Origin: Thelonectria olida
Taxonomy: Eukaryota; Ascomycota; Sordariomycetes; Hypocreales; Nectriaceae
Direction of reading: 5' to 3'
NCBI GenBank assembly: GCA_020736575.1
Contig: JAGPYM010000012.1
Span: 1,087,535-1,151,534, forward strand
Length of the DNA stretch: 64,000 bases
The translations under genes and the position numbers were made by a program. Below the pieces are notes generated by a model. It did not search any database, was not told the origin of the DNA, and saw only the letters and a program-made list of their open reading frames with translations. This document shows, piece by piece, positions 1 to 64,000 of the stretch; position 1 is the stretch's first letter, and the number at the start of each line of letters is the position of its first letter.

Positions 1-862
1 GAATTCCTTTGCGATGAATCCCTTGATCCAACCATCGAGAAGACGCCGCGGGCCGCCTGTCTCCACAGCGACCGTAACTCCACCACCAACAGGGGACGGA
101 ATGAAGTATGCGGGGGAGGCTCCAAGTGACTGTGACTCTGAGGTTCTAATATCACCGGAACCTATCTCTGGGGACGTGCGATTATTTGAGATTTTGATCA
201 CATATCATGACTACATTGAATCTAACGATCTGTACGCTTTGCAAGGTCAAGGCTTCATCGGGAAGATCCAAGGTCTTTCCTCGGCCTCTCTTTTATACAT
301 CTTTGCAGAGGGTTTTACACTTCCAGCGTCGCCTGGGTAGCCTGATGGCTGGGTCTAATCCTTGGTCCTCATCTTCTCCCCTGGAATGCTGGTGTTGTAC
401 TCGATTGATTGCCAAGCCCCTGGCTTTGCCCTTGCCAAATGAGCCATCATCAGTCACACGCAATTACCCCAACTCTCATAGCTCCCTACTACGTAGTAGT
501 GACAGGCTTCTGATTGCCATCTCCAGGTATCGACTATCATGCCCAAGACATCCCAGAACCTATGGAATGTCTCCGTGCTGTAGCTTCTGCTCTCGGCTTA
601 ATATGGAAATTGGGTAGGTAGCTCATACACAAGAGGAACCGCGCGCAGGGAATAGGTCCGAGTTAATTGGAGGACAAGAGAAGCGGATGAGGGCTTCAAA
701 AGCGAATCGCATTCATCGAATTTAGGCCATGCGCTATCCAGGTGGCACTTCAGCAACAGCACCAAAAAAGATACCGATAAACTTGGATAGAAGGTGAATA
801 CTATACTATGCCTGAACGCCGGGCTGAGTGTTTGAATCGAGACGCATACTTCAAAACGACCT
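1..862. other. Intergenic, no supported gene
   Basis: I see no convincing gene here. Open frames up to about 136 codons exist on the plus strand but lack recognisable domains and overlap one another in different frames. A perfect 14-bp palindrome centred on ACGT lies at 486-499. The right end is the 3' flank of the minus-strand gene that stops at 863. Confidence 0.5.
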
Positions 863-1672
863 TCATGATCTTACAGGCCCAACCACACTATCGTGCTCGC
901 TCCAAATATCATTACTCTCTTGTTCAACGGCGCGCATGGCAACAGCCACATCCTCGAGCCTTGTGACGACATCAATGACACCCTGGTTGACTCTCTGGAA
1001 GTACCGGTCGTTTGCTTCGCGTCGCTTTCTTGCGAGGAGAATGTCTACCTCTGTCTCTTCTTCCAACTTGGCACCCAGTCCCTCAACGCCCGTCCCGCTG
1101 CTCTCGGGGCGAGGAAGACTGCCAGTTCCAGCAGTGCTCTTTCCACCTTCAGTCCCGTCCACGACTCCGGATTTGGAGGTATCACCTAAGGCGCCCTTCA
1201 AGTTGCGCACTTCGTTACCGCCAGTAGAAGTGCCAGTTCGTCCCCCCGTCTCGATGGCGTCGTCGGCTTCGCTCCTTGCCCAAGCCTGAGCCAATGCAAT
1301 CTGGGCAGCTCGTAGATCCGCCAGCTTGCGATCATGTTCTGCGCCAAATACGTGTGTTTCTCTCGACGCTGATAGCTCCACCTCTTCCAGTGTTGCCTGC
1401 ATCTCCGCCCAGAGAGCATCAGTTCTGTCGGCACTCCTCGTGCTTTCGGCTAACAAGAGGCCACGCCCAGGCCGTTGCAAATGAGGAGAAATGACAGTCC
1501 CGGACCGATTTGAGGGCGTACGTTCGAGGTTGAGGTTGCTATAATTCAGACTTGCCTGACCTGGACCTCCAGTCCCGGGAAGGGAAATGTGTGACACATT
1601 TGGGGATGGATGAAGAAAGAGTGTGGGAGGGGGGTCACGCTGTTTGCTTTGGGGTCGAAGGAGCTGAGACAT
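863..1672 (-). CDS. Conserved fungal hypothetical protein, coiled-coil centre
   Basis: Single-exon reading frame of 269 residues on the minus strand, starting at the ATG at 1672. The first 80 residues and residues 150-205 are low-complexity, rich in Ser, Gly, Thr and Pro. Two blocks look structured: about residues 88-145, a charged helical stretch beginning DALWAEMQATLEEVE, and about 212-260, containing ILLARKRREANDRYF. The pattern of a short helical core inside a disordered protein resembles the fungal DUF5315 type, but I cannot run a profile to confirm this. No signal peptide or membrane segment is visible. It is transcribed away from RPS23, so the roughly 450 bp between their starts is a shared divergent promoter. 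Function unknown; that it is coding is well supported by length and composition. Confidence 0.65.
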   Translation of the reverse strand: MSQLLRPQSKQRDPPPTLFLHPSPNVSHISLPGTGGPGQASLNYSNLNLERTPSNRSGTVISPHLQRPGRGLLLAESTRSADRTDALWAEMQATLEEVELSASRETHVFGAEHDRKLADLRAAQIALAQAWARSEADDAIETGGRTGTSTGGNEVRNLKGALGDTSKSGVVDGTEGGKSTAGTGSLPRPESSGTGVEGLGAKLEEETEVDILLARKRREANDRYFQRVNQGVIDVVTRLEDVAVAMRAVEQESNDIWSEHDSVVGPVRS

Positions 1673-1878
1673 TGCTATTTGTGAACAGTGTCGTTTATTT
1701 TAGGATGATAAAATGGTGGTTGTTATGTTGTTTAACTGACGACCTTCCTCCACCGAATCTTCGACCAGCTCAAACTGTCTTTGAAGTTATGGGTGGGGCG
1801 CGCTAGAGCAACGCTAATATCCAAGCGGGGCTTCCGCAAACTACCTAGCTCCCAGCAAGTTTGTCGTTCGATGATGTC

Positions 1879-1884
1879 CACGTG
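1879..1884. promoter_or_regulatory. CACGTG E-box (Cbf1-like) upstream of RPS23
   Basis: A palindromic CACGTG lies about 245 bp before the RPS23 start codon. This is the core bound by Cbf1-type bHLH factors. It is a short motif and chance occurrence is possible; its pairing with the telobox-like motif 45 bp downstream makes it more credible. Confidence 0.35.
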
Positions 1885-1928
1885 ATCGGTCATGTGCTCT
1901 TAGGCCACAAATTGCACTGGCACATCTC

Positions 1929-1945
1929 TAGGGCCAAAAACCCTA
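1929..1945. promoter_or_regulatory. Telobox-like inverted repeat (Tbf1-type) before RPS23
   Basis: TAGGG at 1929-1933 and CCCTA at 1941-1945 form an inverted pair separated by 7 bp, within AAACCCTA-like sequence. TTAGGG/AACCCTA boxes are bound by Tbf1-type Myb proteins and occur in ribosomal-protein promoters of many ascomycetes. The location about 185 bp upstream of the RPS23 ATG fits a promoter element. Binding is inferred. Confidence 0.4.
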
Positions 1946-2127
1946 CCTACAATTTTCGTTGGCCGAACTCTCTAACTTTTCGTTGACTCCGCTAAATCAC
2001 ATCACCAACCGTCGTCGCGATACACCAGACAAATCGGTACGTGCCCATTCAACCCATATCCTCTACCGAGCCAATCCATCACGACAACCTACATCCATCG
2101 ACATCTCACTAATAGCAGATAGCAAAA

Positions 2128-2625
2128 ATGGCTGGAGGCAAACCCCGTGGTCTTAACGCTGCGCGAAAGCTGCGAACGAACCGAAAGGACCAGAAATGGG
2201 CCGATCTCGCCTACAAGAAGCGTGCGCTCGGCACTGCTTTTAAGTCCTCTCCTTTCGGTGGCTCTTCCCACGCCAAGGGAATTGTCCTCGAGAAGGTCGG
2301 TGTTGAGGCCAAGCAGCCCAACTCTGCCATCCGAAAGTGTGTCCGTGTTCAGTTGATCAAGAACGGCAAGAAGGTCACTGCCTTCGGTACGGAAAACCCA
2401 GTCCATTGCGACCGACGCGCGAGGAAATACTGACAATTTTGAACAGTCCCCAACGACGGTTGCTTGAACTTCGTGGACGAGAACGACGAGGTCCTCCTGG
2501 CTGGTTTCGGTCGCAAGGGCAAGGCCAAGGGTGATATTCCCGGTGTGCGATTCAAGGTCGTCAAGGTTTCTGGTGTCGGTCTGCTCGCTTTGTGGAAGGA
2601 GAAGAAGGAGAAGCCCCGTTCTTAA
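2128..2625 (+). CDS. rps23: 40S ribosomal protein S23 (uS12)
   Basis: Two exons, 2128-2386 and 2447-2625, encode exactly 145 residues, the usual eukaryotic uS12 length. The 60-nt intron (2387-2446) has GTACGG and ACAG ends and a CTGAC branch-like site, and interrupts the codon for Val87. The protein has the conserved [15 protein letters not shown] decoding-centre loop, including the Pro that is hydroxylated in other eukaryotes, and ends in KEKPRS. It sits in the small-subunit decoding centre and affects translational accuracy. A probable 5'-UTR intron runs from GTACGT at 2037 to an AG near 2118-2122, just before the ATG, as is common for ribosomal-protein genes. Upstream lie a CACGTG and a telobox-like motif. 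The 3' end converges on COQ2 with 223 bp between stop codons. Confidence 0.97.
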
Positions 2626-2848
2626 AGGCAATGCTGGGGAAAGGAAACGAAGTCACATTTCGGAACGAGGAGTCAAATCGGCTTGCTTGCATCGGTCTTA
2701 CAGGTTAGGGTTCTGATATGGGAGACGAGGTCTGAAAGGAAAATAGATCAAAAGTCTTCACGAATACCAATCTTTGTGTACACCGCGTGATGGGAGGTTA
2801 GGGAGTTGAATGTTCAAAAATTAAAATTGTATGACTTATGGTATAGTG

Positions 2849-4084
2849 TTATACATGATCTTGATCCTCGACCGACTTGCCGTTCTCTGGTTCCTCGAGG
2901 TATTTGACGGTATAATCAGCAGCTAATCCAAGACTGATGACACCGCCGGTGATCCAACAACCATTCACGAACCACCACCAACAGTCCTTGACACTCTTCA
3001 GGTTGACCCGCTTGATCATAAGCCCGAGGGTCGCCAACGCACCTCCACAACTTCCAATGAAGAAAGCTGGTCCAGCGCCTGCTGCAGCTCCGGCCGCCGC
3101 CAGGAGCCCAACCTGAATGAAGGCCAGTCCCGTCAAGACCTGCTTGGTCTCAGCATCGTGCTTCAAGGCAATGCTCTTGATTCCAGCTTTGACGTCATCT
3201 TTGATATCCATATGAGCATAAATCATATCGTAGAGCACAGTCCATGCCACGTTGGAAGCATAGAGGAAGCCGGCGGCAGTCAAGGCTGAAGAATGCGACA
3301 GGAGATCGATTCCCAGGGCGGGAAATCCCATAATGGCACCCCATGAGAAGGTCAGACCAAGCACGAACTGGGGATAATACGTGACTCTCTTCGCGAGAGG
3401 GTAACTTGCTACAAAGAGCAAGCTGGGAACTCCATAGAAGAGACAGGGTAGAGGAAATTGAAGCAAGATCCCGAGCCCGGCGAGAAGTTGCACTCCGGTA
3501 TAGACAAGGCCTTTGAATGGGGTGATGGCACCACGCGCAATTGGTCGTAGTTTCGTCCTCGAGACAAGGGGATCCAAATTCCTATCCCACAGGTCGTTGA
3601 TTGAGCATCCTGCTCCGCGCATAATTATAGCTCCCGAAAGGAACAGCAAAGATGTGCCAATGGCAGATCCAGGAGTTGTCATTGGCATAGCCATTGGAGC
3701 TGCCATAAGAGTTGAGAAAAGACATGGAAAGAAGAGATAATAGGTTCCTGCTGGGCTGTTGATTCGGATTAACTCGGCGTAGGGAACCCATGATGCCGGA
3801 ATCATCGACAAAATGCCGGTCTTTGGTGGTCGATATGAAGCTGGTGGTGGTGGTGGTATAGTGGCCTCCGGCGTTGGGGTTTCACCAACAAGCGGCAAAG
3901 ACGTCTTGCTCGCTTCATGAAATCCAACCACTCGTTGGTAGCTCGGCCATGACTGGCTCAGGGATTTGGACAGCTGGAAAAGACCGGGGCGAGCGCCAAT
4001 TCGCACCGGAACTCTCGTTGGCTTCACCGAGAGAGCTCGACAGTGAGCCCAGGCCGAAGCCTTAGGAAGAGAGGTGAGTCTCAT
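2849..4084 (-). CDS. coq2: 4-hydroxybenzoate polyprenyltransferase, mitochondrial
   Basis: Intronless, 411 residues, start at 4084. This is a UbiA-family prenyltransferase that joins the polyprenyl tail to 4-hydroxybenzoate in ubiquinone synthesis at the inner mitochondrial membrane. The N-terminal 60 residues are rich in Arg, Ser and Ala with few acids, as in a mitochondrial presequence, followed by a Pro-rich linker. Both aspartate-rich motifs are visible: NDLWDRNLD near residue 163, and YDMIYAHMDIKDD near residue 287, which co-ordinate the magnesium-bound diphosphate. Seven to nine hydrophobic helices surround them. The length matches fungal Coq2. It is divergent from the JmjC gene at 4680; the shared 595-bp promoter contains CACGTG at 4325. 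Confidence 0.95.
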   Translation of the reverse strand: MRLTSLPKASAWAHCRALSVKPTRVPVRIGARPGLFQLSKSLSQSWPSYQRVVGFHEASKTSLPLVGETPTPEATIPPPPPASYRPPKTGILSMIPASWVPYAELIRINSPAGTYYLFFPCLFSTLMAAPMAMPMTTPGSAIGTSLLFLSGAIIMRGAGCSINDLWDRNLDPLVSRTKLRPIARGAITPFKGLVYTGVQLLAGLGILLQFPLPCLFYGVPSLLFVASYPLAKRVTYYPQFVLGLTFSWGAIMGFPALGIDLLSHSSALTAAGFLYASNVAWTVLYDMIYAHMDIKDDVKAGIKSIALKHDAETKQVLTGLAFIQVGLLAAAGAAAGAGPAFFIGSCGGALATLGLMIKRVNLKSVKDCWWWFVNGCWITGGVISLGLAADYTVKYLEEPENGKSVEDQDHV

Positions 4085-4324
4085 TGAAGAGCCAAATTCT
4101 TACACAACGTTACTGTTAAGGTCCATTGGCTTCCAGGAAAAGAATCGAGCGTTATACTTACAACTGTGCGTATCCGAGGGCGATTGCGGCCTGGTAGCTT
4201 CTCAACATAACCAGCCAACAGAATTCCCCTTTGAAACAAAACCTTTACGTGCCCTGAATCCCAAGATTCCGGTTAACAAATGCCAAGGACGAGATCGTAG
4301 CTCAAGAATTCAGTTGAGTTTCGT

Positions 4325-4330
4325 CACGTG
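4325..4330. promoter_or_regulatory. CACGTG motif in COQ2/JmjC divergent promoter
   Basis: A palindromic E-box sits about 240 bp from the COQ2 start and 350 bp from the JmjC gene start. bHLH factors are the usual readers of this core. It is a single short site, so confidence is low. Confidence 0.25.
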
Positions 4331-4679
4331 AATCGCGCACAGCTCGTGCTTCCACGAGCGACTAGCGGCGAATTCGCCACTCTTGATTGGTTTCGCATTC
4401 AACGTCACTTCGCGCGTGAGTACCTAACTTGAGTAATCAATTCAGCAACACGTTTACATCTCTGCAACTGCCGGGAACAACCTCGCATCTTGCAAATGCA
4501 CCAGCGTTAGAGCATTAGGCTGCAGAGCCTGGAGCGACTTGTTCTCGCAAGTCTCTTGGTGCACAAGTCACCTTTGCTTGACCAACCTCACGACCTCAAA
4601 CCTCCCCGCCATCGCGTTTGTCCGCGTTCGTCAACCCTTGTACCGAATCGCGCGCGACGCTGTCGCCATCTTCGACGAG

Positions 4680-7600
4680 ATGCCGACCTCACTCCACCCA
4701 CAGGCGAAATTCGATCCGATATCCCCAGATCTTGACTTGTCCGGCCTAGTCGACCGAACGCCCAATTTCAAATGGGTACAACGAGTGTCAAGGCAACAAA
4801 TCAGGAGCCTTGGGCAACAAGAGTTCGAGAAGCTCGTATTGATCCATGTCATCGTGGGAGGCAAGCCTTTGGTCATTGATGGATGGGACGCGGTCCTTCC
4901 GAAACGGCTGTTCAACGTGGACTGGCTTGAGAAAACCTACGATAAAAAGCGTGAGTGCTCCCGCATCTGCTAAACCCTCCAAAGTTGGTACTGATCGTGG
5001 GCAGAGGAAAACGTGAGAGACATTACGAGCGCGAGCGATGTTCCCATGACGACTGGTCACTATTTGCGATCGATGAAGCAGCTCACCAATCAATGGACCC
5101 CAAACAACTATCGTGATGAACGCCGCCAGCGACTCTATCTCAAGGACATCGACTGTCCACCCGAATGGCATGATGCGCTACAAAAAGTCATTCATCCAAA
5201 TCTGTTCTACCTGAACGAGAACGCCAGTGAAACGGGAGACCCGAAAACACAAGACGATATCTTTCGGGAGGAAGCTACAGCTGCCCCGGCAGGCGATCTC
5301 ATGTCCAGTCTCCCAGAAGAGATGCGAGCGCAGAATTTAATGTGCTACATTGGGCACGAAGGGACCTACACTCCGGCTCATCGCGAGATGTGCGCATCAT
5401 TGGGCCAAAACATTATGGTCGAGGCCTCTGGCGAAGAAGGAGGAGAGAAGGAGGGCAGCTCGGTTTGGTTCATGACTGAGAGCAAAGACCGTGAAGTCGT
5501 GCGTGAATATTTCCTTTCCATGCTCGGGCATGACATCGAAATTGAGAAGCATTTCGCCCAGGTCAACGCTTGGAAGAAGGCGCCATTTGACGTCTATGTC
5601 GTTGAACAAAAGGTCGGCGACTTTATCCTAATTCCGCCATTAGCTGCCCATCAGGTGTGGAATCGTGGTACCAGGACGATGAAGGTGGCTTGGAATCGGA
5701 CGACGGCTGAGACGCTCGAGCTCGCACTTCAAGAAGCGCTTCCCAAGGCACGGCTGGTATGTCGCGATGAGCAATACAAGAACAAGGCGATCACCTACTT
5801 CAGCCTAAACAAGTACTATCGCCAACTACTAGAAATGGAGAAAAACGCTGAGATGTCGCAAATAAGTTTTCTTGGACTCGGTCAGGATATTATGCGAAGC
5901 TCTCCTCGAGCGAAACAATTAGCGGGCGACTTTAGAAAGCTCTTTGGTCTCTTCACAGGCATCCTTTTGGACGAAATGTTCGGCTTCAAGGAGAACGATG
6001 TCGAGTTGATTCCTTTTGACTCCAACATTACCTGCTCTTACTGTCGTTCGAACATCTTCAATCGATTCCTGACATGCAAGCATTGCGTTCGAACCTTGGT
6101 CAACGGAGACGAAGATGCATACGACGTTTGCATGGAGTGCTACACTATGGGTCGATCGTGTGCGTGCATGTCCAACCTTCAGTGGTGCGAGCAATGGTCT
6201 TGGACCGAGCTAGTCGAGAACTATGAGGAATGGCGATCCATGGTGATCAAGAATGATGGCTTCGTGGATTTCGAGTCATCGCCACAGCCTCTTGAGGTGG
6301 CACGCCTGAGTGCTCGAAAGAAATCGGTGGCTCAGATCTGCCAAGAAGCATTGCGTCGACGCCCTTGGAAGGACATTACCAAACAGGAAAGAGAGAATAC
6401 TCCGAGTGAGTCGGAGCCCGAGGGAGAAGACAAGCCTAAGAAGAGGAAGCGAAAGAAGAAGAAGAAGGGCGAGGTTCGACGATGTCACGTTTGCGCTCAC
6501 AAGGACTATACCTACAAGATCCATTCGTGCACCAATCCTAGTTGTACCGAGTCATACTGCTACGGAGTTCTCTACAGAGCTTTCGACATGATGCCCCAAA
6601 AGGTGCTCGAGGATGAACAATGGCAGTGTCCAAAGTGCCTTGGAATTTGCAACTGCGGCTATTGCCGGCGTGTCGGCCACACGAATCCTTACACGCCCAA
6701 GAACACATTGTTGGGACATGACACACGACCTATCGCCGACGACCGAAGCATTGAGGCCCTCGTCGATTTTCGTGTTCATAATCTGTCGTGGTTAAAGGCT
6801 GCTGGCGAGGAGAGTCGCAGCAAAGACAGCAAGCGAATGAAGAGACTCCGAGAACAAGCCGATAATGCCAAGGCTCAAGATATCACCGGACAGGCTGAGG
6901 AAGGTGACACGGCTATGGACGATGAGCCTCAAACCCAGAACGGTGCTCAAAACAGTGTTAGAAACGGTGTCGAAAACCCTCTCCCCTCTCCAGCCATGGG
7001 GGGATACGGCGATCAGAGCCACGTCCTTGGCCAAAACGAGTCTTCCATGGCAGAAGTGGGTGCCGAAGGACCCTTCCCACCGTTCGCTGAAGGAATCACT
7101 GGTGCCGTTAATGACCAAGAAGCCCCTGTCGAACTGTCGCAAATGGAAGATCCCGATGCCTCTTTCTACCCTGATCTGTCGCCACTGGTCAGTCGACAAC
7201 GCATTGGGATGGGGTACTATGAACAGGACGACACTCCCGACAAGATTTTGTTTGACCCCTTTCAAGCTCCCTCGGAAGAAGAGATGCGACTCCCTGAACC
7301 AGATATACCGGAGTTTGTTAAGAAATCTATCCGAGCGGCGAAGCGGAAGGCAAGACGGGAGAATGAGGATCCCGATTTTGTCGTTGGGAAATCTCACCAT
7401 AAAAAGGTTTGTCTCGCTTCCGAGCCAGACTATTTGGATAGCATGGATCCCGCACTGTTTGGTGCTTTACCTTCTGCCCCTGAAGCTGTCATGAACGAAC
7501 TCCCCCAAAGAGATGCGAATCAGTCGGCAAATACCGAAGCAGAGCGTGCAGAACTTTCAGAACTTTCAGAGCGTGCAGAGCTTTCAGAGCTTTCAGAACG

Positions 7601-8909
7601 TGCACAAGCTGCTTCGGAGAAAACTCCAGGGGAGAAAAGAACGCAGCCTCGATATGACGCAAATGAGCCATCTCTACGACATGCTAAACCCCGAGCATCG
7701 TATGTGGAACTCGATGTTGATCCTGAGGAATCAGAGGAAGAATATGCGCACCACACCCCGGGCTCACCACCTGGTGAGACCGCGAGAACCCCGGGAACGG
7801 AGAAGACTGCAGTTGATCTTGCCGCTGAGGCTGTTCGAGCCTTGTTCGGAGGATCTGGGGCAGCGAGTAAAGCGGATGGATCATCTGCAGCGGCCGACAC
7901 ACTTCCCAAACACCCTATCAAGAGACGGGGCCGACCCCCTAAGAACGCACATTCAACAACGTCGACTCTAGTAAGAGGTTCACTAACCGATACCGACGGA
8001 TCTACACCGCGTCCTAGAGGTCGACCTCCAAAGGCTTCGAGATTGTCCTATGTCACCACAGCGGACGACGTCGCTCCAAATGATGATAGCATCACTCAAG
8101 ACGCTGGAGGTAGCAACCACCAAAGTGATGAAGAGCATGGCAAACTGGTTGAAGAGCTGGAGGCCCAGCTTGCTAGGGAGCTTGCTGATGATGCAGCTAA
8201 GACCGGCACGCCAGGGAGCCAACCACGTCGTCGAGGGCGCCCCCGTAAGTCTGGGGTCACTACGATCGCTGCTCATACAGAAATAGTGGATCATGCCAGT
8301 GAAGAGTCTGAGGCTGCAAGGCCGGCTCCTACTACCAGTCGAGCGGCCAGGAGTGCTCGTCGATCTGACCGCTTCGAAGAAACAGCCTCAACGCCAACTG
8401 CGCAGAAGAGTGCCGATTCTGGGGGTGGTGTGCAGCTTTTATCTATGGCGGAGCGTATGGCGCTCAAGGGCAAGAAATTCAGGATTGGTACACGAAAGCC
8501 CAAAGGCAACTCCAATGGTCTCACAATAGCTCTGCCCGTAGCTTCGACTGCAACTACCAATGGAGACGCCTCTGTAGCTGGACGGGGGCCAGGACGACCT
8601 TCTCGCCGAGCCAGCTCTAGTACTCAGCGCCATAGCGACCGGGAAGAGTCCTCTGAATCGTCAATCCCAGGAGACAACTCCAGGGGTCGCTCACCGCCAG
8701 CACCTCGAAGACATATTGGCGGGTCCACGATTGTCAGGCTTGCCGAGTCAGAAGAAGACAGTTCTGCCGAGGCTTCTGCTTCTGACTCGGACAGCGATGG
8801 GGACATTCCTGCCCGAGGTCAGACTGCCAGCCGGGGGCTTTCAGGAAGAGGACGGGGTAGAGGACGGGGCCGTGGACGAGGGCGCGGACGCGGACGCGGA
8901 CGTGGATGA
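4680..8909 (+). CDS. JmjC-domain protein with CDCA7-type zf-4CXXC_R1 finger and AT-hooks
   Basis: Two exons, 4680-4950 and 5005-8909 (intron with GTGAGT and GCAG ends), give 1391 residues. A JmjC-like segment spans about 200-330; candidate iron ligands are the His and Glu of AHREM near 217 and the His of AAHQVW near 306. A first Cys-rich cluster (about 433-486) is followed by a basic linker, then a second one (about 584-660) with CHVC, CPKC and ICNCGYCRR, the signature of zf-4CXXC_R1, the finger of CDCA7 and of plant IBM1-like demethylases. The C-terminal half is disordered and has four AT-hook-like GRP cores (near 1064, 1095, 1166 and 1283) and ends in a Gly-Arg repeat. This suggests a DNA-reading histone demethylase or a catalytically dead relative. 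An in-frame upstream ATG at 4539 is less likely because the leader is not protein-like. Nuclear role inferred. Confidence 0.88.
7542..7604 (+). repeat. 27-bp tandem repeat encoding ERAELSELS
   Basis: Two near-identical 27-bp units (7542-7568 and 7569-7595) followed by a 9-bp partial unit, inside the JmjC gene. They encode ERAELSELS twice then ERA. The differences are mostly third-base changes, so the copy is not brand-new. Unit number could vary between strains. Confidence 0.85.
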
Positions 8910-9778
8910 AGAGGAGTTTGGCGATATATCCAAAGGTTTACCCACGCTAAGCACTGTTTGTGGTTATTTGAGCTTTTTGGAGGGTCAGGGGTAATTTGGG
9001 AGCGAGGAGATGATTCGGCCCAATAAACCACCTTTGGAAGGTCGATGTTTGATGTTCTAGTTTTATGTAGCTCGTTCAATCAAGGCCACGCTCGCATTCC
9101 CATTTTTTGGGTTCTCTATTTCGGCAAAGTACCTTATTGTTTAGAGTGTTGTAGGCTGTTACCCGAAGCCAATAATTATACGTATATGTGGTCCCTGAGG
9201 AGCATGTTTCAACTCTCAAGACATGCATCTGGTGACCTCGTGTGTTTATGTGGTGATTGAATACCAGCCAGACCAGGTGAGGGTTCTTCTGAAGAGCAAG
9301 CTAAAGCAAATTTCCGCGTGTGATTATCAAGGGGGTGCACATCTTAGGATTATGACTCGGCAGATGACGACGCAGTCATTTGGGACTCGCTGTCACGAAT
9401 AACAACTTGGAGTGTGCGCAGATGCTATGTGATACGGCCTTGGCCAAGTGATCCCGCGCGCCAGCTGCAAGACGAACAGGCTTTTCTCGAGCGTTTGAGC
9501 ATGACGGCGATGACATGGAGTTTCAGTTTACGAGGTTAGTCGAAGTCTCCCAAGTCGACACATGGCCAGATGCTACAACACCAGACTCCCCACTGCCAGG
9601 GCTCTACACCGCCGTCCTAAGAGTTGGGGCAGAATATCTGGACAGCTCGTTGTTTCATTCTTCGTTAAATTAGTTGCCATCATCTCTCTTGTGAGTGGGC
9701 CAGCCGCCTTGGACTATCACTCTGCCCTGTTGGGCAGTGAAGCGTTGAGAGAACCAGTGCGAACTATGTACGGTAGAA
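8910..9778. other. Convergent 3' region, no gene seen
   Basis: The 869 bp between the stop codons of the JmjC gene and BET4, which converge. It holds both 3' UTRs. Short open frames show no recognisable domain. Confidence 0.5.
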
Positions 9779-11188
9779 TCATTGGACAGGAGCACTCGAT
9801 AGATCAAGCTGCTTCTCCCAATCGTTCCACCGTCCACTGCGCATGGGATCCAACTTTCTGAGCTTTCCGAGCCAGTTGACCACATCATTTCGCTCCTCGT
9901 CCTGTTGCTTCTGACCATTCAGTTGCCAGATAGCTACCGTATACTCGACCAACGCCTCATATATCCATTTAACGTCCTGCCAATCTTCTAGTAAATCCTT
10001 AATATCGACAATCTCTCTAAGTATGTAATCCTTGCGCTCGTCCAGTGTCAAGTGTGGCGCAATCGACGAATTACTGTCTATTTGGGCGAGATTCAGTACC
10101 AAGTATTGGTGGTAGAACCAGAGGGATTGGTCCTCGGGGTCCACGTTGAGGCACTCCCGGACTTGCTCGAGCTCTAGGAGGAGCGTTAGTTACTGGCATA
10201 TGACATGTATGAAGCAGTACCGACCATCGTCAAGAAATGCTTTGCGCGAATCATCATTTGCTTTGCGCTCTTCCAAGAGTCGGGGGATCAGCTGGCTACG
10301 GTTATGCCACGCTGAGAAATTTGACAGATTGCCTTCAATCTTTGCCGTTGTGTAAGTGAATTCCGGCTCAACTAGGCTTTGACCCTCCAGCGCCGGACTC
10401 TCGAGCTGCGCGACAACGTGGCGACGATAGCCCCAAGCGTGGAAATTTCGTTGATCTTTGGTCAACATTTTGCCAACCAGGCCAAGCTCCTCCTCCCAGA
10501 TGCGGCGGGCGGTAGCAACATTCAGCCTTTCGGTTGCTTGACGCAGGGTCCATAATCGATAATCCCATATCCAGTAGCATTTCGGAAACTCCAAGAGAAG
10601 AGGGACGGTGAAGCCCAATTCGGCGCGAAGGATGCCCATGTCCTGTTCCGTCTTGGATGCGGCGTCTTCCTCAAGAGTTGTACCACTCTTCCCAGTTCTC
10701 GGGGGGTTGGGGACTCGCGGGGTCTCGGTCGAGCATGAAGACAATGAAGCGTCGGAAGAGGTTGTGGGAGTGTCGGTCGCTGAAGTATTCGGCAACGCCT
10801 TCGAGTGCGACGACCCATCCGATGGTTTGGACAATGAGCCAGAGATTAGACATCGCCTGCGGGCGTTCCATATTGTGTAGTATTCGGGGTTGAGACGGAG
10901 GAGCTTGGAGGTAAGCTGGAAGGTTTCCTGGTCGTATTGCTTGTGCGCGATCTGCAGTGTGCCGGTTAGGGGCGTGTTTCATGATTGGTCCTGTAGTGCA
11001 GAGGGATACTGACTCGACTCCGAATCTGATCCTCCAAAGATCGGTACTTCTCTATCTTTCCGAGGTCTTGCTGGCGCTGCTCTTCAGTTCGAAACCGCGC
11101 GGTGCGGGCTACGCCGTGCTATCGACCTTGTATCAGTCAATAATGTTCCGAGGATAGGAGTGGCGTTGTCGAAACACACACTGGTCAT
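9779..11188 (-). CDS. bet4: Rab geranylgeranyltransferase (type II) alpha subunit
   Basis: Four exons on the minus strand: 11180-11188, 11014-11118, 10225-10951 and 9779-10173, giving 411 residues. The first exon encodes only Met-Thr-Ser; the join to HGVARTARFR restores the N-terminus expected of fungal Bet4, supporting the micro-exon. Two donors are GTCAGT and GTCGGT, less usual but GT-starting and in frame. PPTA-type alpha-subunit repeats are visible as repeated Trp motifs: YYTIWNARR, YWIWDYRLW, NFHAWGYRR, FSAWHNRS and SLWFYHQY. With the beta subunit (Bet2) and escort protein it adds geranylgeranyl groups to Rab C-terminal cysteines. A 60-residue Ser/Thr/Pro-rich insertion lies between the first two repeats. 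It converges on the JmjC gene. Confidence 0.93.
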
Positions 11189-13000
11189 CCTAACGTTGCG
11201 CGAAGGCTTCAGGATGCGAATTTGGCGATGAAGTTCGCTCAGAATGTTGTGTATTGTCACTACGACGGGAGGCATGTGCAGTGGAAATTAAGTGGCGGGT
11301 CGACGATACGATTTGACTTTGCTGTAGGGTAGTCCGTTACCTAGATTCCAGGCATGGGCTTATTGTCATGTCGTCTGAAGTCTCACATTCTACAGCCTAA
11401 TTACTGATTACGTGTGATTCGCTGGAGCAACGCAATCAATCTCGACTCGATAGTCGTCACTCCTTAGAGGTGTTGGTTGGTCTCTTCAAGGGTGTTCGGA
11501 GTATTGGCGCTGGTTCGTCACAACGGCCAAGTGCCCACCAGAGGATGGAACCCAACCACCAAATGACCAGCTCATCACATCACACGTCGCCCCAGCAGTG
11601 TACGTAACATAGCAATTACCCAGGGTCCCTCGATCCCCCACCCTCCGACTTGGCCATAGCACCGAGATGATCGACGTCGTCCATCGTCCCGTCTTCCTGT
11701 TCCGTTTCAAGACTCCCTGTTGTCTCGGCCCGTGGGCCGAGCATCATCCGCAGTCCAGCCCTCATGGCATGTCAACCCTGTGATGCGGGAACCACTTCTG
11801 CCATGGTGAGGACGAAGGAGTCTCATCTAGATGGCTTGTCCCCTTTGCATAGCCTTGCTTGCAGAATCTCCCCACCACATACAGCTTCCCCTCTTGACCG
11901 CCGCCGCTGCACCCTCTTCACATGCCGGACACAACCATGTTCACTTGCAGTAATAGCCAACGTCTTTTATAATACTCGTAGGTTGCCTCCTAGTTAACCA
12001 ACGGAGAATAGCTGGGTTCTTCACGTACCAAGAAGGTGCAGATCAGGCCTACATATCACATTGTGGCTTGCTCTTTGGCCCTAATGCACTCACTTAACAG
12101 CTGCGGCCTAAACAATGGCTTACATGAACGACTACTAAACCCCAAGAGCCCAGACGAATGAGGGCTTATCCTACTCGGGCATCTCCTCAGCGCCTCCGGG
12201 TCCTTGGTCGGCATGGTTGGCTGTGACTTGTAGCGCCCGGACCAAGAATCTCATGCCACCATCACGCCTCTTCGCATGCCTCCTTGTCCCGTGTGTTTAA
12301 GCGAGAGCCCCTAACGGCCCTACACTTACAACCAGAAGGTGTCACCACCTTTCGGTGATTTATCTCATGAGTCGTTCATGCATCGCAACCGGTACGCTGG
12401 TTGGCGCAGCCTGGGAATTAAAGGGGCCCATGGCCATGGTGTCTAGAGTTTCAACTCGTGAATCCTCATAGTGCCCTCATTCACTCCTCGAATGAGGCAA
12501 CTTGTTTCATTCTCCTCGGCCAGCTACCAAGCAGATCAGATAGCAGACCCATCATGCAACGTCACAGCGTAGATGTCGACGATTGTCGAGTCAAGGCTTA
12601 ACCTTACCTTCGTCCCTTCGTCCCTTCGTCCCACAAAGGGCCATGAATCATGGATCGAAGGATCTCAATGGGTGGAAACATGACACAGCTGCCGTTGAGG
12701 GATGGGACGACCAACTTGACCCTGAGAAGCCCTACCGAGGCCAGTCGTAAGTTGGGGGCAAAGGCGAGAAGCCGTTTCAATGCCGTAGATGCTTTCTCAT
12801 GGCTCTTGGTATAAGTATGGCCTTCCCACGGCTCTGTATGAGGACTTGAGAAGTCATCGACACGCAGTGCGCTCGCTCTTTCAACCATTCCTTTCCTTAG
12901 ACTAGCCTGGTGCTAGCACTTCACATTCTCTTCACTCTCTCTTCATTCACTCCTTCAACTATCCATTCATTCACTTCATTGTCCATCTTGCCAATCTTAC
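11189..13000. other. Long intergenic region before the chitinase
   Basis: About 1.8 kb with no supported gene. It contains the BET4 upstream region at its left end and the chitinase promoter at its right end, including three TTCGTCCC repeats at 12609-12632 and a TATA-like TATAAGT at 12810. Open frames are short and domain-free. Confidence 0.55.
12609..12632. repeat. Three tandem TTCGTCCC units
   Basis: Three perfect 8-bp copies lie about 370 bp upstream of the chitinase start codon. They could be a clustered protein-binding site or simple slippage. No factor is assigned. Confidence 0.8.
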
Positions 13001-14437
<1,437 letters not shown>

Positions 14438-15160
14438 GGAGGCAGTTGATCCTGAGTCCCGGGGGCGGGGGGCGACCGAAGCGCCCTTTCGAGGGTTTTG
14501 TATATAACAACTTAGCTGGATGCTGTTTCTGTAAATATTCAATTCGATCTGAACTTAACTTGTTCTCGGTGTTGTCTCTACTTGTATCTCGCCGCGGCTT
14601 CGTAACCGACCGATTCTCCACGAGTTCGCGTGGGTTTTTATTAATGACAGGCAGGTAGAAACCTGGCTTCATGACTTCACCTTCCATGCGCCTTGCTGTC
14701 CTCATAACTGGTCTGATCTATACCAGATCGATCCTTCCTCAACACGAAATGAAACACGTGCGCCTTCTTCATGACACCAGTAAGGCTCTGCTTATTCAGT
14801 CGACGAATCTATTATCGAATCACCCAGCGTGTCTCCTTCCTCTCCACATCACCTTTCCCTCGTCCTAAAATTCTGACTCCCTAAGGCACCGTCGACAAAT
14901 ATTCATACAACTCATCTACTACATCTCTATATTTGGCTTTGACGTTTGGTTCCCGCCATCTATCGATCATCAGGTCCTCGCCTTAAGGGAGTCTATCAAT
15001 TTTCTTTGCCGTTCGTTCTCCCAAACCCTCCATGATACCTCAGGCCGACCTCGCCAGCAAGCCCTTGACGACCAGCCTCGCATCAGCCGTTCTATCTCTC
15101 TAAGTACTGTCATACTTCCGAGACCAAACTTCCCATCACAACCCCCCTCCCCCCCCAACC
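14438..15160. other. Intergenic: chitinase 3' UTR and AMA1 promoter
   Basis: 723 bp between two genes in the same direction. The last 100 bp are pyrimidine-rich, ending in a run of C just before the AMA1 ATG. No gene seen. Confidence 0.5.
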
Positions 15161-17701
15161 ATGCGGCTAGCAGCACGCTTTCGGAAGACTGCACAGAGAG
15201 ACCATATCTCAAGTCCCGACTCGACCAGCCCTGCGGATTCCGGCTATGGCCCGGTTACGAACTCACCCGATCCATTCTCAGCCCCGAAGCGCCGACGAGG
15301 CACCTTGTTTGATGGTTCAGGATCCTGCGATGGCTTAGAAACATTGTCCGAGGAAACAAAATATGAGAAGCCACGCTCTAAGATACGAGAACCTAACGGA
15401 TCTGCCACAGCTAGAGGCGGACTTCTTGTGGAATAGGAGACAAGTACTGCACTTGGTTCTCCTCGCAGATCCTCACCCAGCAGGCCGGCACTCGCCCCTA
15501 AACGAATTGACTTCAACAGACGATTGCTAGATCGATACATTCCAAGGCGAGACCCCCAGTCACCGCCAGCTGAGAGATACCGAACCACAAAACCACCGCA
15601 AGAGCTTTCGCCGCTGGAGAAGATTGCCAGAAACACCAAAGCATCCATGGACCCATTCTCTTCTCGGAACACGTCGACTTCTGACTGGAGTTCGTTATCC
15701 CAAGCGGATGACAGAGCTATCAACCGAGGTCTGTCTCTTCGCCATTTTCTCGGTGCCCAAGCTCACATATCATGCAGTTGGTGCCGTCTTAGGACCTTTG
15801 TCAACGAATCACGGGAGCCTAAGACAAGTGAGCCAAGGCGCAGTCTGGGCTGTAGGAGGGTTGACCTCAAGTACGACAACCGATACGACCGCTGACACGA
15901 CCACCCACGAAGCTCTCACACGCTTGGTTCGACGTCGTGTTAACACGCGTGCCTTTTCGGCTTCATTCCACAAGCCTAAGTTGAACGCGCGAGATGATTT
16001 GATCAAGCATGAAGGTCGGATTGCCATGGCCCTGGACATTGATCGAGTTCGCAAGGTATTCGACTTCGATCACAGCAACCAGATTCCACAATGCATCCGA
16101 GGCAGCAGAGACGACAGATCTACAGACAGGACCAGGACAATGTGGGACGGGTGCGGGTGGATGAATGGAGAAGAAGCCTTTAGTAAGTAGAGAAAGTATT
16201 ACATCAACACCGGTAAGGGGCTGACAATATCAAGGTACTCTAGACCAAACAACCCTGAATTCGCCGTTCAGGTAAAGTGCCCCCCTTTTGACAACATGAA
16301 AACAAGTTCGTTTGTTAACGATGTAGGGTCCTCAATGCACCACACCTAAAGGATGATTTCTATTGCTCCCCTTTGGCATACACGATTACGTCTCAGACGC
16401 TTGCTGTATGCCTCGGAAATTTTCTGTATGCCTGGTCCGAAGAGGTCGGCGTTCAGATGATGCATGGTGCTCATTCAGCAGCCTGGCTCACTTCTATTGC
16501 GTTTTCATCGACCCAAGGTGCCAAAGCTATCCTCGCTATTGGTCAATCTGACGGCTGTCTGGTCCTCAGGTCCGTATATGATGGACTACCTCGCTTTGAA
16601 GTTCAAAATCGTTTCCCAATTGCCTGTGTAAGCTGGCGACCGAGGTGTACGCTTCGCCCGTCGAAGAACCCATTCAACCCGGGGGTTCTTGTGCAGACCG
16701 AGGATTTGATCGTCGGCGATGAGGTGGGAATACTGTACTATTACGCGGTAGAGTGGCCGATGGCTTGGGAAGTCTCAAGAGATACCTGGCCCGGATCTAT
16801 ATCACTCCTGACCAAGATCTCGGTTCATAGCCAGCAGATATGCGGCCTCGCCTGGGCGCCTGATGGAGCACTCTTCGCTTCTGGTGGCAATGATAACCTT
16901 TGCCATCTCTTCGAAGTCGATTACATCTTTGATCAGGACCAGGCTGGTCCACGTCGTAACGAGATCCCCTCTCGAAACACGCGAATAAGGACAACGCCTC
17001 TTAGTCTTGATCCAGACTTTGAAGTAGCAGACGAAGCTCGGGTTTCTAGCCATGACCCCATGTCATCTTTCCTCACCCCAGCCACAACGTCCAATAACCC
17101 AGAGGTTGAAACATATCGAACCTCGCTTGACACGCTCCGCCATCTTGGGGCTGGGGTAGTGCGACATCGCTGGGTCCACGGTGCCGCTGTCAAAGCCATT
17201 GCATTTTGTCCATGGAGACATGGCCTGCTTGCAACGGGGGGCGGATCCAACGACAAGTGCATCCATTTCTTTCATACTTCTTCGGGTGCGGCTCTCGCTA
17301 CCATACATGTTTCGGCTCAGGTCACATCGCTCATCTGGTCAACTACCCGACGAGAAATCCTCGCAACATTTGGCTATCCGCATCCGGAGCATCCATACCG
17401 CATCGCCGTATTCAGCTGGCCCGATTGCAAACAGGTAGCAGCGATCCCCTGGCAAGGTGAACCAAGGGCGCTCTATGCCATCTCGTATGCTGAGGGACCC
17501 CTGTACCCTCAACCTCGGAGGAAGGGCCGGGCGGCGCAGGAAGGTTGCATTGTCGTCGCATCCAGTGATAGAAGCGTCAAGTTCTACGAGGTTTGGGGGA
17601 ACAAAAAAGGGGGAAGCGCGAGTAGACAAGAGGTATTGAGGGCTAGTGAGAGTTTTGACGGCCCGAACGGGATGAACAAGGAGGCAGATGTCATTCGTTG
17701 A
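15161..17701 (+). CDS. ama1: Meiosis-specific APC/C activator, AMA1-like (Fizzy family), with in-frame UAG
   Basis: Four exons, 15161-15728, 15778-16182, 16235-16271 and 16327-17701, make 795 codons including stop, with one internal TAG at codon 92 (15434-15436). Frame is the same on both sides, so it is not an indel. Downstream is a C-box, DRYIPRR (about 125-131), which docks on the APC/C. The spliced SPFRVLNAPHLKDDFYC leads into a WD40 propeller (about 340-775), and the protein ends in Ile-Arg, the IR tail used by Cdc20, Cdh1 and Ama1. The long linker between C-box and propeller favours Ama1 over Cdc20 or Cdh1. Introns have CTGAC-like branches. If the codon is edited to UGG or read through, a 794-residue protein results; otherwise only a 91-residue peptide lacking every functional motif. 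A poor-donor 3n-length intron over the TAG cannot be excluded. Confidence 0.88.
15425..15444 (+). promoter_or_regulatory. Hairpin presenting the in-frame UAG in its loop
   Basis: CTTGT at 15425-15429 pairs perfectly with ACAAG at 15440-15444, leaving a 10-nt loop (15430-15439) that contains the stop codon of AMA1 codon 92. The middle A is at 15435, preceded by U and followed by G. Fungal A-to-I editing is known to favour U before the A and sites in hairpin loops. Editing here is inferred. Confidence 0.5.
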
Positions 17702-18074
17702 GAGCGACAGAGCTATTGATTAGAGACGGAATAGTTGTATGGATGGAAATGCGGAGGTTAGACTGCTATGTCCTATGACGGGCTGAGGGTTCCAAGAATG
17801 ACAGCCAAATTGCTTGGAGCCTGGTTGAGACCTGGATATACCATCTCCTTATTTCGTGAGACTGGTTCCAGCCCTTGCTCGGCGTGGTATGTACATGTAA
17901 TTATTTTGCACAGCATGACCTTTCCTCGACTCTAAACGTGGTGTTGCCCAAGATTGTTGGATTCTCAAAAGAAGCAGACGGAAAATAAACAAAACAGAGA
18001 CGCCACCCCGTTGAACACCGAAATACTCCCAAAATGCATTTATGCTTGCTGTCCCAGAGAAAAAGACCGTGTCA
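17702..18074. other. Convergent 3' flanks of AMA1 and SYN8
   Basis: 373 bp between convergent stop codons, holding both 3' UTRs. Nothing else seen. Confidence 0.6.
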
Positions 18075-18929
18075 CTATTTCAAGATGGCAATGAGCAGAA
18101 CTAAGATGATGATGAGGACGATAATGGTCGTCATCTGCTTGTTCTCGCCTGCTCCTTTGGCGACCTTGCCCAATGCTTTACTGGCTCGGTCCAAGCGGCT
18201 CTGATGGCGGTCGGTGTTTCCTTCGACCTCATCTAGCATGGCGACATGTTCGTCGAGCTCGTCGCCGATTTGCATGCTAAGGTCTCGTTGGCGGCTGATG
18301 GATTCGCCCAGGCGGTCAAGCTGCTCGTCCTGCTGGTCTAGGATTTGGGCGTGGTACTGGTGGATCTGCTGGTTGGTCATGGCATCGGCCTCGTCGCGGT
18401 AACCGGAGTCGACGGGATCGTCGCGGTAGCGACCGAAGAGCTCCTGCGAGGGAGACTGAGGTGTGTCGCTGAAGCGGACCGTCTTGGATTTGCGGCCCTC
18501 GGGAGGTGAGGTTGAGGCGGCATGGGCAAAGTCTTCGGAGAGGGCGTCCGAGTTGGGGTGGGTGAGGGTGGCGGTCGAGGAAGGGTTGGAGAAGCCGTGG
18601 AATTGGGCTGTCAGATCGTCGTACTGCTTCTGGAGGGTTTCTAGTGATTCGGCGAGACTGGATGCAGTGCTGGGCCTTCTTTGTTAGCGATCGCGAGGAA
18701 GGAGGGCAGCGATGGAGTGAAAGCGAGCTTACGTTGAGTCGCCATCTTCAACTAGGCGCGCCCGCTCTTCGGCGATGGTGGTGAGCCCATCGCGGAACTG
18801 GTCGAGGGATCGCGAGATGTGGCCATCCTGAGTGTCGTCCTCTAGGTTCAAGCTTTGGGCCCGCTTCCGTTCTAGAAGCGACAGTTTGATGTGGTCGGAG
18901 AGGAGGAAGAGCTGGCTTGAAGTGGACAT
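18075..18929 (-). CDS. syn8: Endosomal Qc-SNARE, Syn8/syntaxin-8 family
   Basis: Two exons on the minus strand, 18733-18929 and 18075-18669, give 263 residues. The intron (62 nt) starts GTAAGC, contains CTAAC and ends CCCAG. The N-terminal half is helical, the centre is Ser/Pro-rich, the SNARE helix runs about residues 175-235, and a C-terminal hydrophobic anchor of about 17 residues ends in LLIAILK with almost nothing after it, as in a tail-anchored protein. RQRDLSMQIGDELDEH matches the Qc signature of syntaxin 8. The residue aligned to the zero-layer Gln is His207. It acts in late-endosome and Golgi fusion with Pep12/Vti1-type partners. The start at 18929 was chosen over an in-frame Met at 19103 because MSTSSQLFLL is the usual family beginning. 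Confidence 0.9.
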
Positions 18930-20199
18930 GATGGGCGATGGCGGCGTCGCTGCTGGTTGGAATTGGGGGGTGGTGGATGATCGAATTCGAGGAAAGGCTG
19001 GTTTATGGATGCTCACTGAGACAATGGCGGATGTGGACTTTGGATTGTACCTTGTAGAAAGCGAAAGACGGGACACGGGGGCCTTCGACAGAGACCGCGA
19101 CACCGAGCAATAGGCAGCGCTTTTTCAAACAGATTATGAAAGGGTTATGATGCCCACTCCTCCGTACTTCGTACAAGGATGGCCAAAATACCAAGTGGAT
19201 GGACGTCGTCACTGTTACTCTTGTCCCTGAGCTTGATGCTCTGGGAGCTGCTAAAGTTGGGAAGGGGCCGGCTCGCCGACGCTTGACCGACATGGACGCT
19301 TCCACTGAGCCCAAGTCCATCATCATAGTTCATTGCGCGGCCTGGGGCAAAGATACTTGTCAAGTGCAGCAAATTCTTAGGACAGTCATGTATCGCTGCG
19401 GCACGGTCTTTCAGCACTGAATCGCTGGACAAGCCGAGTCTAGCCTCTCAAGATGGCTAACTCTAGACTTGGACCTGGGCTTGGACTTGGAGTGTAATTC
19501 GGCTTCAAGTTGCGAATCGAGGCTTCGGCTCTGATTCACAAGACTGGAAGTTGAAAGAAAGGGGGATGAAGAGTCCAAGTAAGCCATCCTAAATGTCTAC
19601 CTACCCAGTCATGGTCACTCATGTCAACTAAAGCGGAATATTGACACGAGTAAGTCGACTGCCAACGTCGTACTTCGCACGTAGTACGCACACCAAACGG
19701 TTCCTTTACCTACCTTAAGTAGCTAACCAGCGAAAACTCACGGATCATTTGCCTTCCGCGGGCCCCGAACTCGCTGGGCCACCACGGCAACCGACAAGGC
19801 CAAGGCGCTCTCCGAGACATTATTCCGCGCTTGAACTATCGCACGGAACCACTGGACGCGCTCCACTCGCATCGCGCCTACATAGCCCTCAAAGTACGAT
19901 TCGAGGCATTCACGAGCACCACACACGATGGACAAGTCGAAGAAATCAAGCAAGTAAATTCTCATGGTCGAATGAGACCGAAATAACAATGATAAGACCC
20001 AAGATATGTAGCTGATACATGGGCATAACGTTGATGACTCCTTGTCGACGGTGTTTGTCCCGTTCAGTTCCCAATCCCATGTACCGAAAGCCCTTGTCCC
20101 TCCCCAGAACCATTCCTCTGAGCATGGGCAAACACACAAACTCCAGAAAACAAACAAGTAAGAAATTTTGGTTGTGAGATCATTTCATCGGAAAGACAT
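18930..20199. other. Intergenic 1.27 kb upstream of SYN8; possible small coding fragment
   Basis: No complete gene can be built. On the plus strand a stop-to-stop frame at about 19700-19980 reads like protein (for example RAYIALKVRFEAF at about 19884-19922) but has no ATG, and a 139-codon frame overlaps it on the minus strand. Either may be chance, or one exon of an unrecognised small gene. Confidence 0.35.
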
Positions 20200-21054
20200 T
20201 TAGTCCATCCTCATCTCGGTGTCGGCCACTGCGCCTACAGCATGGTTGGCGGGCTTGGGCGACTCGGCTGCTGAAAGGGTTTCAGCGCCATCAAATTTGG
20301 GAGGCGAGCATTGTAGGTTGCGGAGGGTGCCTTCGACTGTCTGGCTGACGAGTTGACCTTGACGGAGATTCTCGGCGAAGAGGAAGAAACCCGAGCTTGA
20401 TTCAACTAGGTATGACTGAAGGCCTTTGCTTTCGAGAACAATTCGAGCGTTGGTGATGGGGAAGTGGTTCTCAATGAAACGAGCCCAGCCACGAGCGGCA
20501 GCTTGAATATCTGCATCACCACTGATTCTTCGCCAGCTGATACCAAGGTGCAGAGTGAAGTTATCAACGACAGGAGCTTGGACGGCTTCAGAAGGGGAGG
20601 ATTTGGTCTTGACATTGAGAGACGGGGTTGGTGAAGGTGCTGAAGATGAGATGCTTGAGGGGCGATCGCGGCGTTGTTGCTTGTGGTTGCGATGAAGGTC
20701 TTTCAACTCCCGTCGGGTTGCGGCCTCGGCGGACTTCTTCTCCTCAAGCCAGGTTCCGGATTGACTGCCAGCGTCGGAAACATAGGCCTTGGTAGACTTA
20801 ATAAGGGTCATGCCAGGACCGTACACCCATTCCGTTTCGGGCTCTTCATGTGGAATAGCAGAGACATCAGGCTCGAGGTTGGAGGATGCCTCGTCGCGGG
20901 AGCGTTTCTTTCCCGCATTGATCTGACCGAAGCCCCGAGTAGGAGCGAAATGACGATTTGCAAAGCTTGCCATGCCCAGAGGTGACTGGTGGGGAGGTTG
21001 CGGAGACATGAGGAGTACTGGGGAGGACGAGAACTGGGGGCTGAAGTAGGCCAT
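20200..21054 (-). CDS. Conserved fungal hypothetical protein with NLS-like motif
   Basis: Single exon, 284 residues from the ATG at 21054, where MAYFSPQFSSSP begins; the frame is open 22 codons further upstream but that part looks like leader. A basic GKKRSRDE near residue 50 resembles a nuclear localisation signal. The conserved-looking core EWVYGPGMTLI is near residue 75. A basic helical stretch lies near 105-130, then a Ser-rich linker. Residues about 165-240 (beginning FTLHLGISWRRI) look folded, with alternating hydrophobics. No membrane segment or enzyme motif is seen, and I do not recognise the family. Its leader or promoter lies in the purine-rich tract at 21471-21549, which is pyrimidine-rich on the coding strand. 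Confidence 0.7.
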   Translation of the reverse strand: MAYFSPQFSSSPVLLMSPQPPHQSPLGMASFANRHFAPTRGFGQINAGKKRSRDEASSNLEPDVSAIPHEEPETEWVYGPGMTLIKSTKAYVSDAGSQSGTWLEEKKSAEAATRRELKDLHRNHKQQRRDRPSSISSSAPSPTPSLNVKTKSSPSEAVQAPVVDNFTLHLGISWRRISGDADIQAAARGWARFIENHFPITNARIVLESKGLQSYLVESSSGFFLFAENLRQGQLVSQTVEGTLRNLQCSPPKFDGAETLSAAESPKPANHAVGAVADTEMRMD

Positions 21055-22456
21055 CTTGTGTAGTGGTAGGCAAAGCGAATGCAACTGGAACGATGAGAGG
21101 TTAGTAGTTAGTGCTGTCACAAACCATCAATTAGACTCCGGGAAACGTCGAGTTGTCGAGGCGCGTGTAATAGGCGTCTAAGTGAGAAGGCGAAGGTGGG
21201 AGATGGAGTCGTGGAAGGGTTGAAGACGACGTATGTTGATAATGAAGAGGAGAGGCTCAATTGACGTGAGAGTCGCGTGCCTGGAGCGAACGAGACGTGA
21301 CGAGAGGAGGGTGGAAACGGCGAGTAACGATTTGAAGGAGGTTTGATGGATGTGTGTTCGATGGGTAACAAGGACGGATGGTCTAGGTTTGGGTGGGAAG
21401 AGATGATCGAAGTAAGGCAGGATCAGTGGCAGGGTGCCCAGAATATATGGTGGAGGGCTGGGTGTGTGGGTGTGAAGGAAGAAAGGTTGAAATGTGAGAG
21501 GAAGGAAAAGGAAGGGAAAGAGAGGACGAGAGCGAGGGCGAGGAAGGGGCACGAGTGGCTCTTTGGCTTGAGCTGCAAGAGATCGGAGTGAGGCTGCATG
21601 GGCAACCTGGGGTAAATAGGATTGGCACTGTACGTTGGGGCCGCAGACGGCGAACGCCGCGTTCCTGTACCTGCGGCGAGATAGCTGAATCACAGAACAC
21701 TGGGCTATGCACTATCACAATTGGGGGCCTGGGCCATGGCGCACCATGCGGATACAGTACAAATTAGGTGTGCACTGTATGCACGGCATCAGCTTATCGG
21801 CCGCTGGTTCCAAACCTCCCGGCCCTAAAAACGGTCAAGCGCCAAACTAAGAGGTCCCCTTGTCCAACTCGGTACGTACCCCAAAGGTACATGCGGTACT
21901 TCATGGAATGGATGGAAGTTGTCCGCTTTGGGCGTGCGTAATTTGTTAAGGGTCCCTGACCTACCTCGCCCGTATTAGGAGTAGCGCGAGAGTATCCGCT
22001 GAGCCGCCGTCTGGTTGGATGGTCAACGTCCGACAGGCTGAGCTGCCCGCATCCAGGCTAACTACGGAGTCCACCATCCCAAGTCAGACACGACTCGACT
22101 GATTCTCATTGGAAGTGTCGTCGACGCAGCAAACTGCTCGTCCAGCCAAGGATTTTCCTCCCCAGTAACCCCGAGCCGAGGTTGGCGTCAGCGGAGGAAT
22201 TTTCAGCCAGGCATGATGTGGATTGAAAAGGTGGTAATTAACAAGCTGCACTAATCTGCTGCTCGGACATTCAAATGATTTCCCAACATGGCGAATTCGA
22301 GTCGCGGTTAAGAGGATATTGCTGGGTGAAAGTCCCAAATCATTCATGTTCACGCAAGTCTCATACGAAGGACGCCGTGACTCAGAGTTGGCTCTTTTAT
22401 TGACGAGTTAGCTAGTTACCTTATAAACCCAGTCGCTGCTGCGTTCCTTCATCTCC
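21055..22456. other. Intergenic 1.4 kb, promoter of the 20.2 kb gene
   Basis: Sits between two minus-strand genes: upstream region of the gene at 20200 and 3' flank of the gene at 22457. Includes the purine-rich tract. A 171-codon minus-strand frame at 21178-21693 is a by-product of the skewed composition (Pro/Ser/Leu-rich) and is not counted. Confidence 0.5.
21471..21549. repeat. Purine-rich tract (CT-rich on the coding strand)
   Basis: Nearly all A and G on the plus strand for about 80 bp. On the minus strand it is a CT-rich tract 420-500 bp before the start of the gene at 20200-21054. Such tracts are common near fungal transcription starts. Confidence 0.75.
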
Positions 22457-23696
22457 TCATGTCTCTTCCAAGAAAATACCTTCTGCAGTGTTCTCAGCTC
22501 CTCCATACAACCCCCGGAAGCCTGGTGCCCTGAGTCCTACGGGACTGATACCACGTCCCCTTGTGGTTGGCATTGCAGCCACAACCTGTTCGTGACGCCT
22601 TCCAGTGGGTGCCGCATAGGGACCGTCAATCCGACTCCGGTGGCGGGCGTCTGGGAGGTGCCCGGGCGTTTGTGGCTGTGCAGTCATCGTAAGCCCATCG
22701 TTGTACACAGCAAGTCTTCGTGGTGTCGTTGGGTTTGAGGGTTCTGCATTCTCTTCCATGGCGCGCACTTCTTTTGGAGGAGGTAAACTCGTTAGATGGA
22801 TGTGGTCAAGATTCGCTGGTAGCATCCCTCGAGCCTGGGACTGTTCACGAGGCGAAACTGGAACCTTTACCGTAGGCTTCATCGTGACCTGGTCTATCTT
22901 TCAGTCATTCTTCATCATTGTATGGTGTTGCTGCACGCGTTCGAGGGGCTGCCCTACCGCTGGACCATCTTGAGTCCCCTCTTCTTCATGAAGGGAGGGT
23001 ACATCATGGGATGCCCAACCCCGCCCACGCCTCGGCTGCCCCTCATGAGCCTGCTCTAGGTCACTTTGCTTGATTGCCATTAGGGGGAACCCCAATAGAC
23101 GCGGCAGTCATAGTGGACTCACAGGAGACGTACGTTGGGGGGAGTTCCTGCTGGGAGATGGTACATCGACGACCACTCGCGACACAAGGCGATTTTTGAC
23201 CCGGTTGCTTGAAGAGGGTTCGGATATCTCATTCCCAAGCGTAACGTCTACGTTCGCGTCACTGTAGTTTCCTGCCGACCTGTAGGCATTTCAATTTTCT
23301 CCCGGACGCGGGCATTCCTCACCCACCTGTACCTGTATTGAGTTGGTGACGATGAGAGACTCGCTGTTTGACGGAATGAAGATGCGGTAGATCCAGGCCT
23401 AAGGTCATCCCCTCACCAGTGTCCTGGGCGTTGATGGATGGACCTTTGTGTCTATGGGCGGAGGGCGGGAATTCCTATCTCTCCCTGCCATCACTTCCGC
23501 CTGGAGGACTGGCGTCGGGTCTTGGGTGGTGTAGAGGTCGGTTTGCCCGTTCATGGCTCTCGGGGGAGATGGCCCTTTCGCGTGAAATTAGAGCCTCGTT
23601 GCGAATCCTCAGGTATCGCCTGTATCTTGATCGGCGCTCGAAGTCTTTGAGCTCACTCGGGGTAAGGCCAATGGTTTTCGGGCGGAGACGGAGCAT
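22457..23696 (-). CDS. Five-exon hypothetical protein, unknown function
   Basis: Five exons on the minus strand fit one frame: 23495-23696, 23333-23411, 23134-23279, 22958-23055 and 22457-22888, giving 318 residues. Introns 2-4 have good ends (GTACAG/CTACAG, GTACGT/CCTAG with CTAAT, GTAGGG/CCAG with CTGA); the first (GTGATG/GTGAG) is the least certain. The start is very basic (MLRLRPK, then ERRSRYRRYLRIR), the middle Ser-rich. The C-terminal 144 residues hold the best conserved-looking block, TPRRLAVYNDGL followed by QPQTPGHLPDARHRSR, and end in GFRGLYGG plus an acidic tail. No enzyme, membrane or signal motif is seen. It may be a small disordered fungal protein. The start ATG is tentative: the frame is open upstream without another ATG. 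Confidence 0.6.
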
Positions 23697-25593
23697 GTTG
23701 TATCTAAGAGCCGAAGCGGGAAAACTAGACACTTTGAAAGGGAAACAAATTGATAGTTGGGGAGTTGAAGTTGGTCTCGCCTACGCGAAGCCCTTCGCCA
23801 TTACTAGGCTATTGGGCTGCTGCTGCTATGCGTCTTCTTTTCTTGGGAAGAGCTCCATTCGATTGCACGAGACCAGGCGCCATCGATGGAATGATGGTAT
23901 GCTGAGCAGGCAGGACTGGCAACAATAGGCAGCACGTGCAGATCGGGTGATTACCACGAAGATTAATCCAGTTTGCTATCTATCTCAGCACAGGCAGTCT
24001 GATGGACAGCAGAGGCATGGGGGACAGTAGTTATCCGAGGAAATACGGAATGATGGGCATTCAAGCTCCTCTTCCACCATCTCTGGGCGGTTCACGATGG
24101 AGGAGTCTGGAGCAACTGGTGCGTCATGGCTGCAGGACAACAGGGCTGGGAATGGCGCTCCAAAGCGAGAGGAAGTGCCCATTTTTTACTACACACTATG
24201 TAATATGGTATGATGTGCTCTCGCTCCGAGCCAGGATTCAAGAGCTGTCAGCTCATCTCGCCAGCGCCAGCCAGGAATGTAAGACACTGGAGACTTGAAG
24301 GGCTGATTGACTCCGTAAGAAACGGTGGGCGAATAGGGGTGACTATTCGTAGGTACCACCTTAACGTTCTTTGGAGTTGGGCGTGCAGCAACTCGGACAC
24401 TTTTATTTTACGCAGGATCAGCTGGTAATTACCTGGATCAAGAACGCACAATAATATCTTAGGTTTCAGCAACAGAGATGCTTCTCTGGCGCAGCGCTCC
24501 GAGAGTGGCGCAAGGCTGCAGGAGTGGAATTGACACGCTGATGGAAGCATTATCGTAGATAGGAACATTTGTATGATGAGTGAGGCGCTTGGACAAAGCC
24601 TCACCAGGATGCTGCAGTTGGGAGTGATGTGAGACGAACGACAGACGGCGAATGGGACGCCTCAGCGGAGGCGATGTGCCAACTCAGCTTGTCGCCCAAC
24701 AATGCCGACCTGTGGCCTGAATTAAACGAGGCGCCATGAATAGGTAGTTTCTTGCACAGCCTGCATCTGTACGAAGTAGGAACGAAGCAGCTTGTGGGCT
24801 CGCTGAGGACCAACGCTCTCGGCACTAAAAATGAATCAATGATGGGATGGATGAAGTATTCCGTACGCAACGGTGTCACGGGAAAGGTAATTACGGTCCC
24901 CTGTGCTCCGTAAATTGTTCGTTGCTCGGTAAAGCATTCGTAATACAAGGGCGCAGAGAAGAAGGCCCTGTACCAAATGCTCGTATGAAGTCGAATCAAT
25001 TGTTAATTTGAAAATCGCGTCGAGACCCTGAGGCACGCAATTCACGCTGTGAGCCGGGGCTGGCAGTGCGACGGTCATTTTTTCTCTTAATTTTTTTTCT
25101 CGGGATGCATGGAGCCATGCTAATAATGACGAGGAAAGGCTGGAGTGGCTAGTCTACGAGGGCCTAGGTCGCCAGGGGCTCGAGTAGCCCGAGTATCACC
25201 ACTGTCTTTGCCTGGAAAAAAGTACCTCTCTGCCAACGCAAGCACTGTCTCTTCTTCGTATATCACCAAGGTGCATGTATGTAAGAGGGTTACGAGGCTC
25301 CGCCCGTCGGGTGTACCTTTAGGCGTTTCCTTTGGAAAGCCAAAAGCTGCTTGATTGACAAGGTGGCCCAAGGTGCTTTCATTCTTAACCCAGCCAGCCC
25401 AGCCGGCCAACTGCACCGACCTCACTCCCAGCTCATCCCGTTAGTCTCATAATCCACTCAACACGCATTCGACAGCTTCGTCGTCCACCATTTATCCTAG
25501 CCGGAGATCTGGCAACCTGAGGCGCTCCTCGCACTACGTAAGGCAGCGCTCCCGCAGTCCTGAAATCCACCAGAGAGCGATATACGAATACAG
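23697..25593. other. Divergent intergenic region, no gene seen
   Basis: About 1.9 kb between the hypothetical gene at 22457-23696 and the leader of the PDK1 gene. Several short frames show no protein-like composition. Presumed promoters of both genes. Confidence 0.5.
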
Positions 25594-25599
25594 AAACAG

Positions 25600-25623
25600 C
25601 GAGAAAGAGGGAGAGAGATAGAT

Positions 25624-25658
<35 letters not shown>

Positions 25659-25674
25659 AACAGACAGCGAGCGA
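25600..25674. repeat. Compound GATA/GA/GACA microsatellite
   Basis: A purine-rich simple repeat of GAGA, GATA and GACA units, about 330-400 bp upstream of the PDK1 start codon, so probably promoter or leader. It is a useful length-variable marker. Confidence 0.9.
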
Positions 25675-25752
25675 GGTACGGCACCCCCCGTCGCCCCAGT
25701 TCACCCCCGACTGCCATTCCCCATCCCAGCAGACACGGACGCCATTATTATT

Positions 25753-25869
25753 ATGTACTTCGCTTCCCGATGATGTTGCTGCCAGCTTCTGCCCGTTGTT
25801 AACCCAATCTCCCCAACAGCACCACCTTCGTCGGCGATGCCCCATGATTTACCGATACCTTGTCAGTGA
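25753..25869 (+). promoter_or_regulatory. Three short upstream ORFs before PDK1
   Basis: Three non-overlapping-with-main ATG frames lie in the probable leader: 25753-25773 (6 codons plus stop), 25770-25802 (10 plus stop, starting inside the first stop) and 25836-25869 (10 plus stop). None overlaps the main ATG at 26002. They count only if transcription starts upstream of 25753 and no leader intron removes them. Confidence 0.4.
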
Positions 25870-26001
25870 CCGACCGACCGTCTCTCGTTCACGATCCGAA
25901 CCCTCCCCCCAAGTGCCTCTCCTTGAGCGCTCACCTTTCTACACACCCTCCCGCAACCTGCCCCTTACAACGACTATCTTTGGAGCTCCTCCATTGTCAA
26001 C

Positions 26002-28415
26002 ATGAATGGGGACCTGAGCCTCTCTCAGGCCCTAGGCGGGCTTCGCATTGCTAACCCCGACGATGCTGCTGAAGCCGCTTCCGCACCTGCATCTTCGCCC
26101 GCTGTGGCCACGACATCATCATCCGCCTCCCAACCCGCAATAGAATCTTTTGCCAACAGTATCCGCCTCGAACCCATCGATGCCGGTGTCGAACCTGTCC
26201 TCAACGACCCTCGACTCGCCCCGCCTGCGCGCCGACCCGAGGTGACATCACAATCTGCTGCCATCAACCAGCAATCCCCTCAACCCGACGTAACGAGGGT
26301 ATCTATATATGGACTCCCCAACATTTCCGAACCTAACCAATCCTATCCTACACACGACCCAGCTCAGAGAGATGTGCAGTACAACTCGAACCGCCAAGCG
26401 CCCCTTCCACCTACTCCTGGCCCGTTGCCGCCTCGGAGGAGCTCCAGAGGCATGGGCAGCTACGGTCCTATTCCGGGAAGCTCCCAATCCAACTCTCCAT
26501 ACGCTGGCGATGCCCCTCAGCCTTCCAGCAGCGAAGAATGGAAGGACCGTGGTGCTGCCGTGGGAGTCCGTCGAGAGGTTGACGCCACTGGCCGTACCGT
26601 CGTCCGACAGGTGAAGAAAGGTGTTCGCGACTTTACTTTTGGTCGCGTGCTCGGCGAGGGCTCTTATAGCAGCGTATACCTTGCTACTGACCGTCAATCC
26701 CTGAAGGAGTATGCCATCAAAGTTCTCGAGAAAAGACACATCATCAAGGAGAAGAAGATCAAATATGTCAACATTGAGAAAAACACTCTCAATCGCCTCA
26801 CGGAGCACCCCGGCATTGTTCGACTTTACTACACCTTCCAAGACGAAACATCACTGTACTACGTGCTTGACTTATGTAACGGCGGTGAGCTGCTTGGTGT
26901 GCTCAAGAAGACTGGCACGTTCGATGTCGAATGCACGAGGTTCTACGGCGCCCAGATCCTGGACGCCATCGACTACATGCACTCACGAGGTGTTATCCAT
27001 CGAGATTTGAAACCGGAAAACGTCCTCCTCGATGACCAGATGCACGTCAAGATCACTGATTTTGGAACGGCCAAATTGCTCAAAGATCCTCGGGACACAA
27101 CCAGCCAAGATTCCGGAGTGCCCGACCCTGGACAGAATGGCGGAGCGGGTGACGACCGGGCGGCATCCTTCGTCGGAACTGCTGAATACGTGAGCCCTGA
27201 ACTCCTTACGCACAAAAATGCCTGCAAGGCTAGTGATCTGTGGGCGTTCGGATGCATAATCTACCAACTACTGGCTGGACGGCCCCCTTTCAAGGGAGGC
27301 AGTGAATATCTAACCTTCCAGAAGATTGTCAACCTCGAGTACGAGTTTCCCCAAGGCTTTCCCCCCGCGGCCCAGGACTTGGTTGAACGGTGTCTTGTTC
27401 TGGACCCAACCCGACGTCTCACCATTGAGCACATCAAGAACCATGAATTTTTCGATGGCCAGCCCTTTGGCAAAGCATTGTGGAGGTCAAAGGCACCGAG
27501 ACTACGACCTTATGTCCCCCCTCAACCGGAACCCAATGTCATCCAGCTCAACGGCTTTTCTACCACGCCAAAGCCTATTGCGAACGCGAGGGCTCCTCCA
27601 TCACAGAGCAATCCTTCCAACGGAAGCAGCCGGCCGAGAATCATTACAGAGCTACCTCCTCCTACTCAATTGGATATTGAATGGTCCCCCGTTCTCACCA
27701 GGAATAACGAACGTATTCTGAAGCTGGGTGATTTGATGGTTGTTTCAACACCACTCGCATCAAGCCCACACGGGAAAGGCTCCGAAGAAGGACATAAGAA
27801 ACTATCGCGTTTTTTTGGAGGAACTACGACAAAGAAGCGACAGCGACTGGTGATGATCACGTCCAGTGGCCGCATTGTCCTTGCCCCAGCTGGTGGCGAA
27901 GAGAAACGAGCAAAAATGGAACTCTCTCTCCTTGCCAAAGATTGCACCTGGAGAACTCAAAAAGATGCCAAGGGCCTGATGGTTTGGTGTGTGGACACGG
28001 TAAGTCGTACGCCCGTTGATGTGGTTTATTGCTTCATTATCTAATACGTTTTCAACAGGGTGGACATCATTATACGTTTGAAGAACCCAAGTCTTCATCA
28101 CCGCCCCCCGAAGGCTCACCTTCCGGAGCATCTGAATGGATCGAGTGTCTAGAACGAGCAAGGGACCTCGCCTTGTCTCAAACCATGCCCACGGGCTATG
28201 GCGGCGACAACGGATTCGCCGACATGTCATCAACAGTGTCAAGCCCTGCCAGTACGCTCGGTGGCCGTGGCAACTTTTCAGAAGGCTTCGGTGCGAGTGA
28301 TCGGCAAGGTCGCAATCATTTGAGTAAAAATTCAGGTGGCGTCGAAGACCCGGCGCCGAAACGGAACCGCTTCAGTAAGAGACAATCAAGAAGCGGACTC
28401 GGTTCTGCGTTTTAG
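26002..28415 (+). CDS. pdk1: PDK1-type AGC protein kinase (Pkh/Ksg1 family)
   Basis: Two exons, 26002-27999 and 28059-28415, give 784 residues. The intron (59 nt, GTAAGT..ACAG) lies in the C-terminal domain. A 210-residue disordered N-terminus is followed by the kinase domain (about 212-500): glycine loop GEGSYSSVY, Lys in AIKVLEK, HRDLKPEN near 333, DFGTAK near 352 and the activation-loop SFVGTAEYVSPE, which carries the autophosphorylated Ser of PDK1. A second conserved block from about 560 to 720, split by the intron and ending WIECLERARDLA, fits the PH-like domain of PDK1. It phosphorylates the activation loops of other AGC kinases (Ypk/Sch9/Akt-like) at the plasma membrane, in sphingolipid and wall signalling. 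The leader has three small uORFs and a microsatellite. Confidence 0.95.
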
Positions 28416-29400
28416 AAGAGCCTCTGCATGATGACTGGGGGAAGACACGACTAGACTTGACGGATACGCGGCCATTAGAGCCGCAAGACTGATCTCTTTG
28501 AAGATTTTGCCTGTTACCTACGCATCACATTCAGTTTGGTCATGGGCATTTGGCAGCGTGGCGTATTACTATGGAGTTTCATTTCTTGTTAAGAATGATG
28601 GACGCATTGTTTGGTGCATTTTCAAGCATTGAAGGATGGCAAAGACGGTCAGAGGGACTAGCCGCCATGCAACAGACTGGAACGAACCTATGTGGACATT
28701 CTCACCAGTCCGCATGGTGGGTTCAGTCAGTTTGTGGGTTGGTGATGGCTCGCCTCAACAGGTTGAAGACTCAACCCTCGATGGTTTCGGCTTGAGGAAC
28801 TCGCTAGAGTATCGATCAAAGGCCTTGTTCACGGTCTCAACGATTCGTTTCGTAGACTCCTTGTTCTAAACACAACTTCCCACACACCCAAGTATCTATG
28901 AAAAAGCAATGGCTTATATGTTATATGTATAGCTGGGGAGTTACGGCGTTCTTGTTTCATCCCTGTTTTCAATTCTTTCACTGTTAATACTGAAGGGACA
29001 ATGTAATGGAGGACAACCCCTATCGATCAATGTAGCTCAGTACCAGTTTTTACTTTCAAACTTGGACGCGAAACTTGTAGTTAACTAAGTTGATTGACTA
29101 AGTAACTATTTTATTTGATAGTCATCTTGTAACTTGTTCTTCCCCGGTTTCCATGTTCCAAATCAACCAGGAACTCTTGTGTTATACCCCCTGTTAATGT
29201 ACTTGCCCCGTACTCGTATGCTGCCTTAACATCGAGGCCTAGCCACGTGACCGACCTACATAGGCTTAGCCCATTCTCGCCATGGCCAGCCATTGCGATG
29301 CGACGCGACACGCCCATCTGCAAACCTCCCAGCGTTCGAGCATTATAACGTCGTCGTTCGGCGCAATCAACTCACGCTGTTCCTGAAACAATCTACCAAG
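28416..29400. other. Intergenic between PDK1 and SNF12
   Basis: 985 bp between two plus-strand genes. AT content rises around 28900-29110, consistent with a 3' UTR then promoter. No gene seen. Confidence 0.5.
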
Positions 29401-31057
29401 ATGCAGCAGCAATACCGCGCGTACGCGCCTCAGGTGTCGCAGCGATCGCCTGCCAATCAGCGCAGAGGTGGAATTGGTACGCGGCTCACTTACGCATCGG
29501 TTCTTTTGCTAACTTGACTGTCAATCAAGGGCCCATGATGTCTTCCGGTCCCCACCCTTCCGTGCCTCTTACTCAGGCTCAGATCGCCCAGCAACAACAA
29601 GCCCAGGCCCATGCCAGCGAACTCGCCAAGAGACGGAGCCGCAAGCCTACCGACAAGAACATGCCCGAGGGTGTTGAGGACAACATTGTCGATGCCGGGG
29701 GCGTGCAGCGTTATAAGGACCTCAGGGATGTTGAACGCAGGCTCGATGCCACTATGACGCGCAAGCGCCTCGATATTGTCGAGAGTGCGAGCCGCAGCAC
29801 TAAGGTCGGTTGATCCCAGACTTTTCTAACGGCAGCCGACTGACTTCGCCTGTCCTCAAATAGCGATATAAGACGCTTCGAGTTTGGATTAGCAACACAG
29901 TTGAGGATCAGATATGGCAGAGTAATGGTCTCAATGTCGATGCATTTGACTTTACCCCCAGCATGGATGCTTCCTATCGTGTGAAGATCGAGGGCCGCCT
30001 ACTCGATGACGAGGATGATAAGGATCAGTCGACATCTCCCAAGGGTGACCAATTGGAACAGGACAGCGCCGACCCTTCGCGTCAGAAAGCCAAGACGCAA
30101 CCTCAACGACATCGGTTCTCTCACTTCTTCAAAGCCTTGAGTGTCGACTTCGATCGCTCGCGATTTAGGAATGGCGCCGAGCAGACCGTGGAATGGAAGA
30201 AGCCAGATCCGACTGCCAGGAACCAGCCCAACGCCAGCTTGCCCGCCGCGGCTGATTTCGACGAGCTCACGTTCAAGCGGAACGGAGACGAAGACATGAA
30301 CATCACCATCAACCTCTTCCAACAGGAATCCCCCGAGGTGTACCTGTTGAGCCCAGAGCTTGCCGAGGTGGTCGACATGAGCAAGGCGACACAGCAAGAA
30401 GCCGTCATGGGCTTATGGGAGTATATCAAAGTCACGGGATTACAGGAAGATGAGGAGAAGCGAAACTTTCGCTGTGACGACCTCATGAAGAAGGTGTGTT
30501 TGCTTGGTAGGCTTACAAGACCTTACTGGCTAACACATGATTAGGTTGTAAAACGCGGAGACGTGGGATACATCCCCATGCTTAACGAATACGTCACCCA
30601 GCATCTTCGCCCTCTTGCGCCCATCGCCCTTCCTTACACGATCCGAGTTGACCAAGAGTTCCACAAAGACCCCCAGCCCACCATTTACGATATCCAGGTT
30701 TCCGTGGAAGACTCTTTCCGCGACTCCTTGCTGCCTCTAATTAACAATCCGCAGTATGCGGCAATGCTTAAGGATGTGACGGCTCTGGATGAACAACTGG
30801 CGCGACTTGTACAGGCCATATCCGCTTCCAAGGCCAAACACACCTTCTTCACTTCGCTCAGCGAGGATCCCGCCAACTTTATCAAGAACTGGCTGAGTTC
30901 TCAAAAGAGAGATCTCGAAGTCATCATGGGCGAAGCATCCAGAGGAGGTGGCGAGCATGCGTCTGGTGATGAATGGCGTAGGGGTGGCAAGGATAGTGTC
31001 TGGGCCACCCAGAATGCTCGGGAGAGCGTTAATGTTTTGCTCTCCAAGCAACGCTAA
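29401..31057 (+). CDS. ssr3: SWI/SNF complex subunit Snf12/Ssr3 (BAF60, SWIB domain)
   Basis: Four exons, 29401-29476, 29530-29804, 29864-30493 and 30545-31057, give 497 residues. All junctions are in frame: SRSTK joins RYKTLRVWISNT, and DLMKK joins VVKRGD. The N-terminus is Gln-rich and disordered. A conserved BAF60 block (about 75-180) ends in the wing WISNTVEDQIW; the SWIB/MDM2-like domain lies around residues 245-345, with GLWEYIKVTGLQ and later HLRPLAPIALPYTIRVD. A C-terminal coiled segment follows. Role: bridges chromatin remodeller and transcription factors in the nucleus. It converges on hymA with 406 bp between stop codons. Confidence 0.94.
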
Positions 31058-31463
31058 TATCAACATGTGAGATACCGAGTTTGGGGCTGGTAGGCATCTA
31101 GGAGTTAGGAACATGGACTAGTCGATTTGACCAGCCGTGGAGGGAATGATTGGCGTTGGTTTTGGGGCTCGTTTGCTGTACAGTAATATCAAGCAAAAGC
31201 CATAGTATTGGCAAGGTTTGGGAGCCGCCCATCGTACAAGTTAGTGAATTCTCCCGCTTGCATCTGAAGCATTCATGTTTTTAAGCACGATCCGCAGCTC
31301 TGCGTAGTCCACCTGACCAAACACGCCATCGTTCGTGTTGACAATGGGCAGGGTTAAGACCCGATGTTGTATGCAGACGAATTTTGCCGCCCAGGAGGTA
31401 AAACATGACAAGGAAATAACCGAAAGAAAATGACAAGAGAGGCGGAAGCCGATCTCAACGCCA
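31058..31463. other. Convergent 3' flanks of SSR3 and hymA
   Basis: 406 bp holding both 3' UTRs. A short minus-strand frame overlapping the end of SSR3 has no protein-like features. No separate gene. Confidence 0.6.
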
Positions 31464-32797
31464 CTACCGTTGAGGCGGTACTGGGACTGCTGGCATGTTG
31501 CGAATTTGCTTAATCAAAAACTCTCTCTCATCAATGAACTGCTCGTCATCGGTTCGATCTTCCAGAAAGTGAGAGAGAAAAGTGAGGAGTTTTTCGCGGT
31601 TCATCAGGAGAATCTTCTGAACAGCAATGGACTTGTGGGGATTGGCAACGAAAACCTTGAAGACATGGAAGCCTTCGTACTGGACCATTTTCCTATCATC
31701 GCGCAGTAGATTCATGCAAATTTTCAGGTGCTCGCCGCGATCAACATAGGCCGTCATAACGCTATAGTTTGACCGATCCAGCAGGATTTCACCAAGCAGC
31801 TTGATAGACTGGCGTTTGGTAACATAGCTGTTAGACTGAACCAATATGTTGTTGTACTTGTCGAAGAAAAGATCGAAATTGGCAGACAAGTATCGTGGTA
31901 CTAGTTCCTTGTGTCGGGTCAAGAGTTCCTAGAGTCGCAAATTAGAACACAGTGGAGTTGTGGCGGTATCAAGCTTTGGGTTGCATCTTACTCGGAAGGT
32001 GGTGAATGCATCGGCAGCGACCTCGAATGAGCTCTTGTCAACCCAGTCGAAGAACCTCCAGAAGACTCCCCTGCCACTTTGAGGCCGGTCGCGATCGATG
32101 GCATTGAGCCCCTTGGAACTTGATCCGGGCTCGTCTCCGTCATCGTAGAGAATGATGGCAGCTGCAGCTTCGTTCTTCAATAGTTCGCGGAGAACGGAAC
32201 CGGCGGGAGTGGCGCTCTCTTTGTGATCATATCCTCGGCATAGTTCGACCAGGACTTGTGGTCGATTGCAGACAACGTATGACAGGGCGATAGGGTCGCT
32301 TTTGGGAGCAGCGGTCGCGGGACGGAAGCGGAAAACGTAGGAGAAAATGACTTGTGTGTCCTTGCGGGACTCGAAGGGCAGGCGGTAGAGGTTAACAGCG
32401 AGGAGATGAAGCAGGTCTTCGTCGATCAAGCCAGTGACAAGCTGGTAGATTTGCTCAGGGGAACTGTCGGCTTCTTGATTCAGGGGTTACTCAATTTGTC
32501 CATGGAAACTAGGGGGTGACTCTGGGCATCTTGATGGAGGGGTAGGTTGGCTGCCGAGGTGGGAGGGACGGGGAGCATACCGTGTGTTCCTTGGAGGATG
32601 AGTTTCATTTGGCTCAAGACACGAGCAAGTTCCTCAGCCTAGACAGATCAGTCAGTCTCGGGGGCTGAGTCATGGTGTAGCAGGGCAACGACCTTAGAAG
32701 GTCCATTGGGCCCTTCGAGCTTCGAGATGTGGTCGCGGGCTTGTTTGGGTAAGTCGGTGACGGGTCTCGTCCGCGTTCTTCCAAATAGAAAAGACAT
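31464..32797 (-). CDS. hymA: Mo25 family protein, conidiophore development protein HymA
   Basis: Four exons on the minus strand, 32693-32797, 32581-32638, 31992-32473 and 31464-31928, give 369 residues, close to the usual Mo25 length. It begins MSFLFGRTRTRPVTDL and continues with armadillo-like helices; VLVELCRGYDHKE and VFWRFFDWVDKSSFEVAADAFTTF, then RHKELVPRYLSANFDLFF, are diagnostic of Mo25. The 107-nt third intron from the 3' end (32474-32580) is longer than its neighbours. Mo25 is a scaffold that activates germinal-centre/STE20-like kinases in the morphogenesis (MOR/RAM) network; in Aspergillus the hymA mutant has defective conidiophores. It is divergent from the isoleucyl-tRNA synthetase. 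Confidence 0.95.
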
Positions 32798-33674
32798 AGT
32801 GTGAAGCTGCACAGAGAGCTGATTTGAGTCTGTACTGTGTAAGCAGCTTTGTGGATATAAGTAAGCAAAGTGCGAGAGCCGGAGGGCAGCTTCGTGGAGA
32901 GACGACTGGAATAAGCTTGAAGGTTGCGGTGGTGAGATGGATGTCCTCGAGAAGGGTATGTATGGCGCCTAAAAATATAGAAGGCGTATGGGCTCAAGCT
33001 TGTCGAGTACAAAACGCGATATGACACGACGCAAGATGAGATGCTGGTGAATGGGCTCAAATTAAGTAGAAAAGTTGGGCTGCAATGGAATTAAGCAAAG
33101 CATGAAGCCAGCTGGAAGGGATGAAGGATATGTTTGACGATGGGCAGGGACGAGGGGCGGACTGACAAGCTCACCTGCGCACGCACCATGGAAGCCCGCC
33201 CAAGGCGCTAGCTCCAACGGCCGAGTAATAAGCCTTTGTCAGTACGATGGAAAAGATGGCAGGGAACGGACTGATGCAGGTTTGAAAGTACCTACGAGGA
33301 CCCGGACAAAATTAAATACTTAGCCAATGTCATGAATTTTCTATCAGTAGCAGGAAAGCCTATTGCTGAGATAGATACGCGTCTACACCACCCAAGTAAG
33401 CCAAGTTCCAGATTCATTCCAGTCCACTTGTCGGGTTGTTTTCTTTGGTCGCCCGGTTGTCCTGTCGTCGTTCTCTGGCAACTCAGCCACTGGTGGTACA
33501 ACATCTGGTCAGACACTCGATACCAGTGGCTCGCACTCATGAGAGCAATGGTCCACGGAGCCCCTCACCCCAACATGTCCCTTGTACCCGCGCTCGCGTC
33601 TTTGCCCCAGGGGTCAGGCAGCCCCAGAGCCATGAGTGATGGCGGGGCACACAAGTCCCCGCACCTCCCTTGAT

Positions 33675-33681
33675 TGAGTCA
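33675..33681. promoter_or_regulatory. TGAGTCA, Gcn4/CPC1-type element upstream of IleRS
   Basis: A perfect TGA(C/G)TCA heptamer 287 bp before the isoleucyl-tRNA synthetase ATG. This is the site of the cross-pathway-control bZIP factor, and aminoacyl-tRNA synthetase genes are known targets of that system. Binding is inferred from sequence alone. Confidence 0.5.
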
Positions 33682-33809
33682 CCCACCATCCCACCATCGC
33701 GAGATTGAAATCTGCCCCTCCTAACATTCGGGAGTACTTCAAGCTGGGGGAATTGGACCATCAGATTCCCGTGTGCTGACAAGACTGACCTGGTGAAAGA
33801 CATTGAACG

Positions 33810-33816
33810 TGAGTCA
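33810..33816. promoter_or_regulatory. Second TGAGTCA near the IleRS leader
   Basis: A second perfect heptamer 152 bp before the ATG. It overlaps a consensus splice donor (GTGAGT starting 33809) of a probable 5'-UTR intron, so it may simply be a splice site rather than a factor site. Confidence 0.3.
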
Positions 33817-33967
33817 CGCCACCGCCTCTTTTTGCCTTACTTATTGTCCATCCTTGCCGCCGTCCTCTCGAAGCCTCGCGTTCTACTCCCCTCTTCTCAC
33901 CCCTCCGCCAACTTTTTTCTTGTCGTTTTGCTAGCTAACTTCAAATCACGCTGCAGCCATCGCCATC

Positions 33968-36900
33968 ATGTCTATTGACTTCCCTAAGGAAGAGGAGGCC
34001 ACCATCGAGCGATGGCGTGAAATCGACGCCTTCCAGCGCCAGGTTCGTCCTTTACCCGTCATCTACCCGTCCTCACAGCACCACCTCTCGTCCCTTACCA
34101 TGCACGTCGACAAGGTTCTGACCTTAGGCATATGTAGGTTGAGCTTTCCGTAGGACGCCCTCGATATACTTTCTACGATGGTCCTCCCTTCGCGACCGGA
34201 TTGCCGCATTACGGCCATCTTTTGGCTTCCACCATCAAAGATGTCATTCCCCGATATTGGTCCATGAAGGGCTTCCACGTTGAGCGTCGTTTCGGCTGGG
34301 ACACTCACGGCTTGCCCATCGAGCACGAGATTGACAAGAAGCTGGGAATTTCGGGAAAGGCTGCCGTCATGGAGCTTGGAATTGCCAAGTACAATGAGGA
34401 GTGCCGTGCCATCGTTATGCGTTATGCTTCCGAATGGCGCCACACTATTGAGCGCCTCGGTCGATGGATTGACTTCGACAATGACTACAAGGTATCTAGG
34501 CCCCACCGATGCCTCAAATTCCCAGAAACATAACTGACTGGCGAGCTTAAAGACCATGGATCCTAAGTTCATGGAGTCCGAGTGGTGGGTCTTCAAGCAA
34601 CTTTTCGATAAAGGTCAGGTTTACCAAGGCCATCGCGTGATGCCTTACTCGACTGCTCTTACCACTGCTCTGAGCAACTTCGAGGCCAATCAGAACTATC
34701 AGGATGTTACCGACCCTGCTGTCGTGGTATCTTTCCCACTCGTCGACGATCCCAATACCAATCTCTTGGCCTGGACTACCACACCCTGGACTCTCCCCTC
34801 CCACCTGGGCCTTGCCGCCCACCCTGACTTCGAGTACGTCAAGATCTTGGATGAGAAGACCGGAAAGCACTACATCCTTCTCGAGAAACTTCTTGGAACA
34901 GTCTATAAGGACCCCAAAAAGGCCAAGTTCAAAATTGTCAGCAAGCTCAAGGGTAAGGACATGCTTGGATGGAAGTATATACCTCCCTTTGACTACTTCT
35001 ACGAGGATTTCAAGGATATTGCCTTCAGAGTTTTGAACGCCCAATATGTCACGGCCGACAGCGGTGTTGGAATTGTTCACCAGGCCCCCGCATTCGGTGA
35101 AGACGACTACAATGTGGCGTTGGCTGCGGGTATCATCACTGAGAAACGCCCGCCTCCCGACCCGGTCAACGATACTGGCCACTTCACCTCTCGTGTTACC
35201 GACTTTGAGGGTATGCATGTCAAGGAGGCAGACAAGCACATCATCAAGCACCTCAAAAACACCGGCCGCATCGTCAACGAGTCTCAGCTTAGACACTCAT
35301 ACCCCATGTGCCCTCGTTCCGATACGCCGCTCATCTACAAGGCCGTGCCTTCGTGGTTTGTTCGCATCCCCGAAATCATCCCGGACATGCTCAAAAACAT
35401 TGAGGGTTCGCACTGGGTTCCCACGTTTGTCAAAGAACGTCGTTTTGCCGATTGGATTGCCAATGCTAGAGATTGGAATGTCAGCCGTAACAGATACTGG
35501 GGTACGCCCATCCCTCTCTGGGTCAGTGAAGATTTGGAAGAGAGGGTATGTATCGGCAGTGTTGCTGAATTGCGTGAGCTCAGTGGGTATGAGGGTGATC
35601 TCTCAGACCTTCACCGTGATAAGATTGATCACATTACTATTCCAAGCAAGCAAGGCAAGGGCGAGTTGAAGCGTATTGATGAAGTGTTTGACTGCTGGTT
35701 TGAGTCTGGCAGCATGCCTTACGCTAGCCAACACTATCCCTTTGAGAACGTCGATAAGTTCAAGGAGTCTTTCCCTGGAGATTTCATTGCTGAGGGTCTT
35801 GATCAGACCCGAGGTTGGTTCTATACCCTTCTTGTGCTGGGTACCCATCTGTTCGGATGCTCTCCATTCCAGAACTGCGTGGTGAACGGTATTGTTCTGG
35901 CGGAAGACGGCAAAAAGATGTCGAAGCGACTGAAGAATTTCCCCGACCCTACCATCATCCTCTCCAAGTATGGATCGGATGCTTTGCGTCTTTACCTCAT
36001 CAGTTCCCCGGTCGTCCGCGCCGAGCCTCTGAGGTTCAAGGAGGCGGGTGTCAAGGAAGTCGTCCAAAAGGTGCTGTTGCCTCTCTGGAATAGCTACAAG
36101 TTCTTCGAGGGCCAGGTCGCGCTCCTCAAGAAGGTGGAGAACGTCGACTACGTCTGGGATCCTAGCATGGAGTCCAGCAACACCAACGTCATGGACCGAT
36201 GGATCCTGGCAAGTTGTCAGAGTCTGCTGCAGTTCGTCAATGAAGAAATGAAGGGTAAGATTCTCACATCCAGCCCATGACTAAAGCATAGCTGACTTGA
36301 CCTGGAAAGGCTACCGACTGTATACGGTTGTTCCCCGGCTCCTTGGACTTATTGATTACACAACCAATTGGTACATTAGGTTCAACCGAAAGCGACTCAA
36401 GGGCGAGAATGGCCTCAACGACACCCTCCACGCACTCAATGCTCTTTTTGAGGTCCTGTTCACTCTCTGCCGTGGCCTAGCCCCCTTTACTCCTTTCCTG
36501 ACTGATGAGATCTACCTCAAACTCCTCCCCCACATTCCCAAGGAGCTGCAAGGGGAGGATGCGCGAAGCGTGCATTTCCTTCCTTTCCCCGATGTTCGAC
36601 AGGACCTCTTCGATGAAGAGGTCGAACGCCGTGTGGGACGCATGCAGAAGGTCATCGAGCTCGCTCGCGTCTCCCGCGAGCGTCGCACCATTGGTCTGAA
36701 GCAGCCCCTCAAGACATTGGTGGTCATTCATCATGATCCTCAATACTTGGAGGATATCAAGTCACTGGAAGGATACATCACCGAGGAGCTCAACGTTCGG
36801 GACCTTGTCCTCTCTAGCGATGAGGCTAAGTTCAATGTTCAGTACAGCGTCACCGCTGACTGGCCTGTGCTGGGTAAGAAGTTGAAGAAGGACATGGTAC

Positions 36901-37397
36901 GTGTCAAGAAGGCTCTTCCCGGACTCAATAGTGAGCAAGTGCAAGCGTACGTGCAAGACAAGTTCATTCTGGTCGATGGCATTCGCTTGGAGGAGGGTGA
37001 TCTGGTTGTCCGCCGAGGTGTCAAGGAGGGCGAATCTTCCAAAAACCTGGAGATCAACACGGATAGAGATGTTCTGACTATTCTGGACACCGAGCTGCAC
37101 CCAGAGCTGGCCCAAGAGGGACTTGCCCGCGAAATCATCAACCGAGTGCAACGTCTACGAAAGAAGGCTGGTCTGCAGCCTACGGACGACGTAAGGATGG
37201 AGTACCGAGTAGTTTCGGACCCTGATAAGGTTGGACTAGAGGAAATGTTTACGACACAATCGGCAGCCTTTGAGAAGGCCCTCCGTCGCCCCCTCGACAA
37301 GGTTAGCGAGCAAGAGCCGCAGACGGAGTCTGTTATTGCAGAGGAGGAGCATGAGGTGCAACAGGCGACCTGCGTCCTGCGCCTATTGAAGCTGTAA
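33968..37397 (+). CDS. ils1: Isoleucyl-tRNA synthetase, cytoplasmic
   Basis: Four exons, 33968-34042, 34138-34491, 34553-36254 and 36310-37397, give 1072 residues, the size of yeast Ils1. It is a class I synthetase that charges tRNA-Ile with isoleucine. The HIGH-type motif is PHYGHLLA near residues 47-54, preceded by YDGPPFATG. The CP1 editing domain follows, with [26 protein letters not shown] near 596-608 is the KMSKS loop. The anticodon-binding helices and a C-terminal extension complete it. No mitochondrial presequence is visible, so this is the cytosolic form. The exon junctions rebuild [19 protein letters not shown] and EEMKGYRLY. The promoter carries TGAGTCA elements, suggesting amino-acid-starvation control. 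Confidence 0.97.
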
Positions 37398-38419
37398 TTA
37401 CTACAGAGTCTAGAAAAGTAGAGATGATGTTTAAGTGCAATTGAAGACAGTGTAGTCTATTTCATTGACATACAGATGTCAGCTGCTTTCTATTTCCTCG
37501 AAGCTGCCTGTGCCAAGTTAGTTTCAGTCAGACATTGCCAGGCCAAGGGTGAATGGCCGGAAAGAGGAAAGCAAACCAAGTAACAGTCTTTGAGCTTCAT
37601 GAACTCTTTGACACATTTGTCTTTGTGGACTGCATTGTAGTCAGCCACGATGCATTTGCCATAGACAGCGGCCTGAGCAAAGCGTCTTTGTTAGCGAATG
37701 AAAAGGCTGCGGGGGAGCGGCAAAAATTCGACTTACCTCAGCCGAGCATTGAGACACGGCCTTTGCGAACTTCTGGATGGGCCGGGTGTTTGTACGGGGC
37801 ATGGTGACAAGGATTTTGGCAGACGGGGGGTGACAGTCTGGAGTACCTAGGCTGTCAAAGAACTGACGGACGACGAAGTTTGTGAGGCGCCTTAAAAATG
37901 ATGCATTGGAGAGTGACACGGTGTGTCGCACACGGACAAGGCCAAAGAATCTCAAAAGATACGAAGCACCTTGTACCGCCAGGATGGCCCCACTTTTCGT
38001 ACAGGGACCCCGTTCTACCGGTTGCCAGCTTGCCAGCCACCTACTTTACGCGCCAAAAGCTCTCCCCTGCAAACCTGGACGCGATCGCGAAATCATCGTG
38101 TTTTCTACAACCCTGTCGCTTGGTTTGCGCCTCGCTCAAACACCGTCCCCTTTGGCTACTCTGTCCCACCTGCCCATTGCTACTGTACTGTCCTGCGCTG
38201 TGCTGTGCGCATCGCCTTTTCTTTCAACTTTTGCATTCTGTCTTTTGGTGACTATCCCAGTCGTTCGTTTGACAGCTTTCCGCCATCTTCTTTCTTGGCC
38301 ATCGTCAATACAATATCCCAACTCCTCAAGACAGCATCTGGCCCTGGCATCTGCGCTCTTCCTTCGCCTGATTATGGATCAATGACGGAATTAGGCAGCC
38401 TGCCTATACTACGCCGCCG
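37398..38419. other. Intergenic between IleRS and SFI1
   Basis: About 1 kb with a CT-rich stretch (38090-38400) that looks like the SFI1 leader. An ATG at 38382 opens a frame that overlaps the SFI1 start out of frame, and ATGGATCAATGA at 38374 is a 3-codon uORF. No independent gene. Confidence 0.45.
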
Positions 38420-41400
38420 ATGTCCTCCGACCATCTTTCTCCAGAAGCGGACCGTCTCGCATCACGTATGCAACCGCACGACGACTCTAGGTCTCCATCT
38501 CCATCTGATCATGATGATACCGCCAGCGATACGAGTCGGGTTCCGTCGAGCAATGACCCCTACTATACTAATGATGGTATATCTCAATCAGCGCTTGTTC
38601 CGTCCTTTCAGCTAACAGTTGTAGATATTGCCGTTCTTCATGCGGTTGTTGTCGCGGCTCAACAAATACTCGATTCTGCGCCAGAACCAAAGCCGCTACC
38701 CGCTGCCGCCCTCTTCAAAGCCTACGACGCTGTTCTCCCGAGTTATGGAATTGATCCAGATGATGACCATCACCTTTCAACTTTCGTTTTCCGGATTGGC
38801 GGAGAACGAGGTGATGGAAACCTCGTCGAAAAGTTCCAAGCCATCCTCCACCGAATGGGGATTGTACTCGAATTTGGTGATAACAGCTCTGAATCATCTC
38901 GAATCTCCCACCAAACCTCATCACCACACTCCTCCTTCAGTCGACAGCAAAATGGCCATGCGCGCCGGGATTCCGACGACATTACCACTAAAGAAGTCGA
39001 CCTCCCCCAACCCTCTCCTATTCTCCCAATTCAGACCGCTTCCCCAGACGTGGATCATGAGGCCAACGAATACTCTGAAGACGATCCAGAGGACCATGAA
39101 ATGCGTGCCAGGGTTCGACGAGCGGCTTTGTCTTCTGTCCTGGGCCGCTGGCGCTCCCAAGCATTACGAAACGGAGGACCATCCGACCGGCAAACCAATA
39201 CCACCGCGCCAACCACAGCGCCAACCACAACGTCAAGACTTGAAGAACCCAGCTATCTAGGCAGATATTCACTTCAAAATGGTATAGACCATGAGATGCG
39301 GAGTCAGCCACTACCGAACATCATAGAGGAAGTCACAGAGGAGGCAAAGGCTGAATCCGTTCCTCAACGGGAAGAAATGGAGGAAGCCAGTGCCAACCTG
39401 CACCAAGATTCCCTGCGATCCTTGCTGGATGCTCCTCGCCCAACGAATGCCATTTCGCAACTCTTGTCAGCTGTTACCACTGAAGAAAACCATGATGCCA
39501 GCCAGTCCCTTTCTCAACATCAGAGTATTTCTCCTATTGAGAAGCAGCCCCAAGGCGATCGCTCAGCCAAAAACACTATGCAAGGCGTTTTCTCGACTGC
39601 TCCTCCTCAAAACTCTGGATTGATTCCTTCGATTGAGACAGACGACGCACAGGCCCCAGTCGACAACGAGCAAGAAGAGCTGACTGAACGAGCACCAGTG
39701 GTTTCCCCTGAACCAGAGCGAGTTCGAACCCCTGATCGAACACCTATCCAATCCCAGAGAGAACCCGACACCGCCACGCTAGAAGCAAGGCACCACAAGC
39801 TGCTCAAACATGCCGCTCGAGCTCGAGAGCTATACCTCGCAAGCAAGGTCTTTAATCACTGGGCCGATCGCACTGCCCGCCGCCTTGAAAGGGAGGCTGT
39901 TGCAAGACGCCACATGATTCGATTCCGTTACTTCCGGCTCTGGAGCCAAGTCCCAGCTTCCAGAGGACCCACTATTGAGCAGATGAAGGCCTCTGTTGCG
40001 GTTAAAAAGTGGCAACGCATTGCAACGCAGGACGACGACTTGGATCGGGTCGCTCAAGAAGCTACGGAGAACTACCGTCGGAAGATAGTTGGTCAAGTTC
40101 TGGACCAGTGGAGCTATCAGCATCTTCAGCATGTTGGCCGACATATGACGGCATCTCGGACTAGAACCAAAGCACTTGCGAACTGGAAAGCTCACATTTC
40201 TGAAAGCAAAGCTATTTCTGAAGCTGCTGTAGCTGAGTCAAAACATTGGCAGGAGTGGAATGCTTTGGCCAAATGGAGAGCTCACACCAAAGAGGATAAG
40301 ACTCGAGCCTTGGCATCTAAACGTGTCGGGACTGCGCAGCAGATTTTCAGTCACTTGCGAGAATGGTGGGACCAAGCCGAGCTGAGCCGTCGCGCTGTCA
40401 CGTATCATCAACAATTACTGACGAAGAAGGCATGTTTTGCTTTTGATCAATGGAATCTGCGGGCAAGGGCGCAGGCATTTCTTTGGAGACGTGAGTATCT
40501 TGCCGTCATTCGTGCCAGCGACAAATGGTGTCGAATTTCAGATGAAAAGAATGAGATACACCAGAGGGCTGAGCGTCACTTTGAGAGCCGGACCAAGTCC
40601 CAGGTCCTTCGATCTTTGCGCGATCGACAACAAGAATTAACACAGTTGGCGCACTTACAGGACCGGGCACTGCTTTACATTCGAGGAACCCGCCTGTTGG
40701 AGGTCTTTGGCCAGGCAATAAAACAACGAAAGGATCGGGACAGGAAGTCTGTCAAAATGTATTTGATGGCAAGATACACTCAAATGTCATCTGCGAGGAA
40801 GAAACGAAACTTTTTCTCCGCCCTAGATAAGTGGCGGGCATTCACCGCACATGACCAGGCACAAGCTCGAGGGGCGTACGAGCTTGGAGCGAGGTATATG
40901 TCTGAGAGCCAGATTATTTCCTTGCACATCTGGAGAAGGTCAGCGGAGATGGACGAAAGAAGCTCACGTGAGGCCTGGCTTTATTATAGTCGAGGCGTGC
41001 TAGGGACCTGGAAAGACTATTATCAAGATCTTGAGCAACGAGACATGGAAGCCTGGCAACTCTGGGCAGCTGAAAGGCAACGCAATTGCCTGAAAGAATG
41101 GTCGATTGCATCGTTACAACAAAGCGGGCAAGCACACACAGCAACGGAGGTGCGCAAGAAACACGAACGGGAGAAGCGAAATCGATACATGCAGCACTGG
41201 AGACAGCTTGGAGACAGGCCCAAGCCAGCCACAGTAGAGATTGACTCTCTCAGAGCTTCAACGTCCTTCCCTCAGGGGCAAGGAAGCTACCGGAGTAGCT
41301 GGAGAGCACTCTCGGGAAGGCGCTCCGTCATCAGACGCAACGACAGGGCGCAAGATTTCCCGACCAACGTAGTTGAGACACCAACTCGGTGGACTGGACA

Positions 41401-42070
41401 ACCAACTCTCATGACGAGTATCATGCCTGGTAGTTCCATGGCGCCGTTGAGGGAAGTGGACGAGGATGCTGCGTCATCAATAACGGGCGACGATGCCGGA
41501 ATAGTCGCCTCACCTTCAAAGAAAGCCCACGATCGGAGAGCGGGACGCTTCTTCGCCTTGTCATCTACCACACCGCGAGCTCCGGTTCCATCATATCTTG
41601 AGCAAGATTTTCAAGACAGCGACAACGAGCCTGAGCCAATGGAAGGTGTTAAGTCTGGTCGGACAAGCCAGGGTAACTCTACTAGGATACCACAGAGGAC
41701 GGCACTAGTGATGCCCACGCCAGCTCAGTACTTGCCAGAACTCGAGAATGATGACGATCTTATCTCTTCTCTGCGTCCTCTAGTGCCAACGAAGCCGTTT
41801 GGATATCGCCCGATGAACGACGGACCGTTCGGACTACCGTCAAACCCCCAATCGCGCACTCGAGCCGTAGCGAGCAAATCTTTTGGCGCAAAACCATCCG
41901 GCCTGCGGTACGGGGTCGGTCAATTAACAGGGCAGACACCCTCTACAAAGTCAGTCCGGATACAGTCGCCAAAGTCATTCTCCGTGACGACACCGAGGCC
42001 ATTCAATGCAACGAGGCCAGAGAGACATCAAAGGAATCAACAACGTAACCATAATGCCACGAATGGATGA
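38420..42070 (+). CDS. sfi1: Sfi1 spindle-pole-body protein (centrin-binding repeats)
   Basis: The open frame runs 1216 residues without interruption; a canonical 48-nt intron at 38577-38624 (GTATAT, GCTAAC, GTAG) may remove 16 codons, joining TND to IAVLHAV, and cannot be judged by frame because it is a multiple of three. The N-terminal 200 residues contain a conserved helical block (about 70-155). A disordered region follows. Residues about 465-920 carry many short helical repeats with spaced Trp, for example FNHWADRTARR, YFRLWSQV, ANWKAHIS and AKWRAHTKED, the Sfi1 repeats that bind centrin/Cdc31. The tail is Ser/Pro-rich with potential CDK sites. Role: half-bridge scaffold for spindle-pole-body duplication. 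Confidence 0.9.
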   Translation: MSSDHLSPEADRLASRMQPHDDSRSPSPSDHDDTASDTSRVPSSNDPYYTNDGISQSALVPSFQLTVVDIAVLHAVVVAAQQILDSAPEPKPLPAAALFKAYDAVLPSYGIDPDDDHHLSTFVFRIGGERGDGNLVEKFQAILHRMGIVLEFGDNSSESSRISHQTSSPHSSFSRQQNGHARRDSDDITTKEVDLPQPSPILPIQTASPDVDHEANEYSEDDPEDHEMRARVRRAALSSVLGRWRSQALRNGGPSDRQTNTTAPTTAPTTTSRLEEPSYLGRYSLQNGIDHEMRSQPLPNIIEEVTEEAKAESVPQREEMEEASANLHQDSLRSLLDAPRPTNAISQLLSAVTTEENHDASQSLSQHQSISPIEKQPQGDRSAKNTMQGVFSTAPPQNSGLIPSIETDDAQAPVDNEQEELTERAPVVSPEPERVRTPDRTPIQSQREPDTATLEARHHKLLKHAARARELYLASKVFNHWADRTARRLEREAVARRHMIRFRYFRLWSQVPASRGPTIEQMKASVAVKKWQRIATQDDDLDRVAQEATENYRRKIVGQVLDQWSYQHLQHVGRHMTASRTRTKALANWKAHISESKAISEAAVAESKHWQEWNALAKWRAHTKEDKTRALASKRVGTAQQIFSHLREWWDQAELSRRAVTYHQQLLTKKACFAFDQWNLRARAQAFLWRREYLAVIRASDKWCRISDEKNEIHQRAERHFESRTKSQVLRSLRDRQQELTQLAHLQDRALLYIRGTRLLEVFGQAIKQRKDRDRKSVKMYLMARYTQMSSARKKRNFFSALDKWRAFTAHDQAQARGAYELGARYMSESQIISLHIWRRSAEMDERSSREAWLYYSRGVLGTWKDYYQDLEQRDMEAWQLWAAERQRNCLKEWSIASLQQSGQAHTATEVRKKHEREKRNRYMQHWRQLGDRPKPATVEIDSLRASTSFPQGQGSYRSSWRALSGRRSVIRRNDRAQDFPTNVVETPTRWTGQPTLMTSIMPGSSMAPLREVDEDAASSITGDDAGIVASPSKKAHDRRAGRFFALSSTTPRAPVPSYLEQDFQDSDNEPEPMEGVKSGRTSQGNSTRIPQRTALVMPTPAQYLPELENDDDLISSLRPLVPTKPFGYRPMNDGPFGLPSNPQSRTRAVASKSFGAKPSGLRYGVGQLTGQTPSTKSVRIQSPKSFSVTTPRPFNATRPERHQRNQQRNHNATNG

Positions 42071-42798
42071 ATCGTGTAGATAGCTAGACCACGAGTGTCG
42101 CTCAGCATGGCCAGCTGAGTGTGTGGGAAGTATATATGTTTGGGCAGGGAGCGTGGATGGTCTGTGACGAGTTGGGTACGCATATTTCTTTGGATATTGG
42201 ATGGCTGACTTACAATGGATACCCTGGTAGTTGTTATACTTGTTTTATTGCATGGAGCTGGAGGCGTTTTTCTTGAAGGAAGAAGGGAAGCAAAGGTTGG
42301 GGTTTGTACAGCACGGGTGGGAAAGACAGGATCGAATTGTTCAATGAACGAATCTCTTTGGGTGATTTTTTAACTGGCCCTTGTTGAAGCACAGATTATT
42401 GTTTTCTTGGCAATGCAATGCTGTTAGTTGAGTTGACGTCCAATAAGGGATACTCCTATCATGGAGTTAGGCTGAGAGAGCTGAATACTGGAGAGAGGAG
42501 GGATGCATTACAGTGAGGCGAGAAGTGGGGACACCGATTTGCCTGTCACGTCACATTTGTCGTAACGCTAATATCCAATTAAGGTAGAAGCATTGACGGA
42601 GACGGTCACCCTAGAGCTGAGGTGGGTGCCGAGTTCTTGGTCGTTGCATGCATCAATTCAAAAGGCCTCCCATGACCTCAACCTACGAATCCTTTGCGAC
42701 CTTTACGAATTGATCTCAAGCAGTCCAGCCTGATTAGGCCACCCCCGTTTCATTATTGAACCCTTCTGGAGATGCGCGATCCGTGAGATTCAGGTAGC
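42071..42798. other. Intergenic between SFI1 and RAV1
   Basis: 728 bp: SFI1 3' UTR, then RAV1 promoter. No gene seen. Confidence 0.55.
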
Positions 42799-45700
42799 AT
42801 GAAAGCTGTGCTGCCGGGAAAGCCGCAGTCGAGGCTCCAAGGTCTGGCAACTGGCTATTGGGAAGCCCGACACATCAACGTAGGCGCCACACCTCTCGTT
42901 TGCTCGAGCGCTGGACTCTCGCTGACATGACTGCACATTACAGACATACATCTCCGGCAGCGCTTTCACAATCCTCGACGGCTCCCACGGTGTTATTCAA
43001 ACCATCTACGATGACGATCCACAGCCCCTGGAGTCCATCGCCTTTGATGAAGCTTCGGGCAAGGTAGCTACGTGTACCTCGACCCACGTCCGAGTCTACC
43101 GGCCCTTTGGCTCGCGAGAAGATGCTTTAAAGGTTCAAACCTCCCCGCTATGCCGAGGTGTAGACGAGATGTGTGTGCTCACATCATGTTAGTGGGCCTT
43201 GGAATCGACCTTCGACATCCCCCACCCGAATACCGAATCCGCATGCGCCCTCTCTTGGGGATGCTCTGAAGAGCTCCTCGTCGCGACCAGCTCTCTCTCC
43301 TTGTGGAGCACAAAGGCCGAACCGAAATCCCTCTGGCAGAAGAAACTTCCCAGCCCCGTCCAATATGCCTCCATTGCGTACGACTCGGCCTATATCGCCA
43401 CGGTTGGCCAACATGACCGCCTCGTTAAGGTCTGGCGTCGCCTAACGTATGGCGCTGACGAGGTTCGATTTGATTTGACATATCTGCGACACCCAAATGT
43501 CGTCACTTCGATTAGATGGCGCAAGCCATTCCATCTGGAACAAGCTGTCGACAATGTCCTGTACACGATCAGTCTCGACAAATGCTTGCGCATATGGACA
43601 CCGACCGACACATCTGACGGGAAACACTGGCAGCTCTGGGGACATGTCGACATATGCGCGCCGTCTCAAGACTACCCATACCCACAAGATATGCGCTGGG
43701 CGTTCGTCCTTGATGGCCGCGACTTCACGGCGTCTGTTGAGAAGGCGGTCGAGCTCCGTGTGTCTGATGACTCGAGTACTGACGACGTCGCGCTTGATCA
43801 TTTGGTGGCTGTCGCCAACAAGAATCCAGAGATATGCATCGCCCTCGACGGTCGAGGGACAATGTCGGCGTGGGCCCTTGAAAATGTATCCAGCGGTTCC
43901 ACCGGGACGCCGACTATTTTCAGGGTCGCCCGCGTCCAATGTCAACATTTTGAGCTCCTGGGCAAGTTTTTGGAAGCCGAAGACACTCCACATACCCAAA
44001 TTCAAACCTACTGCGATGGAAAAAGCGGCAAGATACACATTTTGCTCCATTCCTTTGATGGTAGGATAGGGGTGTTCACAGCGAGCATTGCAGATCTCCT
44101 AGACCCAACAACGAACGATAGACGACTTTCCTTAAACAGCGTTTGGTCTGGCCACTCCAGCTCTATCACCAAGATTGTTCGTAACTTCAGTGGCAGAGCT
44201 GTTGTCTCACGAACCCGAGATGGCGAGAGCATGGTGTGGAAGCACGTTCTAAGTCGACACGAGAATCCCGGTTTGAGTCTGACATGTGCCAGCGTCATTC
44301 CGGAAAAGGGGCATATTCATCGCATATGTGTGCTTCGAAAGGGCCGTTTTGTTGTCTTCCTCCGCCACGATACAGTCGAGCTCTGGGATTGCCGATCACG
44401 CCAAGCTCGCTCTCTTGCTCGATGCGACTACCAAGTGTCGGGCAAGCCACTGTGCCTCATCATTCTACCACGACGACAGGTGAAGGATTACACAGTAGCA
44501 CATATCACGACTGTCACATCCGATCAACAGGGCATTGTTTGGGAAGTGAAGTTGCCTCGCTATTTTGACGACACCAACACAACTGCTGGGGCAGATATTC
44601 GGGAGTTCTGTCGGTTCGAGCTGGAAGATGCGGAGGACTTAGCCTATGTTCTTCCGGTAGATCCCGCAGGCTCGTCCCCTGTTGTATCTGGCTTCTTGGA
44701 TATTTTTGCTCGTGATGTTGCCATCTCGTATAGCGAGGCTGGCCGGGTTGACTTCTGGACAGCGCGCGTGGACCCAGAACGAGCCAAGATTGGTTGGCTT
44801 GCTACATGCACCACTCAGACTGGGCTGTCTAACCCTGCATTGGTGAGTGGAAGCACCCTGAAGAAGGCAGCTTTGGTCAACTCGACCCGTTCGCAGCTCA
44901 CAATCTGGGATATTGGTTCTTCCCGCCTTGAGTACGAGAACGACTTCGAGACACATAATGTCATCCAGGATTTGGATTGGACGTCGACACCCGATGCGCA
45001 ATCCATTCTGGCAGTGGGATTTCCATATCGAGTCATTCTTCTCTCTCAGATGCGGTTCGATTATCTCAATAAAGGCCCCGCCTGGGCTCAGATACGTGAA
45101 ATCAGCATCCGCGAGCTTACTCCACATCCTATCGGCGATTCAACCTGGTTGGGCGATGGTCATCTTGTCATCGGAGCTGGTAACCAGATGTTTGTGCAGG
45201 ACAGGAAAGTCGGCGTGACAGAGTCCTTGAAAGCAGATTTGCGTCTCCCCCCCGCAAGGATGGTGCCTGGGACATATTCGATGCTGTGCAGAGATTCAAC
45301 GGTCCTTTGCCTGTGTTTCACCCCCAGTTTGTCAGCCAGTGCATCTTGGCAGGAAAGACGACTCTCGTGAGGCGGACTCTCGTCGCGCTCCATAAGATTT
45401 TGAAATACCACATAGAAGGCGAGATCATCGATGACTATCTGGGAATGGACCTGGAGGAATTCTATCTCCCACCAGTAAGTTCGCTTTGCACATTTTTGAT
45501 CCTGTTATCTGACCTTGTGCGATAGGAATCACAAACCCAAGCAGTAGAGAAAAGCTCAGGGTCTTACCTCAACGGCTCCATTGACGATGACCAAGATGAA
45601 GATGTGTTTACCGAACAGACTGCGGTATCAATCAACGAGAAATTGACCAAATTGGGAATTCCCCAACTGTCTGGTCACGAACAGATCCAACTCGCAGACA

Positions 45701-47134
45701 TTATCGAATGCGTGTCTCTGGTGGAACGACATCGTCGGTCAATGGATGAGAATGGTGCTCGATTCATGCTCTTTTTCCGTCAGCATGCACTTCGAAAGGG
45801 TCGAACCAACGAAATGCACCTGTCATGGCGTGAGATCAATTGGGCCTATCACTCGAACAGTCAAGACATCCTTGTGGATTTCGTCACTCGACAGAATCAT
45901 GGCAGCATGCTGTGGGAGCATGCTCGCGAAAGTGGCATTTTCATGTGGCTCTCTGATGCTACAGCTCTGGTGAGGACATACTGTCTCGATGGAATCGTGA
46001 AGATGGTCTAACATGGCGTAGAAAACGCAATTCGAAATGATCGCCAGGAACGAGTACACAAAGAGCGAAGAAAAGAACCCCGTAGACTGTAGTCTCTACT
46101 ATCTCGCCCTTAGAAAGAAGACAGTGGTTCAAGGTCTATGGCGAATGGCAAACTGGAACAGAGAACAGGTCGTAACACAACGACTATTGGCAAATAACTT
46201 TGATGATCCCAGATGGAAAACTACAGCTCTAAAGAATGCTTACGCCTTGCTCAGCAAGAGGCGATTTGGTACGGAATCGTGGCCGCTGGATGGATATGAG
46301 GACATGCTAACATGGAACAGAGTATGCCGCAGCCTTCTTCCTGCTGGCTGATCGTCTTAGCGACGCTGTGGAAGTTTGTCTCAGACAGCTCAAGGATATG
46401 CAGCTCGCCATCGCGATCACGCGAGTTTATGAAGGAGACAACGGCCCGGTCTTAAGGAAACTCCTTCAAGATGAGGTCCTCCCTCTGGCAGCTCAAGAAG
46501 GCAACCGCTGGCTTGCATCCTGGGCATTCTGGATGATGGGCAGAAAAGATATGGCTGTGAGAGCGTTGATTGTATGCCGGATTCTTTGATGTTGGCTATG
46601 TTTTCCTGGCTGACAAACTTGCAGACACCCGTCTACACCCTTTTGGAGACTCCTTGCTCACCAGACATCAAATCACGACTGTTCCTCACCGACGACCCTG
46701 CATTGGTCGTTCTGTACTCTCACTTGCGCCACCAGACACTACAAACTTTGCGGGGAGCTTCTAAGGTGACGCCGAAGGTGGAGTGGGAATTTGTTCTGCA
46801 CAGCGCTAAGCTCTACGATCGCATGGGCTGTGATCTGTTGGGCCTCGACTTGGGTACGTATCGAAGTCCATGACGGCCGTTTCTTTTTGTGTGAGTTGCT
46901 AACCCTCGTCCAGTACGAAATTGGGAATTCCAGCAACAAGCAGTCGCAGGCTTTGGTGGAGTGGTGAACCCTCTGAAACTGCTCCGTCGTCGCAGCTCGC
47001 TTGTCGTTGCTGACATGCCCACGCACTCACTATCATTCGAGACATCAAAACATAATAAGAAAGCGGCGGCACCACCACCGACGTCGTTCCAAGAGCCAGA
47101 TGCAAGCTCGCTACTGGACAGCTTTGGATTCTAA
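42799..47134 (+). CDS. rav1: RAVE complex subunit Rav1 (DMXL/rabconnectin family), with one frameshift
   Basis: Eight exons: 42799-42879, 42944-43132, 43193-45474, 45526-45969, 46022-46268, 46321-46571, 46625-46853 and 46914-47134. About 1314 residues if a one-base deletion at the C run 45247-45253 is allowed for. Without it, exon 3 stops at 45370. Beyond the run, the other frame continues with DGAWDIFDAVQRFNGPLPVFH, and all five later exons are intact and in phase. Two N-terminal beta-propellers (WD-like, about 30-600) precede the Rav1 C-terminal helical domain (about 620-1150) with NEYTKSEEKNPVDCSLYYL and YALLSKRRFEYAAAFFLLAD. The tail ends in SLLDSFGF. RAVE reassembles V1 onto V0 of the vacuolar proton pump after glucose return. 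Frame break more likely a base-calling error than decay. Confidence 0.9.
45247..45253 (+). other. Frameshift at a C7 run in RAV1
   Basis: Seven consecutive C. Reading leaves the conserved frame here; one more base restores it and also restores phase at the exon 3/4 junction (2282 nt becomes 2283, a multiple of three). Confidence 0.8.
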
Positions 47135-47484
47135 ACGAGAGCAGCACCCTGTTGATTCAAGCACGCACTTGGGACACCATCATGTCAGACGGTGGAAATG
47201 TCTGAATGATTGTGCCAAAGTCTGCAAATTGGCCATCTATTGATATTTGTATCATGTCGTGTATCTTAGTGTATATACCTACGCCTTTTTCGTAGCTTAT
47301 AACCCAAGGCCGATCCTTTGCAGTTGTTTTGTGTGTGATGGCCCAGGGACGCGAACGACGAAATCAGGGCAGGTTGACGATGTTGAGTTTGAGGAAATTA
47401 GCCGCCGAATTCAATTAAATACATTAACCGTGATATACGTAGGTAGCTAAAGGGAGTAATTGATAGTCACGTTGCTCTTGAGCC
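47135..47484. other. Intergenic between RAV1 and OPT gene
   Basis: 350 bp, AT-rich around 47220-47470. RAV1 3' UTR and OPT promoter. Nothing else seen. Confidence 0.6.
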
Positions 47485-50007
47485 ATGATTGTCATGTCTC
47501 ACTTATCTCACCGAGTCTCGGAAATTACTAGGTTAGTCATCACGGGAACGGAGACGAGGCCGAGATCCCGCGTCACGACTCACGACGTTCCGACTCCCGA
47601 CTCACCAGCCACGACTCCAATCCCTCGCAATTACCGACGCGGCATAGACAAAATGGTGACGCGAGAGATTCCCGGCCACAGCTTCACCGTCCGAGCCGTT
47701 TTGGCCGGACTGGCCGTCGGAACCATCATCTGCTTCTCCAACATGTACTTTGGGTTGCAGACTGGGTGGGTGTCCATCATGTCCATGCCAGCAAGTCTCA
47801 TGGGATTCGGCATCTTTAAGCTCCTTGCTCGACACCTTCGCTTTCCCTTTTCTCCAGTAGAGAATGTTCTCTTGCAGAGTGTGGCCTGCGGAATGGCCAT
47901 CATGCCCCTGGGTTGCGGCTTTGTTGGTGTTGTGAGTAGCTGGCGTTGCCATCACCGTCTCGGAGACATACATTCTCTAACTAGCACCAGATCCCGGCCC
48001 TGAATTACCTGCTCACGCCCGAAGAGCAAGGCCCGATTACTTTGAGTACTTGGCAGCTCATCATCTGGTCTCTTGGACTGTGCTATTTTGGCGTCGTTTT
48101 TGCTGTTCCACTGTAAGCCGCACCTTCATCTACTCACAACCTCCAGCTAACGCGCGCCGAAAGACGAAGACAAGTCATCATCAGGGAACGGCTCAAGTTC
48201 CCCAGTGGCTTTAGTACTGCTGTGTTGATTTCGGTACTCCATGGCCAGAGGTCAACCAAAGAGGACCTCGATGCTGCCGCCAAAGGTGGATTCGCCAGCT
48301 TGGCGCCCCAAGATGCATCCAGCCAGGCAGCCATTGCTCCCCAGACGGCGGCCACGACGGATGAAGAGCATCAGCACCGTATTGAGGACCTTGACGACAC
48401 GCCTGATAAGACGGATTGGGCTGGGAACATGCGGCTCCTGCTCAAATGCTTCGTTGGCTCTGGCCTCTTCACTCTTCTAACCTACTTCTTCCCCATATTG
48501 CGCAACCTGCCCGTATTTGGCTCGGTCGCTGCTCACACGTGGCTCTGGACCTTCAACCCTAGTCTCGCCTATGTCGGTCAGGGAATCATCATGGGTACCG
48601 AGACTACCCTTCATATGACACTGGGCGCCGTTGTTGGCTGGGGACTATTGAGCCCCATTGCCAAGTCTCGGGGCTGGGCCCCCGGCCATGTTGACGACTG
48701 GGAACGCGGCAGCAAAGGCTGGATTATTTGGATATCCTTGTCAATCATGCTCGTTGACGCCGTCGTGAGCCTTGCATACGTTAGCTTTCGACCGCTCTTA
48801 TCTAAGGACTTGTCAGGTATCTTGTCTCCGCTACGACAGAGATTTCACGAGCACGGAATCAAGGGTTTGTGGCAGCAATCATCTCATGGCTACTCCCTGC
48901 TCCCCAACGACGATGCTCAGCCGAGGTCGTCGACCGACGAAATGACAGGAGGGGACACTCTATCCGAACCCCTCGAAGACCCGAACGATGCACCTCCAGA
49001 GCAGCGTATCAGCAACAGCTTTGTTTCTGTCGGCCTTCTCGCATCTGTAGCGCTCTGCGTTCTGACCATTCATCTCGTATTTGGGGATCTCGTTCCTCTA
49101 TACGCCACAACCATCGCTGTGCTCATGGCCTTGATACTGAGCATTATGGGCGTGAGGGCTCTCGGAGAAACGGATCTGAATCCTGTGTCAGGTATCAGCA
49201 AGCTTGCGCAGCTCTTCTTCGCCCTTATCATTCCGCAGTCTCACAAGTCTAGTGTCCTGATTAACCTCATCGCTGGGGCAGTCTCTGAAGCTGGCGCCCT
49301 CCAAGCAGGTGATCTCATGCAGGATCTCAAGACAGGCCATCTGCTCGGGGCTGCTCCCAATGCCCAGTTCTGGGGGCAAGTCATTGGAGCTACCGCCGGC
49401 GCTATTCTCAGCGCCTTCATCTACCGCGTCTATACCCGGTTCGTCTTTCCATCTGCCTTTGTTGCGGGAGCTATGATGGCTAACCGATTTCATTCCAGTG
49501 TCTACGAGGTTCCAGGAGACCTCTTCCAGGTTCCGACGGCTTACGTTTGGATCTTCACTGCCAGACTTGTCACAGGCTCAGGGCTTCCGCCCATGGCCAA
49601 GGAATGGGCTATTGGAGCAGGAGCGCTCTTCGCTGGATTGACAATTCTTAGGACTGCTGCCGTTGGACACAGGTGGCGACGCTTCATTCCCGGTGGGATT
49701 GCTGTTGCTGTTGGTTAGTAAACATCCCACTGTCGTAGGCGGCTATGTTGCTAATATGTTGGAAAAAAGGCATGTACAATGTCCCATCCTTCACGTTGGC
49801 TCGAGCAGTCGGCGGCTTATTTGCATGGCTTTGGGTTCACAAGCTGCAGCGAGCAAGCACTCCCCTCATCATTCTCGCTTCAGTATGTATACTTCCACGG
49901 TTGTTTGCGAGAAGATTCTAATCTTGGATTAGGGCTTCATCCTCGGAGAAGGATTCCTAAGTATCGTGAACCTCTTCCTTCAAGGCCTCCGAGTCCCTCA
50001 CTTTTGA
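47485..50007 (+). CDS. OPT-superfamily oligopeptide transporter
   Basis: Five exons, 47485-47931, 47991-48112, 48164-49713, 49770-49882 and 49933-50007, give 768 residues. A roughly 55-residue hydrophilic N-terminus leads into GHSFTVRAVLAGLAVGTIICFSN, typical of the OPT first helix, followed by MYFGLQTGWVSIMSMPASL. About 14-16 membrane segments are visible. The last exons supply NVPSFTLARAVGG and GFILGEGFLSIVNLFL. It is closer to the fungal branch of unassigned OPTs (YSL/PTR-distant) than to the Opt1/Isp4 peptide carriers, so the substrate (peptide, thiol or metal chelate) is open. The start may instead be the ATG at 47494. The acidic loop after helix 6 is long. Its stop is only 72 bp from that of the convergent PRMT gene, so their 3' UTRs probably overlap. 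Confidence 0.88.
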
Positions 50008-50079
50008 GGAGTCGATACCCTGGCGCGAGGGCTCGGGCAAGCACTTATTGTAGCCCGCGTTCGCTAGCTGCCGGCCATT

Positions 50080-51764
50080 TTACTTCAATTGCCATGATTG
50101 ATTGCTGGTGTGGCCATCGGGATCAGTCCACGACGTCTTCAATACCAAGGCCCTTGCATTATCTTCGGCGGCGGCAAAGGTAATTTCTCCAGAGAGACTG
50201 GCGGGCGATGATGTCGCTGTCGCGTTTCCTTCAGGCTTTGCAAGAAGGAGTCCCTGCTTCCAGTGTGTCACCGTGCTGTATGGTCCAGTGGTGAAACCCA
50301 CTCTGCCCTCCGCCTTCTTGTTCCACATCTCCGGTGTCGTCTCTGGGGGAGGCACTGGCTCGCTTCGGGAGGTTGCAAAAAAGTTGTCGAACCAGATCAT
50401 AAAACCATCCACACCATCGACCTTCCGCGTCAGCCGCGATTCCCACTTTGCTGTGAACTGGAGGTCCGAGGCCTTGACGGTGTGAAGATCCAATACCTTG
50501 AAAGGGTATGGTTCGCCACAAACAGAGCTCTTAGGCATGTCCTCGATCCTCGCTTCGTCGTAGATTCCCTCTTGCATAGTCTTCATGTCGAAACCATAGA
50601 CATCCCTCCAGTAGGAAATGTGGTCCGAAACATACTCAGAGTCTGCGACAGGAGCGATCCAGATTGAGGCCGAGCTGGGGGCCAGCAACCCGTCTGGTTT
50701 GAGATACTTATCTCGAGCATAGAGGACACTTGGAAGCATGGCCTCATAGAGTAGACAGTACCCCATCCACTCACTGACAATGATGTCAACCTGATCAACT
50801 GGGAGAGTGACGTCCTCAATAGCGCCTCGCAATAGAGTGATGGTGTCGGACAAACCGTTATGGAACACGTTTTCCCTGGCCTTGGTGATGATATCCGACT
50901 TGTCAACGGCAATGACCTGCTTCGCGCCAGCCTTGGCACAGAACATGCTGAGGATACCTAAATATATGTCAGCTCGAATGTGAACACTGCCTCTGGGGTG
51001 TGGTAAACTCGTACCAGTGCCACAGCCAATATCGAGGACGACTTTGTCCTTGAAGATGTGCTTGTTGTTGTAGATGAAATCCCGATAGGCGTCAGTTCGG
51101 ACAGCGTCTTTCAGCATAGTCTCGTGGATTTCTGGTCGAGGGTTAGCGCTGATGAGTCTGGGCGACATGGAAATATCATACCATGAGCTGCATAGGACTC
51201 GAAGTAATACGCAGAGTCGTCTTTCTTCTCCGTGGCAGCGGGCTCAGTGTCATCACCCCACCGGTTATCGAGCGTCTGCTCGACCGCAAGGCGATAGTTG
51301 GCAAACTGACTTCGGACTTTCTCCAACTCGTCTCCCAACTCCTTATTTTGTGCCACAAGCGTATCTGCTCGTACGCCCTTGGTCTCCGCAACAGCACCAG
51401 CGTTGTCGATGTTTTCAAGCACGTCATCAAGGGAAAAGATCAGGGCGTCGTTCTCCAGCACTGGCTGGAGGTATCGATCGTGGTCAAAGTCACCCAACGA
51501 TATTTCTCCAGGTAGCGACGAACCCTGTTTAACGCGCTCACGGACATAATTGACCAGCTTGACGGCGCCGTGGAAATCGAGGTCAAGGCGCTTCAAACAA
51601 GCGGCAAAATCGAATCCATGATGATTTTTGCTATTTTCAAGCATGGCAAACACGGTCGGAAAAGTCTGCGAGTCGAAGAAGGAAGTGATGGCTACCAACT
51701 CCTCGTCGGATTCCACATCAAGCCACTCGCCCTCGTCGGAACCTTCAGAATCTCGCAGCGACAT
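50080..51764 (-). CDS. rmt3: Type I protein arginine methyltransferase, PRMT3-like
   Basis: Three exons on the minus strand, 51182-51764, 51015-51131 and 50080-50957, give 525 residues. The methyltransferase core has motif I VLDIGCGTGILSMF (rebuilt across the intron), the double-E loop SEWMGYCLLYEAML and a C-terminal beta-barrel ending in SNQSWQLK. The N-terminus aligns with the PRMT3 zinc-finger region (FDSQTFPTVFAM..., then LDFHGAVKLVNYVRE), but the first Cys pair and the Cys before the helix are absent (SFFD and ENSK instead), so it probably does not bind zinc. PRMT3 enzymes methylate ribosomal protein S2 in the cytoplasm. The start at 51764 was chosen over an in-frame Met 19 codons upstream because MSLRDSEGSDEGEWLDVE is the usual acidic beginning. 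Confidence 0.93.
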
Positions 51765-52024
51765 GTTGGATACCTGGGCTGGCTGGCAACGAAAAGCAGT
51801 GAAATGGGACGGTTGACACAATGTGTAAGGTATCGCTCAAGGTTTGGGTCGAATATGCATTTTGTGGGATCTCACACATTGGGGGAGGCTTTGCCCTCTT
51901 TAGGGAAATTTTCTGGGCCACTCGGCCAATTAGATGCAATGACATGCAATCTGTCGAGGCACCCGTTTCTGATATTTTTGTAAGGGGGTATTTCACAATA
52001 TCACGGCCAACTTCGATCCAACCG

Positions 52025-55000
52025 TCACGCTTTGCCCTTGTCCTTGGTGTCGTCGTCGTCGTCGTCATCATCATCATCGTCTTCATCGTCGTCGTCGTCG
52101 CCCTCATCATCCTCATCCTCATCGTCCTCCTCTTCCGCATCTGAAACAGTTTCACCAAGCTTGACGAGTCGAGCCTGAACATCAATCGGTTAGGTTAATC
52201 TCTTCATCCGCACATGACTGGCATTCAACTTACTTTGTACCTTGCGACCTTCTCCTCGAGGTCTCCGAAAACCATGAGAAGGTCCTCCAGTTCCGATTGC
52301 GCAGTCTCCTTGGCTTCGTTCGACTCGGCCAATTTCGACTCGGTCTGCAATTACGGGTCAGCCACAAGCATCACTTCGTTGTTAGCCCCTGAACGTCTCA
52401 GCACTCACCGCCTGTGCCTTGGCTTGACTTGCTTTGGTTGCAGCATTAGCTTGAAGTAGTTGCTTTTCCAAGTCTTGACTTCTCTTTTCGGCCTTCTCAG
52501 TCTTGGTTTTGTGTTCCTGCACTTCAACCGAACTCCGCCTCTGAAGTTCCCGTAGCTCGGCCTGGTTCTGTTCTGTGAGATCCTGAAGTTGGGCCGCACT
52601 CTGGTCTCGGAGGTTTTTGAGCTCCGCTGCGGCCCGTTCTTGTGCAGCTTTTAGTGCTCCCGAGCTTTGTGCTCGAAGCTCTTGTAGCTCCTGATTTTTG
52701 CTCTTTTGCGCCTAGATAACGAGTTAGTCAGTCCTTGTTACAGGTTAGGGATCTGTTGTACCTTTAGCAAATCCACCTCCAAACGGCTGATCGTGGCCCG
52801 CAAGTCTGCCATCTCGGCATCTTTCCGACGGTGCAGTCTTTCAGCTTCGGCCTCGGCAGCTTTTCGGGCGTGAACCAGCTGCTTCTGGTGCTCAATGTCC
52901 TTGGAGGACTGCTGCGACTGCAACTGGGCAATCTGTTTGCGGTGATCATTCTCCTTCGACGCCACTTGACTTTGAATTTTGCTGTTGGACGATTAGTTGA
53001 TTGCCTGAGACGTAGTATTGAAGGGGAACGAACCGCAGCTCATCGGCTTGTTGCTTCTGAATATTGTCATTCATGGCCTTAATCCTAGATAGCTCGACAA
53101 TGCTGGATTCCTTGGTGCGCCGATGATCTGCTTGCTCCTGACCAAGCTGTCCCTCGAGCGAAGCTAGAGCTGACTGAGCTTTTTGGATTGCACGATCCTT
53201 CTCCTCGAGCTGGCCACGAAGGGAATCCACCATTTCCCTTGAGATGCCTTTCTGCACACCATTGGTGATAACAGATATCTCCATGCCAGGGTCTCTATCG
53301 ATAGCACGGGCTATGCGGCTGTAATTGTCTTTAAAGAATTCCACAAAGATGGCGTCGAAGAAGACGTCAGCAAGTCTTCCAGGGGCCGAGGCATCGAGCT
53401 TCTGGGGGGTGACCTCAAAGTCACGCAGGAAGGGATGGCTTCGCAACTTGCCCAACCGGTCCAAGTATAGATCACGGTCGATTCGCGACGTCAAGATGGA
53501 ATGCATGGTAGCTCTTGGGATCGGCGAATCTTTGGTTGAGAATTCATAAGCAACTCCCAGTAGCATTGCGCACAATCCTTGGACAATCTCGCCACCAGCA
53601 GTTGGAGGCTGCGAAACAGCCTGTATCAAGCTTTGCACATTGGCTCCCTCGGCAAGAAAATCGTCGACGGCGTCAAGATCCTCAAACAGCCAGCCAAGAA
53701 GCAGCATGAGATACCCTACAAGAGCTCGTGGGTCATCCCCACGACGCAAACCTGAGACGAGATGTGCAGTGATGGTCTGAATACTCGTCACAACCTCCTC
53801 CCCGTCGGAAGAGTCGCCCTCGGTGAGGCTCATGGCCATTGCTTTAGTTTCGGGGTTGTCAAATAGCAAGTGGAAGGTAATGACAGCTGCGAACCAGTAC
53901 CGATACGGCTCAGTTGGCCCCTCCGTCAAGGGCTGTAGCAAGACGGTCAAGACATTTGACGATTCACCTCGTCCAGACTGATGCCCCTCGATAGCCCTCC
54001 CAAGAAAATGTGATCTGACCTCCTTGTGGTTGACAAAGTATGCCTGCAGACATCCACACGCTGCAAAGCGAACATCAAACTCTTGGAGATCCGCCACACA
54101 AAGAGTCAAGTCAAGTAATGCATCGATCACGTAGACTTTAGCTTGGCCGTTCGCCTTTTCCTTCATTCCATCGCCTGCATCCAAGGGCGAAGGTACCATA
54201 AGCTGGGCGAAGCTCTCCTGGAGGGGTGCATTGTGTCGTATCGCATCGCCGCAAGTGACCAAGGCCTGATACCGTTTTGTTAATTGTGCGTTCTTTCCTT
54301 CTTGTGGTAGGTATTTCGTACCTCAGCCTTGATTTGGACCTGCGCGCCAGGGCTAAAAGCTAGTTGCAGAACATGGTACGCTAAGCCATGGCGCCAGATA
54401 GCAGTTTGGTTTTGTGAGGTTCCCACAGACCCTGGCGTGATGAAGAGTCGAACAATAGCTAGGAACGCATACACGTTGCGGTTCTTCTGCGCCTGTGCCC
54501 ACGAGGCAACATCTGGCGATTGATTACTTGGTTGCAAGACCTGCCCTAGTAGGTTTGCTAGACGGCTGATACATCCCGACTCGCGAAACAACGACTGGTT
54601 GGAGGTGTTTCCACGGAGCAGGTTAGACAGAAGTATAAGGCAGTCCTCAACAATCCTTCCCCCATCGGAAAGTGAGCCATCTGAATCGATAATGGAAAAT
54701 AGCCTGTCAAAGGCATTCTCAAAGGCAACCAGCTTCTGTATCTCGAGGGAAGTCGGGGTGAGGTACGTTAGGAGAGTAATAGCTTCGTTGCGGATCGCTT
54801 CGCGCTGGTCGTCTAGCACAGAAACCAGACGGGATATTCCAAGGGGGGCGGTAAAGACACACTCTTCGGTGCGCTCGGTGCGTGCGGACAGGATGGCAGC
54901 TAAGAGCTGCAGCGAATAGAGACGAGAGTAAAAGTCGGATGTTTCGAGGAAGTCGAGGAGAAGGGTAATGTTTTCCTGTCGTTGGGTAAACTCGTCGGCC

Positions 55001-55302
55001 AGCCACAAGGCAATTTCTTCTGAGGCTTCAGGGCTGTCCTCGTTTGGGCTAAAGAGCATTAACAGCGTTTCCAGAACAACTTTGACGGTGTCAACGTCTT
55101 CGCCATCTTTACTCAGGCTTCCAATTAAGCTTCTTAAAGCACCAGACGCAACGGAAGCGGGAAAGTCTTTTGCGAAGCTTCGAAGACCTAGGATGGCAGC
55201 CCGACGGTCCTCAAGCAAAGTGGCAGAGCTGAGACGACCACTTAGTACAGTGATTGTCTCGCTAACTGATTGTTTCGCCGGTGCGGTGGGGAGAGAGAAC
55301 AT
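52025..55302 (-). CDS. uso1: Vesicle-tethering protein Uso1/p115
   Basis: Six exons on the minus strand: 54322-55302, 53034-54265, 52762-52981, 52409-52711, 52234-52344 and 52025-52174, giving 998 residues. The N-terminal 650 residues form the armadillo-like globular head (starting FSLPTAPAKQSVSETI, with the conserved QEFDVRFAACGCLQAYF block and RDFEVTPQKLD). A long coiled coil runs from about 690 to 945, rich in Glu, Gln and Ala, and ends in a 30-residue Asp/Glu tail. This is the tether that brings ER-derived COPII vesicles to the Golgi, acting upstream of SNARE assembly. The tail is far shorter than in yeast Uso1 but normal for filamentous fungi. It is divergent from RAT1, with 582 bp between starts. 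Confidence 0.94.
52049..52141. repeat. Trinucleotide GTC/ATC repeat encoding the Uso1 acidic tail
   Basis: About 90 bp of GAC, GAT and GAG/GAA codons on the coding (minus) strand, giving a run of Asp and Glu. Slippage here could change tail length without breaking the frame. Confidence 0.9.
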
Positions 55303-55884
55303 GATGGCGGCGCCTCAGTGCCATTGGAATCGAGCGAGGTTGCTAATGGTCTCGAACAGCCGTGTCCGGCACGCAGGGTCGCGGAACACACCACTGCGTT
55401 ATCAGAAGATTTGACGTCTTAGGCTCGTGCAAAGCACATTGATATTTCCTCTTCCACTAGCTTTGGCCAGCTTGTTAAGATACCGGCCATACGAATAGAG
55501 GCCGGTGAGCGAGCCCGATAACTGCATATTAGCTTTCCTTTCCCGGCGCTTGTGCCTATCGAGGCCGGGATTCATCCCCGCCCCACACCTACGCCACACC
55601 AGGTACCCTTGCGAAGCACGGCGCGACAACAGAGTCTGTCGCCAGAGCCTCGTTGCAAGGTGCTTTCCAAACTGAATCATCATAGTCCCCAATCCCTCCT
55701 GCGCCGGCCCTTCAACTCGCTGCAATTTTCGCAAGACTCATGTGACGCGCTTCTCATTGAATATTTTATCCATTACCTCTTTGCAGGCTCTGTGCCTGCC
55801 GATTCTAGTACTTTTGCCGACTCCCTTGTTCGCGCAAACCACCCAAGACTCGCTCAACTCAGCAATCGCGCTGACGTCGTCAAG
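55303..55884. other. Divergent promoter of USO1 and RAT1
   Basis: 582 bp. An upstream frame open from 55552 is continuous with RAT1 but does not resemble the family start, so it is treated as leader. No gene seen. Confidence 0.5.
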
Positions 55885-58800
55885 ATGGGTATTCCCGCGG
55901 CATTCCGATGGCTGTCCAATAAATACCCCAAGATCATCTCGCCGGTGATTGAGGACCAACCTATCACTATGGAAGATGGCACCGTCATCCCGGTCGACAC
56001 GACCAAGTCGAACCCCAACGGAGAAGAGTTTGACAATCTCTATCTCGATATGAATGGCATTGTCCATCCCTGCTCCCATCCAGAAGATAGACCCGCCCCC
56101 AAGGATGAAGAGGAGATGATGCTGGAGGTATTCAGGTATACTGACCGTGTTGTCAATATGGTGCGACCGCGAAAGATTCTTATGATCGCTGTGGGTATGT
56201 TGTCGTCCCATATCCCTGCTTTGAGTTTTGCACTGCTAACCCTTTCGGCAGATGGAGTAGCACCCCGAGCGAAAATGAATCAACAGCGATCCAGACGATT
56301 CCGTTCCGCACAAGAGGCACAGGAAAAGGAAGCAGACAAGCAAGAGCTTATCAAACTATTGAAACAGCAGAATGGGGGATCCTTGCCAGCTGAGAACGAC
56401 GAGTCCGTCACCAAGAAAGCATTTGACTCGAATTCGATCACACCTGGAACCCCGTTCATGGACATTCTGGCTCTGAGCTTGCGCTACTGGTGCCAATATA
56501 AACTAAATACTGACCCAGGTTGGGCTAAGCTCAAGATTATCATTTCTGATGCCACAGTTCCTGGAGAAGGAGAGCACAAGATCATGTCGTTTGTTCGATC
56601 TCAACGTGCATCGCCAGATCATGACCCAAATACCCGCCATGTCATCTACGGTCTCGACGCCGATCTTATCATGCTAGGGTTGGCTACTCACGAACCTCAT
56701 TTCAGGGTTCTCCGTGAGGACGTGTTCTTCCAGGAGGGCAAGGCGCGCCTCTGCAAATTGTGTGGACAAAAGGGCCACGACGCTCGCAACTGCCGGGGCG
56801 AAGCAAAGCCAAAGGAAGCTGAAGAAGACGAGAAAGAGAAGGCGCCCATTCTGAAGCCGTTCATTTGGCTTCATGTTGCCATTCTGCGAGAGTATCTGGC
56901 CGCTGAGTTGTCAGTGCCCAATTTGCCCTTTCGGTTCGACCTGGAGCGCGTGGTTGATGACTGGATCTTTCTCTGTTGCTTCGTTGGCAATGATTTCCTG
57001 CCCCATCTCCCTGCCCTGGAGATCCGAGAACACGGAATTGACACCCTCACCACGCTGTGGAAGGACAATCTGCCGTTCATGGGTGGTTACGTAACCAAGG
57101 ATGGACACATTGATCTAGATCGAGCGCAGTGCATTCTTGATGGCTTAGCAAAGCAAGAGGATGCTATCTTTAGGCGAAGAAAAGAACAGGAAGATCGCCG
57201 GGAAGCCAATGCCAAGAGACGACGACTTCAGGATGGCCATGCTAGAGGCGGGCATCAAGGCGGCTCAGGCCCTCGGAAGAATGGTCATGAAAACCCCGCC
57301 CTCGGGCTTACCCTTCATCCCATTGCGTCTTATCCATCGCAGCCATCCAAGGCCCTGACGCACGACATGGTCGTTAATCGCGGCAGCGCTACGGATGCGA
57401 ATGTAGCCAACAAGAGCGCCGCAAGTGTTCTTAAGGCCCAACTCCAAGCCAAAAAGTCGAACCAAGAGGCAGAGAGCTCTACACCAACCCCTGAACAACC
57501 TCTCTCCACTCTTGGAAAGCGGAAAGCGTCTGGTCTGGATGAGAGCGCCACCCCATCTGCGACTGATTCTCCCGGCACTGCTACACCAACTGAAGAAGGC
57601 CCAATCGATGAGGTTCGGCTTTGGGACGAGGGCTACGCCGACCGTTACTACGAAAAGAAGTTCCACAAGGACCCAAAAGATATCGAATTCCGTCACTCAG
57701 TTGGTCGCGCTTACATGGAAGGGCTGGCTTGGGTTCTTCTTTACTACTTCCAGGGGTGTCCTTCATGGGAGTGGTACTATCCCTATCACTACGCTCCCTT
57801 TGCGGCTGACTTCAAGGATCTTGCCAAGATGCAACTTAATTTCGAGAAAGGCCGGATATCGAAGCCCTTCGAACAGCTGATGAGCGTCTTGCCGGCAGCC
57901 TCTCGCCATGCGCTGCCACAGGTCTTCCACCCTCTTATGTTGGAAGAGGATAGTGAAATCATTGATTTCTATCCCGAAGATTTCGAGGTTGACCTCAACG
58001 GAAAGAAGATGGCATGGCAGGGTGTAGCATTGCTCCCCTTTATCGATATGCCCCGCTTGCTCAAGGCAGTTCAGGGCAAGTATCCTCTCCTCAGTCCCGA
58101 AGATTCCGCTCGCAATGAGAGAGGTAACGTGGTTCTCCTCCTGTCTGATGGCCATGAGACTCTCTACGATGACATTTCCACCAAATTCTACTCCAAACGG
58201 CAAGGAGAACCTAATTTCAAATTGAATCCCAAAATGAGTGACGGTTTATCCGGTAAAGTCGAGAAGCAGGACGGCTATGTTCCACACGGAGCCCTTAAGT
58301 ACCCCCTAGAACGACGATCCATGCCGGATCTCGAATACGATCGATCTCTAATGTAAGTTCACCCAACGTCAAGGAAACTTGCTACGTTTTAGCTAACATG
58401 TGGAGTGTGAATTACGACATTCCCGAGACTTCGCAGACACACAAGTCGATGCTTCTACGGGGAGTTCAACTACCTCAACCTGCTCTCACGCAGAGTGATA
58501 TTGAGGTCATCCGGGGCAAGGCCAATCGATCTGGGCGAAGCTACGGCGGAGCGCCACTTGGTCGAGGTGGTGGCCCAGGTTTCCACTATGGTCCTGGCGG
58601 CGGCCGGGGAGGTCAATATGGACGTCCACAGAACGGCTACGGCAGATCGGATGGATATCGCCCTCCTCAGCGTGCGGGTGGAGGCCCCCCGCCACCCCCA
58701 GGAGGCCCTGGATTTGGAGTTGGTGTGCCTCCGCCACCTCCTCCTGCACACTACTACAACAGCCGACCGTATGATGGCCGTGGGGGCTATCAGGGCCATA

Positions 58801-58931
58801 ACGACTCGTGGGGTCAAGGTCCGCCTCCACCAAGGTATGGTTCGTCTGGACCGTATCAGGGACATGGCGGCCAGTACAACAGGGGCAGAGGCTCTGGGAA
58901 CCACTACCGAGGAGGAAGGGATTATAGGTAG
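55885..58931 (+). CDS. rat1: 5'-3' exoribonuclease 2, Rat1/Xrn2
   Basis: Three exons, 55885-56194, 56252-58352 and 58406-58931, give 978 residues. The start at 55885 gives MGIPAAFRWLSNKYP, the invariant Xrn N-terminus. Intron 1 is 57 nt, a multiple of three and without a stop, so retention would insert 19 codons before DGVAPRAKMNQQR. Active-site acids are in LYLDMNGIVHPC, DATVPGEGEHKIM, YGLDADLIMLGL and VGNDFLPHLP. A CCHC zinc knuckle, CKLCGQKGHDARNC, lies near residue 270, as is usual in fungal Rat1. The tail is rich in Gly, Arg, Pro and Tyr. It degrades uncapped nuclear RNA, trims rRNA and snoRNA 5' ends and ends Pol II transcription with Rai1. A basic stretch with AKRRRLQD near 420 could act as a nuclear signal. 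Confidence 0.97.
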
Positions 58932-59643
58932 ACAACGTCTGCTTGACCAATTTGATGGGGAGATTTCGTCGTTGGTGCCCTCGAGAGCTGGTAGCAAGAA
59001 AGCCGATGCTGTTGAGACGTCTATGTAATCTAGTAACTACCTATGTAAAAACAGATCGTGTACCATCTATTAAGGCTCATCTACTAATGTGAGGATGAAG
59101 AGGAGGTGTGCATAGAGTCCCATTCTTCTCTCCCATACACGTTAGATGTGGCGTAGTTTCACACACGAATGTCTCCCTCCGTCACTGTATTCGTAGACGG
59201 GTAGCTTTCCTGTGCGTGGGTCACAATGCTTGGCGTCTGGCATTCTTAATGACTAGCACTTCGTATTTTGCGTTTGTGCTCAGCTAAAGAAGGCCATTGA
59301 CAGCTGCTCATCCCCAGGTAGTAATGGAGTCGTAACTCAGCGCGCTTCATCAGCCCCATCATCCGTTATCGGTCATCTTCTCGAACCGCTCGACTCGGAC
59401 CTGGAGCGGGTACCTGCGCACCCAATTAGCGAGCGCAGGTACATGTGCCTTTATTTCCCGTCCACCTGTCAAATGGCCGCCATGCGGTCTGCTGTGGAGA
59501 AAGCGTCGCGGGGTTGGGTTCACAACAAGCACCATCAGCACCATCAGCACCACCGCCACCACCACGGCCGCCCAAGCTCACCAACAGCTTAGTCTTGGAT
59601 ACCAATTCAATCCCCATCCGCGTCGCTCGATGCTACCGCAGCT
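58932..59643. other. Intergenic between RAT1 and the RasGAP gene
   Basis: 712 bp: RAT1 3' UTR and RasGAP promoter. A CAC/CAT-rich stretch (59526-59570) produces a His-Pro-rich pseudo-frame that is not counted. Confidence 0.5.
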
Positions 59644-62600
59644 ATGAACGGCGACGCAGGCCTGGTGGACTGTCTGGTCGACAGGCTCGCCACTAGAGTA
59701 AGCACGGCGCTCCCGTTGATCCTCGAAGCGCGCTCTGGACTGACATAGCTACAAGCTCCCCCATCGCGCGGGCACCAGCGGCCAGAGCCTGCAGCAAGAC
59801 GACATACTTCATGTTACGAGGGCTACGCTGGTCGAGCTCGGGAATACAACCATATCTACCGTTCTCGAGGCCCTTCTCTCCTTGCTCGAGGATCTCGCGC
59901 GTCCATACACTGCCGTAGCCTCCCACCCTAGCCATGTCCTACACTCCGAGCTCTATATTCTCGCTCTCATCGCTGATTGTTGCTCGGCCCATTGGGCTTC
60001 GCTAGCCGTCGATAGCGATACTGACCCGACTCCCACTCCGGCCCCGGCCCCGGCCCCCCTACTCTTGACGAAGTTCTTGTCAGCCGCCTGTTCGACGTGC
60101 TAAAGCATCTCCTCGAGCCCATCCCCGACAGTTATATACTCCCAGCCCAAACGCTTCTTGATCAGGTCTCGACGCGCAATGTCGCCATCCCCAGGCCCGA
60201 TGATGCGTCCACCTCGGATGGACAAGAGAGCGCCCCAGAGGACGAGGGACTCGGCGATCGTCTTGATGAGATGGACGTGCATGTCAAGACCGTGATTGAG
60301 TACGTCACCGCGTCCAGCTGGTCAGCTGCCTTTGACTACTTCAGGAACGTCATTTACAATATTCGCACCGCCATCATTGCGCAATCAGGTGGCCCTACAA
60401 CTTCAGGGTCTTTTCAAGATGCCGAAAAAGCTGCTCTTGTTGTTCTCAGGCTTCTTTCATTCTTCTGGGTTGATGGCCCCAAGCTCGGTCAGGTCATTCA
60501 GGAGATTTGCTCCAGCTTTCTTCACTTCCGAAAGCCTTACCAGAACACTGTTGCCGTAGTTACTCCCCTGCTCATCACCAGATGGCTCGATCGCTTTCCT
60601 CGCGAATTTGTTGAGCTCCATCTCCTCCACAAGCGGCTCGACGGCGGTGCTGACACCCTCTTTGATATGACCCAAGCCGCTACTGACAACGGCAAGAGGA
60701 AGGCCCTTCTCTACCCGCTTCAGACTACGTTATTATTCTTGCTTCCTGATGTGTTTGAGGTTGCCAGTAATATGAGGGAGGCCAAGAGTAGTAGCATGGT
60801 TAAGAAAGTGTCCTTTCTTGATGGGTTGCGGAAAGCTTTGAGGAATCGAAACGAGCAGGCTGGTTATTGTCTAGTGTCTCTGCTTCGTGCAGCCCGCCAC
60901 TTTGATGCAGAGAGTGATTCGGCTCTCGTCAGTTATGCATTGGATGTTCAGGATGAGGTCCGAGACGCGGTATTTCATCGAGTCTCATCTTCTGACCCAA
61001 CTCTTTTCGAGCAAGACATGATGACTGCTGCTTTTGTGAGTTTGGCGCACCTCAACTTTGACGGATGTGTCAACACGCTCGTGGAGACCTGTATTGCGCC
61101 TAGCGCACCCAACAGCTTCAAGTTAGCCGTCGTTCAAGGCTGCTCCTATTTCGCACAACAGCCGTACGCATTAAGATACCATGAGCTGTTCGATACAGCG
61201 GTTCCGTTCATGCGCTCCCAGCTGGAGGTGAGTCGAAATACCCGTCGGGACGAACTCAGGTTGTAACCATGACTCTAGCTTGAAACATCAAAACCTACTA
61301 GCTTGCAGACTCAGAGTAGTTCCGATAACAATGAGATGGTCTGTAGTATTCTCAAGTTCCTCGACGCTTCCCCGGCTCGGCTTCTAGACGATCTCTCTGG
61401 CGATGATCCGTCCAGGAATCTCCTCAAATCATTCCTCCTCTGCGTATTATCCGCGGAACCATCCGTTCGGAGGCTCGCCACTGGCGTGGCGGATAGACTC
61501 TTCAAGGGCCATCTGGAAGCTTACCGAAAATTCGAAACTGGTCATCAATTTGAAACGCATCAGCTTCGAGGCGAGCTCTGGGCCAAAAGGTAGGTCAAGG
61601 ACTTTACTTTCTAGCAGGTGCTAATTTTGTGTCAGTTCAAAAGTCTTACTTGGATTGTGTGAACGCATTGCAACCCAAAATAATGACCAGAGCCTAGTCG
61701 CCCTTCAGGAATACCTTGAAGCACGGCTTCTTCTATTAAAGCACGTCCCGGTATGCTTAAAGGTGCCCTCAATAGCCACTTTCTTTGTTCCTGACAGCTT
61801 CTAGGAATTGGCAGAGATCCCCGAGGAGACGCCCGACGTCGTGAACGCATCGTCCAAGCTCGAGACCACACTCCTCATCTCACTATGCTCCGCCAGTATT
61901 GACACTTGCCAGCTCGTCACATCGTGTATTGGTTTATTTCTCCAAGAGTGTTCGATCGTTGACAAGCATGCCGAGTCATCCAAGTCATCCGCTTCTGTCC
62001 TTCGAAACGGCGAAGTCTTCCAAGAGATTTCCTCTCGCGCCTTTAGGTTCACCGGGTTGGTGGCTTTCCAGAAGCGAGTCCGAGGGTTGTTGCGCCGGAT
62101 GCAGTTCCCAACTACTGGGATCCTGAATGCTTGGGAGACTGCTTTTGACCGATGGATTCATCTCGCCAAGGACGTTTCTACCTCGACGATCGAGGCGGTT
62201 GACGAGAAGGCCCTGTCCGAATGGCGGAACTACTCCGGCTTTCTGGCCTCTCTGGGGGGTATCTGCACTGCTGACCAAGCCATCATTTTAGAGGAACCTG
62301 CTTTAGGAGGGTTAAGGTGGATTGACCGAATTTCTTCAGAGCATTATGAAGAACCCCTGCTTGCACGGTACTTAAGACTGAGTATCCAGCTTCTGGCCTG
62401 TGCCAACGTGAGAGTGCGCGAGGCAATGCGCGACGTCCTCTCAAGCGAAGTATCCCCCGCGCTCTATCACCCTTTGTTCAAAGCTTTAGAGTCTGAACTT
62501 GAGGTCCTCTTCACCGGTGCTCTTGCTCCTGTCGACAAAGGGCAAGATAGCGAAGTGGTGTTTGCCGAGCAAGCCGCATCTCTCTTGAAAGCATTAGTGG

Positions 62601-64000
62601 AGAGACTAGAGAGCCCGTCGGATCTCGGAGCAGCATCTTCTGTTCACCTCGGCGCACTCACACTAAACTTTGCGAAGTTCCTCGATGGCGTATCAGATAC
62701 CCCTGATACCTTGCGAGTGAAGATTCGGGTCTGTCATTTGTGCGAGGTCGTGACAAAGCGAAAGGAACACCTGAACTTGCGAGACGACGTACGCATCCGA
62801 AATCAACTGCTCGAATACATTTTGGTTGGATTGCTCGGCCACGCTCCCCGCGACCAGATCAGAACGGGCTGGTCAATCGGCAGGACGACATGAACCGGGT
62901 TCAGAGAGACCTAGATAAGGCTTGCTTAAGGTCTCTCGCTGATCTTACGTTTCGCTTGCCATTGCAGCCGTCTGACAGCCACACCGACGCTGGGATGAGT
63001 GAGATGAAGTCTCAGATGTTTCACACATACTTCAATCGGTTTCTTTCTCTCCTCAACCATGAACCCTCTGACTCGAGTCGATCTGAACCTGCATTTGGTG
63101 TCACTATTCGAGACGAGACGTTGTCCAACTCGGATTTGGCAATTACCATTCTCTCAAACCTACTAAGTGCGAATATTGACGTTGGTCTCAAGCATTCATT
63201 GAACATTGGTTATCATGACAACGTCGAGATCCGCACAGCATTCGTCAAAGTCCTGTACAACATCTTGATTCAGGGCACCGAGTTCAGCAACCTCACAGAC
63301 TCCGCTGTCAGTGAGAAGTATGAAGAGTTGCTTGAGGTTCGTGCGCCCCACCTATAATGTGGCTTTCAAGGGCTAATCGGTGCTGAAGCTGCTTACGAAC
63401 GATCTCTCCCTTGCCATTTCGATGAGCGTAGCATGCCCAAGCACTGACGTTGACGAGCTCACCATATGTCTCCTCACGGTTTTTGAGCAGCGTGGACTCA
63501 TCTTCGAGCTCCTTGAGGCTTTGATCAAGCAGGAGATTGATGACACAGGTATGTCCGGCTCTAGATAGCACCACAGCCATCACGGGCGATGCTAATACAG
63601 GCACAGAAAATGAGGCAGAGCTGTTACGCCGAAGTTGTGTGGCAACCAAAATACTCTCGGTCTATGCCAAATGGAAGGGCGCCTCGTACCTGCGGGCAAC
63701 TCTTCAGAAGGTCTTAGAACGCCTCATGCTAACGTCTAAGGATCTGGACCTGGAACTCGATCCAGCAAGGGTTAGTACTACAGACGAACTTCAAAAGAAC
63801 GCCTTGCAGCTACGAATCGTTGCCAAAGTATTCATCGACGATATATGTGCATCATCGTCAAGCATGCCATCAGCCTTTCGAAAGATATGCAACATTGTCA
63901 GTGCACCTTACTCTTGTGCGCGTCAACACCCACTCACCGTGCCAATAGATCTCCAACGCCGTCGTACTCAAGTTCCCAGATGCAAAATACACTGCTGTTG
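59644..64000 (+). CDS. ira1: IRA/neurofibromin-type Ras GTPase-activating protein, 5' part, two frameshifts
   Basis: Exons: 59644-59697, 59756-61227, 61309-61589, 61636-61750, 61805-63336, 63389-63548, 63607-63896 and 63949 onward, running off the window. About 1320 residues are seen. It opens MNGDAGLVDCLVDRLATR, spliced to LPHRAGTSG. Two one-base deletions interrupt it: in a C6 run (60054-60059), after which LVSRLFDVLKHLLEPIPDSY is in another frame, and in a T4 run (62820-62823), after which FGWIARPRSP and MSEMKSQMFHTYFNRFLSLL follow in another frame. All splice sites fit once both are allowed for. The GAP domain begins near the right edge: LLRRSCVATKILSVYAKWKGASYL matches the arginine-finger helix, Arg near 1213. 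It switches off Ras upstream of cAMP signalling. Probably functional with base-calling errors. Confidence 0.87.
60054..60059 (+). other. Frameshift at a C6 run in the RasGAP gene
   Basis: Low-complexity Pro/Ala codons end in six C. The upstream frame would stop at 60103; one more base joins it to the conserved frame that follows. The exact site within the CCCCGG repeats cannot be fixed. Confidence 0.75.
62820..62823 (+). other. Frameshift at a T4 run in the RasGAP gene
   Basis: Conserved frame runs to EYI, then continues as FGWIARPRSP one frame over. One added T restores it. The uncorrected frame stops at 62893. Confidence 0.75.

Follow-up and report, generated by a model that had tools for sequence, protein, structure and literature searches.

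How a full-length protein can be made from a gene that is interrupted by an in-frame stop codon is the question raised by AMA1 of Thelonectria olida, a member of the Nectriaceae (Hypocreales). The gene lies in the window analyzed here, which is a stretch of 64,000 nucleotides, and its first exon contains a TAG at a position that would terminate translation ahead of all recognizable functional parts of the protein. Several answers may be considered, namely, that the stop is corrected in the mRNA, that it is spliced out, that it is bypassed during translation, or that it is simply a defect. The features on which the argument depends are as follows (window coordinates).

15161..15728, + strand: AMA1 exon 1, starting with the ATG at 15161-15163 and containing the in-frame TAG, with homology on either side of the TAG
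15425..15444, + strand: possible 5-bp stem with a 10-nt loop (CTTGT...ACAAG), not the predicted fold in context
15434..15436, + strand: in-frame TAG, codon 92, with A15435 as the proposed A-to-I site
15530..15550, + strand: C-box DRYIPRR, codons 124-130
15647..15649, + strand: the first ATG that follows the TAG in frame, located past the C-box
15729..15777, + strand: AMA1 intron 1 (GTCTGT...CAG)
15778..16182, + strand: AMA1 exon 2
16183..16234, + strand: AMA1 intron 2
16235..16271, + strand: AMA1 exon 3
16272..16326, + strand: AMA1 intron 3
16327..17701, + strand: AMA1 exon 4, with most of the WD40 propeller (CDC20/Fizzy type), the Ile-Arg end, and the TGA at 17699-17701
16484..16486, + strand: TGG encoding W390 of T. 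olida AMA1, the presumed Fusarium stop column

Judged from its sequence, the gene is an AMA1 ortholog that encodes an AMA1-type APC/C activator with a C-box, a propeller, and a terminal IR. Once the three introns are removed, the four exons provide 794 codons, and the only internal stop is the TAG at codon 92. An earlier reading made from the sequence only had described this TAG as codon 92 of an otherwise continuous frame, with the C-box, the WD40 propeller, and the IR tail all downstream; the ATG and the TAG are indeed in one frame, and the three elements were found where expected, at 15530-15550 and onward to the TGA. The same reading had named the gene as the meiotic APC/C activator AMA1, and this name is supported by the C-box, the propeller, the IR, and the homologs, several of which carry the name meiosis-specific APC/C activator AMA1. 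Matches in PDB include Slp1, CDC20, and CDH1, and the annotated T. olida protein matches PF24807 with an E-value of 7e-53 (180.2 bits, under the 200-bit cut-off). There is one AMA1 locus in the genome; two further places have weaker similarity (41-44% identity), and we infer that these are CDC20/CDH1-like. Our choice of 15729-15777 for intron 1 yields the peptide NRVGAVLGPL, as do models from Dactylonectria and Ilyonectria. In T. olida, the annotated model, which is marked partial, has another splice at intron 1 and begins at residue 121, after the TAG; both look like annotation errors. Upstream of AMA1, a chitinase-like reading frame (name assigned by eye) is present at 13445-14437. One Fusarium langsethiae model joins a GH18 domain (PF00704) to AMA1, so the chitinase-AMA1 gene order may be conserved.

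The coding potential expected on both sides of the TAG was confirmed by same-frame homology to AMA1 proteins on each flank. Residues 1-91 match AMA1 N-termini (best E-value 6e-13, Neonectria ditissima, aligned residues 1-74), and the piece with residues 93-144 matches the C-box region (best E-value 6e-14, aligned residues 103-144), with these E-values computed against just 119 other AMA1 matches. Residues 93-102 have no recognizable homology among those 119 matches. It is this homology that matters; the open frame alone is weak evidence because 17 stops in the window, codon 92 included, are flanked by at least 90 open in-frame codons on each side when both strands are considered (eight TAG, eight TGA, and one TAA). 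Other window TAGs that have 90 or more open codons both before and after them occur at 30542, 45523, and 51513 on the + strand and at 31929 on the - strand. These may represent introns, gene ends, antisense frames, or more editable stops. Codon-usage log-odds, trained on 16 ORFs of the window, ranked the AMA1 frame top upstream of the TAG; between the TAG and the C-box this frame was not top, and training on 16 ORFs is too weak to decide there. When AMA1 residues 1-170 alone were used for a search, the annotated T. olida protein was the sole match. A Trp at codon 92 is not conserved among AMA1 models and would lie in a variable linker; the first alignment near this residue covered 34 of the 120 matches, namely, those in which a regular expression found a C-box preceded by no fewer than 60 residues.

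One alternative is that a small intron or an alternative first exon removes the stop, such that editing is not needed. Ten GT-AG introns (38-200 nt) that keep the frame could span the TAG, and the annotated T. olida model begins just 5' of the C-box, beside an acceptor-like CAG. However, the ten introns share only three donors (15254, 15307, and 15346), none of which is consensus, and no GTRNG donor exists between the ATG and the TAG. Still, the best of these donors (GTTTGA) scores 3 on a simple scale, which is a tie with the donor of the real intron 3. Similarly, no CTRAY branch site is in range for any of the ten, although the same scan found this site to be missing from two of the three real introns as well. 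Every bypass intron would delete residues that align with orthologs (residues 1-74 align with Neonectria). A case in which a UAG occurs together with alternative splicing has been described in FgBUD14 (PMC11156358). On balance, removal of the stop by splicing appears unlikely.

It may also be proposed that a functional Ama1 is obtained from unedited mRNA, either by low-level readthrough of the UAG or by initiation at a near-cognate codon downstream of the TAG but upstream of the C-box. Near-cognate codons are present in this interval, and the C-box and the propeller are entirely downstream of it. However, UAG-GAG is not a readthrough context known to us, and the first ATG past the stop, at 15647, sits beyond the C-box. 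The C-box is the APC/C-binding motif, so re-initiation at this ATG would produce a protein without it. Moreover, neither readthrough nor a near-cognate start would explain the parallel with PUK1 that is described below, and we consider this possibility very remote.

Another explanation is that this strain recently acquired a loss-of-function allele, or that the TAG stems from an error in the assembly; in either case the stop would never be corrected. Our observation is based on a single strain and a single assembly, the position of codon 92 is not conserved, and loss of sexual genes would be conceivable in a cultured strain. Against this, there is a single stop in 794 codons, the three introns are spliceable, and the C-box, the propeller, and the IR are intact. 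In addition, a UAG occupies the published editing position of PUK1 in this genome, so genes interrupted by a UAG should be expected in it. A defective allele or assembly error is therefore quite improbable in our assessment. The PUK1 locus is as follows.

G000:C78:2435500-2440500, - strand: T. olida PUK1 ortholog (L039, also L029), with in-frame TAGs at codons 96 and 600

In kinase subdomain IX, the T. olida PUK1 ortholog reads RCDW-stop-SIGIILFE, with TGG TAG at codons 599-600 (CDS nucleotide 1798 in the gene model of this analysis). The PUK1 stops reported for F. graminearum are located at nucleotides 1830-1835 in the same subdomain and read UAG UAG, and the corresponding site is reported as UAG UGG in N. 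crassa and UGG UAG in F. verticillioides (PMC4817773). The annotated T. olida PUK1 protein (P0121) skips both TAGs, including the subdomain IX stretch; in gene models, spurious introns that avoid an editable UAG are described as a signature of such sites (PMC4817773). The TAG at codon 96 could be removed by candidate introns whose donors are fair (GTATGG and GTGTGC) and thus is not firm support. PUK1 was picked out by reading 10 of 20 kinase stretches, and in seven of these ten the TAG was among the five residues that open the match, as would be seen at the end of an intron. Because TAGs cluster at match starts in this way, counts of TAGs inside Pfam matches were not used as evidence. Among the best 120 of 2057 PUK1-like matches, 76 models have no DWW motif, with the absence found in 66 of 68 Hypocreales and 10 of 30 others versus 0 of 22 Leotiomycetes, a class in which such editing was reported as not found (PMC11087585). 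The group counts given here and below are based on the best 120 matches for each gene (of 133 for AMA1 and of 2057 for PUK1), with groups assigned from source names and all 120 kept, and the Fisher tests on these model counts leave phylogeny and shared annotation pipelines uncontrolled.

Two further observations concern the possible editing capacity of this genome. A cytosine methylase gene (L037), which we take to be RID-like based on its methylase domain, has an in-frame TAG at 1243, flanked by 221 and 449 open codons. This TAG could be the end of a 168-nt intron (GTATGT...TAG), so this stop also is not firm support. FgRID is listed as a gene with premature stop correction (PSC) in F. graminearum (PMC11156358). 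For the editing machinery, three DUF726 genes are present in the genome. One of these (L010, located on G000:C144) is diverged and has MV at the position where the paralog L008 has HN (aligned by eye), and the pair MV500-501 is reported to be indispensable for Ame1, with KN as the Leotiomycete form (PMC11087585). L010 is a candidate for Ame1.

The predicted RNA structure provides a different picture. The stop had been placed in the loop of a perfect 5-bp hairpin by the sequence-only reading, and this claim did not hold. The stem CTTGT...ACAAG (15425-15444) can pair, with -2.3 kcal/mol in isolation, yet in context its pair probability is at most 0.08: flanks of 20-25 nt give values of 0.07-0.08, and with longer flanks (30-150 nt) the probability drops to around 0.001 or below. 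Perfect 5-bp stems of this sort surround 29 of the 1125 TAGs in the window. A15435 is predicted to be mostly paired: the minimum-energy fold places it in a stem, and its unpaired probability is 0.15-0.24 (0.15 at 30-nt flanks), whereas an unpaired probability of 0.97-1.00 is predicted for both PUK1 TAGs and for that of the RID-like gene. Because of this difference, the predicted structure counts somewhat against the AMA1 site as an editing target. In F. graminearum, over 62% of editing sites are reported to reside in hairpin loops, and primary sequence is reported to outweigh structure (PMC9600606). With regard to primary sequence, the AMA1 TAG has the preferred base at five of the six published positions (-2 to +4), with a failure at -2; the U at -1 of the edited A, which had been pointed out before, is one of the five. 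Such motif scores are common, as 210 of the 1125 window TAGs score at least 5.

Considering all of these points, we favor, with a probability of roughly 0.7, that the AMA1 TAG is a site of sexual-stage A-to-I PSC, by which UAG would become UGG. In hyphae, the AMA1 mRNA would be read up to the UAG and give a 91-residue piece that has neither C-box nor propeller. In developing perithecia, a Tad2-Tad3-Ame1 deaminase would turn A15435 into inosine, and the edited UAG would be read as UGG (Trp), such that full-length Ama1 would be available for ascospore formation. We infer the editing of A15435, its stage specificity, and the role of the protein. Since the position of W92 is not conserved, editing here would act as an on/off switch and not as fine recoding. 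This idea had been put forward by the sequence-only reading; its hairpin argument fails, but it is strengthened by the published UAG-to-UGG editing of F. graminearum AMA1 and by the UAG at the PUK1 editing position in this genome. As that reading also suggested, AMA1 of Fusarium has been studied for A-to-I editing (PMC4817773; PMC11156358). FgAMA1 (FGRRES_10728) is reported as a PSC gene with a UAG-to-UGG change (PMC4817773), and this editing is said to be necessary for the full-length protein (PMC9499528; PMC11156358). The gene is described as required for ascosporogenesis (PMC11156358 and PMC12582100, both citing Hao et al., 2019), with a deletion mutant that has normal meiosis and abnormal ascospores (PMC12582100, citing Hao et al., 2019). 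A search of an open-licence library found no reports of RNA editing in Thelonectria; if the reading that we favor is true, editing-dependent genes would extend to this genus.

Is the T. olida stop at the same site as the Fusarium stop? Among the best 120 of 133 AMA1 matches, 15 of 23 Fusarium models but 1 of 97 others have a gap in the column of W390 (HGA..xWLTS); the remaining non-Fusarium models have W (80), H (8), or Y (8). In an alignment of 31 Nectriaceae models, residues 384-390 are the stretch that is absent from all 15 gapped Fusarium models. Because a column skipped by gene models is the published signature of an editable UAG, we place the Fusarium AMA1 stop at the W390 equivalent, a placement that presumably holds and that is based on gene models and not on Fusarium DNA. 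A gap at residues 29-45 in the F. graminearum model was considered as the Fusarium stop and rejected, given that residues 384-390, gone from all 15 models, are the better candidate; a second stop in F. graminearum AMA1 at residues 29-45 is possible. T. olida has TGG at W390, and the stop at codon 92 would thus be a separate acquisition.

These patterns may suggest that editing control of AMA1 evolved independently at least twice in Nectriaceae, once at a propeller Trp in a Fusarium clade and once in Thelonectria, and perhaps in allied genera, at an unconserved codon upstream of the C-box, a scenario to which we give even odds. Models that begin after residue 92 account for five of eight from Thelonectria and allied genera (T. 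olida included), 2 of 35 from Leotiomycetes, 2 of 27 from other Sordariomycetes, and 4 of 23 from Fusarium, and also for 4 of 8 from Trichoderma and 11 of 15 from unnamed sources (best 120 of 133 matches). There is a faint hint that relatives may have the codon-92 stop in common with T. olida. If independent origins are true, selection would favor an editable stop that silences Ama1 outside sex, wherever in the gene it is located. If editing-dependent stops recur at unrelated codons of one meiotic regulator, it would be stage restriction that is selected and not a particular amino acid, which has a bearing on the question of whether A-to-I editing in fungi is an adaptation or a mere repair of tolerated mutations.

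When compared with known systems, T. olida AMA1 resembles the meiosis-specific APC/C activator AMA1 of S. cerevisiae in having a C-box, a WD40 propeller, and an IR tail, and we know of no comparable editing in yeast. With the PSC genes of F. graminearum, which comprise PUK1 and about 70 others (including AMD1, FgRID, and FgBUD14), it shares a UAG that interrupts a sexual-development gene and an annotation that dodges the stop. T. olida PUK1 has the UGG-UAG form, which is the same as that of F. verticillioides PUK1. The Trp restored in PUK1 is a conserved kinase residue, whereas the Trp at codon 92 of T. olida AMA1 would lie in a variable linker. A further close counterpart is FgAMA1, an orthologous sexual-stage regulator with a UAG, and F. 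graminearum models are among the AMA1 matches. The two genes differ in the site of the stop, which in FgAMA1 is presumably at the propeller Trp equivalent to W390 (as judged from models), whereas the T. olida gene reads TGG at that column and carries its TAG at codon 92.
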